Below are positions 1 through 64,000 of a stretch of DNA of 64,000 bases, one piece after another. The notes below the pieces were generated by a model. That model was not told where the DNA came from. It saw only the letters and a program-made list of their open reading frames with translations, and did no database searches. Source of the stretch: Puniceicoccaceae bacterium 5H (GTDB taxonomy: Bacteria; Verrucomicrobiota; Verrucomicrobiia; Opitutales; Oceanipulchritudinaceae). The DNA is taken from positions 62,001 to 126,000 of the forward strand of contig WOUP01000008.1 in NCBI GenBank assembly GCA_009772895.1, in the 5' to 3' direction. The stretch's first letter is position 1. Each line of letters begins with the position of its first letter. Position numbers and translations under genes: made by a program.

Positions 1-399
1 GTGACCTCCCTCGCCGCCTTCGTCAGCGAGATCGGCCTGCAGCCGGTGCTGTGTGCCACGGGCTCCAAGCTCAAGGGCTGGGCCGAACAGGTCGCGGCCG
101 AGATCGAGCCGGGCATCGAAAAGCCGGAGATCGTCAAAGGCGCCGACCACGCCCAGTTCTCCGCCCGCTGCCGCGCGCTGCAGCCCGACATGCTGATCGG
201 CAGCAGCAAGGTCTACCCACTGGCGCGAGAACTGGATGTGCCGTTGGTGCGCGTCGGCTTCCCCCTGCACGACCGCTTTGGCGCCCAGCGCCTGCTGACC
301 CTCGGCTACCGCGGCACCCAAAATCTTTTCGACTTGATCGTAAACGCTGTGCTCGCCCGCCGGCAGGACGACTCCGTCACCGGCTACAGCTATCTCTAA
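1..399 (+). CDS. nifN: Nitrogenase cofactor-assembly protein NifN (C-terminal part, 5' end outside window)
   Basis: The reading frame is open from the first base, so this is the last 132 residues of a longer protein. The segment reads like the C-terminal domain of nitrogenase component 1 family proteins: a 'DMLIGSSK' strand-turn, then 'PLVRVGFPLHDRFGAQR' and 'LGYRGTQNLFD', the usual end of NifN/NifK-type subunits. NifN pairs with NifE to form the scaffold on which the FeMo-cofactor precursor matures. The choice of NifN over NifK rests on two points: nifB follows 19 bases after the stop, the common nifEN-nifB order, and the tail ends shortly after the GYRGT motif. The family is near certain; the exact subunit is inferred. 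Confidence 0.75.
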   Translation: MTSLAAFVSEIGLQPVLCATGSKLKGWAEQVAAEIEPGIEKPEIVKGADHAQFSARCRALQPDMLIGSSKVYPLARELDVPLVRVGFPLHDRFGAQRLLTLGYRGTQNLFDLIVNAVLARRQDDSVTGYSYL

Positions 400-418
400 C
401 CTTCGACCACCTCTTCAC

Positions 419-1738
419 ATGGAAACGGCTACCGCTCCGCAACGCCTCACACCGGGCGAGATCAATCTGGAAAACCACCCGTGCTTCAACCGGGACGTGT
501 GCCACAAGGTCGGGCGCATCCACCTGCCCGTGGCGCCGCAGTGCAACATCCAGTGCAACTACTGCAACCGCAAGTTCGACTGCGTCAACGAAAGCCGTCC
601 GGGCGTCACCTCTACCATCCTTTCTCCCGGCCAGGCCCTCGCCTACCTCGACAGCATCATGGACCTGCGCGACGACATCACCGTCGTCGGCATCGCTGGC
701 CCGGGCGATCCCTTTGCCAACCCGGAAGCCACGATGGAGACCTTCCGGCTCGTGCGCGCCAAGTATCCGGAGATGATCCTCTGCCTGTCGACCAACGGTC
801 TCGGCCTGACGGAGGCCTATGTGCAGGAACTGGCGGAACTGCAAGTGAGCCACGTCACGTTGACCATCAACGCGGTCGATCCGGCGATCGGGGGCCAGGT
901 GTATGCCTGGGCGCGCCAGAACAAGCGCATTTTCCGCCACGAGCAAGCCGGCGCGCTGATGATCGAACACCAGATGCAGGCGCTGCGCTGGATCAAGCAG
1001 TATGGCATGATCGCCAAGGTCAACTCCATCATCGTGCCGGGCGTCAACGACACCCATATCCCGGAAATTGCCAAGGAAGTGGCCGCGATGGGGGCCGACC
1101 TCATGAACTGCATCCCGCTGCTGCCGACCGCCGATACCGCTTTTGCCGACCTTCCAGAGCCGGATGCTAAAATGCGCTTCCGCGTGCGCACCCTCTGCGG
1201 CGAACACGTCAACCAGATGACGCACTGCGCACGGTGCCGCGCGGACGCCATCGGCCGACTGAGCGAGCCGATGACCGAAGAGATCCAGGCCCTGATCCAG
1301 CGCAGCGCGCGCCTGCCGATCAACCCGCAGGAATCGCGCCCCTACGTCGCCGTCGCCACCCGCGAGGGCATGCTCGTCAACCGCCACCTCGGTGAGACGA
1401 TGGTCTTCACCGTCTACGGCGTGGACCCGGAGGATGAGGAAGAGTTCACCATCGTCGGCACGCGCAAGGCCCCGCCCACGGGCGGCCGCGACGACCGCTG
1501 GAAGGAGCTCGCCGAGACGCTGCACGACTGCCGTGCCGTGCTCGTGGCCGCCTCGGGCAGCACGCCCAAAAAGGTGCTCACGGACGCCGGCATCCAGGTG
1601 ATCGAGATGGAGGGCCTGATCGAGTTCGGCCTGCGCCACCTCTTCCATGGCGAGACGCTACCGCCCAACCTGCAACGCAGCTTCCAGGGCTGCGGCAAGG
1701 GCCTGACCTGCGGCGGCGACGGCATGGGCTGCGGTTGA
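419..1738 (+). CDS. nifB: NifB, radical SAM FeMo-cofactor biosynthesis protein with NifX-like tail domain
   Basis: NifB fuses two [4Fe-4S] units and inserts a carbide from S-adenosylmethionine to make NifB-co, the precursor of all nitrogenase cofactors. The 439-residue protein has the radical SAM motif CNIQCNYC (Cys42, Cys46, Cys49) followed by 'NRKFDCVNESRPG', typical of NifB, and further family cysteines in 'HCARCRADA'. Residues about 315-425 resemble the NifX/NafY cofactor-binding domain, so this is the two-domain form. The last 16 residues are unusually rich in Gly and Cys, with three cysteines. It follows the nifN-like gene by 19 bases and is probably co-transcribed with it. Confidence 0.96.
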   Translation: METATAPQRLTPGEINLENHPCFNRDVCHKVGRIHLPVAPQCNIQCNYCNRKFDCVNESRPGVTSTILSPGQALAYLDSIMDLRDDITVVGIAGPGDPFANPEATMETFRLVRAKYPEMILCLSTNGLGLTEAYVQELAELQVSHVTLTINAVDPAIGGQVYAWARQNKRIFRHEQAGALMIEHQMQALRWIKQYGMIAKVNSIIVPGVNDTHIPEIAKEVAAMGADLMNCIPLLPTADTAFADLPEPDAKMRFRVRTLCGEHVNQMTHCARCRADAIGRLSEPMTEEIQALIQRSARLPINPQESRPYVAVATREGMLVNRHLGETMVFTVYGVDPEDEEEFTIVGTRKAPPTGGRDDRWKELAETLHDCRAVLVAASGSTPKKVLTDAGIQVIEMEGLIEFGLRHLFHGETLPPNLQRSFQGCGKGLTCGGDGMGCG

Positions 1739-1789
1739 GCCGCGCCCGCTCTTTATATCCCGGACTAACACAACCGCCAACCTTACCAC

Positions 1790-2281
1790 ATGAAACCGGA
1801 AGTTAAGACAGCGCTGAACGAGCAATACCTGCACGAATTGGGAGCCGCCCACGCCTACCGCGCGCTCGCCTGCTGGTGCGCCTTTAACAGCTACAACGGC
1901 TTCGCCGAGTTCTTTAACAAGCAGAGCGAGGAAGAGCTGGAGCACGCCGAGATGTTCTCGGATTACCTGCTCGACCGCGGCGAAATGCCCGAAGTCGGCG
2001 CGCTGCCCGCTCCCCGCACCGAGTTCCAGAACCTCACCGCGGTTGCCGAGCAGGCCGGCATCATGGAGCGCGCCAATTCCAAGGGCATCGACGAATGCTA
2101 TCGCATCGCGCTCGAAGTCGCGGACTACGCCACCCAGGTCTTCCTGCACGACCTCATCTCCGAGCAGGTCGAGGAAGAAGCCTGGTGCGCCACGATGCTC
2201 GACAAGGTCAAGCAGGCTACCTGCGCCGGAGCCCTCCTCACGCTCGACCGCCACATCGTCAAGGAACTGGCCGAGGAATAA
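1790..2281 (+). CDS. Ferritin-like diiron protein in the nif cluster
   Basis: This 163-residue, all-helical protein has the length and spacing of a bacterial non-haem ferritin. Helix 1 carries a Glu in 'NEQYLHELGAAHAYRA', the next helix has an E-x-x-H type motif in 'SEEELEHAEMFSDYL', and helix 4 has 'SEQVEEEAWCA'. These are the positions expected for ferroxidase-centre carboxylates and histidine. The likely role is iron storage or detoxification in the cytoplasm, here supplying or buffering iron for nitrogenase cofactors. It sits 51 bases after nifB and 28 bases before a ferredoxin gene. A related ferritin-like fold with another role cannot be excluded. Confidence 0.85.
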   Translation: MKPEVKTALNEQYLHELGAAHAYRALACWCAFNSYNGFAEFFNKQSEEELEHAEMFSDYLLDRGEMPEVGALPAPRTEFQNLTAVAEQAGIMERANSKGIDECYRIALEVADYATQVFLHDLISEQVEEEAWCATMLDKVKQATCAGALLTLDRHIVKELAEE

Positions 2282-2309
2282 CCACCTTTCTCCTTACAGT
2301 CGAAACGCC

Positions 2310-2618
2310 ATGAACAAGCCCAAACACCACCTCTTCATCTGCGGCAGTGTCCGCGCCAACGGTGAGCCCAAGGGGGTTTGCCACAAAAACGAGTCCATCG
2401 CCCTGCTCTCTTATGCCCAGGGCGAAGTGAAAGACCGGATGCTCGACGAAGTCGAGATCTCCATGACCGGGTGCATGAACATGTGTGCGCGCGGTCCCGT
2501 GCTGATTGATTACCCGGCGGGCCGTTTCTACGAGAAAGTGAGCGAGGACCTGATCGACAGCATCCTCGACGCGATCGAAGACGGCGAAGTCTGCGAAGAA
2601 AACCTGATCGAGGACTGA
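2310..2618 (+). CDS. Thioredoxin-fold [2Fe-2S] ferredoxin
   Basis: The 102-residue product begins 'MNKPKHHLFICGSVRANGE' and shows the four-cysteine pattern of thioredoxin-like [2Fe-2S] ferredoxins: a first Cys in 'FICGS', a second in 'KGVCHKNES', and a pair in 'GCMNMCARGPVL'. This family includes the 2Fe ferredoxins found in nif clusters of Azotobacter and Clostridium. The ATG was chosen because the family starts just ahead of the first cysteine; an upstream in-frame extension would run through the ferritin gene. It probably carries electrons or helps Fe-S assembly for nitrogenase. The gene for a Mop protein follows after seven bases, so the two are likely co-translated. Confidence 0.9.
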   Translation: MNKPKHHLFICGSVRANGEPKGVCHKNESIALLSYAQGEVKDRMLDEVEISMTGCMNMCARGPVLIDYPAGRFYEKVSEDLIDSILDAIEDGEVCEENLIED

Positions 2619-2625
2619 GCCCGTC

Positions 2626-2838
2626 ATGAAGATCACCGCGCGCAACCAGCTGCTTGGCAAGGTCACCGCCATCACGCTCGGCCCCATCAACGCCGAAGTC
2701 ACGCTGGAGCTCGCAGGCGGGCTCCAGATCACCTCCATCGTCACCCGCCACGCGGTGGAGAGCCTGCAACTGGAGGTCGGCAAGACCGCCTGTGCCCTCA
2801 TCAAAGCCAGCAACGTCATGCTCGGAGTTGAAGAATGA
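2626..2838 (+). CDS. Mop/TOBE-domain molybdate-binding protein (molbindin)
   Basis: A 70-residue protein made of a single TOBE (Mop) domain: 'SARNQLLGKV'-like start (here 'TARNQLLGKVTAITLG'), then 'NAEVTLELAGG', 'ITSIVTRHAVESL' and 'ALIKASNVMLGV'. Members of this family assemble into rings that bind molybdate and act as a cytoplasmic Mo store or shuttle. In a nif cluster it would hold molybdenum for FeMo-cofactor. Its stop overlaps the nifV start by four bases (ATGA), which implies translational coupling and links Mo handling to homocitrate synthesis, the two late ingredients of the cofactor. Confidence 0.92.
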   Translation: MKITARNQLLGKVTAITLGPINAEVTLELAGGLQITSIVTRHAVESLQLEVGKTACALIKASNVMLGVEE

Positions 2839-3968
2839 ACTTTGCCCAGACCACGCCCTACCTGATCGATACCACGCTGCGCGACGGCGAGCAGGCCGCG
2901 GGCGTTGTCTTTGTATTGAGTGAAAAGATGAACATTGCCGCCGCCCTGGCAGAAGCCGGGATCCCCGAGCTTGAAGTCGGGATCCCTGCCATGGGCGCGG
3001 AAGAGGTGACGCATATCCGCAGCATCGTCCAGATGGGGTTGCCCTGTCGCATCCTGACGTGGGGGCGCGCCCATCTGGACGATCTGCATGCGGCCGTCGA
3101 CACCTGTGCGCACGGCTTCCACTTTTCCCTGCCCGTGAGCCCCATCCACCTCCGCGCCTGGGGCAAGACGCAGGACTGGGTCTTCACCACCCTCGCGCGC
3201 ATCGCGCATGAGGCGAAGGATTACTTTGAATACTTTTCCGTCGGGGCTCAGGACGCCTCCCGCGCCGACCTCGACTTTCTGCAGGAGTTTGCCCAGGCCG
3301 TGCAGGCGTGCGGTGCTTCCCGCCTGCGACTGGCCGACACTGTGGGCTGCCTCTCACCCTTGACGACGGCGCAGCTGCTGCAGGGCGTGCGCCAGGCCAG
3401 CCCGGAGCTGCCGCTGGAGTTTCACGGTCACAACGACCTGGGCATGGCCACCGCCAATACCGTCACCGCCCTGCAAACCGGAGCCGCGGCCGCCAGCGTG
3501 ACCGTCAACGGCCTGGGCGAACGCGCAGGCAATGCCGCCCTGGAGGAAGTTTCGATGGCAATGAAGCTGACCGCGCAGCGCGACCTGGGGTTGCACACCG
3601 AACGCTTTTACCGCCTGAGCGAACTCGTCAGCCACGCCTCGGGGCGCAGCCTGCGCGAAGACAAGCCCATCGTCGGCCCCGCCGCCTTTCGCCACGAGTC
3701 GGGCATCCACCTGCGCGGCCTGGCCAGCGACCGCGCCACCTACGAAGCCTTCACCCCGGCGCAAGTAGGCGTTCGGGAGACCGAATTCGTTTCCGGACGC
3801 CACTCGGGCTCCGCCGGGCTGGTGGCCATCGCCCGCGACGCTGGCATCGCCCTCGACCGCGATCAGGCCACGCGCCTGCTACCTCGGCTACGCGACCGTG
3901 CCCTTTCCTTGAAACGCGGGCTCACGACCAGCGAGCTCGCCGCTCTCATCGTCGAATCCACCGTCTGA
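2835..3968 (+). CDS. nifV: Homocitrate synthase NifV
   Basis: NifV condenses acetyl-CoA with 2-oxoglutarate to homocitrate, the organic ligand of FeMo-cofactor. The 377-residue product has the LeuA/NifV DRE-TIM barrel signatures: 'DTTLRDGEQ' at residues 12-20 and 'HGHNDLGMA' with the metal-binding His197 and His199, followed by 'NGLGERAGNAALEEV'. The length matches NifV and is shorter than 2-isopropylmalate synthase, which has an extra regulatory domain absent here. Having its own nifV means the cell can make Mo-nitrogenase cofactor without outside homocitrate. The start overlaps mop by four bases. Confidence 0.95.
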   Translation: MNFAQTTPYLIDTTLRDGEQAAGVVFVLSEKMNIAAALAEAGIPELEVGIPAMGAEEVTHIRSIVQMGLPCRILTWGRAHLDDLHAAVDTCAHGFHFSLPVSPIHLRAWGKTQDWVFTTLARIAHEAKDYFEYFSVGAQDASRADLDFLQEFAQAVQACGASRLRLADTVGCLSPLTTAQLLQGVRQASPELPLEFHGHNDLGMATANTVTALQTGAAAASVTVNGLGERAGNAALEEVSMAMKLTAQRDLGLHTERFYRLSELVSHASGRSLREDKPIVGPAAFRHESGIHLRGLASDRATYEAFTPAQVGVRETEFVSGRHSGSAGLVAIARDAGIALDRDQATRLLPRLRDRALSLKRGLTTSELAALIVESTV

Positions 3969-3986
3969 ACCTTCATTCCTGCTCCC

Positions 3987-4502
3987 ATGGCCTTCTGGAT
4001 TTACCAACGTCAAGACACCACGGAAACCGTCAGCTTCCGCCGCCAGCGCATGATCCGCCTCTCCGGTGAGGAAGGTATCATCGCCGGATTTCTCCGCTTC
4101 CACGCTCAAGCCGACTCGCCCTGGAGCTGGGAATTGCCGGCGGGCCCCCTGCGCCAACTGGCGACGCCCGGCACAGGCTGGAAGGAGACGGAGGTCGTGA
4201 TCGAGCTGAAGGACCGCACCACCGGCGTCTACCACCTGCACCGCATCGTGGGCCTGCACGGGCACTCCGACACCCGCGATACCGACCTGGTGCTCACGCT
4301 TTGCAGCCTCTATCAGGCCAAAGACCGCGACGCGCTCGAAGCCTTCGAAGTCCCACTACCGATGGACGAACGCCGCATGCTCGAAGCCCTCGGGCTCACG
4401 GGTGGCCTCAGCGGCGGCACCTTCCACTGGTGTGCGCCCAAGATGAACATCGGGGCGGCCATCATGCCGCCTGCCCACCGCGCACCGGCTCCCTGCGCCT
4501 GA
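3987..4502 (+). CDS. Unrecognised protein inside the nif run
   Basis: I do not recognise this 171-residue protein. It begins 18 bases after nifV on the same strand, so it is probably part of the nif transcript. The sequence is soluble, has no signal peptide or membrane segment, and looks like a compact alpha/beta protein: 'MAFWIYQRQDTTETVSFRR' at the start, a probable beta region around 'ETEVVIELKDRTTGVYHLHR', a helix 'TDLVLTLCSLYQAKDRDALEAF', and a Gly-rich 'LTGGLSGGTFHWCAPKMNIG' near the end with one Cys. The last dozen residues (Pro/Ala-rich) look poorly constrained. A nitrogenase accessory role is suggested by position only. Confidence 0.75.
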   Translation: MAFWIYQRQDTTETVSFRRQRMIRLSGEEGIIAGFLRFHAQADSPWSWELPAGPLRQLATPGTGWKETEVVIELKDRTTGVYHLHRIVGLHGHSDTRDTDLVLTLCSLYQAKDRDALEAFEVPLPMDERRMLEALGLTGGLSGGTFHWCAPKMNIGAAIMPPAHRAPAPCA

Positions 4503-4514
4503 CATTCCTATCCA

Positions 4515-4558
4515 CTGGCGCGCTCCGAGTGAATCGCCCGATCCGGTCCTGGCGCGCT
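4515..4558 (+). repeat. Pair of 10-base direct repeats upstream of the flavodoxin gene
   Basis: The sequence CTGGCGCGCT occurs at 4515-4524 and again at 4549-4558, 34 bases apart start to start, in the 87-base gap before the flavodoxin gene. Each copy starts with TGGC, but neither has a TTGC at the sigma-54 spacing. It could be a paired operator or chance in GC-rich DNA. Confidence 0.35.
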
Positions 4559-4589
4559 TCGTTACCAACTATCAAGCCTGCTCACAGCT

Positions 4590-5057
4590 ATGTCCGAACA
4601 TAAGCTTACCATTCTTTACGGAACGGAAACCGGCAACTGCCGCGGCCTCGCCCAAAAGGTGGCCGCCAAGGCCCAGAAGAACGGCCTCGAAGCCGATGTC
4701 TTCGACCTTGCCGCCTATTCCGTCGATCAACTCGCCGCGGTCGACAACCCGGTGCTGGTCATTATCTCGACCTGGGACGAGGGTGCGCCGCCGCCCAAGG
4801 CGCGGAAGTTCTGCGCCGATCTGCTCAGCCAGACGCCCGACCTCTCCGGCCTGTCTTACACCGTTCTCGCGCTCGGCGACACCGAGTACGAACAGTTCTG
4901 CGAGTGCGGTCGCCAAATCGATGCCCGTCTCGAAGAGCTGGGCGCCTCCTGCTGCCTCGAACGCACCGAACTGGGGGCCGACTTCATGGTCTCCTACATC
5001 GGGTGGTCGAAGAAGTTCTGGAAGCGCATGGCCGAGGTCTACGGCGTCGCCAAATAA
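4590..5057 (+). CDS. Flavodoxin (FMN electron carrier)
   Basis: The 155-residue protein is a single flavodoxin domain. The FMN phosphate loop is 'YGTETGNCRGLAQ' near residue 10, followed by 'ISTWDEGAPPPKARKF' and 'VLALGDTEYEQFCECG', which form the isoalloxazine-binding loops; the wording is closer to sulfite-reductase-type flavodoxin domains than to classical NifF. It lies 36 bases before nifJ on the same strand. The likely path is pyruvate to NifJ to this flavodoxin to dinitrogenase reductase, as in Klebsiella where NifF does this job. I withhold the name nifF because orthology cannot be shown from the window. Confidence 0.9.
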   Translation: MSEHKLTILYGTETGNCRGLAQKVAAKAQKNGLEADVFDLAAYSVDQLAAVDNPVLVIISTWDEGAPPPKARKFCADLLSQTPDLSGLSYTVLALGDTEYEQFCECGRQIDARLEELGASCCLERTELGADFMVSYIGWSKKFWKRMAEVYGVAK

Positions 5058-5093
5058 CCGGAGCCCACGGACTCCCCCTACACCTTCCGTATC

Positions 5094-8675
<3,582 letters not shown>

Positions 8676-8700
8676 AGTCCATACAACAAACAGACAATCG

Positions 8701-8736
8701 CCAGCCTGCCGTGGATCATCGGCAGGCTGGTTTGAT
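8701..8736 (+). terminator. Hairpin between convergent nifJ and draG
   Basis: A perfect 11-bp inverted repeat (8701-8711 with 8720-8730, loop of 8 bases) is followed on the + strand by TTTGATTT. It lies 25 bases after the nifJ stop and 6 bases beyond the draG stop on the other strand, so it can end transcription from both sides. Confidence 0.85.
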
Positions 8737-9666
8737 TTAAAGGCCGCAGGTTGCCACCAATTGGCTGAGCAGATCTTCAAACAGCTCCGGCCCGCGCAGC
8801 ATCTGGCGCCAGACCTCGGGAATGCCTGTCAGCCCGTGCCGGATCCCCGCGATGCCGCCCGCCACACAGGCCGTCGTATCGGTATCGTAGCCGAGCGCAA
8901 TGGCGGCGCGGACGACAGCCGCATACGTCTCCTCCGCGCAAGCCGCGCGGGCTGAATGGAGACAGTCGACGACGTAACCGCTACCGCCGGGCGCACCGAA
9001 CGGCAGCACTTCCTGCGTCAGCTCATCGAGGTAAATCGGGTGGTTGGCGTAGAGCTCGCGCAAGCGTTGCACCGCCCAACCCCAAGGTTCCGCTTGCTCC
9101 GCCAGCTCTGCCCGCGCCCAGAGACAATAGAGCGCACAGCACACCTGAGCGCGTGGGTGCGCATGGGTCACCAGCGACTGCAAATGCGCATCGCGGACCA
9201 GCGTCGCGTCGTCTCCCTGATGCCAAAGCGTCAGAGGCAGGGCACGCATGAGGGAGCCATTGCCGTTGTTGCGTTCACCGCGCAGACCGGATTGCGAGGG
9301 CGGCAGGCCTTGTTGCAAGCGCTGCAGCGCGAGGCTCGTTTGATTGCCGACATCGAACACCTGATGGCCGACCGCCATGTAGCCTTGTCGCAACCAAGCC
9401 TGCAATCGCTGCCCGAAGTCGGCCAGGTCGAGCTGCCCGCGGTCCAGTAATGAAGCCAACAGGCAGAGGGCCTGCGCCCCGTCGTCCGACCAGGTGCCCA
9501 GGGGCACGTGGCTGTAGGTGCGCACAAAACCCTGGGGCGGCACCATGTCGATCTGCTCACGGGGCGGCAACTCGTCGGGCTGACGAAACTCGTAGGGCAC
9601 GCCGCAGGCATCGGCCACCAGCAGGCCCCACAAGCCGCCGGCGATTCTGTCCTCTATAGCAATCAT
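8737..9666 (-). CDS. draG: ADP-ribosylglycohydrolase DraG (dinitrogenase reductase activating)
   Basis: DraG removes ADP-ribose from the modified arginine of NifH and reactivates nitrogenase. The 309-residue protein has the family's dinuclear-metal ligands: Glu26 in 'CGVPYEFRQP', 'WSDDGAQ' (Asp61, Asp62), and 'GYDTDTTACVAGGIAG' near the C-terminus (Asp261, Asp263, Thr264), plus 'RNNGNGSLMRALPL'. The domain family also includes hydrolases with other targets, but the gene lies 12 bases behind draT on the same strand, the classical draT-draG order, and faces a nif cluster, so DraG is the best call. Note Gly63 where many relatives have Thr or Ser after the Asp pair. Confidence 0.88.
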   Translation of the reverse strand: MIAIEDRIAGGLWGLLVADACGVPYEFRQPDELPPREQIDMVPPQGFVRTYSHVPLGTWSDDGAQALCLLASLLDRGQLDLADFGQRLQAWLRQGYMAVGHQVFDVGNQTSLALQRLQQGLPPSQSGLRGERNNGNGSLMRALPLTLWHQGDDATLVRDAHLQSLVTHAHPRAQVCCALYCLWARAELAEQAEPWGWAVQRLRELYANHPIYLDELTQEVLPFGAPGGSGYVVDCLHSARAACAEETYAAVVRAAIALGYDTDTTACVAGGIAGIRHGLTGIPEVWRQMLRGPELFEDLLSQLVATCGL

Positions 9667-9678
9667 GATGTTGGAAGC

Positions 9679-10470
9679 TCAGTAGAGCAGTTTTTTGACC
9701 CAATACTCTCCGCCCACGACCAGATACTCTTCTTCGCCCTTCAGCAGACTGTCTGGCAACAGGCCGCTGAAGAAAAACACTTTGACCAAAGGTATCCTGA
9801 CTTCCCATACGGTTGAGCCGAACTCCCAGGCAAACTCCCGGTTACTCGTAAACGAGCTCAGGTTGTTCATGCGCACACACTGGTGGCGCCGATCGCGCTG
9901 CTCCAGCAGCTCGTAGTCTTCGGCGTCGCACGTACCGCGGTAGAGCGTCAGCCAGCGCTCTCCAGGGTGGCGCCGCTCCATCTCATATTGGCAAAACTCA
10001 TACAGCAGATCCAGCTGCGAGTCGATGGCATTGGTGCGGGCGTGCCCGCGCATTCGATCGTAGGCGTAGGGCTGGTACTCCTCGCTGTTTTTGCTCAACA
10101 CACGCCCTCGGTGAAAGGTGGGCGGCATGCCCAGCCGACTCTCGACCCAGCCCTTGAGCACGGCCCCTTCGATCGTGTTGGAGTCGATTCCCCAACCACG
10201 CAGGTAGCGCACGTAGCTGTTGCGCAGGCTGCGGCGGGCATCGTTCTGGTGGTCGTTCCACTCGTGCAGCTTGAACTTCACCGTCATGAACTCGTTGAAG
10301 ACCTCACCCCGCCGCACGGGAGAATCGATGCCGTCGAGGCGCTCGAAGAGGAAGCGGTTGACCTGGCGCACGCCGTCGATCTCGATCTTGCGCGGGTCGT
10401 CGTTAAACTCCCACGAAGCGATCACCCACGGAGGAATGTTGCAGAGGTTGAACGTATGATCGGGGAACAT
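9679..10470 (-). CDS. draT: NAD+-dinitrogenase-reductase ADP-ribosyltransferase DraT
   Basis: DraT transfers ADP-ribose from NAD+ to one arginine of NifH, switching nitrogenase off on ammonium, dark or energy stress. Family features in the 263-residue product (from the chosen ATG) are 'NLCNIPPWVIAS' (8-19), 'KIEIDGVRQVNRFLFERL', 'LTLYRGTCDAEDYELL' with the R of the R-S-E triad near 178, 'SSFTSNREFAWEFG' (207 onward), and the acidic 'EEEYLVVGGEYWV' (Glu246-248). A longer frame reaches 10638, but the extra 56 residues look non-coding and the family starts just before 'NLCNIPP'. No good ribosome-binding site is seen at this ATG, so the start is tentative; the identity is not. Confidence 0.9.
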   Translation of the reverse strand: MFPDHTFNLCNIPPWVIASWEFNDDPRKIEIDGVRQVNRFLFERLDGIDSPVRRGEVFNEFMTVKFKLHEWNDHQNDARRSLRNSYVRYLRGWGIDSNTIEGAVLKGWVESRLGMPPTFHRGRVLSKNSEEYQPYAYDRMRGHARTNAIDSQLDLLYEFCQYEMERRHPGERWLTLYRGTCDAEDYELLEQRDRRHQCVRMNNLSSFTSNREFAWEFGSTVWEVRIPLVKVFFFSGLLPDSLLKGEEEYLVVGGEYWVKKLLY

Positions 10471-10788
10471 GCCCAGCCGATGAAGGAAAGGAGGCCCCCT
10501 GCTCCACCGCAGTCGCAGTACTACGCGGGCGGCGCCTCGTCGCATTCCAGTCAGACACCCGGTAAGGGAAGTGCAAGCCGCAGGTGCGCCGTTGATGCCG
10601 ATCGTGCATGACATTAGCCCCGCTGATGAAACTCGCATCCGCGGCTCAGACGACCCTCCACGCTTGAACCGCTCGTCAATGCGCTCTTGTCTGGCATTGT
10701 CGAAATGTCTGGCTCAAGGCTTGCCATGGCGCATGGCGTCCATTAGCAGTGCTTGAGCAACCTAAAACTGAAAATCAGTCCGCTTAAT
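10471..10788. other. Intergenic region between divergent draT and mdh
   Basis: This 318-base stretch separates divergent genes and should hold promoters for both. No gene is supported: the frames crossing it (including the upstream extension of draT) lack family features. A TGGC-N7-TTGC motif lies at 10710-10724. No TGT-N10-ACA NifA-type box was found. Confidence 0.6.
10710..10724 (+). promoter_or_regulatory. Possible sigma-54 type -24/-12 element upstream of mdh
   Basis: TGGCTCAAGGCTTGC keeps the GG and GC dinucleotides at the spacing of the sigma-54 consensus (TGGCAC-N5-TTGC) with one mismatch in the first block. It would read toward mdh, ending 64 bases before its ATG. No activator site is visible, and one such match can arise by chance. 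Confidence 0.25.
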
Positions 10789-11775
10789 ATGAAAGCTCCG
10801 ATTCGCGTCGCCGTAACGGGAGCAGCTGGTCAAATTGGCTACGCCCTGCTCTTCCGTATCGCCTCTGGTGCCCTCTTTGGCCCCGATCAACCCGTCGCCC
10901 TCAACCTGATTGAGATCGAACCCGCCATGAAGGCGCTCGAAGGCGTCGTCATGGAACTGGAAGACTGCGCGTTCCCGCTGCTGAAGGACATCCGCACCGC
11001 TTCCGACCTCAACGCCGGGTTCAAGGACGTCAACTGGGCCCTGCTCGTGGGCTCGATGCCCCGCAAAGCCGGGATGGAGCGCGCGGACCTGCTGGAAAAG
11101 AACGGCAAGATTTTCATCGGCCAAGGCAAGGCGATCGAAAAGAATGCGGCCAGCGATGTCCGCACCGTTGTCGTGGGCAACCCCTGCAACACCAACTGCC
11201 TCATCGCCATGCACAGCGCCCCCAGCATTCCCAAGGACCGCTGGTTTGCGATGACCCGCCTGGACGAAAACCGCGGCAAGAGCCAGCTGGCCAAAAAGGC
11301 CGGGGTGGATGTGACCGAAGTCAGCAACCTCTGCATTTGGGGCAACCACTCGCCGACGATGTTCCCGGACTTCTACAACGCCAAGATCGGCGGCACCGCG
11401 GCCAATGACGTGATCGACGACGAAGCCTGGCTGAAGGACACCTTCGTCCCGACCGTGGGCAAGCGCGGCGCGGCCATCATCGAAGCCCGTGGCGCCTCCT
11501 CCGCCGCCTCGGCCGGTAATGCGCTGATCGACACGGTGCGCAGCCTCTACTTCCCCACCCCGGAAGGCGACTTCCACAGCGTGTGCGTGCACTCCAATGG
11601 CGAGTACGGCATCGAAGAAGGCCTCATCACGTCCTTCCCGATCCGCAGCAACGGCGAAAGCTGGGAAATCGTGGAAGGCCTCGACCTCAACGATTACAGC
11701 CGCGCCCAGATCAACAAGAGCATCGACGAACTCAAGAGCGAGCGCGACACGATCAAGAGCCTCGGCATCATCTAG
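10789..11775 (+). CDS. mdh: Malate dehydrogenase
   Basis: Interconverts malate and oxaloacetate with NAD(H) in the TCA cycle. The 328-residue product, starting at ATG '[18 protein letters not shown]', has the Rossmann loop GAAGQIG (11-17), 'VGNPCNTNC', the substrate-binding '[12 protein letters not shown]' and the catalytic histidine in '[14 protein letters not shown]'. This wording belongs to the dimeric, cytosolic-like MDH type. A TTG 36 bases upstream is in frame but the family begins at this ATG. It is transcribed away from draT and ends at a strong terminator. Confidence 0.96.
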
Positions 11776-11804
11776 AGCCGAAGCCCGTCACGGACCTTTA
11801 CACC

Positions 11805-11833
11805 GCCTCTCGCTTCCCGCGAGGGGCTTTTTT
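11805..11833 (+). terminator. Rho-independent terminator of mdh
   Basis: A 9-bp stem with one G-T pair (11805-11813 with 11819-11827, loop TTCCC) is followed by six T, 30 bases after the mdh stop. Confidence 0.9.
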
Positions 11834-11858
11834 GTGCCCGCGAGGGCACGTCTACCGC

Positions 11859-12083
11859 TCACTTGGCGGAGGGCGAGGTATCGCGCGTAAACCAGGAGGG
11901 GCAGGCCTTGCGCTTGGACGCGTCGCGGCAGCCGGCAGAAAAGGAGAGCAGAGAGATGAACGCCAACAGGGGCAGCAGCAGGACGGTCAAATATAAGGGA
12001 GCGCCTGCGATGGCGGCCGCGATGATGGCAACCGCCCACAACGTAGCGTTGACGATGCAAACGCGGCCGGGGACGTTCTTCAT
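11859..12083 (-). CDS. Small two-helix membrane protein, unknown
   Basis: A 74-residue protein with a short basic start ('MKNVPGRVCIVNA'), two hydrophobic segments (about residues 10-30 and 33-52) and a polar, basic tail ('CRDASKRKACPSWFTRD'). The ATG at 12083 was chosen because a clear AAGGAG lies seven bases ahead; the frame runs further upstream without support. It stands alone, convergent with mdh. I do not recognise the family. Two cysteines in the tail are the only notable residues. It is probably real because of the ribosome site and membrane pattern, but no function can be given. Confidence 0.6.
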   Translation of the reverse strand: MKNVPGRVCIVNATLWAVAIIAAAIAGAPLYLTVLLLPLLAFISLLSFSAGCRDASKRKACPSWFTRDTSPSAK

Positions 12084-12511
12084 GGTTTTCTCCTTCGGGG
12101 TTGGGATCGGGGTAGTGACGGCAGCTTTCCGAGCTGCACTCCCATAATATAGCACGTGAGAGGCGCAGAGAACAAGGCCCTACTCCAAGTCCGGCCAACG
12201 AATCGAAGTGTGGGAGCTGGAGGGCGTTATCAATCAGGTTTTACCCTCACTTTTCCCCTGAAAAACAGCCATTTTGAGCTGTGCTTCGAACCACGAGCAG
12301 GCTCTTTTATGTGCCGTTGCACTTTTCCTAAAGGTAACGGGCACAAGCGGATAGTTTAAAGGTTGCATTTCGCAACACGGCGCGAAATCCTCGCTTGCCG
12401 AATGCACATCTTCTTCAACCCGAAACAATTTCAGCCCTTATTTTGCGGCTTGGTGTAAAACAGGAACAGATGCTGCAAAACGGAGGCTGAATCACACCAA
12501 GAAATAAAGCT
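12084..12511. other. Long AT-richer intergenic region
   Basis: These 428 bases lie between two divergent small genes and are clearly poorer in GC than their surroundings. A 67-codon frame at 12156-12359 has no recognisable feature and is not called. Short nested inverted repeats near 12361-12390 (GTTGC/GCAAC and TTTCGC/GCGAAA) could be an operator or RNA stem. Promoters for both flanking genes must lie here. Confidence 0.5.
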
Positions 12512-12718
12512 ATGAAACAGACCCTCCTTAAACTCTCGATTCTCATGCTGCTTGCCGCCCCTGCTACCGGTTTTCTGACCGGTTGCGAAGACGACAGCGC
12601 GGCGGACAACATGGAAGAAGCAGGCGAAAACGTGCAAGACGCGGCCCAGGAGGCTGGCGACAACATGCAGGACGCCGCTGAAGACGCTGGCGACGAAATC
12701 GAAGACGCCACCAACTAA
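12512..12718 (+). CDS. Small acidic lipoprotein with 11-residue repeats
   Basis: A 68-residue precursor. Residues 1-24 form a lipoprotein signal ending in the lipobox 'LTGC', so the mature protein would be lipid-anchored at Cys25. The mature 44 residues are strongly acidic and contain three near-copies of an 11-residue unit (EAGENVQDAAQ, EAGDNMQDAAE, DAGDEIEDATN), expected to form one long amphipathic helix. It resembles small envelope-stress lipoproteins of the entericidin size class only in design. It has its own terminator. The function is unknown. Confidence 0.75.
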   Translation: MKQTLLKLSILMLLAAPATGFLTGCEDDSAADNMEEAGENVQDAAQEAGDNMQDAAEDAGDEIEDATN

Positions 12719-12745
12719 TCCAGCGCAGAGCGATAGCCTTTCTCA

Positions 12746-12774
12746 GCCGGTAGGAAGATCCTGCCGGCTTTTTT
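12746..12774 (+). terminator. Rho-independent terminator of the small lipoprotein gene
   Basis: A 9-bp stem (12746-12754 with 12760-12768, loop AAGAT) is followed by six T, 27 bases after the stop codon. Confidence 0.9.
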
Positions 12775-12825
12775 CATGCCTGCCCGCCACTTGCTCCAGG
12801 CGGGCGCAACACACTACGCGTGGAT

Positions 12826-13197
12826 TCAGCCCAACTCGGGCGCGACGTCTTCCGCGTCTTTCCAGAGCGCTTCGAGCTGGTAAAACTCGCGGGTCTCCTC
12901 GGTGAAGAGGTGCACGATAAAGTCGAACACGTCCACGACCACCCAGCCGCTCTTGGTATTGCGGTCGACGCCCAGCACCTCGACATTGAGATCGCTCAGG
13001 GTCCGGTCGACTTCGTTGGCCAGAGCACGCAGGTGCGAATCCGCCGCCCCCGTCGCGATAATAAAGTAGTCCGCAATACTGGAGCGCTGGCCCATGTACA
13101 GGACGCGGATGTTTTCAGCCTTCTTCTCATCCAGGGCCCGGCAGCAGGCCATAACTTGTTCGCGGATGGAAGGGGTCGCCACCTCAGGTTCGGTCAT
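12826..13197 (-). CDS. rsfS: Ribosomal silencing factor RsfS
   Basis: RsfS binds ribosomal protein uL14 on the large subunit and blocks subunit joining under starvation. The 123-residue product shows the family core 'IRVLYMGQRSSIADYFIIATG' (one region), 'SHLRALANEVDRTL', and 'SGWVVVDVFDFIVHLF' with 'REFYQLEALW' at the end. ATG 13197 is used; a TTG at 13206 overlapping the nadD stop by four bases is an alternative that would couple translation. It follows nadD, the usual nadD-rsfS arrangement. Confidence 0.95.
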   Translation of the reverse strand: MTEPEVATPSIREQVMACCRALDEKKAENIRVLYMGQRSSIADYFIIATGAADSHLRALANEVDRTLSDLNVEVLGVDRNTKSGWVVVDVFDFIVHLFTEETREFYQLEALWKDAEDVAPELG

Positions 13198-13202
13198 ATC
13201 GA

Positions 13203-13799
13203 TCAAATAGCGTATAGGGCGTGTTCTCGCAGGTAGGTTCCTACGTCGGTCGGCAGCAAAAAGTCAATGGATTTACCGGCGGCGCAGCGGGCACGGATCT
13301 CGGATGAAGAGACGCCGATGGGATGGGCTTGCTCGATCAAAGCATAGCGCAGGCCAGCCACCTCCGGGACGTGCGGCGCGTAACCGGGACGCTGCAATAC
13401 AGCAAATTCCACCAGTTGCGCCAAATCTTCGATGCGGTGCCAACGCGGCAACGCCGCGAACTGGTCCGCCCCGATAATCCAGTGAAAGTCCGCTTCGGGG
13501 TGCTGAGCACGAAGCTGCTGGGCCGTCCGCAGGGTGTAACTCGGCGGCGGCATCTGCAGTTCGCCGCGCCACACCGCGAAACGCGGCTCTGCGGCGAGTG
13601 CCAACTCCAGCATCGCCACGCGATGGCCATCGGCCGCGACCGGCCCTTCGGCCTTGTGCGGACTGCGCGCGGCCGGGATAAACCAGACCGCGTCGAGCGC
13701 CAGCGCCTCCAGGGTATCCATCCCGATCAACAGGTGCCCGAGATGGACGGGGTCGAAACTGCCCCCGAGGAGGCCTATCTTGCGGTGATGAAGCGTCAT
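13203..13799 (-). CDS. nadD: Nicotinate-nucleotide adenylyltransferase NadD
   Basis: Transfers AMP from ATP to nicotinate mononucleotide in NAD synthesis. The 198-residue product has the nucleotidyltransferase signature 'GLLGGSFDPVHLGHLLIG', the NadD loop 'FIPAARSPHK', 'WIIGADQFAALPRWHR' and the C-terminal 'SSSEIRARCAAGKS' (the ISSTxIR-type motif). A GTG one codon earlier is an equally possible start. It is the middle gene of infA-nadD-rsfS on the minus strand. Confidence 0.95.
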   Translation of the reverse strand: MTLHHRKIGLLGGSFDPVHLGHLLIGMDTLEALALDAVWFIPAARSPHKAEGPVAADGHRVAMLELALAAEPRFAVWRGELQMPPPSYTLRTAQQLRAQHPEADFHWIIGADQFAALPRWHRIEDLAQLVEFAVLQRPGYAPHVPEVAGLRYALIEQAHPIGVSSSEIRARCAAGKSIDFLLPTDVGTYLREHALYAI

Positions 13800-13817
13800 C
13801 ACCCGCCCGGGAAAAGG

Positions 13818-14090
13818 TTAGCGGCGACGGGGGCCAAACGAACGACGCGGGGCGTTGCGGCTACGGTTGGCGTTACGGAGACGATAGACGATACGCGCCT
13901 TGTCAATGTCCTGTGGGGTCATTTCCATTTTGACCGTATCCCCCACCGTGATCTTGATGAAGTGCTTGCGCAGTTTACCGGAGATATTGGCCAGCACCTG
14001 GTGGCCATTCGACAACTCAACCCGGAACATGGTTCCAGGCAGGACGGCCACTACGCGGCCTTCGACTTCAACAACATTAGGATCAGACAT
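13818..14090 (-). CDS. infA: Translation initiation factor IF-1
   Basis: A 90-residue S1/OB-fold protein that binds the 30S A site during initiation. Family core: '[20 protein letters not shown]', '[18 protein letters not shown]', '[21 protein letters not shown]'. The product is longer than the usual 72 residues because of a basic tail ending '[13 protein letters not shown]', seen in some phyla. The ATG before '[10 protein letters not shown]' is used; the frame upstream has no family match. It precedes nadD by 18 bases. Confidence 0.93.
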
Positions 14091-14293
14091 ATATGGGTTC
14101 TTGCAATAATGCGTAAAAGATAACAGGTAGCACGCCATCTCCCGTAAGACAAGCCAATACAGCGGCAGAATGGCCGGATTTCGGGATTATTTTTACCCCG
14201 CGATCTGCTCGTTTTTCAGCAACTCCGGGGCCTATCGGTCCCGGTCGTGGATTCGATCTCGTGCCGACGCAGGGATCCGCTTACAAGCCACGG

Positions 14294-15177
14294 ATGCGCC
14301 TCTTCATCCCGTTTCGCCTTGTCTATCTCCTTGCCGCGTGGGCACTTTGCCTCGCGCCTCTGGCCTCCGCCGCCCCGGATTTCGCCCCGGAACTCGAGTC
14401 GCAAATCACCCGCATCGAGGCTTCCGTCGGCGGCCGTCTGGGGGTCGGTGTGATCGACACCCAGACAGACACCTCCTGGAACTACCGCGGAGATGAGCGC
14501 TTCCCCCTGTGCAGCACCTTCAAGGTGCTCGCCTGCGCCACGCTGCTGTCCCGCGTCGACGCCGGAGCAACCCAGCTCGACCGCCGCGTCGCGTATGAGC
14601 GGGCGGATCTCGTCACTTACTCCCCATCACGGAGCACCACTCGGGTGAGGGCCTGACGCTGGCCGAATTATGCGAGGCCGCCATCACCTTGAGCGACAAC
14701 ACCGCGGCCAACCTGATCCTGAAGGAAGTGGGCGGCCCGGAGGGCGTCACGGCTTTTGCCCGCTCCCTCGCAGACGAAGTCACGCGGCTGGACCGCATTG
14801 AGCCCAGCCTGAACGACGGCACGCCCGGCGATCCGCGCGATACGACCAGCCCGAGCGCCATGGCAGAGACCTTACAGGCGCTGACCCTGGGGGATGCGCT
14901 TTCGGCAACCTCGCGCGCTCAGCTCATCGCCTGGATGCTCGCCTGCCAGACGGGCGATACCAAACTGCGGGCGGGCCTGCCGAACGACTGGCGCGTGGGC
15001 GATAAAACCGGCTTCGGCGGTCATGGCTCGAGCAACGACATCGCAGTCATCTGGCCCGCCCAGCGCGAGCCGATCGTCCTCACGGTCTACCTGACGCAGT
15101 GTCCGGCCTCGAATGACGAGAAAAGCGCCGCGATAGCTGCCGTCGCGCGGGCCGTAGCCGAGGCCTTGCCGCGATAA
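14294..15177 (+). pseudogene. Class A beta-lactamase, interrupted by a one-base frameshift
   Basis: Two adjoining frames together make one class A serine beta-lactamase. The first (14294-14656) has a signal peptide ('MRLFIPFRLVYLLAAWALC') and the catalytic S-x-x-K as 'CSTFKVLA' (Ser74). The second supplies 'LSDNTAANL' (SDN), the omega-loop 'EPSLND' (E-x-x-L-N) and 'VGDKTGFGG' (KTG). The join is at the C run 14622-14625: one missing C turns '-YSPITEHHSGEGLTL-' out of frame and gives a stop at 14654. All catalytic motifs are intact, so this is either a recent inactivation or a sequencing error in a homopolymer. Periplasmic penicillin hydrolysis would be the role if intact. Confidence 0.85.
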
Positions 15178-15236
15178 AGGCCGCCGCGCCCGCTTTGCGC
15201 TCGCCATCTGTCCTGCGCCTTCCACTCTGTGGCCCC

Positions 15237-15791
15237 ATGGCCCAAGAGCTGCCCTGCCCTTTCGAGAAGAAGTTTCCCAGCGAGTTGCTGCGCGACGATC
15301 GCTACTTCATGACGCTGGCCTACAACGAGTGCATCAACGCCTGGCGACAGGATGAAGTGCCGGTGGGCGCGGTGATCGAATACGGGGGCGAGGTCATCGC
15401 GCGCGCGTTCAACCGCGTCAATGGCCTCAAAGACCCGACCGCGCACGCCGAAATCCTGGCCATCACTCAGGCCGCCGGCGCGGTGGGCGACTGGCGCCTG
15501 AACGACTGCACACTCTACGTGACCAAGGAGCCCTGCCCCATGTGCAGCGGCGCGACCCTTATGAGCCGCCTGCAGCGGGTGGTCTACGGTATCCGCGACC
15601 CCAAGATGGGCTGCCTCGGCGGCGCGAACAACCTCAACGACATCCCGACGATCAACCACCATTTCGAGATCACGCCGGGGCTGATGGAAGCGGAGTGCCT
15701 CGAGTTGTTCCAGGCCTACTTCAAGCTCAAGCGCCTGAAGGAGACGGGGCACGAGGACGTCGGCACGACCGCGGACGATTTGTCGCATTGA
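15237..15791 (+). CDS. tadA: tRNA adenosine(34) deaminase TadA-type protein
   Basis: TadA deaminates A34 to inosine in tRNA-Arg(ACG). The 184-residue product has the zinc deaminase motifs 'PTAHAEIL' (His70, catalytic Glu72) and 'EPCPMCSGATLMSRL' (Cys100, Cys103), with 'GCLGGANNLND' corresponding to the GAAGS-like loop of TadA. The family also includes guanine deaminases and the call relies on the overall TadA pattern. The ATG at 15237 is preferred to an upstream in-frame start because the N-terminal extension lacks conservation. Confidence 0.85.
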   Translation: MAQELPCPFEKKFPSELLRDDRYFMTLAYNECINAWRQDEVPVGAVIEYGGEVIARAFNRVNGLKDPTAHAEILAITQAAGAVGDWRLNDCTLYVTKEPCPMCSGATLMSRLQRVVYGIRDPKMGCLGGANNLNDIPTINHHFEITPGLMEAECLELFQAYFKLKRLKETGHEDVGTTADDLSH

Positions 15792-15822
15792 CCCTTGCGT
15801 CGTTGTGGATGCAATGGAGCGA

Positions 15823-16275
15823 ATGCACACGCTGCTCTTTCTTTGCACCGGCAACTATTACCGCAGCCGTCTGGCGGAAGAACTCTTCAATCACTACGCC
15901 GAGGCCGCAGGGCTCGACTGGCGCGCCGACAGCGCCGGCCTCAGCGACGACTTCGAGGGACTGAAGGCCGTCAACCTGCACAAGATGTCGACCACCACGG
16001 TCGCCTATCTCGAAAAGCGCGGGCTGCCCATCCAGGGGCGAAATCGCCTGCCGCGCGAGATTACGGGCGAAGACCTCGACCGGGCGGACCGGATCATCGC
16101 GCTCGACGACGAAGAGCACCCGCCGCTGGTGGCCTTGCGCCCCTGGCTCCACGAAGCGGAAATCGAGTATTGGGACGTGCGGGATCTCGATCGCCAGACT
16201 GCTGGCACCGCGACCGAGGCCATCGATCAGAAGGTCAAGGCCCTGGTCGACGACTTGGCACATCCACAGGCCTGA
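15823..16275 (+). CDS. Low-molecular-weight protein tyrosine phosphatase-like protein
   Basis: A 150-residue protein that opens with the P-loop 'FLCTGNYYRSRLAEELF', matching C-x5-R with Cys8 and Arg14; classical members have C or I where this has Tyr-Tyr. An acidic pair in 'DVRDLDRQTAGT' near the C-terminus could supply the general acid. The fold covers tyrosine phosphatases and arsenate reductases; no extra redox cysteines are seen, so phosphatase is preferred. The ATG 15823 has GGAG five bases ahead; upstream in-frame GTG (15805) and ATG (15814) are possible. It starts 31 bases after tadA. Confidence 0.8.
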   Translation: MHTLLFLCTGNYYRSRLAEELFNHYAEAAGLDWRADSAGLSDDFEGLKAVNLHKMSTTTVAYLEKRGLPIQGRNRLPREITGEDLDRADRIIALDDEEHPPLVALRPWLHEAEIEYWDVRDLDRQTAGTATEAIDQKVKALVDDLAHPQA

Positions 16276-16372
16276 GGCAAACCCCTGCAAAATGCCCTGC
16301 GCGTTTGACGCGTGAGCCAATCTGAGTCTTATTGCCGTTTTCGCAGTCACCAAAACTCAATCTTAAGCTCTT

Positions 16373-17002
<630 letters not shown>

Positions 17003-17030
17003 GCACTCCAGACAACCTTCTTTTTACGCA

Positions 17031-17059
17031 GCCGCCTCGACCGTCGAGGCGGCTTTTTT
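17031..17059 (+). terminator. Rho-independent terminator of sodB
   Basis: A perfect 10-bp stem (17031-17040 with 17044-17053, loop CCG) is followed by six T, 28 bases after the stop. Confidence 0.93.
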
Positions 17060-17190
17060 GTTGTTTGCCGCCCCATAGAACCACTCACCCGGCAGAACGG
17101 GCCTGCGGATGGAGTCCAGTTGATGCGGCTGCCCCTTCAGTCGATATTTCGCGGTAGTCGGCATCTCCCGCCGGCTTCCCGATTTTTGTT

Positions 17191-19824
17191 ATGGCCCGTG
17201 CTTGTGAAGATTTCTGCGCTTTGCCTGCCAAAGCGACCGACCTCGACCCGCAGACCACGCAGCAAACGATGCGCAAGGTCTACCTGCAGGGCGACTGCTT
17301 GCTGCGGCGGTTCATCACCTTTCACTTTCTGCTGTGCCTGGGCCTGGCGGGCTTCCACGACACTTGGGCGATTTCGGTCGGCGTCGGGCTGGTGGCGTTT
17401 TCCCTCTTTACCAGCTCCACGGTATTGCTGCCGGGGCACTGGGTCACACGCCAACTGGCCGGCATCAGCTTCCAGCTCTTCGTCGCACTGCACTTGTATC
17501 AGCTGCACGGGCTGCCGGAGATGCACTTTTTCTTCTTCGCCTCCATCGCGCTGCAGCTGGTGTATCAAGACGCCAAGGCATTCTGGGGCGGCACGGCCTT
17601 CATCGTCGTCTACTACCTCATTATCGCCAACCTGCAGAACCACGGCTGGCCGGTCTACTTTTCACCTGAGGCCCCCATCACCGCCTTTCAGCTGACCTTC
17701 CACCTCGGCATCATGCTGATCACGGTCGCCATTTGCAGCTATTGGGCGCGCCTCTTCCGCCAGCGCACCCTCGAGAGCGCGGCCATGCAGCAGTCCCTCA
17801 CCACCTTGAACCAGCAACTGCGGGACGAGCTGGATTTCCGCAAGCAGGCAGAGGTGGAAATCGTCTCCGCCAAACAGGCCGCCGAGTCTGCGAACCTGGC
17901 CAAAAGCGAGTTTCTCGCCAACATGAGCCACGAGATCCGCACGCCTATGAACAGCATGCTCGGGACGGCGGAACTGCTGCTGGACAGCGACCTGGCGACC
18001 GAGCAGCGCCGCATGGTGCGCACCATCCTCAATTCGAGCGACAACCTGCTGCGCCTGATCAACGACATCCTCGACTTTTCGCGCATCGAGGCCAACCAGA
18101 TCGAGATCGAGGCCCGCCCCTTCTCCATTCGTGAACTGACGGAACAGGTCGTCATTTCCAGCCGACCGATCGCGGAAAAGAAGGGGCTGAAGCTGCATGT
18201 TTCGGTCCACCAAAACGTGGCTAGCGCCTACTGCGGAGACGCGTTTCGCATCCGCCAGGTGCTGCTCAACCTGATCAGCAACGCGGTCAAGTTTACCGAG
18301 CGCGGACACGTGGAGGTGCAGCTGTCAGCCTCGGGGCAGCAGCTCAGCATTAGCGTGAAGGACACCGGCATCGGCATTTCGCCGGAAGCGCAAGCCCGCA
18401 TCTTCACCAAGTTCACGCAGGCAGATGCGTCCACCCAGCGGCGTTACGGCGGCAGCGGCCTGGGCCTGGCGATCAGCAAGCGCCTGGTGGACTTGATGGG
18501 CGGCAGGATCTCCCTCGAAAGCGTGGAGGGCATCGGCAGCAAGTTTAGCGTGCAGTTGCCCCTACCGGAAGCAAACCCGCAGGAGATCGAACGCGCCGAC
18601 CCACACCTGCCGGCGGTGTGTGCCTTCCCGAACAGTCGGGTGCTCGTGGTGGAGGACCACGACCCGAACTTTGAGGTCATCGAGATGATGCTCAGCTCGC
18701 TCGAAGTGAAGGCAGAGCTGGCCAGCAACGGCGAGGAGGCAATCGACTGCTTGCTGCGGTCGGGGGAAGAATACGACCTGGTGCTGATGGACTTGCATAT
18801 GCCGGTGATGGATGGGCTTTCCGCCACGCGGGAGCTGCGGCAACGCGGCTTCAGCCAGCCGATCGTCGCCCTGACCGCCAGCACCCAGCACGAAGAGATG
18901 GAACGTGCCCGGGCCGCCGGTATGCAGGGTTTTCTGACCAAGCCCCTGCGCCGCGCCGAACTCATCCAGTGCCTGAGCGCACACCTGAGCACCGCGACTT
19001 CTCAATCCCCGAGCACGCCCCCACCTGCGCCCGGTCTTTCGCCAGCCCCCACCGACTCCATCGAGGGCCTGGTGGTGCATTTGAACCGCTCGTGGGCCGA
19101 GAACGAGTGGCCGCTGCCGCCCAGCCGCATCCGGCGCTGGATCCTCGGCTTCGTTGTCTCCATGCGCCACAGCCTCGCCCACTTGCGACAGGCGCAAGAC
19201 CTGCAGGACACGGAAAACCTGGTGCACGAAGCGCACAAACTAGCCGGTGCCAGCGGTTACCTGCACGCGGACGACATGGCCGCCACGGCCCGCCGACTCG
19301 AGGAAATCGCCAAAGATGCGTCTCAGCAGGAGACCGAGACATTGATCCATCAACTGGAGCGTCAGGAAAAACACGTGCACGAAGCCCTGCGGCATCCGGA
19401 TTTTCTTTACCACCTGCGCACCATCCTGCCGCTCAAGGTGACCTGCCTGCCCGACAGTGCCTTTGCCGAGGACGTGCTGCGTGGTCAGGTCGAACAACTG
19501 GGCTGGTCCGTCAAGCTCTGGGAAAAGGGCCGTCCCGCGGCCTCGACCCTCATTCTGGCGCTCGCCGCTGACTTGCCGAGGATCAAGCAGCAACTCGAAG
19601 CCGACACCGCCTGGCACTTGCTGCTCTGGCCGGGAGACGATGCCGATCGCGCGGATGACGAAGAGGAAATGGATTGGCCGGCGGCCTGGACGCTGACGAT
19701 CTTTACCGAAGCACCCGCCTCGGCCGCCGACTTGCGCAACCAACTGGAGCGGGCCTGGAAGGAGCATCCGCTGCCGCCGGAGGCCGAGGAAGACGCCCGC
19801 GCCGATGCCGCCATCGGGAATTAA
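17191..19824 (+). CDS. Membrane hybrid histidine kinase (HisKA-HATPase-REC-HPt)
   Basis: An 877-residue hybrid sensor. Residues about 40-190 carry several hydrophobic segments and form a membrane sensor without a recognised extracytoplasmic domain. A coiled linker leads to the HisKA box '[10 protein letters not shown]' with His247, then the ATPase with '[12 protein letters not shown]', 'DTGIGI' and '[11 protein letters not shown]', a receiver with phospho-acceptor Asp534 in '[13 protein letters not shown]', and an HPt domain with '[12 protein letters not shown]' (His682). A further 130 residues follow the HPt and look like a degenerate receiver. No output regulator lies next to it, so the final target is unknown. 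An in-frame ATG at residue 27 is an alternative start. Confidence 0.9.
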
Positions 19825-19881
19825 GCGGCAACGCAGGCTTTTTTATTTTCTCCGCGCGGTAAGCCGTGCTTAGATACGCAA

Positions 19882-21333
<1,452 letters not shown>

Positions 21334-21392
21334 GGGACCAGGCAGACGCCCATCATCAACGAACGCAGCCTCCCCCCGGCGTTTCTTCTCTC

Positions 21393-21421
21393 GAGGAAAT
21401 AAGGCAGTTGCCTTATTCCTC
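21393..21421. repeat. Imperfect inverted repeat at the ffh/ruvC junction
   Basis: An 11-bp stem with one bulged A (21393-21404 with 21411-21421, loop CAGTTG) overlaps the end of ruvC and lies 60 bases after ffh. It has no T run on either strand, so it is a weak candidate for a shared terminator. Confidence 0.45.
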
Positions 21422-21994
21422 CACGACAAAGGTGAAGGCGTGGCAGATGGCGGCGGCAGCGGCGTCGGATTCGTCACTCGGCAGGGCGTCGGCGAGCTTG
21501 AGCAGCGCACGCACCTGGCCTTGCACCTGTTCCTTGCTGGCACGACCGAAGCCGCAGACGGCCTGCTTGATACGCAGGGGCGGGTATTCGGCAATCGAGA
21601 GGCCATGGGCGGCGACCACGCCCAGCGCCGCGCCGCGGGCGGCCCCCATGATCTGCGCGGTGCGGAAGTTTTGCACGTAGATCGTCTCCTCCGCCGCCAC
21701 GGCATCCGGGCCGTGCGCATCGAGCAGCACCTTCACCTCTTTGGCGATCTCTCCCAGGCAGGCGTGAAAAGCATACTTCTGGGTCAGCTTGAGCGTGCGG
21801 CTGTAGACGAGCGCCTTGGGCTCTCCGCGCAAGAAATCCACCACGCTCAGCCCGGTGCCCCGCAGGCTCGGGTCAATGCCTAGCACACGGCCGGTGAACT
21901 TGCGGTTTCCAACCGAGGGCAAGGTGGTGGGCCGCGATACGGCCTGACCGGCGAGCTTGGCAGCCCACATGGCGCGGGCGGATGAACGAGGCAT
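21413..21994 (-). CDS. ruvC: Holliday junction endonuclease RuvC
   Basis: Cuts Holliday junctions with RuvAB. The catalytic acidic residues are visible: Asp41 in 'VLGIDPSLRGTGLSV', Glu102 in 'AVAAEETIYVQNFRTA', and the C-terminal pair in 'SDESDAAAAAICHAF'. Length is 193 residues, slightly long because of about 35 residues ahead of the fold; an internal ATG at 21970 could be the real start. It starts three bases after the stop of the TauE-like gene. RuvA and RuvB are not in the window. Confidence 0.93.
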   Translation of the reverse strand: MPRSSARAMWAAKLAGQAVSRPTTLPSVGNRKFTGRVLGIDPSLRGTGLSVVDFLRGEPKALVYSRTLKLTQKYAFHACLGEIAKEVKVLLDAHGPDAVAAEETIYVQNFRTAQIMGAARGAALGVVAAHGLSIAEYPPLRIKQAVCGFGRASKEQVQGQVRALLKLADALPSDESDAAAAAICHAFTFVVEE

Positions 21995-21997
21995 GCG

Positions 21998-22756
21998 CTA
22001 ACTCCACAACAACTTGATGCCGGCGACAATGACGAAAAACCACACGAGGCGCTGAAACGTCTCTTGCTTGATGCGTTTGACCACCAGCGGGGCCACCAAC
22101 GCCCCCAGCACGGAGAAACAGGCGAAAACCGCACTGACGCCGATCGAATCGAAGTTGATGATGCCCAGCTCGACCTGCAGCGGCACCTTGAAGATATTGA
22201 TGATGAAAAACGTCCACGCGCCGGTGCCGATAAAGGCCATCTTGGGCAGCCCGATCGAGAGGTAGTAGACCTGGCCGAAGGGGCCCGCCGCGTTGGCCAC
22301 CATCGTCGCCACCCCGGCGGTGGAGCCGATGATGCGGCTGAACCACCGGCTCTGCGGCACATTGTTCAGCGGATCGTGCCCGCTCTTCTGCATCCACCAG
22401 CGCCAGACCTGCCAGACGGTCATGCCGAGGATGGTGACGCCGATGATGTTTTTGACCGCGCTGTCACTGAGGTAGTCGAAAAGCAGCCACCCCCCGAGCA
22501 CGCCGAGCATCATCCACGGCACCAGGCGCCAGACGTAGTGCCACTCCGCATGCCGTCGGTAGAGCAGCACCGCGCAGATATCGCCCGCGATCAGCACCGG
22601 CAACAGCAGGCCGACGGAAGCGCGCGCGGCAAAGGCGCTGGCGAAGAGCAGCGGCGAGATATTGCCCACCCCAGGCAGCCCGCCTTTGGACAGGCCGATG
22701 AGGAAGGCCCCGATTCCGGCGAGCAGCCATTGTTGCCAAGTGAGATCCAGCATCAT
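21998..22756 (-). CDS. TauE/SafE family membrane permease
   Basis: A 252-residue protein with about seven or eight hydrophobic segments and the family pattern 'GIGAFLIGLSKGGLPGVGNISP' at the start and 'GVATMVANAAGPFGQVYYLS' in the second half. TauE/SafE proteins export sulfite or sulfonate-derived compounds or act as anion permeases; the substrate here cannot be read. The start ATGATG overlaps the recF stop (22753-22756), so it is translated behind recF although the functions have no known link. Confidence 0.9.
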   Translation of the reverse strand: MMLDLTWQQWLLAGIGAFLIGLSKGGLPGVGNISPLLFASAFAARASVGLLLPVLIAGDICAVLLYRRHAEWHYVWRLVPWMMLGVLGGWLLFDYLSDSAVKNIIGVTILGMTVWQVWRWWMQKSGHDPLNNVPQSRWFSRIIGSTAGVATMVANAAGPFGQVYYLSIGLPKMAFIGTGAWTFFIINIFKVPLQVELGIINFDSIGVSAVFACFSVLGALVAPLVVKRIKQETFQRLVWFFVIVAGIKLLWS

Positions 22757-23838
22757 GAAATTTGCGGTTCGAAGACGCCGCCCGCGACCTGCCAGATCTT
22801 CCAGGGACGGCTTTGCTCGGCGCGCGGCAACTCCGTGCCCGAGGCGATGACCTGGGTATGGGGCATCAGCGCCTGCCAGAAGCCCGCCCGGCGTTTGGGG
22901 TCGAGCTCGCCCAGGATGTCGTCCGCCAGGATGACCGGCTGCACGCCCGTGCGCTCCTGAAACCACCGGGCCTGCGCCAGCCGCAGCGACAGCACCAGCC
23001 CCCGCTGTTGCCCCTCCGAGCCGTATTCGCGCGCCCGCCGATCGAACAGGCGCAGGCTGAAGTCGTCCCGGTGCGGCCCCCGCTGCGTCGACTCCATTAC
23101 ACGATCGCGCTCGAGGTGCTCCTTCCAGAGTTGCAGGAACGAATAGGGGTCTTCGGCGTCGACGTTGGGCAGGTAGCGCAACTCCGGCGCCTCGTCCTCC
23201 GTGGCGATCGTTTGATAGGCCTCCGCCAGATGCTGACTCAGCTGCTGCATCGCCTGCTTGCGCAGACGCACCACCGCAGCCGCATGTTCGGCCAAGGTCG
23301 GTTCGAAGGCGGTTCGCACCGCCTCGGCCTGGCGCTCTTTCAGGCACCGGTTGCGCTCCTTCAGCGCCTGGTGGAAGCGGCGCAGGTGCTCGAGGTAGGT
23401 GGCGTCGACCGCCGCGATGGCCAAGTCGAGAAACTGCCGCCGCGCCTGCGGTGCGCCGCGTAGCAACTGGATGTCCTGCGACGAAAAGGGCACCGTCGGG
23501 AAGCGGCCCAGCACTTCGCCCAGGCGCTTGACCTTCTCGCCGTCGAGCCACACCTGTTTGCTGCCGTGTTTGAAGGCCAGCTCCAGCTCGGTCGGCCCCA
23601 GGTTTTCGTGTTCGAGGCGGAAGAACAGCCGCGCTTCTCCGCCCCCGCTCCACCGGACGAGCGTGCGGTTCTGCGAGGTCCGAAAGCTGCGCAGGGCCGT
23701 CACCAACGAGAGGGCCTCGAGCAGGTTGGTTTTGCCCTGCCCGTTTGGCCCGACCACGAAGGCGTCCTGCCCTTCCACAGCTACCGCCTGCAACTGTATG
23801 TTGCGGTAGTCACTGAGCCGGACCTCCAGAAATCGCAT
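22753..23838 (-). CDS. recF: DNA replication/repair protein RecF
   Basis: RecF is an SMC-like ATPase that with RecO and RecR loads RecA at gaps. The 361-residue product has the Walker A 'GPNGQGKTN' (30-37), an early 'LSDYRNI' and the C-terminal signature 'VILADDILGELDPKRR' (Walker B). ATG 23838 is used; the frame extends to a TTG five codons upstream. recF often sits beside dnaN; here it lies after a cysteine desulfurase gene with no dnaA or dnaN in the window. Confidence 0.95.
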   Translation of the reverse strand: MRFLEVRLSDYRNIQLQAVAVEGQDAFVVGPNGQGKTNLLEALSLVTALRSFRTSQNRTLVRWSGGGEARLFFRLEHENLGPTELELAFKHGSKQVWLDGEKVKRLGEVLGRFPTVPFSSQDIQLLRGAPQARRQFLDLAIAAVDATYLEHLRRFHQALKERNRCLKERQAEAVRTAFEPTLAEHAAAVVRLRKQAMQQLSQHLAEAYQTIATEDEAPELRYLPNVDAEDPYSFLQLWKEHLERDRVMESTQRGPHRDDFSLRLFDRRAREYGSEGQQRGLVLSLRLAQARWFQERTGVQPVILADDILGELDPKRRAGFWQALMPHTQVIASGTELPRAEQSRPWKIWQVAGGVFEPQIS

Positions 23839-23889
23839 GCGGTTATTGGGCAAGAAGAACCCGCTACTGGCAACTGTGGAATCGTCGCG

Positions 23890-25041
23890 CTAGATTTCGA
23901 TGACCATCGAATCGCGGCTACGCTCCTGTTCCAGCTCGTGCCACGAAGCGATAATCGCCTCCGCCAGCGCCTGCCAATTCTCTTCCGTCGTCTCCAGGCC
24001 GCCGCTGATGCGGATCGCGCACTCGGCCTGCGAACGCTCCACCCCCATCGCGGTGAGCACGTGGCTGACGCCGGGCTTGCCGGTGGCACAGGCCGAACCG
24101 CTGGAGACTTCAAAGCCGCGGCGGTCCAGCTGCGCGACCCAGCGCGCGCTGCAGTGGCGGGGCAGCAGCAGCATCACCGTATTCCAGAAGCGCGGCGTCT
24201 CTTCGCCCACCACGGTCACGTCCAGTTCGGCGCGCACCCGTTCGATCATACGGTCACGACTTTGGGCCAGCGCGTCGACCTTGGCGGCTTCCAGCGCAGC
24301 CACGCGTTCCTTCAGGGCGGCGACCATGGCCAGAATGCTGGCTGTCGCCTCCGTGCCGCCCCGGTGGTCGTTTTCCTGCGCGCCGCCAAACTGCACCTTC
24401 AGGCCGCGTAAGGCAGGCGAAAGCTTGAGAAAGCCCACTCCTTTCGGCCCCCCGAACTTGTGGCCGCTGCCCGTCAGCAGATCGCACATGCCCAGGCGGT
24501 CAAAGGACCGCTTGCCGATCCACTGGGCAGCATCGCAATGGAAGGGTACGCCCTGCTTTTGCGCCAGATCCAGCAGGATCGGCCACGGCTGCTCCACGCC
24601 GGTCTCGTTGTTGCCCGCCATGCAGCTGAGCAACACCGGGCGTGGATGGTTCTGAAAGTAGGTGCGCACCTCCGGGACCGACACATGCCCCTGCGCCCCC
24701 ACTTTCAATGCGTCCACGCGCCCCTCAAACCAGGCCTGTGCCGCATCGAGCACGCAGGGGTGTTCGATTGAGGAAATGGCCACGCGCGCCTCGGCGCCGT
24801 GATGCCGCGCGAAATGCCGAAAGATGGCGTTGTTTGCCTCGGACGCGCCGCTGGTGAAGACGATGTCTTCCGGATCGGCCTGCAGTATGTGCGCGAGTTC
24901 CTGACGCGCCTGCTCCAGCGCATTGCGGGCCCGGGCGGCCGCCCGGTAGGGGCTCGAGGGGTTATACCAGCTCGCTTCCAGCCAGGCCTCGCGGGCGGCG
25001 GCCGAAAGCGGGGTGGTGGCGTTGTGGTCGAAATACGCCAT
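23890..25041 (-). CDS. Cysteine desulfurase (NifS/IscS family)
   Basis: A pyridoxal-phosphate enzyme that takes sulfur from cysteine for Fe-S clusters or thio-modification. The 383-residue product has the family start 'YFDHNATTPLS', the PLP lysine in 'LTGSGHKFGGPKG' (Lys195) and the mobile active-site cysteine in 'SSGSACATGKPGVSH' (Cys318). It looks like the NifS/IscS branch (short Cys loop with SGSAC). It could serve nitrogenase Fe-S supply, but it is 15 kb from the nif genes in a recF neighbourhood, and no nifU or iscU scaffold is nearby, so nifS is not claimed. Confidence 0.92.
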   Translation of the reverse strand: MAYFDHNATTPLSAAAREAWLEASWYNPSSPYRAAARARNALEQARQELAHILQADPEDIVFTSGASEANNAIFRHFARHHGAEARVAISSIEHPCVLDAAQAWFEGRVDALKVGAQGHVSVPEVRTYFQNHPRPVLLSCMAGNNETGVEQPWPILLDLAQKQGVPFHCDAAQWIGKRSFDRLGMCDLLTGSGHKFGGPKGVGFLKLSPALRGLKVQFGGAQENDHRGGTEATASILAMVAALKERVAALEAAKVDALAQSRDRMIERVRAELDVTVVGEETPRFWNTVMLLLPRHCSARWVAQLDRRGFEVSSGSACATGKPGVSHVLTAMGVERSQAECAIRISGGLETTEENWQALAEAIIASWHELEQERSRDSMVIEI

Positions 25042-25060
25042 GCAGCATCATGCTCCAGAC

Positions 25061-25882
25061 CTACGGGATGCGCAAATTCTGACCGACCTTCAAGCTGTTG
25101 GGGCTGGCCATGATGTCGGTGTTGGCCTCGTAGATCTCGCGCCAGCGGTTGGGCGTGCCATACATCTTGCGGCTGATACTCGAGAGGCTGTCCCCGGCCT
25201 CAACGGTATACCGACGCGGCCCCTGGCTTTGCTGGTTCATCTGTTGCTGCTCTTCCTGTCGGCGCTCGGAAATGATGATCGGCGCCACCGGCTGCCCGGC
25301 CTGAGCGAGACGTTGCTGCGATTGCTGGAGCGCTTGATTGGTCCGGTCGAGCCGCTGTTGCAGATCCTGGAATTGCGACTGGCGCGTGACGAGTTGCTGG
25401 CGCAGGCGCTCGTTTTCCTTCTGCAGCTCATCCACCTTGGCCAGCAAGTCCAGGCGACTGGTTTCATTGTCGTAAGGCTTGCCGGGCAACTGCTTCAGGT
25501 ATTCCTTCTGTGCGGTATTGATCAGCTCGGTGACCAACGCGCTTTCCTCGGAGTTCGGCTTGGCCTCTAGGTATTTCTTGAAGTGGTAGATGGCGCTCAG
25601 CGGATCGTGCACGTGGTTGAGGTAGAGCAGGCCCGACTCAAGGTGCGACTCCGGGGCGGAACGACGTGCATCGATGACGCTCAGAAACGCTGCCAGCGCC
25701 TCGTCGTTGTTGCCTTCCTTCAGCAGGCTCTGCCCGCGGCGGAACGCGCGCTCGTCCGTCTCCTGCACCTGGGTCTGCGGGCCATCGCACCCGACCATCA
25801 AAAATTGTGATCCGCCGATCAGTGCCCAAGCGAGCAGAACCCATTTCCAGCTGTGTCCCCAACGGAACTTCCGCCACATCAT
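25061..25882 (-). CDS. LysM-domain lipoprotein with TPR-like and coiled-coil regions
   Basis: A 273-residue precursor with a lipoprotein signal ending 'LMVGC' (Cys at about 32). Residues 45-120 have a TPR-like helical pattern ('GQSLLKEGNNDEALAAF'), 140-210 a Gln/Leu-rich coiled coil, and the last 50 residues a LysM domain ('YTVEAGDSLSSISRKMYG' to 'LKVGQNLRIP') that binds peptidoglycan. It would sit in the periplasm, anchored to a membrane and touching the wall. Its role may be in cell-wall organisation; the family is not otherwise recognised. Ends 20 bases before the desulfurase gene. Confidence 0.85.
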   Translation of the reverse strand: MMWRKFRWGHSWKWVLLAWALIGGSQFLMVGCDGPQTQVQETDERAFRRGQSLLKEGNNDEALAAFLSVIDARRSAPESHLESGLLYLNHVHDPLSAIYHFKKYLEAKPNSEESALVTELINTAQKEYLKQLPGKPYDNETSRLDLLAKVDELQKENERLRQQLVTRQSQFQDLQQRLDRTNQALQQSQQRLAQAGQPVAPIIISERRQEEQQQMNQQSQGPRRYTVEAGDSLSSISRKMYGTPNRWREIYEANTDIMASPNSLKVGQNLRIP

Positions 25883-25915
25883 GCCCGCGATCTTGGCACA
25901 AACTGAGCGCGTGGG

Positions 25916-26713
25916 CTAGCGCAAATCCTGGGAAGCACGCCGCCTTTTTTCCCGCCAGCGATGCCAGAAAAAGGGCGGGTTGAGCACGAGGTAGCGCCGC
26001 CACAAGCGCCGGGGCTCACAAAACAGGCGGAAGGCGCTCTCCAGCCCGCGCCGCTGCATCCAGCGCGGGGCCTGCGGCAGTAAACCGGCGTGAAAATCGA
26101 AGGCGGCCCCCACCCCTAGCATGGTGCCGTGCTTGAGCATGGGCTTGAGCCGCGCCATGACCTGGACCTGCCGCCCGCCACCCAGGGAAAGCCAGATCAC
26201 GTCGGCCTGCTGGGCGTTGAGCCATGCCGACAGCTCTTCGTAGGTAGTCGGGCGAAAGCAGCCGCTCTCCTGCGTCGGCCCCAACGGCATGCGCAGGTGC
26301 TCGAGCTGGGCAAAATCGGGATCGACCTCCCCCACCCAATTGATCTCCGGGAAGCACGCACGGACGCCTTCGCGGGCAGCCTCGGTCGCGCCCACCAGCA
26401 CGTGCCGCCGCGTCGCCAGCTCCGGGTCTTCGAGCACCATCGCCATCAGGTCGGGGCCGTAGACGCGGTCCTGGATGTCGTAGCCGTCTTCGCGCATGGC
26501 CCAGACGATCGGCATGCCGTCCGGCGCCACGATATCCGCCTGCTTCAGCGCTTCGGCGTAGTCCGGGTTCGAGCGGGCGGTCATCACGTCCGCCACGTTA
26601 GACACCGCGACCATGCCCGGCCCTCGATGTTCGCGAATCCACGCAACGACATCGCGATAGGTACACACCGTAAACGGCACTCCAAGAATGTCGGCTCGGG
26701 GGTAGGAAGGCAC
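25916..26713 (-). CDS. WecG/TagA/CpsF family glycosyltransferase
   Basis: A 265-residue enzyme of the family that adds N-acetylmannosamine(uronate) or related sugars to lipid-linked intermediates in surface polysaccharide synthesis. Family features are 'VSNVADVMTARSNPDYAEAL', 'VAPDGMPIVWAMRE', 'DRVYGPDLMAMVLED', 'DVIWLSLGGGRQ' and 'GVGAAFDFHAGLLPQAPRWMQRRGLES'. The last 25 residues are basic and may hold it on the membrane. The start is a GTG with no strong ribosome site. No other polysaccharide gene is next to it; the O-antigen ligase-like protein lies 10 kb upstream on the same strand. Confidence 0.92.
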   Translation of the reverse strand: MPSYPRADILGVPFTVCTYRDVVAWIREHRGPGMVAVSNVADVMTARSNPDYAEALKQADIVAPDGMPIVWAMREDGYDIQDRVYGPDLMAMVLEDPELATRRHVLVGATEAAREGVRACFPEINWVGEVDPDFAQLEHLRMPLGPTQESGCFRPTTYEELSAWLNAQQADVIWLSLGGGRQVQVMARLKPMLKHGTMLGVGAAFDFHAGLLPQAPRWMQRRGLESAFRLFCEPRRLWRRYLVLNPPFFWHRWREKRRRASQDLR

Positions 26714-26760
26714 GCTGGGTAAATATTACCAAACTGTGCCAGCTGGCAAGCCCGAGGCAC

Positions 26761-29700
26761 CTATCTTGCGCCCAAAGCGCGGCGCAAGTCTTCCACGTTC
26801 TGGAAGGTGGCGGGGCGTTTCTGCTTGGCTTCGCGGCGTGCGTTCGCCACCTCAGGGTCGGCGGGAGCCGGCTGTGGACCGGGCTCGGGGTTCTCCGCGG
26901 CCTGCGCCGCCGCCACCGCCTGATCGAGAATCACGGGCGAGACTTTTTGCGCGGTCGGGATCTCTTGAGCGAAGACCTGCACGCGAAATTCCTCCAGCAG
27001 CCAGCGCAGGCGTTCGCGCTCAGGCGTCGGCTTGCGCAACTGGTCGAGCCGGTGCTCGTAGTGGGCGACGCGGCGCGCCTTTTCCGCGTCCTTCGTCGGA
27101 TCCACCTTGGCCCGCTCCATCCGCCGGTAAAGGGCGGCCAGGTAACGCGGCAGGTGCGGCAAGCGGTCGACCGGAGTGTGCGACAGGAAGTCATGCGACG
27201 TCAGCCGGTCGATGCCCTCGCTAACCCACGCCGGAGCCCCGCCGGACTCCCGGACGAGGGCCGCATGCCAGCGGTAGATCTCCTCCAGCTGATCCACATA
27301 CTGCTGCGGCCAGCCCCGGGTGCGTTCGCGGGCGACCTTCAGCGCCTGCTGCAGCTGCTTCGGATTCAGCGGCAGGGGCTTGGCGTCGAGGAACAAGAGT
27401 TGGTGCAGGTGCTCCCGGGCGGCAGGGGCCAGCGCCTTCACGTCGGTCGGCAAGGTCTTCTGCCGGGCGTTGAGCTTGTTCGTAGCTGCTGCGAGTTTGG
27501 ACGAAAAATCACCGCCGCCACCCGACTTCCGACCTTGCGCTGTCGGTGGGGGCTCGGCCTGCGGGATCTTGGCCAGGCGGCGCAGCTCGCGCTCGAGGTC
27601 GCGCTCCACCCAGCCGAGATCACGCCCCAAAAGCCCCAAAGCGAACTGACGGAAGGCCGGCAGCGTAAACCTGGCCGCCTGCTCAGGCGTCTCGAACAAG
27701 CGCACGGCGACGGCCTCCTTTTCCTGCTTGAGGCCCGGATAGGCCAGCACGGGCAACTCAGACCCCTTACCCAGCGACAACTCGCGCGGCAGCTCGGGGT
27801 AGGCCTGCTCGGTCAGCTGGCTTTGCTCGTAGCGCTGGACGGCCTGACGCCAAAGCTGCTTGCGACGTCGGTTGCCACCCTGCTCCAGCTGCGCGATCGC
27901 CTTCTCCTGATATTCCTGCGCCACCTGTTGCCAGTCGCGCCCCGCGGCCACGGTCTCGCCCTTGTGGTCGACCACTTCCACGCGCGGGCGCAAGTGTTCG
28001 GGGATCGCCTCGAGGTTCCACTCGTCGGGCCAGATGCGCACGCCGTAGTCCTCCGCGATGAGGCGGGTCAGACTGCTGATCAGGCTCTCCGGCTGCGGCT
28101 GGAGGTGGCGCGTCAACGCCTTGGCCTTGTCGCCGATGGGGTGCAGCTTCACGCGGGTTTCCTTCGGCAGCGAGCGCAGGAGGTGGTGCACCTTTTCTTC
28201 GAGGTAGCCCGGCACCATCCAGTCGAGGCGAGCCGGGTCGATCGCTTCGAGGTCGGCGATCGGCACCTTCAGCGTCGCGCCGTCGACCTCCGTGCCGGGC
28301 TGGTATTGGTAAGAGAGGTCGAGCTTGGCGCCGTTCATCTCCACCTGATCCGGATAGAGGTGCGCCTCTTCCTCGCCCGCGTCTTCGAGCAGGTCCTCCT
28401 CGGTCAGCTTCAGGAAGTCCCAGATATCGTCCTGCCCCGGTTGGGCGCGCGCTTTCGCCAAGCGGCGCAGGTCGGGCACGCTGCCCACGTTTTCGATGCG
28501 CGCGGCGTAAAACTGGTAGATGCGTTCGTCGAGGGTCCAGGCCGAAGCATGACGCCGGCGGGTCTGCAGGTTTTCCACCCGTTCGCGCAGCTCCTGATTG
28601 TGCACGAAGAACGGCAGCTGCGTCTTCAGCTCGCCTTCGACGAGGGCGTTGCGGATAAAGATCTCGGTCGCCTGCGCAGGGTCGACGCGGCTGTATTGCA
28701 CGCGCTTGACCGCCACCTCAAGGCCGTAGAGGCGGATGCGTTCCTTGCAGAGCACGCGCTCGCTGCTGGCCTCGTAGTAGGGCTCGGCGTATTGGCGGGA
28801 GCAGAGGTGGGCGCCGAGCTCGAGGATCCAGGATGGGTCGATCTCGGCACAAGTGCGACCATAGAGGCGGTTGGTCTCGACCCACTCCGCGCAGACGATC
28901 CACTCCGGCGTCCGGGGCTTGCCGCCCCCCTCTTTCGGCTTGGGCACGCCCTTCTTGCGCTCGGCCTTGGCGGCCTTTTTGTCGAACAGCGCGCTGCCGG
29001 GGAAGAGCATGACGGTGCGCTGATGCGGCGCCCGGTAGTGGTTGTTCTCGTCGCGGTGGGCCACGTTGCCCAACAGGCCCGTGACGAGCGCGCGGTGAAT
29101 CTGGTGGTATTCGGCCGGTTTGGCGTTGGGGCGGAACTCCTTGATCTCGCGCAGGATCTGACTGAGCTGCTTGTGGATATCGCGCCACTCACGCATGCGC
29201 ATGTAGTTCAGGTAGTGCTCTTTGCAGAACTTGCGCAGCTGATTCTGGGTCAACTTTTCCGTCTGGTCGTGGTAGGCGTTCCAAAGGTTGAGCAACGTGA
29301 CGAAGTCCGACTTCGGCTCGACGAACTTGCGGTGTTGCTGGTCGGCTGCTTCGCGGGCATCCATCGGTCGCTCCCGCGGGTCCTGGATACTGAGGCCCGA
29401 CGCCACCACGAGCACCTCGGTCAGGCTGCCTTCCTGCTGGGCGGCCAGCAGCATGCGGCCCACGGTTGGGTCGGCCGGCAAGCGGGCGAGCTGTTTGCCC
29501 AACGGGGTCAGCTCATGCGTGCTGCCCAGGGCGCCCAGATCCTGCAGCAACTGATAGCCAGCGCGGATCGCCCGCTCCTGCGGCGGGTCGATAAAGGGAA
29601 AGTCCTCCACCTGCCCCAGCCCGAATGCCATCATGCGCAGAATGACCGCGGCCAGGTTGGCCCGCTGGATCTCCGGTGTCGCGTATTCGGGCCGGGCGGC

Positions 29701-30957
29701 GTAATCCTGCTCGCTGTAAAGGCGGATGCAGACGCCCTCGCTCACGCGGCCCGCGCGGCCCTTGCGCTGTTCAGCACTGCTTTGCGCCACCGGCTCGATC
29801 GGCAGGCGCTGGGTGCGCGTATGGGCGCTGTAGCGGCTGATGCGCGCCAGGCCGGAGTCCACGACGTAGCGAATCCCCGGAATCGTCAGCGAAGTCTCGG
29901 CGATATTGGTGGACAGGATGATCTTGCGGCGGCGACTGGAGCGAAAGATGCGCTGCTGCTCTTCGTTGGTCAGGCGCCCGAACAAGGGCAAGACTTCGGT
30001 GCGCGGCAGGTTGCGGCCTTCGACGAGGTTGCGCAGCTCGCGAATATCCTTCTCGCTCGGCAGGAAGACCAGCACATCGCCCGCCCGGTTGTCGGACGTG
30101 ATGTCTTCGATCACCTGGGCCGCCGCGTCGAGGTAACTGCGATCGCCGCTGTCCTGCAGCACCTCGTCGACCGGCGCGTAGCGGACCTCGACCGGGAAGG
30201 TGCGTCCGCTGACCTCCACGATGGGCGCGCCGTCGAAATGCCGGCTGAACGTCTCGGTGTCGATCGTGGCCGAGGTGACGATGATCTTGAGGTCGGGCCG
30301 CTCGACGCGAAGACGCTTGAGGTAGCCGAGTAGAAAGTCGATGTTGAGGCTGCGCTCGTGCGCCTCGTCCACGATCACCACCTCGTAGTCCTTCAGCAAC
30401 GGATCGCCCTGGATCTCCGAGAGCAGCATGCCGTCGGTCAACAGCTTGATGCGGGTATCGCCGCTGGTCTGGTCCGTGAAACGGATCTTGGCGCCAACCT
30501 CCCGGCCGAAGGGCACCTGCAGCTCTTCGGCAATGCGCTGCGAGACGGACAAGGCGGCCACGCGGCGCGGCTGGGTACAGGCAATGGCCCCACTGACGCC
30601 AAAGCCGGCGGCGAGGCACATCTTGGGCAGCTGCGTCGTCTTGCCGGAACCGGTTTCACCCGCGATCACGAGCACCGGATGCTCCTGCAACAGCCCGATG
30701 ATCTCGTCCGCGCGGGCTGTGATGGGCAGGCCTTCGGGGAAGGACGGCTTGGGCGTGGAGGCAGCACGGTGCGCGCGCTTTTCGGCCGAGGCCTCGAGCT
30801 GCTCCGCCAGCTGCTCCAGGCGGGGGCCGATCTTCTCCGGGTTGCGCGGCGGCAGCCAGCGTTGCAGCAAAGCTTCCGCCTCGAGCCGATCCCGCAGGAG
30901 GGCTGAAGGGAGACTGCGCCGGACGCGTTCCAATGCTGCCGTTAAGACCTTTTCCAT
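26761..30957 (-). CDS. hrpA: ATP-dependent RNA helicase HrpA
   Basis: A 1398-residue DEAH-box helicase with the size and order of bacterial HrpA: an N-terminal helical part, the Walker A 'GETGSGKTTQLPKM', the DEAH motif in 'VIVDEAHERSLNIDFLLG', 'IVTSATIDTETFSRHF', and motif VI 'QRKGRAGRVSEG', followed by the HA2 and OB-like regions and a long C-terminal domain ('LPQAEP' region and beyond). HrpA takes part in mRNA processing and in rescue of stalled ribosomes in E. coli. Single gene of its run; frame clean throughout. Confidence 0.96.
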   Translation of the reverse strand: MEKVLTAALERVRRSLPSALLRDRLEAEALLQRWLPPRNPEKIGPRLEQLAEQLEASAEKRAHRAASTPKPSFPEGLPITARADEIIGLLQEHPVLVIAGETGSGKTTQLPKMCLAAGFGVSGAIACTQPRRVAALSVSQRIAEELQVPFGREVGAKIRFTDQTSGDTRIKLLTDGMLLSEIQGDPLLKDYEVVIVDEAHERSLNIDFLLGYLKRLRVERPDLKIIVTSATIDTETFSRHFDGAPIVEVSGRTFPVEVRYAPVDEVLQDSGDRSYLDAAAQVIEDITSDNRAGDVLVFLPSEKDIRELRNLVEGRNLPRTEVLPLFGRLTNEEQQRIFRSSRRRKIILSTNIAETSLTIPGIRYVVDSGLARISRYSAHTRTQRLPIEPVAQSSAEQRKGRAGRVSEGVCIRLYSEQDYAARPEYATPEIQRANLAAVILRMMAFGLGQVEDFPFIDPPQERAIRAGYQLLQDLGALGSTHELTPLGKQLARLPADPTVGRMLLAAQQEGSLTEVLVVASGLSIQDPRERPMDAREAADQQHRKFVEPKSDFVTLLNLWNAYHDQTEKLTQNQLRKFCKEHYLNYMRMREWRDIHKQLSQILREIKEFRPNAKPAEYHQIHRALVTGLLGNVAHRDENNHYRAPHQRTVMLFPGSALFDKKAAKAERKKGVPKPKEGGGKPRTPEWIVCAEWVETNRLYGRTCAEIDPSWILELGAHLCSRQYAEPYYEASSERVLCKERIRLYGLEVAVKRVQYSRVDPAQATEIFIRNALVEGELKTQLPFFVHNQELRERVENLQTRRRHASAWTLDERIYQFYAARIENVGSVPDLRRLAKARAQPGQDDIWDFLKLTEEDLLEDAGEEEAHLYPDQVEMNGAKLDLSYQYQPGTEVDGATLKVPIADLEAIDPARLDWMVPGYLEEKVHHLLRSLPKETRVKLHPIGDKAKALTRHLQPQPESLISSLTRLIAEDYGVRIWPDEWNLEAIPEHLRPRVEVVDHKGETVAAGRDWQQVAQEYQEKAIAQLEQGGNRRRKQLWRQAVQRYEQSQLTEQAYPELPRELSLGKGSELPVLAYPGLKQEKEAVAVRLFETPEQAARFTLPAFRQFALGLLGRDLGWVERDLERELRRLAKIPQAEPPPTAQGRKSGGGGDFSSKLAAATNKLNARQKTLPTDVKALAPAAREHLHQLLFLDAKPLPLNPKQLQQALKVARERTRGWPQQYVDQLEEIYRWHAALVRESGGAPAWVSEGIDRLTSHDFLSHTPVDRLPHLPRYLAALYRRMERAKVDPTKDAEKARRVAHYEHRLDQLRKPTPERERLRWLLEEFRVQVFAQEIPTAQKVSPVILDQAVAAAQAAENPEPGPQPAPADPEVANARREAKQKRPATFQNVEDLRRALGAR

Positions 30958-31011
30958 GTCGAAACGGGCAAGCTAACAGCAGCCCAGGCGAAAACTCAAG
31001 TCGCAGCTGTC

Positions 31012-31875
31012 TCAGGCTGCGCTGCTGACCTTGGCGCGCTTTTCCACCAGCTCCAGCACCGGCCCACGCAAGCGGTGGAAGTGGTCCAGCGCATCCTGCA
31101 TGTGCATGATGATGTTGGGCACCGTGATCCCGAGCGAGTTCAGGCTCTGCGGCGGCACGTCGGACAGCGGGGCGGTAAACGACGGGCTGAAGAACGAGCG
31201 CGACAGGATGCGCGCGACGTTGAGCCGGATAGCGGTCGCCTTGTGCTGCCCGCAAAGGGCAGGACGGAATTGCCCCCGAATGGGGTTCGAAATCGCGTCC
31301 GGCAACTGCCAGAGCTCCAGCAGGTCGTGCCCGACCGAGGTAAAGTCCTTGCCCACCTGATTACGCTCCCACTGGCTCTGATCCTGGAAGGTCGAATCTT
31401 CGTCGAGGAAATTGCCGGTGTTGATGCGAGAGAGGATGCGCGAAATCGGCACGATACCGATGCGGTAGTAGAGGCCTACCATGAAGCCGTCCACGGCGGG
31501 CGCTTCACACATCTTGGCCAACTGCTCCGACCACACCGCCACAGCGAGGCTGTGCTCCATGAAATCATGACCGTTGGTCTGGTAGGGCGAAAAATCCGTA
31601 TCCATCAACAGCAACAAGGCTGCGATCGCGACGGCTTCCTTGAAAATACCGAGGCCTTCTTCCGTTTGCAGGAAATCGGCCAGATTTTCAGGCTCATCTT
31701 CTTCGAAGAAAGCGGGAAAAACGAGGCGCAAGTGATAACGCAGACGTTCCTGACTTTCCAAAAAGGTCACGATCGCCTGGTACTGGCTTGGGTTGAGGGT
31801 ACGGAGGCGATAAAGCTTGGCGAGTAACTGCCAAGTTGCGGGGACCTTTTCGTAGCCTTTGAGAACATTCAGCAT
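31012..31875 (-). CDS. HDOD-type signalling protein
   Basis: A 287-residue helical protein that resembles HDOD domains, the HD-related domains with the metal-binding residues lost, found in bacterial signalling. Readable parts are 'AVAIAALLLLMDTDFSPY', 'FMEHSLAVAVWSEQLAK', 'VDGFMVGLYYRIGIVPISRIL' and 'VGHDLLELWQLPDAISNPIRG', the last being close to the usual 'H...GA.LL..W.LP' block. No catalytic HD motif is complete. The ATG at 31875 is preferred to a TTG eight codons upstream. It stands alone between hrpA and the dus gene; its target is unknown. Confidence 0.75.
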   Translation of the reverse strand: MLNVLKGYEKVPATWQLLAKLYRLRTLNPSQYQAIVTFLESQERLRYHLRLVFPAFFEEDEPENLADFLQTEEGLGIFKEAVAIAALLLLMDTDFSPYQTNGHDFMEHSLAVAVWSEQLAKMCEAPAVDGFMVGLYYRIGIVPISRILSRINTGNFLDEDSTFQDQSQWERNQVGKDFTSVGHDLLELWQLPDAISNPIRGQFRPALCGQHKATAIRLNVARILSRSFFSPSFTAPLSDVPPQSLNSLGITVPNIIMHMQDALDHFHRLRGPVLELVEKRAKVSSAA

Positions 31876-31998
31876 GGCGTGTGCCTGAGGGTTGGCCAAT
31901 CTTCTACTGACTCATTTAGCTTACCTTGCAAACCACCAAGGTCAACTCTCTCGAGGCGCCTAAGTATTAAACGTCAGGTTTGCACCAAACTTAATACC

Positions 31999-33045
31999 CT
32001 AGTGCGACTCAGACAACACCGTAGACAGGTCTTCCTGGCCGTAATTGGCCAGATGCTCCTCCGCGATTTGCACCAGATCGTCGTAGTGGTTCACCTTTTC
32101 CAATTGCTGTCTCAGCTGGCGGCTGCCGGGTATGACCTTGGTGAATGCCTTGAGGCGGGGACGCATCCAACCGAGGTGGTCCCAGGCCTCGCCGCGACGG
32201 GGCCGATCGAGCATTTCCCGGCAGTAGCGGAGGAGCACTTGCCAGCGTTCCTCGATGTCTGCGGGCGGTGGCGTCACTCCTGTGCGCAGCGTTTCCTTGA
32301 TTTCGCGAAAAATCCACGGGTAGCCCAAAGCGGCCCGCCCGATCATCAGGCCCGCGACGGAGGTCTGCTCCCGCAGGCGCATGACCTCCTGCGCGGAATC
32401 AACGCTGCCGTTGCCCACGACCGGCACCGGCACACCCTCGGCCACCGCCTGGATGACCTCCCAGTTCGCCGCGCCCCGATAGCCCTGCACCTTCGTGCGC
32501 CCGTGCACCGCGATGGCTTCGATGCCGACGTCCACCAGCCGCCGGGAGGCCTCGACCGCCACGATGCTGTCGTCGTCCCAGCCGGTCCGGATCTTGGCCG
32601 TCACCGGCACATCCATCGTCACCCGCTCCACTACCGCCTGGGCGACGGCCTGCAGGCGCGGCAGATCGGTCAGCAGAGAAGAACCCGCACACTGGTCGAC
32701 GACGCGCGGCGCCGGGCACCCGTAGTTGATATCGATGAAGTCCGGCTCGAGGCGGTCGACGATCTTGCGTGCCGCCTGCCCCATCTTCTCGGGATTGCTG
32801 CCAAAAATCTGCACGCCCATCGGACGCTGCTCGGGCGAAAAGTCTACCGTCTCCCACGCCACCACCTCACCGCGCGGGTCGAGGAACTTGTTGGCCATGA
32901 CAAACTCGGTCACCATCACGTCGGCGCCATACTCCTTGCAGATCTGGCGAAAGACGGGGTCGGTAAAACCCGCCATCGGCGCCAGGTACAAGGGGCATTT
33001 GCCGGGGCCGAACCAGGGCAGCCGTGCTGATACCGGTGATTCCAT
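31999..33045 (-). CDS. tRNA-dihydrouridine synthase (DusB-like)
   Basis: FMN enzyme that reduces uridine to dihydrouridine in tRNA. The 348-residue product shows 'LYLAPMAGFTDPVFRQICKE', 'MGVQIFGSNPEKM', 'DFIDINYGCPAPRVV' with the catalytic cysteine, 'TAKIRTGWDDDS', 'IAVHGRTKVQGYRGAANWE' and 'GNGSVDSAQEV'. These fit the DusB branch best, but paralogue assignment needs a tree. It starts 46 bases behind the cyclase gene. Confidence 0.93.
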   Translation of the reverse strand: MESPVSARLPWFGPGKCPLYLAPMAGFTDPVFRQICKEYGADVMVTEFVMANKFLDPRGEVVAWETVDFSPEQRPMGVQIFGSNPEKMGQAARKIVDRLEPDFIDINYGCPAPRVVDQCAGSSLLTDLPRLQAVAQAVVERVTMDVPVTAKIRTGWDDDSIVAVEASRRLVDVGIEAIAVHGRTKVQGYRGAANWEVIQAVAEGVPVPVVGNGSVDSAQEVMRLREQTSVAGLMIGRAALGYPWIFREIKETLRTGVTPPPADIEERWQVLLRYCREMLDRPRRGEAWDHLGWMRPRLKAFTKVIPGSRQLRQQLEKVNHYDDLVQIAEEHLANYGQEDLSTVLSESH

Positions 33046-33091
33046 AGCCTTAACCTAGGCCAAGCCGGCCGCCTCGCAATCCCGGATTGCG

Positions 33092-35599
33092 CTACTTGGT
33101 GCGCATAATAAAGCGCCCGTCCCAGTCTGCCGGCGGGGGTTGCGCACGCCATTGGTCGCAACGCTGCGCCATCACGAGACTGGGATTCGTCTCCCCTTTT
33201 TGAGCGTGCGGCTCCAGCTGAGCCGCCTGCTGGAAGAGCGCCTGCGCGGCATCCCACTGCTGCTCCAGATAGAGTTCCATCGCCTGCCCGTAGAGCGTCA
33301 GGCACTCCAGCACCGACGCGGGGAGCTGCCCCCGCTCGCCCAACAGCTCATACACCGCCACCGGCTGGCTGCGCCCCTTCACCACAATCTTGTCGAGGTA
33401 ACGGAAGGTGAACTCGGGGCTTACCTCCAGCGCCCGCTGACGCGTCTCGTCGCTCACCATGGTGTAGACCCCGTAGGTCTTCGCGCCGCTCTCGTTGCGC
33501 GCGGCCAGATTGACCGTATCGCCCATCATGGTGTAGTTGAAGCGCTTGCGCGAACCCATGTTGCCCACGACGGCCGGGCCGGTGTTCAGGCCGATGCGCG
33601 TCTGCATCTGGTGGACGAGTGACGGCCAGCGATCGCCCAACGCGCGCCACTCGTCCCTCAGTTCCGCCTGGCGCTGCTGGATGCGAAGGGCCGCACGGCA
33701 GGCGAGATAGGCGTGATGCTCCACCTGCACGGGCGCCCCAAACATCGCCACGATCGCGTCGCCGATGTATTTGTCGAGTGTGCCTTCCTCCTCCTCCAGG
33801 ATCTCGGTCATGGCGTTGAGGTACTCGTTCATCAACACCACCAGCTCGCCTGGCGGCAGCACCTCGGAGAACGATGAGAAGCTCTGAATATCGCTGAAAA
33901 AGGCCGTGATCTCCTCGGTATGGCCACCCAGCTGCGGCGCTTCGTCGGAATCGACCATGCGCTCGACGACCTGGGGGGAGACGTAGGAGCCGAACATGTT
34001 GCGAATGCGCCCCTTTTGCTGCTCCTCCCGAATCAGCTGCATCACCGCCCCGATCAAGCTGGTCGACAGGGCGGCGCCCAGTGGCACCACCAGCGGCACC
34101 ACGACGCTGTAACGCCGAAACAGCTCCAGATCCAGCCCCACAAACATCACCAGAATCAACAACGCCCCCACCTTGTTGAAACGTGTCTGCGAGCCACCCC
34201 AGACGGTCAGGCCCGTGACGCAAAACGTGAGCAGGAAGGTGATGAGCCACTCGGCCCAATCCGGCAGACGATGGATGAAGCGGTTGCCCGCAATCGTCTT
34301 GAAGGCGTTGCCGTGCACCGAAACCTTGGGCACGGGAGCCGCATCGAACGGCGTCGGGGCCAGATCCTGCAGCAGCACGTCGGTCGGCCCGATCAGGACC
34401 ACGCTGTCGTTGAAGTGCTGGAACCACTGGCGAATCTCTTTTTTGGCTGCCGCGCTCGTCTCCGAGTCCTGCAACGCCTGATAGCGATCGTAAACCTCCA
34501 CCAGGCTGCACTGCGGGTTATAGCGATCGTCCAGTGGATCGCGCTGGCCCGCGCGCACTTCCGGGTCGATCCAGGGCGAGAGCCAGTTGATCTCCATCGA
34601 TTGCCGGGCCATCAGCGGGATGCGACAGACGGTGCGCAGTTGTCCGGCGTCATCGGGCCGCCGCAGCCGGATTTCATGTTCGTGGATCTCGACCTCTGTG
34701 TCCGGATAGGCGGCACGGTACAACGCGAGCGAGGCCGCATAAAAAGTCGTATCGACCACCTTCGGCACCTGATCGTAAATCGCCCCACTGTCATCCTTGG
34801 CCAGCAGCTCGGTGCCGTCCTCGGAGTCGTAGATCTTCAGGGTATCGTCGGCGGCACCGGCGTCGCGCATCCACAGGATAAAGCCTTCGAGATAGGACGC
34901 CGAAACGCCCTCGTTGGCGACCTCGACATACAGGGGCACGAAGCGCGGTACGGCCCCGTCGTTGAGCACCACGTCGGTGTTCACGAGGCCCGCCCGCCCA
35001 TGCGGCACCGGATGGCCCGAATGCGACTGCAGGTCGGGAATCCAGATAGGGTATTGCGGCAGTTCCGGGATGGGGTTCTGGCGGGGGCTGTAACCCTGGG
35101 GGTGGTCCGGACCGTAGGGTCCGTCCGCCAGCCGCGGCAGATACATGTCTTTCTGCAGCTCCCGGTTTTGCGTGCCGGCATAGCTCGCAGCCAGCACCAC
35201 GCGGTCGGGGTAGTCGTTCACCACCTGACTCATCGCATAGTCGCCCTGCAGCAACAGGTCCTTGTTCAGCGCCGCGCTGAAGTTGTAGCGCGAGAGCACG
35301 AAATCCAGAAACACCGCCTTGGCCCCGCCCTCCTCCAGCACCGCCCGCGCGGCATCCGCATAAATCTGCCGGGGAAAGTAGACCGTGCCGAAGGCCTCTG
35401 CCGTGGCCTCGTCGGCGTTGACGTAGGTGACCTTCTCCTGCGTCGTCACCGGGCCGCGCACGTTGAAGCGCAAGTCCATCGAGAGGTGCTTGAAGGCGCT
35501 CAACCAGCCTTGCTCGCTGAGAAAGATCCAGACCAGGGGCACCAGTAATAACCAGAGGTAGTGGACCCGTTTGCGAAGGCTTTTGCGCAACTCACTCAC
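33092..35599 (-). CDS. CHASE2-sensor class III adenylate/guanylate cyclase
   Basis: An 835-residue membrane cyclase. It has an N-terminal transmembrane helix, a large extracytoplasmic CHASE2 domain (about 40-440, with 'YFPRQIYADAARAVLEEGGAKAVFLDFVLS'-type features, shown here in part), three close transmembrane helices (about 455-530), and a cytoplasmic class III cyclase domain with metal aspartates in 'TAFFSDIQSFSSFSE' and 'DKYIGDAIVAMFG', and 'RIGLNTGPAVVGNMGS'. A short helical tail follows. It makes cAMP (or cGMP) in response to a periplasmic signal. It lies 21 bases behind a FecR-domain gene, a pairing seen with CHASE2 proteins. The start codon is GTG. Confidence 0.92.
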   Translation of the reverse strand: MSELRKSLRKRVHYLWLLLVPLVWIFLSEQGWLSAFKHLSMDLRFNVRGPVTTQEKVTYVNADEATAEAFGTVYFPRQIYADAARAVLEEGGAKAVFLDFVLSRYNFSAALNKDLLLQGDYAMSQVVNDYPDRVVLAASYAGTQNRELQKDMYLPRLADGPYGPDHPQGYSPRQNPIPELPQYPIWIPDLQSHSGHPVPHGRAGLVNTDVVLNDGAVPRFVPLYVEVANEGVSASYLEGFILWMRDAGAADDTLKIYDSEDGTELLAKDDSGAIYDQVPKVVDTTFYAASLALYRAAYPDTEVEIHEHEIRLRRPDDAGQLRTVCRIPLMARQSMEINWLSPWIDPEVRAGQRDPLDDRYNPQCSLVEVYDRYQALQDSETSAAAKKEIRQWFQHFNDSVVLIGPTDVLLQDLAPTPFDAAPVPKVSVHGNAFKTIAGNRFIHRLPDWAEWLITFLLTFCVTGLTVWGGSQTRFNKVGALLILVMFVGLDLELFRRYSVVVPLVVPLGAALSTSLIGAVMQLIREEQQKGRIRNMFGSYVSPQVVERMVDSDEAPQLGGHTEEITAFFSDIQSFSSFSEVLPPGELVVLMNEYLNAMTEILEEEEGTLDKYIGDAIVAMFGAPVQVEHHAYLACRAALRIQQRQAELRDEWRALGDRWPSLVHQMQTRIGLNTGPAVVGNMGSRKRFNYTMMGDTVNLAARNESGAKTYGVYTMVSDETRQRALEVSPEFTFRYLDKIVVKGRSQPVAVYELLGERGQLPASVLECLTLYGQAMELYLEQQWDAAQALFQQAAQLEPHAQKGETNPSLVMAQRCDQWRAQPPPADWDGRFIMRTK

Positions 35600-35620
35600 A
35601 ACCAGGAAATGGCCGGCCGC

Positions 35621-36478
35621 CTAGCTTTCGGCGGGACTGCCCCCACCCCGCTCGTTATAGAGGATGGGCTCCGCCGGTGGCGGCGGGGGCGGATTGTTAC
35701 TGCCCGAGGTATTCGAGGGCCCCGGCGGAGGCGTCGCCTGCACCTCCTGAATGATCGTCTCGACCGCAGTCTCGATCGCATCCTGCACCTCCGGCTCCAG
35801 GCCTTCGATGCCGCTGAACTGCGTCACCTGCACGTCGCCATTAGCGTCGACTTCACCGGTGACTTCGACCTGTTGCCCCGGCCCTACGAACGAACTGGCG
35901 GCTGCCGCATTGGCCCCGGAGAGCGTGAACTCGACCAGACCCTCGGTGACCCCGAGGAAGCCGGTAAAGGTGCCGTCGTCGTTGCGCGTCAGCGTCAGCA
36001 CAAAGCGCGTGCCGCGAATACCGGCGACGCCGACGGGCGTTGCCACTTCGAAACGCGACTCGTCTCGCAGCTTGTCGACCTGCCCGACGACCTGGCCGTA
36101 GTTCAGGCGCAGGCGCGTGTCGGAGGCGCCCGTTTCCTTGATGCCTGGCGGCGGGGGCGGTGCGCTGCGGCGCGCAAAACGCTCGACCACCAGCTCGCTC
36201 TCGGGCTGGAGGGACAAGTGCACGCCGTTGGAAAAGAGCAACACGCCCCTGCTGTCGGCCCCCGTACGCACCCGGTCGGTCGGGTCGACCGTCATGCCGC
36301 TTTCGCCCACCTCCTGGGAACCGTCGGCGTTCAGGATCGTGACCTCGCCCACGACGTCACGCAGGAGAATGCGTGCAACGGGGGACTGCGCAACCGCCTC
36401 CACACAGGAGAACGTCAGTAGCAGACACAGCCACCACAGCGGGAAGGAAGCAGGAAGACGACGGATGGAATGCGACAT
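35621..36478 (-). CDS. Secreted FecR-domain protein
   Basis: A 285-residue precursor with a signal peptide ('PLWWLCLLLTFSCVEAVAQS'), a FecR-type beta domain ('VGEVTILNADGSQEVGESG' to 'VATPVGVAGIRGTRFVLTL', residues 40-160) and a Pro-rich C-terminal tail. The GIRGT motif is diagnostic of this family of periplasmic FecR proteins without the usual anti-sigma part: no cytoplasmic N-terminal domain, no sigma factor and no TonB receptor are present nearby. It probably works with the downstream CHASE2 cyclase. Its ATG overlaps the stop of the upstream gene (TAATG). Confidence 0.88.
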   Translation of the reverse strand: MSHSIRRLPASFPLWWLCLLLTFSCVEAVAQSPVARILLRDVVGEVTILNADGSQEVGESGMTVDPTDRVRTGADSRGVLLFSNGVHLSLQPESELVVERFARRSAPPPPPGIKETGASDTRLRLNYGQVVGQVDKLRDESRFEVATPVGVAGIRGTRFVLTLTRNDDGTFTGFLGVTEGLVEFTLSGANAAAASSFVGPGQQVEVTGEVDANGDVQVTQFSGIEGLEPEVQDAIETAVETIIQEVQATPPPGPSNTSGSNNPPPPPPAEPILYNERGGGSPAES

Positions 36479-38718
36479 TAATCCAGGCCGATGCGAAGGC
36501 GCAAATCTACGGTGGGCCCGTAGTTGGGGTCAAGCGCGTAAGCTTGGTCCAGCAGCGAACTGACCCGCTCCTCCGAACCGCCGTTACTCCAGAGATAATC
36601 GGCCAGCATCACGTAGGCTTGGGGTCGATAGGGTGCGTGCTCGATCGCCGCCTCCAGCAGGGGCACGACTTCCCCTTGCGGCCGGTTCAGCATCCACTCC
36701 GCCAGCCCTTGGTAAAGATAGCCTTCCCAGGCCTCGGGATACAGCTCGCGGCCCTGCTCGAGCAACGGCATCGCCTTGGCCGCGTAGTGCTCCGGGCGCG
36801 AACTCAGGTCGCCCTGATTCTCCAGCAACACCGCACGCCCCTCACCCAGCCAGGCCGCCCCATGATCGGGATTCAACAACCGGGCTCGGTTGAAGCCAGT
36901 AGCGGGGCCGAAGGCGAGAGCTGGATCGCGCAGCACCGCATCCGGGTTACGCTCGGCGTATTGCAGCCCTTCCATCGCGAGATAATAACGTTCCTGAGCC
37001 AAAAGACGCGGCGCGGCGTAAACATAGGTAAACGTCGCCGTGCCTAGCAGGACCGCCGCAAGGCCGTAGAGAGCCGGTCGCGGCAGATGGCGTTCCTGCC
37101 CGTCGACTTCGGTCGCACGCAGGCCGAGGGCCAACAGGACCGCCGCCGTCCAGAGAATCACCGGTATCTGGAACGGAAAATCGAACAGTGCATGCACCGC
37201 CACCGCCAACAGGCCGGTAAAGGCCGCGATCCCGATCAGCTTGCCACTGGCGGTCCGCTGCACGGAGCCTTCGTCTCGCAGGATGGCGATCACGATGTTG
37301 CCCAGCACCTGGATCGGCGGAATTGCCAACAGATAGAGCGGCGAAAGGTTTTTGAGGAAGATGATGCCGGAGACCGGGACCACCATCATGATGAAAATCG
37401 TGAACTGCAGCAGCGGCTTGTTGAACGACACGGCCCAGTGCTTCTTGCGCTTGCGGCGACGGCGGCGGTGGTGGTGGCCGTGCTTTTCTTCCGCGTCTTG
37501 CTGCTTTTCGGGTGCCTTTGGTTTGGCGAGGCCGACGGACTCCAGCACGCGGATGTCCTGACCCGGTGCGAGCTGGAAGAAGCCGATCTTGCGCCCGCGC
37601 AGGAACAGCCAGATCAGGCTGGCAAGGCCGACGCCCGCCCCGAGGAGAAAGCCCACGCCGCCCGTCTCCGCGCCCAGCTGCAGGTAATCGTTGTGGGCGT
37701 AATGCGGATCGCTGGAGGGCCCGTCGCCGCGGAAAAGCTCCCACTCAGCCTCAAAGCCGCCCAGCCCCTGTCCCACGACAGGGTTGTCGCCCAGCATGTT
37801 GAGCGCAGCTTCCCACATCACGGGACGCGTCACCTCGCCTTCGTCGTGCACCGCCAGCTCGATGCGTTCGCGGAACTGCGAGCTGAGGGAGTAGGCGCTG
37901 AAGAGCAGGTAGATGCCGCCCAGCACGAACCAGCAAAAGACCGCCAGCCGCTGCTTGAACGTCGGCATGATCAACCACGGGAGCAGCATCGCTACGGCAA
38001 AGAGCCCGATCAGCCCCCCGCGACTGCCGGTCGAGACGATCGCGGCGAGAAAGGCAACCGAAAGCGCCAGGCTGAGCAGCCGGATGGGCCCCGGGAAGCG
38101 CTTGAAGGCCGCAATGACGACCGTGGCCGGCCACGTGAGCAGGAGGAAGGCCGCCAGATTGTTGGGCACCCCGAAGAAGCCGGCGGCGCGCCCCGCATAT
38201 TGGGCGGCCCGCTCGCGCCCTGCGATCGGGAACCAGCTGGGATCGAAATAGTCCTGATAAAGGCCGACCGCCGCCGCCGTGGCGCCGATCAGGACGCACA
38301 GCACGAACAGCCAGATCAATTGCAGCCGGGTGCGCAGCTGGTGCGCAACGAGCCAGAAGACCAGCCAGCCGGCCACCCAGCTGGACCACGCCAGACCACC
38401 CCACCAGGGGGCGCTGCTGACAAAATGCACCTCGAACGCGCCCCAGAGTAACAGCGGCACCGGCAGCAGTGCCCAGGCGCGAAAGACCACGTCTCCCCGG
38501 CGCACGACCCACCAGAGGGCGTGCAGCGCCATCAGGCCCCAGAGAATGCCCAGCGGCCCGATCAAAGTCTCGCCGTAGGGCAAATAGCCACCGAGCCCCA
38601 TGAGCGTGCGCAGCAACAGGATTGCGATCCCGAACACCATCGTCCAATCCAGGATCCGGTCCGGATGGTGGCCGACGTATCGGAAGAAATTCAGAAAAAG
38701 ACGCTGCGGAGAGAGCAT
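36478..38718 (-). CDS. O-antigen ligase-like (Wzy_C) membrane protein with TPR tail
   Basis: A 746-residue membrane protein. Ten to twelve hydrophobic segments cover residues 20-560, with the O-antigen ligase/polymerase core around 'AAQYAGRAAGFFGVPNNLAAFLLL' and 'STGSRGGLIGLFAVAMLLPW' and the large periplasmic loop carrying 'VVGQGLGGFEAEWELF'. A basic cytoplasmic insert 'KHGHHHRRRRRKRKKHW' lies near residue 420. The last 130 residues are TPR-like ('LLEQGRELYPEAWEGYLYQGLAEWML'). These proteins join or polymerise glycans on the periplasmic face. It heads the fecR-cyclase run. Confidence 0.88.
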   Translation of the reverse strand: MLSPQRLFLNFFRYVGHHPDRILDWTMVFGIAILLLRTLMGLGGYLPYGETLIGPLGILWGLMALHALWWVVRRGDVVFRAWALLPVPLLLWGAFEVHFVSSAPWWGGLAWSSWVAGWLVFWLVAHQLRTRLQLIWLFVLCVLIGATAAAVGLYQDYFDPSWFPIAGRERAAQYAGRAAGFFGVPNNLAAFLLLTWPATVVIAAFKRFPGPIRLLSLALSVAFLAAIVSTGSRGGLIGLFAVAMLLPWLIMPTFKQRLAVFCWFVLGGIYLLFSAYSLSSQFRERIELAVHDEGEVTRPVMWEAALNMLGDNPVVGQGLGGFEAEWELFRGDGPSSDPHYAHNDYLQLGAETGGVGFLLGAGVGLASLIWLFLRGRKIGFFQLAPGQDIRVLESVGLAKPKAPEKQQDAEEKHGHHHRRRRRKRKKHWAVSFNKPLLQFTIFIMMVVPVSGIIFLKNLSPLYLLAIPPIQVLGNIVIAILRDEGSVQRTASGKLIGIAAFTGLLAVAVHALFDFPFQIPVILWTAAVLLALGLRATEVDGQERHLPRPALYGLAAVLLGTATFTYVYAAPRLLAQERYYLAMEGLQYAERNPDAVLRDPALAFGPATGFNRARLLNPDHGAAWLGEGRAVLLENQGDLSSRPEHYAAKAMPLLEQGRELYPEAWEGYLYQGLAEWMLNRPQGEVVPLLEAAIEHAPYRPQAYVMLADYLWSNGGSEERVSSLLDQAYALDPNYGPTVDLRLRIGLD

Positions 38719-38903
38719 AGGTGTTGAAGCGACGGGAAAGCCGTCCGGAAGCTTTATCCTAGGTTCCGGAGTGACAACAATATTTTTGACCGCGGGAGGG
38801 CACGTCAGAGGGGCAAAACGAGAAAGCTCTTGCGATAAATTTTGAACTTCGGCAGTCCTAGACCGGTCTTACCGTTTCGCAACTCACCGCAGATGTTAGC
38901 TTT

Positions 38904-39902
<999 letters not shown>

Positions 39903-39919
39903 GCCGCACAGGTTGCTCT

Positions 39920-40855
39920 ATGGCACGCCTCAGTCCCCACGACATCCTCAAGCGCGTCCGCGCGGTGGAGATCCGCAGCCGTCGTCTCGTCGACGACGCC
40001 CTGGTGGGAGCCTACCACAGCTCCTTCAAGGGCTCTGGCATGGAATTCGCGGAAGTGCGTGAGTACCTGCCCGGCGACGACGTCCGCAACATCGACTGGA
40101 ACGTCACCGCCAAGCAGGATCGCCCCTTCATCAAGGTCTACGAGGAAGAGCGCGAGCTGACCCTGCTGCTGGCGGTCGATTTGAGCGCATCGCTCGACTT
40201 CGGCTCCGGGCACCAGACCAAGCGTGAGCTCGCCGCCGAACTCGCCGCCACCCTCGCCCTTTCCGCCGCCCGCAACAACGACAAGGTCGGCCTCGTGCTC
40301 TTCACCGACCACATCGAGGTCTTCCTGCCGCCCCGCAAGGGCCGCCAGCACATGCTGCGCGTGGTGCGCGAGATCCTCTTTTACGAGCCCAAGGGCCGGA
40401 AGACGGACCTCAACGGCGCCCTGCGTCAGCTGAACAACCTGCAGCGCCGCCGCGCCATCTGCTTCCTCTTCAGCGACTTCCTCACGCCGGAGACCACCAG
40501 CTGGACGCGTCCCAACGTCTCGGGCAAGACGGAAGACGCCCTGCGCCGCGCGTTGAGCACCACCGCTCGCCGCCACGATCTGGTCGCGGTGGAGCTGCAC
40601 GACCCGCGCGAAAGCTTGCTGCCCGACGTGGGCATCATCACGCTGGAAGATGCCGAAACCGGTGAACAGGTCGAGGTCAACACCAGCCGGCGCGACGTCC
40701 AGGCGCTCTACGCCCAGGTAAACCAGCGCCGCCGCGACAGCCTCGCCCGGATGATTCGTCGCTCCGGCGCCGACCACCTCGATCTGACCACGGACAAACC
40801 TTTTATCGCCGCCCTGCGCACCTTCTTCGCCCGACGCGTTCAACGCCGATCATGA
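39920..40855 (+). CDS. DUF58 domain protein
   Basis: A 311-residue soluble protein with the DUF58 signature 'EVREYLPGDDVRNIDWNVTAKQDRPFIKVYEEERE' region (shown only in part: 'YLPGDDVRNIDWNVTAK'), followed by a VWA-like fold ('LLLAVDLSASLDFGSG', 'DKVGLVLFTDHIEVFLPPRKG', 'CFLFSDFLTPE'). The MIDAS-like DLSAS suggests metal binding. DUF58 proteins always accompany MoxR and Bat proteins and probably take part in the same membrane-associated complex. Its stop overlaps the next start by four bases. Confidence 0.94.
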   Translation: MARLSPHDILKRVRAVEIRSRRLVDDALVGAYHSSFKGSGMEFAEVREYLPGDDVRNIDWNVTAKQDRPFIKVYEEERELTLLLAVDLSASLDFGSGHQTKRELAAELAATLALSAARNNDKVGLVLFTDHIEVFLPPRKGRQHMLRVVREILFYEPKGRKTDLNGALRQLNNLQRRRAICFLFSDFLTPETTSWTRPNVSGKTEDALRRALSTTARRHDLVAVELHDPRESLLPDVGIITLEDAETGEQVEVNTSRRDVQALYAQVNQRRRDSLARMIRRSGADHLDLTTDKPFIAALRTFFARRVQRRS

Positions 40856-41385
40856 CTTTGCTGCTCGCACAACTGCACGACCTCCGGCCGCCGATCCGCT
40901 TTTCGGAGATCCCGTGGCTCACGCTTGCGCTGATTGTCGCCGCCCTGCTCCTGATCCTCGGCCTCTCCCTTTTCTGGCGCAATCGCAGCCGCACGCGCCG
41001 GGAGGCAGAGGCTGCCCGGCTGACGCCCATCCAGGTCGCCCGCCGCGAGCTGAAGACGCTGATGCAGGAGCACGAGCTGACCGATCGGGCCTTTGCCTAC
41101 GAGTTGACCCGGATCGTGCGGGGCTACGCCGAAGGCGCGTTTCGCCTGCCGGCTACCGACCGCACGACGGAAGAGGTGCTCGAAGCGCTTCAGGCCCGGC
41201 CGCCCTTTTCCTCCGGCTTGGCGGATCGCCTTGGGCAGCTGCTGCAAAACACCGTATTGGTGCGCTATGCGGCCCAGCCTCTTTCTCCGGAAGAACGCGA
41301 AGCCCTGCTCCGCGAGGGCGAGCAATGGGTAGAACAGGCGGAGCAGGAACGCCAGCAACAGACGACGGCACCTTCCGCTGCCTGA
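40852..41385 (+). CDS. Single-pass membrane protein of the Bat cluster (DUF4381-like)
   Basis: A 177-residue protein with one transmembrane helix ('WLTLALIVAALLLILGLSLFW', about residues 23-43) and a cytoplasmic helical domain ('QVARRELKTLMQEHELTDRAFAYELTRIVRGYAEGAFR', given here by position 63-100). This layout and place between DUF58 and VWA genes match the small DUF4381-type partner found in many MoxR operons. The name is by position and architecture; sequence identity is not verified. Coupled to DUF58 by ATGA; the next gene starts two bases after its stop. Confidence 0.8.
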   Translation: MTLLLAQLHDLRPPIRFSEIPWLTLALIVAALLLILGLSLFWRNRSRTRREAEAARLTPIQVARRELKTLMQEHELTDRAFAYELTRIVRGYAEGAFRLPATDRTTEEVLEALQARPPFSSGLADRLGQLLQNTVLVRYAAQPLSPEEREALLREGEQWVEQAEQERQQQTTAPSAA

Positions 41386-41386
41386 T

Positions 41387-42427
41387 ATGAACGATCTACC
41401 GCTTTTCCGTTTCGCCGAACCCTACTGGTTGCTGCTGCTTCTGCTGCTGCCGGTCTTCTGGTGGTTGCGGGGCAAGGCCGGCCAGCGCGCGGCCGTCCGC
41501 TTTTCCTCCACCGCGATTGCCGGGCAGGTTTCCGCGCTCGTGCGCAGCCGCGCAGGGCGCTGGGTCCGCGCCATCCGTCCCCTCGCGCTCGCCTTCGGCA
41601 TTCTGGCGCTGGCTCGCCCGCAGTTCGGCAACGAGCAGCAGACGATCACCTCCAGCGGGGTCGACATCATGCTCACGGCCGACCTCTCGATGTCGATGTG
41701 GGCTCACGACTTTCAACTGGAGGGCGAGCCCGTCGACCGTCTGACCGTCGTAAAGGACGTGTTGAAAGACTTCGTCGAAGAGCGCAAGAACGACCGCCTC
41801 GGTCTGATCGCCTTTGCCTCCAAGCCCTACCTCATCAGCCCGCTCACGCTCAACCACGACTGGTTGCTGCAGTGGATCGACGACCTCGAACTGGGCATGA
41901 TCGACGGGAACCGTACCGCCGTGGGCGACGCCTTGGGCCGCGCCGTCAACCGCCTCTCCAAGCTGGAAGCCAAGAGCAAGATCGTGATCCTGCTGACCGA
42001 CGGCGACAACAACGCCGGCCAGCTCGAACCGCGTCTGGCCGCCCAGGCGGCCAAGGCCTCGGGCGTGAAAGTCTACACCATCGGCGTGGGCCGCGAAGGC
42101 ATGGTGCCGATGCCCCTGCTCGACCGCAACGGCAATCCCCGTCGCGACGCCGCCGGGCGCCTGATGCTGCAGCGCAACTTTTCTTCGCTCGACCTGGGCA
42201 GCCTGCAGGAAGTGGCCGAGATCACCGGTGGCAAGTTCTACCGTGCGACCAACCTCGAAGAGCTCAAGGGCATCTACGACCAGATCGACCAACTCGAGAA
42301 GCGCGACGTGAACATCGACCTCTGGGTCGACTACGCCGACGCCTACGTCTGGCCGCTGGCCATCGCCCTGGGGCTGCTCGTGCTCGAAGCCCTGCTGGCC
42401 CTCACCCTTTATCGCCGTCTCCCCTGA
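41387..42427 (+). CDS. BatA-like von Willebrand A-domain membrane protein
   Basis: A 346-residue protein with an N-terminal hydrophobic pair ('YWLLLLLLLPVFWWLRGK' and 'IRPLALAFGILALARPQFG'), a VWA domain with the MIDAS motif 'LTADLSMSMW' and downstream 'RLGLIAFASKPYLISPLT', 'GNRTAVGDALGRAV' and 'IVILLTDGDNNAG', and a C-terminal transmembrane helix ('VWPLAIALGLLVLEALLAL'). This is the BatA/BatB plan. MIDAS residues are intact, so metal-dependent ligand binding is expected on the domain. It starts two bases after the previous gene and ends seven bases before the next. Confidence 0.93.
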   Translation: MNDLPLFRFAEPYWLLLLLLLPVFWWLRGKAGQRAAVRFSSTAIAGQVSALVRSRAGRWVRAIRPLALAFGILALARPQFGNEQQTITSSGVDIMLTADLSMSMWAHDFQLEGEPVDRLTVVKDVLKDFVEERKNDRLGLIAFASKPYLISPLTLNHDWLLQWIDDLELGMIDGNRTAVGDALGRAVNRLSKLEAKSKIVILLTDGDNNAGQLEPRLAAQAAKASGVKVYTIGVGREGMVPMPLLDRNGNPRRDAAGRLMLQRNFSSLDLGSLQEVAEITGGKFYRATNLEELKGIYDQIDQLEKRDVNIDLWVDYADAYVWPLAIALGLLVLEALLALTLYRRLP

Positions 42428-42434
42428 TTCCGCG

Positions 42435-45392
42435 ATGTATCTGAGTTTTGCCGAACCGATTTTCCTCTGGCTGATGCCGATCGCCATCCTGGTGATGGGC
42501 CTGCTCGTCTATTTTTCCTGGCACCGCTCGCGCTCGCGCCTGGAGCGTTTTGCCGAGGCCGACCACCGCGCGTGGCTGCTGGCCAACGTCAGCACCTCCC
42601 GCCGCTGGTGGAAGACCGGCCTGCTGTGCGGCGGCATCCTGCTGACGATGCTCGCGCTGGCGCGCCCGCAATACGGCGAGACCAAGACGGAGAAGGCTGG
42701 CCGCGGCGTCGAACTGCTGGTCGCGCTCGACCTCTCGGCCTCGATGCGGGCGGAAGACGTGACGCCCAACCGACTCGAACGCGCCAAGCTGGCGATCCTC
42801 GACCTGCTCGAGCGCATGCCGGGCAGCAAGATCGGCCTGATCGTCTATACGCGCGAGGGCTTCCTGCAGGTGCCCTTGACGCTCGATCACCAGGCTTTTG
42901 CCGAAACCTTGCAGGAGGTCGATACCTACACCCTGCCCCAGGGCGGCACGAGCGTCGCCGCCGCCATCGCTGAAGCCCGGGAAGCCTTTGGCGACAACGA
43001 TTCGCACCACCTGCTCTTTATCTTTTCCGACGGCGAGGACCTCGAAGGCGAAGCGATCGCCATGGCGCGCCAATCCGCCGACGACCTACTGGTCTACACC
43101 GTCGGTGTCGGCACCGCCGAAGGCGGCCTGATCCCCGACCCGCGTCAGGGCCAGGGCAACTTCCTGCGCGATCCCGTGTCCAACGAGATCGTGCGCACCA
43201 AGCTGGACGCGCGCACCCTGCAGCAGATCGCCCAGCTCACGGGCGGAGAATATGTGCAACTCAACAGCTCTGGCTCCGGTTTCACTCAACTGGTGAACGA
43301 CGCGATGGATCGCATCCCGCCGGAAGACCTGGGGACCACGGAGCAGACGGTGCGCATCGAGCGCTTCCAATGGCCGCTGCTGGCCGCTATCTGCCTCTTG
43401 GCGCTGGAATTTATCATGGGCACGCGCCGTCGCGCCCGGGGCGTGGCCCGCGCCGCCCTGCCCCTGCTCGTCGGCTGGTTTGTGCTCGGGCTCGGCCTGC
43501 CCCCCAGGGTCGAGGCCGCCAGCCTGCGCGAAGAGGCCCAAAAGGCCTACGACGCCAAGGACTATACCTCCGCCATCGACGCCTATCGTCTGGCCCTGGA
43601 GGAAGCGCCGGACGACGCGCGCCTGCACTACAACCTCGGCATCGCGCTCTACCGCAACGGCCAGTATGAGGAGGCGCTGCAGGAGTTTGGCAAAAGCCTG
43701 CAGACCGACGACCTGAAGCTGCAGGCCGACACCTTTTTCAACCTCGGCAATACCTACTATGAGCAGGGCGCCGCGGTGGTCGACGACGACGGCCCGGCGG
43801 CGGCCAAGATCTGGCAGGAGGCCACCAAAAGCTTCCGCAACGCCATCGCGCTCCGGAACGACGATTACCCCGAAGCGCAGGACAACCTCGCCTACGTGCG
43901 CAACCGCCTGGCCGAGCTTATGCGCACCGTCACCCTGAAAGCCGATCCAGCCGCGGGCGGCACCGTGGACGGCGGCGGCGAATACATCCGCGACCAGCAG
44001 GTCAAGATTTCGGCCGAGGCCAACGACGGCTGGCGCTTTGCCTTCTGGGCCGGGGAGCCCGTCGGGGGCGAGCAGGAGCCGACCCAGTCGTTCAAGATCG
44101 AAAAGAACGTCAACATTTCCGCCCACTTCATCAAGGTGTGGGATCTCACCGTCCAGGTCGCCCCTTCCGAGGCCGGCAGCGCCAAGGAGTCGGGCACCTA
44201 CGACGAAAACAAGCCGGTCGACATCAGCACCGAGGGCAACGACTACTGGGCGTTCAAGGGCTGGGACATCGAGGGCAGCGCGGAGGTCGTGGACCCGAGC
44301 AAGCCGCAGACCCAGATTTCGCTCCAGAGCGACGTGACGGCTACCGCCAAATACGTCGAGGCCTGGAAGCTCACCGTGCAGGGCGAGCCCGCGCTCGGCG
44401 TCAACGCCGGACCCAGCGGCTTCTTCGAAAAGGGCAAAGACGTCGATCTCCAGGCCAAGGCACGCGACGGGTTTTCCTGGCTCGGCTGGATCGGCGAAGG
44501 CATTGCCGACCCCACCCAACCGCAAACCACCGTGCACCTCGACCGCGACCGCAGCGTGACGGCTCGTGTCCAGCGGGACTGGAATCTGGTGGTGCTGCCC
44601 GATTCGGACGAACACGGCACGACCACTGGCGGCGGCAATTACAGCGATGGCGAAGCGGTGCCGATCACGGTCGAGCCGAAGGAGGGCTACGAGTTTGTGC
44701 GCTGGCAGGGTGAAGGCATTGCCGACCCGGAAGCGACGGAAACGACCGTGACCAAGCAACCGGGCGACCAGGACGTTATCGCGATCTTCGACTCCGAGAA
44801 TCAGGACAACCAGAACAACTCCGGCGGTGGCGGCGGAGGAGGCGGCAAGTCCGACCAAAACCAGGATTCCAAGAATCAGGACAAGAACCAGGACCAGCAA
44901 AACCAGAATAACAACCAGAACCAGAATCAGGATCAGCAGCAGAACAACGATCAGGATCAACAGGATCAAAAACAGGATCAGCAGCCACAAGAACCGCAAC
45001 AGGACCAGGGCCAGCAAGACGACTCCGACCAGCAGCAGGGCGATCAGGACCAGGATCAGTCCCAGGGCGAACAGGAGCCGCAACAGGGCCAACCCGATCA
45101 GCCCCAGGATGAGGGGCAGCAGCAACCCGATGAGCCTTCCGAAGGCGAACAGGAATCCCAACCGTCCGAACCCGGCGAGCAGCCGCAACAGCCGCAGCCT
45201 CAGGCTGGCCAGCAAGCCGCCGAGGCCGGGGACGAGCAACAGGGCCAGGCCGCGCCCGCGGAACTGCAGCAGATGACGGCCGAAGAAGCCGCCGCCCTGC
45301 TACGCCAGCTCGAGGACCAGGGCGAAACCCTGCCCGCCTCTCGACGTGCCCGCGCACGCCAGCAAGATAACTCTCAAGGACGTAACTGGTAA
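42435..45392 (+). CDS. BatB-BatC fusion: VWA, TPR, four InlB-like repeats, Gln/Asn-rich segment
   Basis: A 985-residue protein. Residues 1-330 are BatB-like: two N-terminal hydrophobic helices, a VWA domain with MIDAS 'ALDLSASMRAED' (Asp99) and a third helix near 320. A second hydrophobic stretch near 345 ends 'PRVEAAS' like a signal peptide and starts a BatC-like part: TPR units ('AQKAYDAKDYTSAIDAYRLA'; 'RLHYNLGIALYRNGQYEEA'). Residues about 496-785 hold four InlB-like beta repeats, then a Gly run and a Gln/Asn/Asp-rich stretch to about 945, and finally 'TAEEAAALLRQLEDQGETLP' with a terminal 'GRNW', like the short acidic/basic end of BatC. The fusion and the repeats are unusual. One frame throughout, so it is not an annotation artefact. 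Confidence 0.88.
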   Translation: MYLSFAEPIFLWLMPIAILVMGLLVYFSWHRSRSRLERFAEADHRAWLLANVSTSRRWWKTGLLCGGILLTMLALARPQYGETKTEKAGRGVELLVALDLSASMRAEDVTPNRLERAKLAILDLLERMPGSKIGLIVYTREGFLQVPLTLDHQAFAETLQEVDTYTLPQGGTSVAAAIAEAREAFGDNDSHHLLFIFSDGEDLEGEAIAMARQSADDLLVYTVGVGTAEGGLIPDPRQGQGNFLRDPVSNEIVRTKLDARTLQQIAQLTGGEYVQLNSSGSGFTQLVNDAMDRIPPEDLGTTEQTVRIERFQWPLLAAICLLALEFIMGTRRRARGVARAALPLLVGWFVLGLGLPPRVEAASLREEAQKAYDAKDYTSAIDAYRLALEEAPDDARLHYNLGIALYRNGQYEEALQEFGKSLQTDDLKLQADTFFNLGNTYYEQGAAVVDDDGPAAAKIWQEATKSFRNAIALRNDDYPEAQDNLAYVRNRLAELMRTVTLKADPAAGGTVDGGGEYIRDQQVKISAEANDGWRFAFWAGEPVGGEQEPTQSFKIEKNVNISAHFIKVWDLTVQVAPSEAGSAKESGTYDENKPVDISTEGNDYWAFKGWDIEGSAEVVDPSKPQTQISLQSDVTATAKYVEAWKLTVQGEPALGVNAGPSGFFEKGKDVDLQAKARDGFSWLGWIGEGIADPTQPQTTVHLDRDRSVTARVQRDWNLVVLPDSDEHGTTTGGGNYSDGEAVPITVEPKEGYEFVRWQGEGIADPEATETTVTKQPGDQDVIAIFDSENQDNQNNSGGGGGGGGKSDQNQDSKNQDKNQDQQNQNNNQNQNQDQQQNNDQDQQDQKQDQQPQEPQQDQGQQDDSDQQQGDQDQDQSQGEQEPQQGQPDQPQDEGQQQPDEPSEGEQESQPSEPGEQPQQPQPQAGQQAAEAGDEQQGQAAPAELQQMTAEEAAALLRQLEDQGETLPASRRARARQQDNSQGRNW
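43920..44790 (+). repeat. Four InlB-like beta repeats inside the BatB-BatC fusion gene
   Basis: Four units of roughly 70 codons, diverged at DNA level. Shared protein landmarks are a start like 'TLKADPAAGGTVDGGGEY' or 'LTVQVAPSEAGSAKESGTY', a middle 'GWRFAFWAGE' / 'YWAFKGWDIEG' / 'FSWLGWIGEGI' / 'YEFVRWQGEGI', and an end such as 'VNISAHF', 'VTATAKYV', 'VTARVQ', 'VIAIFD'. These are the marks of the bacterial InlB-type B-repeat. Confidence 0.8.
44797..45270 (+). repeat. Low-complexity CAG/AAC/GAT-rich tract coding for Gln, Asn, Asp
   Basis: About 470 bases in which codons for Gln, Asn, Asp, Glu and Pro dominate ('DQNQDSKNQDKNQDQQNQNN' is typical), preceded by a run of Gly codons. The protein segment is probably disordered. 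Base composition differs from the rest of the gene (more A, fewer G+C). Confidence 0.85.
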
Positions 45393-45397
45393 AGCTC

Positions 45398-47155
45398 ATG
45401 ACCACTCGCGCGAAACATTCGCCCCTCCTCTGGATTTTATTCGGGTTGTTCTCCCTGCTGACCACCCAAGCCTGGGCGCAGCAGGAGATGCAAGTGCGCG
45501 CCGTGCTCAACCCCGAGAAGCTGCTCGTGGGCGAGGTCGGCCGCTACGAGATCTACCTCAGCGACGTTCCGAGCAAGCCGGACAACCTGCAGACCCCCGA
45601 AGTGAAAGGGCTCCAGTTCGGCCAGATGAGCCAGCAGAGCTACTCGACCACCAACATCATCGGGCGCTTCGGCAATTTCGTCACCCGGCAGCAATACGTT
45701 TACAGCTGGCCGGTCGCCGCCACCCGCACCGGCACCTTCACCATCCCCGGGCAGACCCTCACGATCGACGGCATCGACTACAAGCTGGAGGACAAGCTGC
45801 TGACCGTGCAGGAGCAGGGCGACGTCTTCCGCGACATGATGGATCTGCAGCTCGAGCTGCCGGACGATCCCGTCTACGTGGGCCAAATGGTCTCCTCGCG
45901 CATTATCCTGCGCATCCGGCAGGACGCCCGCGTCGAGGCCGCGGCCAACGCCCCGCCTTCGCGCGAGGGGGACGATGTGCAGGAAATCTACCGCAACCCC
46001 CGGCCCGAGCGCCGCGAGCAAACGCTGAACGGCAAGCGCTACGTCGACTTTGTCTGGCGCTTCGTCTTCTCCCCCACCCGCGCCGGTCCGCACGAGATCC
46101 GCTTTACCTTTCCCATGCGCATGTATGATGCCGACACCGGCCGTTACCGGCAGGTCGTGCTCTACACGCGCAATGGCCCCCTGCAGGTCGCGCCCTTGCC
46201 CGAGCAGGACCAGCCCGCGAGCTTCACCGGGGGCATCGGCCAGTTTGACGTAGACTACAAGTGGTCCGCCGACACCGTTGCCACGGGCGAACCGCTGGAG
46301 CTTTCCCTCACCGTCAACGGCAACGGCAACCTCGCGCGCATGAGCGCCCCGACGATTCCGGAGTCGAGCGACTGGCGCGCCTACCCGCCTCGGGTCGAGC
46401 AAAACCAGAACGAGGACACCGGCATCGCCACGGCCAAGACCTTCGACTACGTACTGATCCCCGAGTCGCCCGCGATCCAGCAGACGCCCGAGGTCAAGCT
46501 GGCGTGGTTTGACCCCAAGCAGGGCCGCTACCACGAAACGACCGTCGAGCCGCAGGCGTTGACAGTGACGGGTGAGCCCACGGCTTCGTCCGCTCCGCGC
46601 CAGCAAGCCGCGTCCGCTGAGCCTCAGGTGCCCACTCGGCCCGGGATCGGGCCGCTGGCCAGCGCACCCGGCACCTTCCGCCCCGACCTGCGCCCGCTCT
46701 TTTACCGCACCAATTTCTGGGTCGCCAACCTCGCCGCGGCCTTCGTGCTGGCGCTGCTCGGCTTCGTGCGCTGGAAGCGACTCCGCCTGGAGACCCAGCC
46801 GCATCTGCGCGCCCGCACCGCTCACCTGCAAGAGCAGGAGCGTCGCCTGCAGGCCGCGCGTCAAGCCGCCAGGCAGGAAGATGCGGACCAGTTCTTCCAT
46901 GCGGCGGTCAAAGCCCTGCAGACCGCCAGCGCCCCGCCCGGCATGCCGCCCGAAGCCGTCACGCCGGAGATGATCCAGCAGCGCCTGATCAGCGCCGGCC
47001 TGCCCGAGGAAGAACAGCAGGCATTGACCGAATTGCTGCACCGGGGTGATGCGCTCCGCTACGGGGGGCGGATGCAGCAGACCGACTTCAAGGCCGACCT
47101 GAAACGCGTCGAACACGCCGTGCAACAACTGCAAGCCCAGGAGAAACACGCATGA
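45398..47155 (+). CDS. BatD-like protein (oxygen-tolerance family)
   Basis: A 585-residue protein with a signal peptide ('LLWILFGLFSLLTTQAWAQ'), a periplasmic part made of beta domains ('VRAVLNPEKLLVGEVGRYEIYL', 'QLELPDDPVYVGQMVSSRIIL', 'GTFTIPGQTLTIDG'), one transmembrane helix near residue 440 ('FWVANLAAAFVLALLGFVRW') and a cytoplasmic helical tail rich in Gln and Arg. This plan and the gene order make it BatD. Bat proteins were named from Bacteroides aerotolerance, but their molecular job is unsettled. Starts six bases after the fusion gene; the next gene overlaps it by four bases. Confidence 0.9.
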   Translation: MTTRAKHSPLLWILFGLFSLLTTQAWAQQEMQVRAVLNPEKLLVGEVGRYEIYLSDVPSKPDNLQTPEVKGLQFGQMSQQSYSTTNIIGRFGNFVTRQQYVYSWPVAATRTGTFTIPGQTLTIDGIDYKLEDKLLTVQEQGDVFRDMMDLQLELPDDPVYVGQMVSSRIILRIRQDARVEAAANAPPSREGDDVQEIYRNPRPERREQTLNGKRYVDFVWRFVFSPTRAGPHEIRFTFPMRMYDADTGRYRQVVLYTRNGPLQVAPLPEQDQPASFTGGIGQFDVDYKWSADTVATGEPLELSLTVNGNGNLARMSAPTIPESSDWRAYPPRVEQNQNEDTGIATAKTFDYVLIPESPAIQQTPEVKLAWFDPKQGRYHETTVEPQALTVTGEPTASSAPRQQAASAEPQVPTRPGIGPLASAPGTFRPDLRPLFYRTNFWVANLAAAFVLALLGFVRWKRLRLETQPHLRARTAHLQEQERRLQAARQAARQEDADQFFHAAVKALQTASAPPGMPPEAVTPEMIQQRLISAGLPEEEQQALTELLHRGDALRYGGRMQQTDFKADLKRVEHAVQQLQAQEKHA

Positions 47156-47880
47156 AATTCCTGCTCTGGATCCTTTCCTGTGCGGCCTTCATCGTGACGG
47201 CCGCCGCACAGTCTCCCGCCGAAGACGCCTTCTACGCCGGCAATACGGCCTACGCCAATGGCGATTACGAGCAGGCAGTCGCGTCCTACGAGCAGGCGCT
47301 CGAGAACGGGGGCGACGCCGCCGGCCTGCACGCCAATCTGGCGAGCGCCTATTACGAGCTGGGCGATACGGGCCGGGCGTTGCTGAATATCCAGCAGGCG
47401 CTCGCCCTGGCTCCGGCAGACCCGCTTTACCGCAGCAAATACGCGTTCATTGCCAACGAGGCCGGCTTCCCGGTCGAGGAAGCCCCCATCTGGGCTCCCT
47501 ACGCCCGCACCCTTCCGCTCAACGGCTGGGTCATCGTGGGCACGGTCGCTGCGTGGGTCGTGCTCCTGGGGGCCGTGCTGCCGGTCTTGCGCTGGCTGCC
47601 CACCTACTTCGGCGGCGGGCTGGTGTTGCTGGGCGTCATAGCGTTCCTCACGGCCCTGCCTCCGCTGGTCTACTATCATCTGCAGAGCGAGAAGCTGATC
47701 GTGCTCGATGCAGCATCCCTCCGCGTCGCGCCGACGGAAGAAAGTCCGACCACCGACTCCGTCGCCGCCGGCCAGTCGGTCGAGCGTCTGGAGCAACACG
47801 GCCAGTTCGTGCGCGTGAGCCTGCCCGACGGCGCCACCGGTTATCTTGAGTCAGAAGAGGTTGCAGCCGTATGGGAGTAG
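47152..47880 (+). CDS. BatE-like TPR membrane protein with C-terminal SH3-like domain
   Basis: A 242-residue protein: signal peptide ('FLLWILSCAAFIVTAAAQS'), TPR units ('AFYAGNTAYANGDYEQAVAS', 'LHANLASAYYELGDTGRAL'), two transmembrane helices (about 125-170), then a bacterial SH3-like domain ('LDAASLRVAPTEESPTTDSV' to 'DGATGYLESEEVAAVW'). This is the arrangement of BatE, the last Bat protein in many clusters. ATGA overlap with batD indicates coupled translation. Confidence 0.85.
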   Translation: MKFLLWILSCAAFIVTAAAQSPAEDAFYAGNTAYANGDYEQAVASYEQALENGGDAAGLHANLASAYYELGDTGRALLNIQQALALAPADPLYRSKYAFIANEAGFPVEEAPIWAPYARTLPLNGWVIVGTVAAWVVLLGAVLPVLRWLPTYFGGGLVLLGVIAFLTALPPLVYYHLQSEKLIVLDAASLRVAPTEESPTTDSVAAGQSVERLEQHGQFVRVSLPDGATGYLESEEVAAVWE

Positions 47881-47894
47881 CCGTAGGTTAGGTG

Positions 47895-48371
47895 ATGGAG
47901 CATCTGGCGCTCGTAGTCAGTAGCGTATTCTTTTTTGTTGGCGTGCTCGGGATCTTTTTACCCGTGCTACCCAGTACGATTTTCGTCTGGGCTGGCATCA
48001 TCATCCATCAGCTATGGATGGCGCCGTATTCGGTCGGCTGGCAGTTCGTGATCCTCGCCGGGATCCTGACGCTGCTGGGCGAGTTGCTGGACTTCGCGGC
48101 CTCCTACCTCGGCGCCAAAAAACTGGGCGCGACCTGGAAAGGTGCGCTGGGCGGCCTCATCGGAGCGATCGTGGGCGCGATCTTTTTCAGCCTGCCCGGG
48201 CTCATTCTCGGTCCGATCCTGGGCGCGATGCTCTTTGAATTCATCGAACAGCGCTCCTGGCGAGCCGCCAGCAAGGCCGGTCTCGGTGCCATCCTCGGCG
48301 CGATTTTCGCCCAAGGTGCAAAGCTCGCCATTTCGCTTGGACTGATTATCGCTTTCTACTATCAGCTATGA
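47895..48371 (+). CDS. DUF456 family small membrane protein
   Basis: A 158-residue membrane protein with four or five hydrophobic segments and many Gly residues, matching the DUF456 pattern: 'VGVLGIFLPVLPSTIFVWAG' at the start, 'DFAASYLGAKKLGATWKGALGG' in the middle and Gly-rich helices 'LIGAIVGAIFFSLPGLILGP'. Function of the family is unknown. ATG 47895 is used; a GTG lies one codon upstream. Starts 14 bases after batE and overlaps the next gene by four bases. Confidence 0.88.
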   Translation: MEHLALVVSSVFFFVGVLGIFLPVLPSTIFVWAGIIIHQLWMAPYSVGWQFVILAGILTLLGELLDFAASYLGAKKLGATWKGALGGLIGAIVGAIFFSLPGLILGPILGAMLFEFIEQRSWRAASKAGLGAILGAIFAQGAKLAISLGLIIAFYYQL

Positions 48372-48718
48372 AGAACATGCGCACGCTTTGCCTCTCGCTC
48401 ATCCTTTGCGGCACCCTGCTCGGGTGCGCCTCCCTACCCAAGCTCCCCGGCCCTAGCGGTGCCGTAACCGTCAATCAGGATACGTCCAACGAGACCGCCC
48501 TGATCGCCCGCGGCGCATCGCTGCGCGAAATCGTCGCGGAGATCGAGGAGGCCTCCGGGCTGGAAATCGACATCGATGCGCACGTCACCAATTACCGGAA
48601 CCTCAATCTGCAACTGTCACGCCGGGATACCTGGCTGCAGTCGTTGCGTGATCTGGCCGGCATCCTCGAACTGCGCGTCGTCGAAGTCGGCGAAAACCAC
48701 TACCGCCTCGTCCACTAG
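48368..48718 (+). CDS. Small lipoprotein with an STN-like domain
   Basis: A 116-residue precursor with a lipobox 'GTLLGC' (Cys20). The mature part has the secretin/TonB short N-terminal (STN) pattern: 'ASLREIVAEIEEASGLEIDI', 'NLNLQLSRRDTWLQSLRDLAG', 'LELRVVEVGENHYRLV'. STN domains sit at the N-terminus of secretins and TonB receptors; here one stands alone on a lipoprotein. Translationally coupled to DUF456 by ATGA. The partner is not evident. Confidence 0.75.
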   Translation: MKNMRTLCLSLILCGTLLGCASLPKLPGPSGAVTVNQDTSNETALIARGASLREIVAEIEEASGLEIDIDAHVTNYRNLNLQLSRRDTWLQSLRDLAGILELRVVEVGENHYRLVH

Positions 48719-48724
48719 AGCCCC

Positions 48725-49396
48725 ATGCCCAAGCAGGTGGCACCGCAACCGACCTACCGCACCCTCAACTGGGGGCGCACGCGCTACCGCGACGCCCTGG
48801 CGCGTCAACAAGTCCTCGTCAGCCAACGCATGGCGGGCGCCGTGCCCGATACCCTGGTGCTGACCGAGCACCAGCCGGTCTTCACTCTCGGCGCACGGCC
48901 GGGAGCCGATCAACACCTGGTGTGGGACGAGGCGACCCGTGAGACCGCTGGCGTGGAAGTCGTGCGCATCAACCGCGGCGGCGACGTGACTTATCACGGG
49001 CCCGGCCAACTCGTCGGCTATGCCTTTCTCAACCTCGCGGAGCGGGAACGTGATCTGCACGCCTATTTGCGCCAGCTCGAGGAGGTCATTATCCGGGCTC
49101 TGCGTACGTTTGGCCTGGAGAGCGGCCGCCGTGAAGGCAAGACGGGCATCTGGCTGGAAGACCGCAAGATCGCGGCCATCGGTGTGGCGGTGAAGCGCTG
49201 GATCACCTACCACGGCTTTGCGCTCAACGTCTCGACCGACCTGCGCTACTTCACCGGGATCGTGCCCTGCGGCATCACGGACGGCACCGTGACCTCCATG
49301 GAAAAGGAACTGGGCACCGCGGTGGACGACAAGGCAGTGGCCCAAGCAATCCAGACCAGTTTCTGGCAGCAGTTTGCGGGCACTTCCCCCAAATGA
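48725..49396 (+). CDS. lipB: Octanoyltransferase LipB
   Basis: Moves octanoyl from acyl carrier protein to lipoyl domains, the first step of lipoate synthesis. The 223-residue product has 'VFTLGARPGADQHLVW', 'VVRINRGGDVTYHGPGQLVGY', the lysine in 'DRKIAAIGVAVKRWITYHGFAL' and the acyl-thioester cysteine in 'FTGIVPCGITDGTVTSM'. Followed after 37 bases by lipA, the natural partner. Starts six bases after the small lipoprotein. Confidence 0.96.
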   Translation: MPKQVAPQPTYRTLNWGRTRYRDALARQQVLVSQRMAGAVPDTLVLTEHQPVFTLGARPGADQHLVWDEATRETAGVEVVRINRGGDVTYHGPGQLVGYAFLNLAERERDLHAYLRQLEEVIIRALRTFGLESGRREGKTGIWLEDRKIAAIGVAVKRWITYHGFALNVSTDLRYFTGIVPCGITDGTVTSMEKELGTAVDDKAVAQAIQTSFWQQFAGTSPK

Positions 49397-49433
49397 GTTG
49401 CATCTACCTCCAGCCTATGGCTAGGTAAGGGGT

Positions 49434-50336
49434 ATGAGCGAACGAAAGCCTTCCTGGCTCCGCGCAAAGCTTCCCACCAGCCCGTCCTATAAATCGGTCC
49501 GCGGCATTGTGGAAGAGCACGAATTGCACACCGTCTGCCAAAGCGCCCGCTGCCCCAATATGGGGGAGTGCTGGTCGCGCCGTACTGCGACGCTCATGAT
49601 CCTGGGCAACACCTGCACCCGGGCCTGCACCTTCTGCGCGATCCAGACCGGTCGCCCGACGGAGCTGGACCTGGGAGAGCCCGCCCGGGTGGCCATGGCC
49701 GTAAAACGCATGGGCCTCAAGCACGCAGTCATCACCTCCGTTTCGCGCGACGACTTGAAAGACGGTGGCGCCGGCGTCTGGGCGGCCACGATCCGCGCCA
49801 TCCGCTACAAGAATCCAGAGACTGCGATCGAAGTCCTGATCCCCGACTTCCGCGGTAACCTGGACCAGCTCGACATCGTGCTGGATGCGGAGCCGGACAT
49901 CCTCAACCACAATTTCGAGACGGTGCCCCGCCTCCAGCGTCCGGTGCGCAAGACCGCGAACTGGGAGATCACCTCCAAGGTGCTCGAGCACGCCAAGTCG
50001 CGCGGCTTCACCACCAAGACGGGCATCATGCTCGGCATCGGTGAAGAGCAGGACGAGATCGAGGAAACCATGCGCCACTTTGCCGACATCAAGATCGACA
50101 TCGTGACCATCGGCCAATACCTCCAGCCGACCAAGGAGCACCGCAAGATGACCCGTTGGGTGCAGCCCGAGGAGTTCGAACACTGGAAGCAGTTCGGCCT
50201 CGATCTCGGCATCGGCGTGGTCGAAAGCGGCGCGCTCGTTCGCTCCAGCTACCACGCCGACGAGCAGAGCGATCGCTTTGTGCGCAAGGGAGAGCCCAAG
50301 ACGGAAGACGCTGCCGTCGCGACCGCCACGGCCTAG
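49434..50336 (+). CDS. lipA: Lipoyl synthase LipA
   Basis: Radical SAM enzyme that inserts two sulfurs into octanoyl-protein. The 300-residue product has the auxiliary-cluster cysteines in 'CQSARCPNMGECW', the radical SAM triad in 'GNTCTRACTFCAI' and the C-terminal 'RSSYHADEQ' with the serine ligand of the auxiliary cluster. AAGGGG lies a few bases ahead of the ATG. Ends at a strong terminator. Confidence 0.97.
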   Translation: MSERKPSWLRAKLPTSPSYKSVRGIVEEHELHTVCQSARCPNMGECWSRRTATLMILGNTCTRACTFCAIQTGRPTELDLGEPARVAMAVKRMGLKHAVITSVSRDDLKDGGAGVWAATIRAIRYKNPETAIEVLIPDFRGNLDQLDIVLDAEPDILNHNFETVPRLQRPVRKTANWEITSKVLEHAKSRGFTTKTGIMLGIGEEQDEIEETMRHFADIKIDIVTIGQYLQPTKEHRKMTRWVQPEEFEHWKQFGLDLGIGVVESGALVRSSYHADEQSDRFVRKGEPKTEDAAVATATA

Positions 50337-50362
50337 CGCCCGCACCCGCCCCCCTTTTTCGG

Positions 50363-50394
50363 CGCGACCTTCTTCTGGAGGTCGCGTTTTTTTT
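50363..50394 (+). terminator. Rho-independent terminator of lipBA
   Basis: An 8-bp stem (50363-50370 with 50379-50386, loop of 8 bases) is followed by eight T, 26 bases after the lipA stop. Confidence 0.93.
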
Positions 50395-50429
50395 GCAGCG
50401 CCCGAAATCCTCCCTGCCAGCAAAGCCGC

Positions 50430-51032
50430 TCAGCCGCGCTTTCTCTTCTTTTGCACCATCCACCACACCGCCGCGATGGCGAGCAGGGCAAAAACGCCGT
50501 AGGAGATGGGGCTGAGATAGCGGCCGACCTCGTCGTAGTTCTCCCCCAATAGTCTGCCGGCCCAGGCCAGGAAAGTGGCCCAGAGTCCCATCCCGACCGT
50601 CGAATAGAGCAAAAAGGAAAAGAGGTTCATCTTGTGCATACCCGCCGGAATCGAGATGAGTGTGCGGATGCCGGGCACCAGGCGCGCCAGAAAGATCGAC
50701 CACCCGCCATAGCGGGAAAACCACCGAGAGGCTCGATCAATATCGCCTGAATCCACCAGGAGCCACTTGCTGTGGCGATCCGCCAACCGCCTCAGCCGCG
50801 CTTCTCCCCACAGCCGGCCCAGGTAGTAGAGCGGAATTTGCCCCAGGACCGAACCGACTGTTCCTGCGATGCAGATGCCCCAAAAAGAGAGCTCTCCCTG
50901 CGTCGCGCTGTAGCCCCCGAGCGGCATGATCAGCTCCGAGGGGATGGGAGGAAATACGTTTTCGAGAAACATGAGCAAGGCAATGCCCGCATAGCCCATC
51001 GACTCGATAATATGCGTGATCCAGTCCGTCAT
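50430..51032 (-). CDS. DedA family membrane protein
   Basis: A 200-residue membrane protein of the DedA/VTT superfamily with 'LENVFPPIPSELIMPLGGYSA' near the N-terminus, the 'GRLWGEARLRRLADRHSKW' and 'RWFSRYGGWSIFLARLVPGIRTLISIPAGMHKM' blocks (in part), and two C-terminal hydrophobic helices. DedA proteins are flippases for undecaprenyl phosphate or phosphatidylethanolamine; which applies here is unknown. The ATG at 51032 is used, since the first frame codon is TTG. Convergent with lipA. Confidence 0.93.
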   Translation of the reverse strand: MTDWITHIIESMGYAGIALLMFLENVFPPIPSELIMPLGGYSATQGELSFWGICIAGTVGSVLGQIPLYYLGRLWGEARLRRLADRHSKWLLVDSGDIDRASRWFSRYGGWSIFLARLVPGIRTLISIPAGMHKMNLFSFLLYSTVGMGLWATFLAWAGRLLGENYDEVGRYLSPISYGVFALLAIAAVWWMVQKKRKRG

Positions 51033-51152
51033 AATCAACCAGCCAGCTCCCCTGCCTGGAGAGGAAGGCGAAGTGGGCTTTACTCTACCACGACAGACAT
51101 GACCAAAAGATGACGCAGGCGCTCAAAAACGCGTCGGGGACCAGATGTGCAC

Positions 51153-51186
51153 AAAAAAGCGCACGTCCTGATGCAGGGCGCGCGCT
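51153..51186 (-). terminator. Rho-independent terminator of the second fecR-like gene
   Basis: Read on the minus strand, a 13-bp stem with one wobble and one mismatch (51186-51174 with 51170-51158, loop CAT) is followed by six T (51158-51153). It begins 21 bases after the stop at 51208. Confidence 0.85.
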
Positions 51187-51207
51187 CGGTAAAAACATCG
51201 GTTGAAC

Positions 51208-52368
51208 TCAGTTCACGAGGTCGCCTTCCGTCGCGTCCTCGCCGGGCAGCACGACGGGCAGGTCGGGCGTCTGGATCTCTTCGTCCGTCGTGCCCTCTTC
51301 GTCCTCGGGGGTCTGGGCCTCGGTGCCTTGGTCTCCCTGCTGGGTCTGCTCACGGATCTCGTCCGTCAACTGCTGGATGCGATCGCGGATCTCCTGTTGT
51401 GTGGGCAGCGGGTCCAGCGTCGAAGTCGGAGTGCCGGAAGATTGCTGACCCATCTCCTGCATCGCCTCATTGGCCGCGTTACGCGCGTTGCGCACCTGAT
51501 TCACCAGGGCGGCCAGCGTCTGTTGGTCGGAGGGCGTCGGCGGAGTCACGGAAGTTTCCTGACCGCTTTGGTTCACCGATCCCAACACGTTCGACAGGCT
51601 GGTGCGTTGGGCCGCGCCGACGGGCTGCTCGCCGCCCTGCGTCTGCCCTGAGGTAGGCGCAGAAAAATCGAGCGTCGGCTGCACCGTCACCGTACCCGTC
51701 AGCGTGCTGATGTCCATCGTTACCGGTTGTTGTTGGAGAGTGGGAAGCAGGGGATCTACCGTGCGGGGCAGGCCCGGAGTGACGGGGTATGGGAATGAGG
51801 AGGGACTCGTCGCATACAAGGCAGAGCTGATGGGGGTAGTCTGCGGGCTTGAGCTTGAACCCCCGACATAGATCGGGCTGAAGGCCGGGTTGGCCACGAT
51901 CACCGAAAAAACCGTGCCGCGCACGCCAGCAGTGCCCACCGGGCCGTGCACCTCGTAGGCGGACTGCTCACGCAATTTCTTCACATCAGAGATGATGTTG
52001 CCGTGGTAGAGCCGCAGCTCAATATCACTCGGGCTGGGCTCCCGCGTCTCGTCCTGCTCCGTTGCCTCCGAGACGGTTTCCTGCCGCAAGCGTTCCACGT
52101 AGACGACCGTTTCGGGCTTCAGCGTCGCAATGCTGCCCGTCGAAAACACGACCGTCGCAGTCGCATCCTCACCCATCGCGATGGTTTCGCCCTCGTAGAG
52201 CTGTCGGCTGTCGTCGAGCGTTCGGGCTTCGCCGTCTTCGCCGATCACGAGGTAATCGCCTGTGGCTTTTACCAGTCGCGCGACGGCCGCCTGCTGGATT
52301 TCTGCCGTCAGTTGGCTCGACAGAGCAAAAAGGGCCAGAAAGAGAGTAAAAAGAGGGGTCCGTTTCAT
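51208..52368 (-). CDS. Secreted FecR-domain protein with disordered tail
   Basis: A 386-residue precursor: signal peptide ('PLFTLFLALFALSSQLTA'), a FecR-type beta domain ('ATGDYLVIGEDGEARTLDDS' to 'VHGPVGTAGVRGTVFSVIVA', with the GVRGT motif equivalent to GIRGT of the first copy), a Ser/Pro/Thr-rich middle and an acidic tail. Second protein of this kind in the window, without a cyclase or sigma factor next to it. The ATG at 52368 is preferred to a TTG four codons upstream. Single-gene unit with its own terminator. Confidence 0.85.
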   Translation of the reverse strand: MKRTPLFTLFLALFALSSQLTAEIQQAAVARLVKATGDYLVIGEDGEARTLDDSRQLYEGETIAMGEDATATVVFSTGSIATLKPETVVYVERLRQETVSEATEQDETREPSPSDIELRLYHGNIISDVKKLREQSAYEVHGPVGTAGVRGTVFSVIVANPAFSPIYVGGSSSSPQTTPISSALYATSPSSFPYPVTPGLPRTVDPLLPTLQQQPVTMDISTLTGTVTVQPTLDFSAPTSGQTQGGEQPVGAAQRTSLSNVLGSVNQSGQETSVTPPTPSDQQTLAALVNQVRNARNAANEAMQEMGQQSSGTPTSTLDPLPTQQEIRDRIQQLTDEIREQTQQGDQGTEAQTPEDEEGTTDEEIQTPDLPVVLPGEDATEGDLVN

Positions 52369-52506
52369 GAGCTGAGTCAAATAGAGTAAGTCGTCTGGAC
52401 CGCTCCTGGATTAAGGCTGCCTATCCTGGAGCGATTTCCTTTTCCCACCCTGCGTTAATCGATTGTAAGATTGCCGCAGAGGTTCGATGCTGTGGTATTT
52501 GATACC

Positions 52507-53235
52507 ATGAACGAGTCCGTACGCCTACAAAAATACCTTGCCGAACAGGGCGTCGCCTCTCGTCGCGGCGCAGATCAGATGGTCTTGGACGGGCGCGTGG
52601 AGGTCGACGGGGCCATCGCCGAACCGGGCACCAAGATCGTCCCGGGCAAATCGGTGGTAAAGGTCGACGGGCGCCGCATCATCGCCCGGCAAAAGCCCAC
52701 CATCACCCTGGCGCTACACAAGCCCAAGGGCTACCTTTGCAGCCATAACGATCCCCATCACCAGAAGACGGTCTTCGACCTGCTGCCCTTACCGCTACAA
52801 AAAGAGCGCCTGCTGATCGCGGGCCGCCTCGACCTCGAAAGCGAAGGGCTCCTGATCCTGACTAACGACGGCGACCTCGCCCAGCGCCTGACCCACCCCA
52901 CCAACCGCGTGATCAAGCGCTACCGGGTGGAGCTGGACCGCACTTTTGCCGACGAAGACCGCAACAAGCTGATCAACGGCATCGTCTGGGAGGGCGAGCG
53001 CCTGAAGGTCGAACGCGTCGTGACCAATGCAGCCAAAGGCCCCGAAAGCGGCCGACGCCTCGAGGTTCATTTAAACCATGGTAAAAAGCGCGAAATTCGC
53101 CGCCTTTTTTATGCACTGGGCTACGATGTGCGCTATCTTCAACGGTTTCAGATCGGACAGTTTAACCTCAAGGGCCTCAGCGCCGGGACGATGCAAGTCC
53201 TCGGACGCAATGAGATTCGCCGATTATTAAGTTGA
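52507..53235 (+). CDS. 16S/23S rRNA pseudouridine synthase (RsuA/RluB family)
   Basis: A 242-residue enzyme with an N-terminal S4 RNA-binding domain ('VRLQKYLAEQGVASRRGADQ') and the catalytic GRLD motif in 'LLIAGRLDLESEGLLILTNDGDLAQ', plus 'HPTNRVIKRYRVEL' and 'GKKREIRRLFYALGYDV'. This is the RsuA/RluB/E/F family; which rRNA site it modifies cannot be told. ATG 52507 is supported by the S4 start; the frame upstream is unrelated. Confidence 0.93.
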   Translation: MNESVRLQKYLAEQGVASRRGADQMVLDGRVEVDGAIAEPGTKIVPGKSVVKVDGRRIIARQKPTITLALHKPKGYLCSHNDPHHQKTVFDLLPLPLQKERLLIAGRLDLESEGLLILTNDGDLAQRLTHPTNRVIKRYRVELDRTFADEDRNKLINGIVWEGERLKVERVVTNAAKGPESGRRLEVHLNHGKKREIRRLFYALGYDVRYLQRFQIGQFNLKGLSAGTMQVLGRNEIRRLLS

Positions 53236-53273
53236 GCGGCGCGGGAGGCCCAGCTTACCCTTTTCGTATCAAG

Positions 53274-54728
53274 ATGATGGCCAAACGGCTCGTATTTGCC
53301 GCAATCGCTCTGATGGGCACCGTCAAACTCCTGACGGCGGCCCCCTTGTATACCGCCCCTCGGACGGACAGCGCTCAAGTGAGCGATATCGCCCTGCCGA
53401 GCACCCAGATCACGCTCAGGCCCGAGGCCAGTGCCCCCGCCGGCTGGACCCAGGCCACCTTCCGCGGCCCGTGGACCGGCTACATCAGCTCCACCATGCT
53501 GAAGGATGATGCGAGCACCGCGCGAGCCGGCGCGCGGGTGACGCTCCAACCCAACTCCCAGCTCGATCCTGTCGCCACGCTGTTGGAGGACGACACCGTC
53601 GAGGTCGTCAATCGCGGGCAATGGTGGACCGAGGTGCGTGTGCACAAGCCCATCACCGTTTACCTCCGGGATACGGACGTCGAACCCGTCACGGCAGACG
53701 ACGCTCCAGCCGAGGAAGAGGGCAACGGTTGGCTTCGCATCCCCTTCTTCGGCAAAAAGGACAATCCGCCGGCTCAACCCGCGGCCAGCACGGCACCAAC
53801 CCCCACGCCGCCCGAATCGACGCCACCGGGTACCGCCAACCCGCAACCGGCAAACACGCCTCCGCGTCCGGCCGAACCGAATGCCCCGGCGTCGACCGAC
53901 ACGCGCTCAAACGCCGCGAATACGGCGCCCGCATCCAACGTATCCGGCCCCGCGAACGCCCGAGAGCAGGAGAGCCGGATGCAAGTGCGCCCGGTGCAGG
54001 ACGACTTTTTCATCATGCCGGGTTCAGCCTCCGCCGCGCCCAAGGCCGACCTGCCGACTGAATCTGAACCGCCTGCGGAGCCGGCCCCCGCACGCGTCCA
54101 GGTCCAGGAGGTTGCAGCGCCCGAGCCCCAGCCGGAGGCCAACGCGGAAAACACCGCGAGTGCCCCGACACCCGCCCCCACGGAATCGACGGCACCCGAG
54201 CCTACCTTCGTGGCCTATGAGCCGGAACCGACTCCGGCCCCGCAACCGAGCCCGCCCCGGCCTAAATCACCTTATCCCAAGCCGGCGCCCAAAGCACCGG
54301 TGGACCGCAATCAGCCCGATCAGGTCCGCGAGCTGCAGCCCCGCATCATCGGTTCGCCCTCTCCTCAGTCCGGCCCGGTCGCCCGCATGCAGAAGGTCCG
54401 CGTCGCCCCGACGTTGAGCGATCCGTATCCCGTAGTGCAAGAGGACGCGCCCATCCCCTCCGCCGCCGGGCAGATCCCGCACACCTATACTGGCCAACTG
54501 ATCCGCACGCAGCGCGCCTGGTATGCCCTGCACGCACCCAAGTTTGGGTATGCGCTCGTGGACGGCTCCGGTGACCGCATCGCCTACGTCGACGTTTCGC
54601 GCGTATTCATCCAGAGCCCGATCAACGAATACGTGGATGCACCGGTGCAAATCTATGGCCAGTGGGATACGGAAGAAGGCGCCGGTCGCGTGATCCGGGC
54701 TCGCAACATGCGATTGATGGCTCCATAG
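53274..54728 (+). CDS. Secreted SH3-like protein with long proline-rich linker
   Basis: A 484-residue precursor starting 'MMAKRLVFAAIALMGTVKLLTA' (signal peptide). Residues about 20-130 hold two SH3-like beta units ('LYTAPRTDSAQVSDIALPST', 'WWTEVRVHKPITVYLRDTDV'). Then about 230 residues of Pro, Ala, Thr and Glu, probably disordered, and a C-terminal beta domain ('TYTGQLIRTQRAWYALHAPK' to 'VIRARNMRLMAP'). It may bridge the cell envelope. I do not recognise the family. Either of two adjacent ATG codons (53274, 53277) can be the start. Confidence 0.8.
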   Translation: MMAKRLVFAAIALMGTVKLLTAAPLYTAPRTDSAQVSDIALPSTQITLRPEASAPAGWTQATFRGPWTGYISSTMLKDDASTARAGARVTLQPNSQLDPVATLLEDDTVEVVNRGQWWTEVRVHKPITVYLRDTDVEPVTADDAPAEEEGNGWLRIPFFGKKDNPPAQPAASTAPTPTPPESTPPGTANPQPANTPPRPAEPNAPASTDTRSNAANTAPASNVSGPANAREQESRMQVRPVQDDFFIMPGSASAAPKADLPTESEPPAEPAPARVQVQEVAAPEPQPEANAENTASAPTPAPTESTAPEPTFVAYEPEPTPAPQPSPPRPKSPYPKPAPKAPVDRNQPDQVRELQPRIIGSPSPQSGPVARMQKVRVAPTLSDPYPVVQEDAPIPSAAGQIPHTYTGQLIRTQRAWYALHAPKFGYALVDGSGDRIAYVDVSRVFIQSPINEYVDAPVQIYGQWDTEEGAGRVIRARNMRLMAP

Positions 54729-54779
54729 ATGCAAGTGGTTACTTAAGTTATAGTTCGAACACTCGATTTCAGATATTTC

Positions 54780-55664
54780 ATGGCCCAATTGATCGACGGT
54801 AACGCCATCGCGGCACAAATCGTGGAAGAGTTGACGCAAGAGGTCTCGACCCTCCCCGAAGACAACCGCCCCTGCGTGGTCTTCATCCGGGTGGGAGAAG
54901 ATCCGGCATCGGTATTCTACGTCCGCAAGAAGGAAAAGACGGCCGCGCAGATCGGCATGCGCAGCCGCCTGCAAGTCTACGACACCTCGATTAGCGAAGA
55001 GGAACTCTTGCGAGAGGTAGATAAACTGAACGCAGACGACAACGTGCATGGCATCCTGGTCCAGGCGCCCCTGCCCGCCCACATGGACGAGCGCACGGTC
55101 TTTAACCGCGTGCACCCCAACAAGGACGTGGACGGCTTCAGCCAGGCCAATCTCGGCCGCCTCGTGCAGGAAGACCCCGACGCCTTCGTGGCCTGCACCC
55201 CCGCCGGGGTGGTCGAGCTGCTGGCGCGCAGCAACGTGCAGACCGAAGGACGCCACGTGGTCGTGCTCGGGCGCAGCCTGATCGTGGGCAAGCCCGCCGC
55301 GCTGCTGATGATGCGCAAGGGCCCGCTCGCCAACGCCACCGTCACCGTCTGCCACTCCCGCACGGACGATCTGCCCAGCATCACCCGCCAGGCAGACATC
55401 CTCATCGCCGCGATCGGCAAGCCCGAATTCGTGACCGGCCAGATGGTCAAGCCGGGCGCTACCGTGATCGACGTGGGCATCAACCGGGTGGAAGATGCCA
55501 CGCGCAAGAAGGGCTACCGGATTGCCGGCGACGTGAACTTTGAGGAAGTCGAGCCCAAGGCGGCGGCCATCACCCCCGTCCCCGGCGGCGTAGGGCCAAT
55601 GACCGTTGCCATGCTGATGCGCAATACTTATAAAGCGTTTCAACTCACCAACCGCGCCCAGTAG
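54780..55664 (+). CDS. folD: Methylenetetrahydrofolate dehydrogenase/cyclohydrolase FolD
   Basis: Interconverts 5,10-methylene- and 10-formyl-tetrahydrofolate with NADP(H). The 294-residue product has the catalytic lysine in '[15 protein letters not shown]', '[15 protein letters not shown]', 'NPNKDVDG'-like '[15 protein letters not shown]', '[19 protein letters not shown]' and '[16 protein letters not shown]'. Complete and of normal length. A single gene followed 14 bases later by the receiver-kinase gene. Confidence 0.97.
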
Positions 55665-55678
55665 CGCGCTCCATCACG

Positions 55679-56860
55679 ATGAATCCTCCGCATGTCCTGG
55701 TCGTTGACGACCAACCCATCAACGTCCGACTGCTCGAGCGCAAGCTGGAGCGGGTGGGCATGCGGGTGACGTCCGCCTTCAGTGGCATTGAAGCGCTCGA
55801 ATATGTGCAGCGCGAGCAGCCCGACGTCATCCTGCTCGACATCATGATGCCGATGATGGACGGGATCGAGGTGTGCCGTCGCCTGAAAGAAGATGCGCAC
55901 ACCCGCGACATCCCCGTAATTTTCATTACGGCCAAGACCTCCAAGGAGGGCAAGCTCGAGGGCCTCAACGTCGGTGCCGCCGACTACATCACCAAGCCGA
56001 TCGACCTGGACGAAACGGTTGCCCGCATCAGCACCCAGCTGCGTATCCAGGAGAACTACCGCCAGAATCTGGAGCTGACTAATCGGCTGGGTGAAGCGCG
56101 GCGGCATGCCGCGATCGCCCATGTGACGGAAGGTATCGCCCACAATCTGAACAATCTCCTGGGCGTCGTGGTCGGCTACCTCGACCTGCTGCGGGCATCA
56201 CTGGACAACCGCGAGCGCATGCTGCGCACCAGCGACAAGCTCGACCAGGCGGTCAAGCGTATGGTCAACATCGTGCGCGAGCTGACGACCATTGCCGAGT
56301 TCGACCGCGTGCGCAAGACGCCGGTGCCCGTCACGGCGGTGATCGGCAACGCCCTGCAGCGCTTTAGGGCGGAGTACAGCGTGCCTCAGGCTCAAGTCGT
56401 GATCGACAATCAGGTGCCGGAGCTGGAGCTCGAGACCAACCAGGAGATGCTGGAAGACATCATCGGTCGCCTCTTGATCAACGGCTACGAGAGTTACGAA
56501 GACGACACGCCGGCCTCCGATCGCGCCCTCCGCCTCACCGCGACGCAGGAGAGCGGCGAGTTCAACGAGTTCCTGCGCATCACGATCAGCGATCACGGCC
56601 AGGGCGTCGATTCCGAGATGGCCGACACCGCCTTCGAGCCTTTCGTCTCCCGGCACTCTGCCGTGGGCCGCGGCATGGGGCTGACCATCGTACGCCACGC
56701 CATTCACAGCCTCGGCGGCACCGTAAAGCTGGAAAAGCACACCGATGGATCGGACGGCACGGTGGCCGTCATCCAGCACCCCTTCCGCGATCCGGCGGAC
56801 GAGGAGATCGACTGGTCTCAAATGGTCGGAGAGCACCTGCCCGAAGAATCCGGTTCGTAA
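55679..56860 (+). CDS. Receiver domain fused to a histidine kinase
   Basis: A 393-residue soluble protein: an N-terminal receiver (1-125) with acidic pocket 'VLVVDDQPINVRLLE', phospho-Asp in 'PDVILLDIMMPMMDGIE' and Lys in 'FITAKTSKEG', then a kinase core with an H-box 'TEGIAHNLNNLLGVVVGYL' and ATPase motifs 'LLINGYESYEDD', 'DHGQGVDSEM' and 'GRGMGLTIVRH'. It has no membrane segment, so it receives a phosphoryl signal from another kinase and passes it on. Partner unknown. The hybrid kinase at 17191 is one possible source. Confidence 0.88.
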   Translation: MNPPHVLVVDDQPINVRLLERKLERVGMRVTSAFSGIEALEYVQREQPDVILLDIMMPMMDGIEVCRRLKEDAHTRDIPVIFITAKTSKEGKLEGLNVGAADYITKPIDLDETVARISTQLRIQENYRQNLELTNRLGEARRHAAIAHVTEGIAHNLNNLLGVVVGYLDLLRASLDNRERMLRTSDKLDQAVKRMVNIVRELTTIAEFDRVRKTPVPVTAVIGNALQRFRAEYSVPQAQVVIDNQVPELELETNQEMLEDIIGRLLINGYESYEDDTPASDRALRLTATQESGEFNEFLRITISDHGQGVDSEMADTAFEPFVSRHSAVGRGMGLTIVRHAIHSLGGTVKLEKHTDGSDGTVAVIQHPFRDPADEEIDWSQMVGEHLPEESGS

Positions 56861-56922
56861 TCCGACGCAATTTGTCGCGTCTGTAGTTGCAGAGGCAGGG
56901 TAAAAGGCATTACCCGTTGCGC

Positions 56923-57726
56923 ATGGCGAAGATCGCGTTCATTGGGGCAGGTCGCATGGCAAGTGCCATCGTGGCCGGATTGTTGCGTCACCGCGTGGCG
57001 GAAGCCGGGCAGATCATCTGCACCAGCGCCGCCGACAATACGGGGCCGGAGCTCGCGCAGAAGACCGGCATCGGCTACACCCAGGACCTCCACGAGCTCC
57101 TGTCGGACGCCGATACCGTGGTCCTCGCCTGCAAGCCCCAACAGCTGGGCCAACTCGGGCCCGAAGTCGCGGAACTGAGCCGCAAGCGCCTCATCATCTC
57201 CATTCTCGCGGGCACGCCGATCGCCAGGCTGCAGCAGGTCTTCCCCGAGGCCCGCAACGTGGTCCGCGCCATGCCCAATACCCCGGGTCAGGTCGGCGCC
57301 GGCATTACGGCCTACGCTTCCGCGGACGAACTCGGGCACGAGGACGACCAGATGGTCAAGAGCATCCTCGACGCGCTCGGAGAAACCGTGCCCGTCACGG
57401 AAGATCAGATCGACGCGGTGACGGGGGTCAGCGGCAGCGGCCCGGCCTACGTCTTCGAATTTATCGCCGCCCTGCGGGATGCGGGCGTTGCGGCCGGGCT
57501 GGAGGAGGAGCTGAGCTACCGCCTCGCACTCAACACCGTCAGCGGGGCCGCCGAACTGCTGAAAGTCGTGCCCGAGACGCCGGAGACGCACCGCGAATGG
57601 GTGTCCTCCCCCGGCGGCACGACTCTGGCCGGCCTCGCCGTGATGGAAGAAGCCGGTTTCCGCGACATCATGCAGCGCACCGTGCTGGCTGCCAAGCGCC
57701 GCGCCGAGGAGTTGGCCCAAGGCTAA
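56923..57726 (+). CDS. proC: Pyrroline-5-carboxylate reductase
   Basis: Last step of proline synthesis, NAD(P)H-dependent. The 267-residue product has the Rossmann start 'KIAFIGAGRMASAIVAGLL', 'VVLACKPQQLGQLGPEV', 'VVRAMPNTPGQVGAGITAY' and the ProC signature 'TGVSGSGPAYVFEFIAAL' with 'SSPGGTTLAGLAVMEEAG'. ATG 56923 fits the family start. Confidence 0.96.
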   Translation: MAKIAFIGAGRMASAIVAGLLRHRVAEAGQIICTSAADNTGPELAQKTGIGYTQDLHELLSDADTVVLACKPQQLGQLGPEVAELSRKRLIISILAGTPIARLQQVFPEARNVVRAMPNTPGQVGAGITAYASADELGHEDDQMVKSILDALGETVPVTEDQIDAVTGVSGSGPAYVFEFIAALRDAGVAAGLEEELSYRLALNTVSGAAELLKVVPETPETHREWVSSPGGTTLAGLAVMEEAGFRDIMQRTVLAAKRRAEELAQG

Positions 57727-57792
57727 TCCCGCTATCCTCGCGCAAACCGCTTGCCCCTGTAACGGGATGCCGCCAAGCTCCCGCCTCGACTT

Positions 57793-58524
57793 ATGGCCGA
57801 ACACAGCCTCTCGGAAGACTTTCGCAACCTGCTTGCCGGCAGTGAAAACCAGCCCCTGAACCTGGGCTCCCTCGTCGACCGCGTCGGCGAAAAGGGCTTC
57901 GGCATGCTACTGGTGCTGCTTGCCCTGCCCAGCGCCCTGCCCATTCCTGCCCCCGGCTACAGCACACCCTTCGGCATCATGCTGGCGATCCTCGCCGGGC
58001 AGATGATCGTGGGCAAGCGCATGCCCGTCTTTCCCGAGCGCTTCCGCAAGATGCGGCTCAACCGCAAGCTGGCGGACAACATGCTCAGCTTTGCCGCCAA
58101 GGTGTTCGCCAAGCTCGAGTGGTTCATCCGCCCGCGCATGAAGTGGATCGGGGGCCGCATGGGCCAGAGCATGATGGGCTGGCTGGTCCTGGTCATGGCC
58201 TGCCTGATGATCCTGCCCATCCCCTACACCAACACCTTCCCGGCCATGGTCATTTTCCTCATCGGCATCGGCCTGATGGAAGAGGACGGCCTGTTCTCGA
58301 TCTTTGCCTGCATCGTGGGCGCCTTTGCCGTCGCGCTTTACGGTTTCATCATCTACGTCGTGATCGCCTACGGCCCGCACGTCGTCACCGAAGGCGTCGA
58401 CGCCGCCAAGACCTGGATCAAAGACCTGCTCGGCCTGCAGCCGGACGCCACGCCAGCCCCCTCGACCGAACCCGTCGAGACCACCGCCCTCATGCTGCGC
58501 AACTGGCTTGGCCGCTGGTCGTAA
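57793..58524 (+). CDS. ExoD family membrane protein
   Basis: A 243-residue membrane protein of the ExoD family: 'SLVDRVGEKGFGMLLVLLALPSALPIPAPGYSTPFG' region (in part 'GMLLVLLALPSALPIPAPGY'), four or five hydrophobic segments and 'LPIPYTNTFPAMVIFLIGIGL'. ExoD of Sinorhizobium affects exopolysaccharide production and stress tolerance; the biochemical role is not known. Starts 66 bases after proC and ends nine bases from the convergent rdgB. Confidence 0.9.
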   Translation: MAEHSLSEDFRNLLAGSENQPLNLGSLVDRVGEKGFGMLLVLLALPSALPIPAPGYSTPFGIMLAILAGQMIVGKRMPVFPERFRKMRLNRKLADNMLSFAAKVFAKLEWFIRPRMKWIGGRMGQSMMGWLVLVMACLMILPIPYTNTFPAMVIFLIGIGLMEEDGLFSIFACIVGAFAVALYGFIIYVVIAYGPHVVTEGVDAAKTWIKDLLGLQPDATPAPSTEPVETTALMLRNWLGRWS

Positions 58525-58533
58525 AGACGCTGG

Positions 58534-59136
58534 TTAGAGCCGGTTCGTCAGCCACTGGCGTAGCTTGCGCAGGGCCTGGGAGCGGTGAGAAATGTCGTTC
58601 TTTACCGTTTCGGGCAAGACGCCGAAGCTTTGGTCGTAGCCGGAGGGGCGAAACAGCGGGTCGTAGCCGAAGCCGTTGTCGCCGTGGCGCTCAAAGAGGA
58701 TGTGGCCTTCGACCTTGCCCAGGAAGGTCTGGCATTCGCCCTCGGCACTGACCAGGGCCAACGCGCAGACGAAGCGCCCGGTGCGCTTTTCCATCGGCGT
58801 GTCCGCCAGCTCGGCCAGCAGCTTGTCGTTGTTGGCCTCGTCGTTGCCGTGTGCGCCGGCATAGCGCGCGGAATAGATGCCCGGTTCGCCGCCCAGCGCA
58901 TCCACCTCGATCCCGCTGTCGTCGGCCAGCGCCCATTGCCCCGGCTGCAACAACGTCACCAGCGCGCGGGCCTTCAGCTCGGCATTGGCGGCAAAGGTCG
59001 AGCCGGTCTCTTCCACGTCCGGCATCCCGCCGAGCGCGGACGCCCCATAGACGTTTACGCCCAGCTGCGACTCGCGCATCATGGTATCGATTTCCTGGAG
59101 CTTGTGGGCATTACCGGTCGCGACAAAGATATCCAT
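58534..59136 (-). CDS. rdgB: XTP/dITP diphosphatase (RdgB/HAM1)
   Basis: Hydrolyses non-canonical purine triphosphates. The 200-residue product begins 'MDIFVATGNAHKLQEI' (family T-x-N-x-x-K), and has 'ADDSGIEVDALGGEPGIYSARYAG', 'GFGYDPLFRPSGYDQSFG' and 'NDISHRSQALRKL'. All family motifs present. It is last in the minus-strand run MBL-ribD-rdgB; the 80 bases before it have no gene. Confidence 0.96.
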   Translation of the reverse strand: MDIFVATGNAHKLQEIDTMMRESQLGVNVYGASALGGMPDVEETGSTFAANAELKARALVTLLQPGQWALADDSGIEVDALGGEPGIYSARYAGAHGNDEANNDKLLAELADTPMEKRTGRFVCALALVSAEGECQTFLGKVEGHILFERHGDNGFGYDPLFRPSGYDQSFGVLPETVKNDISHRSQALRKLRQWLTNRL

Positions 59137-59216
59137 TCCCGTATCCTAATTCATGAAGCGAACTTCAAACGAGTAAAAAGGAGTTTTTACGCCCAAGGCG
59201 CAGCCGGAGCCCGAAG

Positions 59217-60416
59217 TCACACGGCGCGCACCCACCCGCGATAAAGGGTATCCGGGCCGAAGCGCTCGACGTGCAACTGGCGCAACTGGAGGGCATCGGC
59301 CATGCGCCCGGCGGGCAGGCCGCGGAACGGTGTGGGCGCATCCGCGTCGAGCACCAACTTGGGGGCCTGGTAGACGAAGAGGTAATCGACCGCCCGATGC
59401 AGCCAGAGGTCTTGCGCGAGCCCGGACCCGGTCTCGAGATAGAGCCCGGTGATGCCCTTGACCAGTAACGCCTGGCGGAAGTGTCGCCAGAAGGCCCGCC
59501 CCACGCCGTGCACGAGCCAGAACGTGCGCCCGCGAGTCGAGAGCAGCCGCACCTCGTCCGTCAGGTGCTCGGTGTGCTCGACGTGGCCGCTCCAGCGCTC
59601 GATCTTCTCCCGCTGGTTTTGCCCCGTGACGGTGATGGTGAGGTCGGCCCATTCGTCGGAAAACACCTGCAGCTCGCTGCTGCCCGGTCCGAGCCCCCGC
59701 AGGGAGCGGTCGAAAATAAAGCGCGGGTGCGCGTGCGCTCCCTCCGGCAGGCGAGCGGTCAGCTGCGGGTTGTCCTGCAAGAGCGTGCCGGCGCCGGTGC
59801 CGATGGCCGGGAAGTAGTGACGCCAACGGTGCACATCCGCCCGCGCCTCAGTGCCCGTAATCCATTTGGAATCGCCCGTGCGCGTCGCCGTCTTGCCGTC
59901 GAGCGTGACGGCGACCTTGAGCGCGATCAGCGGATCGCCAGTCTGGATCCAGTGGTTGAAGACCAGGTTGAGGTCGTCGCAAGCCTCGGCCAGCACGCCC
60001 TCGATCACCTCCACCCCTGCCTCGCGCAGCTGCGGAAACGCCCGCCCCGCGTGCACGGGGTTGGGATCGACCGAGCCCACGATGACGCGCCGAATGCCGC
60101 TGGCCAGAATCGCCTCCGTGCAAGGCGGCGTGCGGCCATGCGTGCAACACGGCTCGAGCGTCACCACCAGCGTAGTCGAGTCGTCCAGTGGCGCCCCCAG
60201 CTCCTGCCAGCGGGCGATGGCCTCCTTTTCGGCATGGCGACCGGGCGGTGGTTGGGTGCGTCCACGGGCCACGACCTGCCCCTGGTGCACAATGACGGAG
60301 CCGACGGCGGGGTTGGGGTGCGTCCAGCCCCGGGCCAGCCGCGCCTCGGCCAAGGCCTCGCGCATCAAGGGCTCCCAGTGCGCCCGGGACTCAGCTTGCG
60401 GATCGGCAGCGGACAT
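59217..60416 (-). CDS. ribD: Bifunctional riboflavin biosynthesis protein RibD
   Basis: Deaminates then reduces the pyrimidine intermediate in riboflavin synthesis. The 399-residue protein has the zinc deaminase part ('WTHPNPAVGSVIVHQGQV', 'GRHAEKEAI', 'TLEPCCTHGRTPPCTEA') and a C-terminal reductase part ('KVAVTLDGKTATRTGDSKWITG', 'DVHRWRHYFPAIGTGAGTLL'). Length is normal. No FMN riboswitch is evident: the gene before it ends only six bases away, so transcription comes from further upstream. Other rib genes are outside the window. Confidence 0.95.
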   Translation of the reverse strand: MSAADPQAESRAHWEPLMREALAEARLARGWTHPNPAVGSVIVHQGQVVARGRTQPPPGRHAEKEAIARWQELGAPLDDSTTLVVTLEPCCTHGRTPPCTEAILASGIRRVIVGSVDPNPVHAGRAFPQLREAGVEVIEGVLAEACDDLNLVFNHWIQTGDPLIALKVAVTLDGKTATRTGDSKWITGTEARADVHRWRHYFPAIGTGAGTLLQDNPQLTARLPEGAHAHPRFIFDRSLRGLGPGSSELQVFSDEWADLTITVTGQNQREKIERWSGHVEHTEHLTDEVRLLSTRGRTFWLVHGVGRAFWRHFRQALLVKGITGLYLETGSGLAQDLWLHRAVDYLFVYQAPKLVLDADAPTPFRGLPAGRMADALQLRQLHVERFGPDTLYRGWVRAV

Positions 60417-60422
60417 GGGCGG

Positions 60423-61052
60423 TCAGGCTTGCACGTAGGGGTTAAGCCGACGCTCCTCTTCGACGGTGGTGGCAGGTCCGTGGCCCGGCAGCAGCTGGGT
60501 CTCCGGTGGCAGGGTAAAGATCTGCTCGCGGATGGACGTCATCAGTGTCTGCTCATCACCGCCGGGCAGGTCGAAGCGCCCCACCCCGCGTTTGAAAATC
60601 GCATCGCCAACCACGGCAAAACCCAGCTCGGGGAAGTGGATCAGGATGTTACCCGGGCAGTGCCCCGGCACGTGACGGATCTCCGCCTTTTGCCCCAACA
60701 CCTCGATCGCTCCCGGCTCCAGCCAGCGGTCCACCTGGGCAGACTTCAGCTCCAGGCCCGGGATGGAAAACGCCCCCTGCACCGCCGCGTCTTCGATGAT
60801 CGTCTGGTCGGCCCGGTGCGCCCACACGGGGATGCCCGCCTCATTGAAGAAGTGGGCGTCGAGCATATGGTCCCAGTGACCGTGGGTCAGGATCAGCGCG
60901 TCGACCGCGAGCCCCTGCTGGCGCACGCTCTGTTCGCAAACCTGCCAGGCCTGCTGCGGCGCATCGAAGATCACGGCGCGCTGCGTCGCTTCATCCTTCA
61001 GCACGTAGCAATGGGTCCCAATCGGCGGCAATTCGTGGCGCTCTAGCTGCAT
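60423..61052 (-). CDS. MBL-fold hydrolase (glyoxalase II-like)
   Basis: A 209-residue metallo-beta-lactamase-fold protein with 'LTHGHWDHMLDAHFFNEAG' (metal HxHxDH), 'VPGHCPGNILIHFPEL', 'VVGDAIFKRGVGRFDLPGG' and 'LLPGHGPATTV', the short stand-alone form lacking the C-terminal glyoxalase II domain. It probably acts on a thioester or related substrate; the substrate is not readable. First gene of the run to ribD and rdgB; the leader upstream holds overlapping hairpins. Confidence 0.9.
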   Translation of the reverse strand: MQLERHELPPIGTHCYVLKDEATQRAVIFDAPQQAWQVCEQSVRQQGLAVDALILTHGHWDHMLDAHFFNEAGIPVWAHRADQTIIEDAAVQGAFSIPGLELKSAQVDRWLEPGAIEVLGQKAEIRHVPGHCPGNILIHFPELGFAVVGDAIFKRGVGRFDLPGGDEQTLMTSIREQIFTLPPETQLLPGHGPATTVEEERRLNPYVQA

Positions 61053-61090
61053 CCATCCAGCGTGGGAGCAAGCGCGGCGGTTGCCAATAC

Positions 61091-61124
61091 ACTTGTTTCC
61101 TGAGGAAACAAGTTTCCACCAAAC
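61091..61124. repeat. Two overlapping inverted repeats in the leader of the MBL-ribD-rdgB run
   Basis: Stem A pairs 61091-61100 with 61104-61113 (10 bp, loop TGA). Stem B pairs 61109-61116 with 61122-61129 (8 bp, loop CCACC). They share 61109-61113, so both cannot form at once. A related AGGAAACA is seen again near 61133. Located 39 bases before the MBL start on the minus strand, and also just past the end of the small membrane protein gene. Confidence 0.6.
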
Positions 61125-61170
61125 TTGTCTCTCAGGAAACAGATTTCATTCGCGCCGTTGCTCGAGATCG

Positions 61171-61449
61171 CTAATCTGCTTCCGGAACGCCCGTTACCTT
61201 GACGACCGGGAAGCGCTCACCCTCGACGGTGATCGCTTCGGTTTCCAGCGGCTTGACCCGGCTCAAGATGAACGTAATCACGATGCAACTGATGTTAATC
61301 GAGATCACGATCCCCGCACTGAAACTAAAGGTGATACTCAGAAAAATGCTGATGGCAGCGATGATATAAGCCCAGCGGATGCGTTTGGCATCTTTGGCGG
61401 TGATGGCCAGAAAGTCCGGATGGCGGTTTGCAGGAGATTCGCTACTCAT
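61171..61449 (-). CDS. Small two-helix membrane protein, unknown
   Basis: A 92-residue protein with a polar N-terminus ('MSSESPANRHPDFLAITAKD'), two hydrophobic helices (about 28-46 and 49-64, 'WAYIIAAISIFLSITFSFSAG' and 'IVISINISCIVITFI') and a polar tail. Codon use is AT-richer than its neighbours. I do not recognise it. The start used is ATG 61449; GTG and TTG codons just upstream are in frame. It lies between the MBL leader and leuB, which is divergent. Confidence 0.6.
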   Translation of the reverse strand: MSSESPANRHPDFLAITAKDAKRIRWAYIIAAISIFLSITFSFSAGIVISINISCIVITFILSRVKPLETEAITVEGERFPVVKVTGVPEAD

Positions 61450-61622
61450 CACCAAAGGATCGTGAGCCCGTCTGAATGCCGGTCAAGCCTATTAGGGGAT
61501 AAAGCCTAAATCTATTCCCGCCCTTGGTTCCTGCCTCCAGCCGCAACGATCCCGCCTTAGCCCCCTTTTCCCTTGCCAGCCGGGGAGTGGCGGCGCACGC
61601 TGAGCGGTTTCTGCACGTGCCC

Positions 61623-62726
61623 ATGGAAGATACGTTGAAATTTACCGTTTTGCCCGGCGACGGCATTGGCCCGGAGGTCATGGCTGTGGCGCTGGAAGTG
61701 CTCGAGAAGGTGACTTCGGACGCCGGACTGAAGCTCGATTACAGCACGCACGATGTTGGCGGCGCTGCGATCGACAGCCAGGGCTCTGCCCTGCCCGCCA
61801 GCACGCTGAAGGCCTGTGAGGCGGCCGACGCCATTCTCTTCGGCTCTGTGGGTGGCCCGAAGTGGGAAAACCTGCCCCCGGCCGAACAGCCCGAGCGCGC
61901 GGCCCTGCTGCCCCTGCGCAAGCACTTCACCCTCTTTGCCAACGTGCGCCCCGGCCTGCTCTACCCGGAGCTGCTCGACGCCTCCCCGCTGAAGGCCGAG
62001 CGCATCCCCGAGGGCATCGACATCGTCTGCATCCGCGAGCTGACGGGCGGCATCTACTTTGGCCAGCCCAAGGCCACCCGCGACCTGCCCGACGGCGATA
62101 TCGAGGCGCTCGATACCATGATCTACCGCAAGAGCGAGATCTTGCGCATCGCCGAGGTCGCCGCCCAGGCCGCCCTGACCCGCGGCAAGCGCGTGACGAG
62201 CGTCGACAAGGCCAACGTGCTGACCACCAGTGTGCTCTGGCGCAAGGTCGTGACCGAGTTCTTTGCCGAAAAGTATCCCGAGATCACGCTCAACCATATG
62301 TATGTCGACAACGCCGCGATGCAGCTCGCGCGCAGCCCCAACCAGTTTGACGTGCTCTTCACCGAAAACATGTTCGGCGACATCCTGAGCGACGAGATGG
62401 GCATCATCTGCGGCAGCCTCGGCATGCTCTGCTCCGCCAGCCTCGGCGCCCACAACAACCGCCTGGGCCACCCGTTCGGCCTCTACGAACCGGCCGGCGG
62501 CACCGCGCCCGACATCGCGGGCCAAGGCATCGCCAACCCCTGCGCGCAAATCCTCTCCGCCGCGCTCATGCTGCGCTACTCCTTCGGCCGCGACGACCTC
62601 GCCAAGCAGATCGAAGCCGCCGTCAAGGCCACCGTGCAGGCCGGCACCCGCACCGGCGACATCGCCTTCGGCACCGACAGCGTCTCCACCCGCGCCATGG
62701 CCGACGCCATCCTCGGCCGCCTGTAG
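61623..62726 (+). CDS. leuB: 3-isopropylmalate dehydrogenase
   Basis: Oxidative decarboxylation in leucine synthesis. The 367-residue product has '[20 protein letters not shown]', the substrate-binding '[20 protein letters not shown]', '[15 protein letters not shown]', '[17 protein letters not shown]' and '[20 protein letters not shown]'. The ATG at 61623 is used because the family starts there; the frame extends upstream without support. Single gene with its own terminator. Other leu genes are not in the window. Confidence 0.96.
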
Positions 62727-62756
62727 GTTAAAGCCGTAACCAATTCAGTTTTCCCC

Positions 62757-62790
62757 AGCCGACGCGCCTGATGTGTGCGTCGGCTTTTTA
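62757..62790 (+). terminator. Rho-independent terminator of leuB
   Basis: A perfect 9-bp stem (62757-62765 with 62777-62785, 11-base loop) is followed by TTTTTA, 31 bases after the leuB stop. Confidence 0.9.
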
Positions 62791-62964
62791 TTGCCTGGCC
62801 TTCTTCGCCGCCTGAATCGCCGGCCAGGTCTCGCGCGTCACGGGAATCACACCCGCGCGGGCCGCACGCTCCTTCACCTTGGCGACCATGCGCTCCATCG
62901 CCGGCCGCGCCAGCTCGGCCAGCGAGACGTCATCGCGACTGTGTTGTGGTGCTTCAGCGTTCAT
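62788..62964 (-). CDS. Small basic protein overlapping the Zeta-like kinase gene
   Basis: A 58-residue product ('[20 protein letters not shown]' start; 'RMVAKVKERAARAGVIPVTR' later), helical and basic. Its ATG lies 11 bases before the stop of the Zeta-like gene in a different frame, so it would be coupled to it. Many small genes of this kind pair with Zeta-type kinases and are candidate antitoxins or regulators, but I have no motif to prove it. It ends against the leuB terminator. Confidence 0.55.
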   Translation of the reverse strand: MNAEAPQHSRDDVSLAELARPAMERMVAKVKERAARAGVIPVTRETWPAIQAAKKARQ

Positions 62965-63478
62965 ACAATTCGATGATACTAGGTGGTAAAACCGTAGCGT
63001 CAAGCAGGGCCGCACGGTCTGCCAAGGGCCGGTAGATCTCGTGGAAATTCGCGATGCCGCGCTCGAAACGGCGACGGATGTCGGATTCGGGAATGTCGTG
63101 ACCACCCTCGCGCACGCGATTGGCGACGCGCGTAATCGCCATTTCGGCGTCAGGCAAGCTGAGGAAATAGAGCCAGATCTCGTAGCCTTGCTGCTTCCAG
63201 GCTTTTAGGTGCCGAACGTATCCTTGGCCGCTCAAAGTCGTCTCGAAGGCAAACGACACCCGCCGACTCGCGTAGCCCGCCAAGAGGTCGACCATGGCCT
63301 TGCCAGCCGCAACCTTCATGGAGTCGGGGCGGAAGGGACTGAGCCCCTTCGCGATACTGTCGGCGTTGACGAAGTTGGGGCAATCGGCCTCCATCGGCAG
63401 GAACTCCTCCGCAAAGGTGGACTTACCGGCGCCGTTCGGACCAGCGATGATGATGGCGAGTGGCGATGATCGGCTCAC
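62954..63478 (-). CDS. Zeta-toxin-like P-loop kinase
   Basis: A 174-residue P-loop kinase of the Zeta toxin/AAA type: Walker A '[18 protein letters not shown]' (13-21), an Asp in '[14 protein letters not shown]' that fits the catalytic base of Zeta kinases, '[17 protein letters not shown]' and '[20 protein letters not shown]' with lid arginines. It is shorter than classical Zeta toxins (over 250 residues). The class is known for phosphorylating UDP-N-acetylglucosamine, but many short members have unknown targets. A small gene overlaps its end. Confidence 0.8.
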
Positions 63479-63583
63479 GCTGCTGTTTTATCCTCTAGAG
63501 GCGCACGTTGGGAAGCTCAAACCTCCCCCGCCCTTTCCCCCTTGCCTCTGGGCGGATCGTCCGCCATGTTCTGCTGTTTTCCC

Positions 63584-64000
63584 ATGACGTCAGCTGAAGT
63601 TCGCCAATCGTTCCTGGATTTCTTTGCCTCGAAGCAGCACGAGATCGTGCCGTCGGCCTCGTTGTTGCCGACCGCGCCGAACCTGCTCTTCACCAACGCG
63701 GGCATGAACCAGTTTGTGCCCTACTTCCTGGGGGATCGTCAGGCACCCTACAGCCGGGCCGCCGACACCCAGAAGTGCATCCGCGCGGGCGGTAAGCACA
63801 ACGACCTCGACGATGTGGGCTTCGACGCCTACCACCAGACGTTTTTCGAAATGCTGGGCAACTGGTCCTTCGGCGACTACTTCAAGCAGGAGGCGTTGAC
63901 GTGGTCGTGGGAGCTGCTGACCCAGGTGTGGGGCTTCCCGCCCGAGCGCCTGTATGCGACCGTCTACAAGCCCGGCGAGGGCGACCCGGCCGACTTCGAT
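63584..64000 (+). CDS. alaS: Alanyl-tRNA synthetase (N-terminal part, 3' end outside window)
   Basis: The first 139 residues of alanyl-tRNA synthetase, open to the window end. The class II core is clear: '[24 protein letters not shown]', '[17 protein letters not shown]', '[24 protein letters not shown]' and '[19 protein letters not shown]' (given in short pieces here; the last reads '[17 protein letters not shown]'). Starts at ATG 63584, about 105 bases from the divergent Zeta-like gene. Confidence 0.96.

Follow-up and report, generated by a model that had tools for sequence, protein, structure and literature searches.

The position normally held by draG, beside the nif cluster of Puniceicoccaceae bacterium 5H, is occupied by an ADP-ribosylglycohydrolase of another lineage, which directly follows the gene for a genuine dinitrogenase reductase ADP-ribosyltransferase (DraT). 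Reversible ADP-ribosylation of NifH is among the best-studied bacterial signaling switches, and the prevailing model has PII and AmtB retaining the eraser, DraG, at the membrane. The two genes described here lie in a 64,000-nucleotide stretch of DNA (the window) and probably constitute a nitrogenase switch built on DraT in which the eraser is non-orthologous, a function deduced from genomic evidence. The lineage of the window hydrolase is labeled W type; gene context and bit scores supplied the names of the hydrolase groups before any tree was considered.

Both frames lie where a sequence-only reading of the window had placed them, adjoining on the minus strand and converging on nifJ (Table 1). 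draT comes first, with a gap of 12 bases to the hydrolase gene. A longer ATG start for the draT frame is present at 10638; the DRAT family match begins only at residue 63 of this longer frame, and the start in Table 1 is therefore the likely one. The hairpin described by the same reading as common to nifJ and the draT-hydrolase pair was confirmed as an inverted repeat between the two stops. Its folding z is -3.9, with none of 200 shuffles equally stable, and it is probably a bidirectional terminator of nifJ and the hydrolase gene. The nif cluster immediately upstream in the same genome comprises a NifA-type sigma-54 activator, nifH, nifDKEN, nifB-X, nifV, flavodoxin, and nifJ, in which nifDKEN denotes four proteins of the nitrogenase-component-1 family named from gene order. 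Sigma-54 promoter matches were not above chance, either in the window or in L005, and none lay upstream of draT.

Table 1. Features of the draT-hydrolase locus and the neighboring nif genes in the window
Feature	Position	Strand	Evidence
draT, NAD+-dinitrogenase-reductase ADP-ribosyltransferase	9679..10470	-	263 aa; PF07357 367 bits; R178/S206/E246/E248 invariant
W-type ADP-ribosylglycohydrolase, in place of draG	8737..9666	-	309 aa; PF03747 216 bits; TIGR02662 92.6 bits
Perfect 11-bp inverted repeat	8701-8711/8720-8730		Between the stops of nifJ and the draG position
nifJ, pyruvate:ferredoxin (flavodoxin) oxidoreductase	5094..8675	+	TIGR02176 1687 bits; convergent with draT and hydrolase
Flavodoxin of the nif cluster	4590..5057	+	PF00258; kept beside nifJ or draT in relatives
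nifV, homocitrate synthase	2835..3968	+	TIGR02660 439 bits, slightly below cut-off 463
nifB with C-terminal NifX-like domain	419..1738	+	TIGR01290 358 bits, above cut-off; PF02579
Ferritin-like protein within the nif cluster	1790..2281	+	PF00210

Additional genes of the window were recorded. The interval between nifV and flavodoxin holds a 171-aa protein (3987-4502) with no Pfam or NCBIfam match; relatives with 32-36% identity occupy the equivalent place in L020, L021, L022, and L070, marking an unnamed nif-associated gene. L021 and L026 have relatives of the ferritin-like protein, at 50% identity, in their nif regions. At 17191-19824 lies a hybrid histidine kinase that includes receiver and Hpt domains and bears no relation to the draT finding.

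Judged by RpoB, the host is a verrucomicrobium, as the sequence-only reading had supposed. Identity is 84% to Puniceicoccales bacterium Verruco_02 and 79-81% to six genomes of the host's order, and drops to 67-71% for five Verrucomicrobiota farther removed and to 56-57% for Geobacter and Anaeromyxobacter; RpoB was obtained from 16 of the 17 genomes searched, and a partial 16S gene that is present was left out. The same protein rules out an alphaproteobacterial host. One NifH was found in the host genome, and its target, Arg107 (the R within CAGRGI), stands in the context CAGRGIITS; the target arginine is also present in all nine draT genomes of a 387-genome sample of the phylum. The amtB and glnK (PII) genes lie side by side, with the PII gene after amtB on the same strand, so that the arginine with its flanks and the PII and AmtB genes, each proposed as a check by the earlier reading, were all found. 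Given DraT, the verrucomicrobial host, the NifH arginine, and the PII and AmtB genes, the post-translational nitrogenase control suggested in that reading is the likeliest function. The host genome also encodes a second, weaker PII-like protein (L010:1465-1833; 63.5 bits), the T-loop of which looks short.

The writer is conserved. Window DraT matches the DRAT family over positions 1-255 of 256, far above the cut-off of 25 bits. The four residues in Table 1, which correspond to the R-S-E type ADP-ribosyltransferase motif, are invariant in 10/10 and 32/32 aligned DraT proteins in two alignments. The top-ranked structure matches of the DraT model (pLDDT 86.8) are ADP-ribosyltransferases, all weak with Z of 5.0 at most, and a sequence search with DraT against solved structures returned a single match (E 0.089), unrelated by name. 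DraT has been assigned to the ARTC family (PMC7050489). Among the matches listed, the closest DraT proteins are verrucomicrobial and deltaproteobacterial, chiefly from Geobacterales, and are 55-65% identical; a quick tree of 47 of 90 DraT proteins did not separate a single clade of W-paired DraTs from several.

Of 590 candidate stretches from GTDB genomes, at least 564 encode a DraT relative, and the best 80 are by title mostly from Geobacterales or Desulfuromonadales. Together with reports of draG and draT in metagenome-assembled genomes (MAGs) of Verrucomicrobia and Acidobacteria in 2020 (PMC7341956) and in Geomonas (PMC10746287), this means that a range beyond Alphaproteobacteria, put forward as new in the earlier reading, was already on record. 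The phylum sample contains draT in nine of 387 genomes; a NifH match reaches E <= 1e-100 in 31 genomes, and these include all nine (hypergeometric 4e-11). All seven nifH genomes of the host's order carry draT; outside the order it is present in only two of 24, and the draT switch is therefore not general in the phylum.

The window hydrolase clears the PF03747 cut-off of 26.2 bits by a wide margin, and its score on the DRAG equivalog TIGR02662 falls below the cut-off of 337. Three other W types score 98-104 bits on this model and two proteins of a third type score 121 and 128.5, compared with 402-454 for four classical DraGs. On the Tri1 model NF041672 the window hydrolase reaches 120.5 bits, far under the cut-off of 490, yet above its DRAG score. 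An ordinary DraT/DraG system of the Rhodospirillum rubrum kind, as the sequence-only reading proposed, would agree with the gene order, the neighborhood, and the Pfam-level annotation; with the curated cut-off missed and the phylogeny against it, this explanation is barely credible, and it overlaps with the orthologue explanation weighed below. Of the draT-draG pair described in that reading, DraT is upheld, whereas the second gene is not a classical DraG by its curated score and its position outside the DraG clade.

Phylogenetic analysis separates the W type from DraG. The midpoint-rooted hydrolase tree consists of 63 rows, with 15 of 28 classical DraGs plus two solved ones and with seven distant hydrolases removed. 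The W type (10 rows, support 93/97) groups with plasmid proteins of Paraburkholderia and Burkholderia. A supported branch (22 versus 41 rows, 100/98) places Lmo0067 and the third type on the W-type side; the classical DraG clade (17 rows, 100/100) excludes the W type and lies on the opposite side, with Tri1. In approximately unbiased (AU) tests, p was 0.000317 for W and classical types as one clade, 5e-5 for W and third types, 0.027 for third and classical types, and 4e-89 for all draT-linked hydrolases. Two eraser origins are firm, and a third is likely but weaker because of the value of 0.027. On these sequence comparisons, the window hydrolase is not an orthologue of characterized DraG and is assigned to another lineage of the same superfamily. 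By TIGR02662 score, tree, and AU test alike, the second gene falls with other ADP-ribosylglycohydrolases and not with DraG, an outcome that the sequence-only reading had named as contrary to its proposal. In two genomes from a different family, the gene immediately following draT belongs to the third hydrolase lineage (L026:8161-9177 in G186 and L027:8714-9697 in G023), and the tree groups it with hydrolases from genomes of the phylum that lack draT.

The active site of the W type is intact at the positions expected of a two-metal hydrolase. Equivalents of R. rubrum DraG E28, D60, D61, D97, Y212, D243, D245, and T246 are present in 10/10 W types, with D60, D61, D243, D245, and T246 presumably the metal-binding residues; the metal ligands kept in the window hydrolase are E26, D61, D62, D261, D263, and T264. 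An offset of 5, which fits Asp97, Asn100, Glu121, and Tyr212, was applied to carry the R. rubrum DraG numbering over to the solved chain. Roles have been described for Asp97, for Glu121 in the ExxA adenine motif, and for Tyr212 (PMC7050489). The additional conserved aspartate, Asp97, corresponds to D105 in the window hydrolase and is present in all 10 W types; it is not exclusive to classical DraG, since Tri1 and Lmo0067 also have it. The ExxA motif reads ERNN in the window hydrolase, and E (six) or V (four) followed by RNN among the 10 W types, and several classical DraGs deviate too. Asn100, a predicted PII contact of R. rubrum DraG (PMC6067124), is Asn in seven and Ile in three of the 10 W types and is variable among classical DraGs as well.

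The AlphaFold model of the hydrolase (pLDDT 85.9) has its best match in 8za7 (Z 37.4, 299 residues, 2.2 Å), and its match to R. rubrum DraG (2woc) is tied with others at Z 34.4; of the 39 listed structures with Z above 25, 35 have titles naming an ADP-ribosylhydrolase or a hydrolase. That the W type is a fast-evolving orthologue of classical DraG, with the swap a product of divergence or a long-branch artefact, is unlikely. The shared superfamily, a hydrolase gene after draT as in Rhodobacter, the retained metal ligands and DraG-associated Asp97, and the fit to 2woc are all compatible with such descent, but two draT genomes in the order to which the host belongs retain an unchanged classical DraG (402 and 422 bits on TIGR02662, against 93-104 for four W types). 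The AU values for a joint clade with classical DraG and for all draT-linked hydrolases also argue against it, no over-long end branches are listed in the tree, and the metal-site residues, DDG and DTDT in W types versus DDT and DADT in classical DraG, follow the other lineage.

Twenty-three draT genomes, consisting of all nine from the phylum sample and 14 from the best 80 relatives listed, have exactly one DraG-class hydrolase each: the W type in 11, all verrucomicrobial, the classical type in 10, and the third type in two. In the nine genomes of the phylum sample the DraG-class protein adjoins draT (W type in five, classical in two with draG before draT, third type in two); each of the 25 PF03747 matches in these genomes was set against six references, and those outside the DraG class scored 46 bits at most. 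The 14 further genomes include all six verrucomicrobial ones among the best 80 loci and eight picked from the other 74. The W type and no classical DraG occurs in 6/6 Verrucomicrobiota, and classical DraG and no W type in 8/8 genomes of Geobacterales, other Deltaproteobacteria, and Anaeromyxobacter, with 30 of 33 PF03747 matches scored and the three unscored ones weak (27-113 bits to PF03747). A classical DraG was also sought elsewhere in the host, where two PF03747 proteins were found; the second (C2:245290) scores 38 bits at most, with short, weak matches to the DraG references.

The W type directly follows draT in 10 of the 11 W genomes, overlapping it by 1-4 bases in three. The exception is Verruco_02, the closest genome by RpoB, in which draT lies beside nifH and the W type, its only PF03747 protein, is on another contig; this protein is 57% identical to the window hydrolase and is not part of the W profile. 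The closely related LR76 and SCN18 share the order nifA-draT-W-nifHDKEN on one strand, and L020, L022, L055, and L070 have nifJ-draT-W on one strand. Around the best 80 DraT loci, the W type is nearby in five of six verrucomicrobial loci and in 0/74 others, of which 25 have a classical DraG nearby; the remaining 50 (Verruco_02 and 49 others) have no hydrolase in the stretch examined, some stretches being short. A W profile run over the 387 phylum genomes, with at most five candidates scored per genome, returned five at 542-604 bits, all draT-positive, and a next best of 224; the test is circular in part, since those same five sequences are contained in the profile. By genomic association, the W-type hydrolase looks like the partner of DraT.

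A DraT that acts on NifH beside a hydrolase with another job, NifH reversal being carried out by something else or absent, is a further explanation with a small share of the probability. Such a job could be, for example, general removal of arginine-linked ADP-ribose or protection against foreign ADP-ribosylating toxins. The tree side and the best model match point to the hydrolase of an ADP-ribosyltransferase effector-immunity pair, and the superfamily is widespread without draT, 178 of the 387 genomes matching the W profile at some level. Against this, the W type co-occurs with draT in the phylum, sits inside nif operons, and is retained though unlinked in Verruco_02, and the W genomes examined contain no other DraG-class hydrolase. 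In line with another job, the nearest W-type homologue found outside Verrucomicrobiota is a Paraburkholderia plasmid protein (L178:5938-6924; 56% identical), and no DraT was found on that plasmid, so that the tie to DraT does not hold throughout the W lineage. The Paraburkholderia host is insect-associated, and its W-type relative adjoins a 218-aa protein and a sub-threshold YbjN match. The upstream 218-aa protein was considered as a writer and set aside, having no Pfam match.

As in the DraT-DraG systems of R. rubrum and Azospirillum brasilense, DraT has intact catalytic residues, NifH has the target arginine, draT is followed by a hydrolase gene, and PII and AmtB genes are in the genome; unlike in those systems, the eraser is non-orthologous, belongs to a clade of its own, has no ExxA motif, and varies at the PII-contact position. 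The draT-draG genes of other Verrucomicrobiota, Acidobacteria, and Geobacterales (PMC7341956, PMC10746287) have the same writer, whereas 25 non-verrucomicrobial loci among the best 80 listed and two genomes of the host's order carry classical DraG. Lmo0067 (PDB 8za7) and Tri1 (PDB 6dre), ADP-ribosylhydrolases of effector-immunity systems, share the fold and two-metal site with the W type, which falls on the Lmo0067 side of the supported branch and scores higher on the Tri1 than on the DRAG model. In contrast with both, the W type is just 26-27% identical in structural alignment, remains under the Tri1 cut-off, and lies beside draT and nif genes.

The co-occurrence of draT and draG has been surveyed (PMC5249018), Frankia is mentioned as having draG without draT (PMC12903952), and the accessible part of PMC7341956 does not divide draG into types. 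Strain LR76 was isolated from rice rhizome and is in cultivation (PMC7251102), and its nif genes beside draT were found here from sequence, with no mention of nif or nitrogenase in the available text of that paper. No report of a replaced or second-type DraG was found by title or abstract start among the papers listed from mainly open-access literature with few subscription papers; a draG position occupied by another hydrolase lineage is new as far as searched.

By analogy with R. rubrum and A. brasilense, from which the reactions, the hydrolase substrate, and the GlnK/AmtB control are carried over, a rise in ammonium or a fall in energy would cause DraT to move ADP-ribose from NAD+ to Arg107 of NifH, and nitrogenase would stop. 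When fixation is needed again, the W-type hydrolase would take ADP-ribose off NifH via its two-metal site, as its kept active-site residues and model fit suggest, and the GlnK/AmtB pair may control the switch. In the best reading, the writer has been conserved and the eraser recruited separately at least twice, probably three times, a history suggesting that either half of the switch can be replaced in evolution independently of the other. A more speculative proposal, somewhat less likely than not, is that DraT is a portable writer for which an eraser was recruited three times, each time from a different ADP-ribosylglycohydrolase lineage (classical DraG, W type, and third type), and that the shut-off signal of the W type is other than PII-AmtB membrane capture.

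With the writer kept and the eraser drawn from another lineage, the way in which reactivation is controlled must either be different or have been rebuilt, since the model for DraG depends on its retention at the membrane by PII and AmtB. Annotation with the curated DRAG model would class W-type genomes as draG-less. The W type offers a natural test of the features that a hydrolase requires to work on nitrogenase, and the cultivation of a W-type host, LR76, makes this question open to testing.
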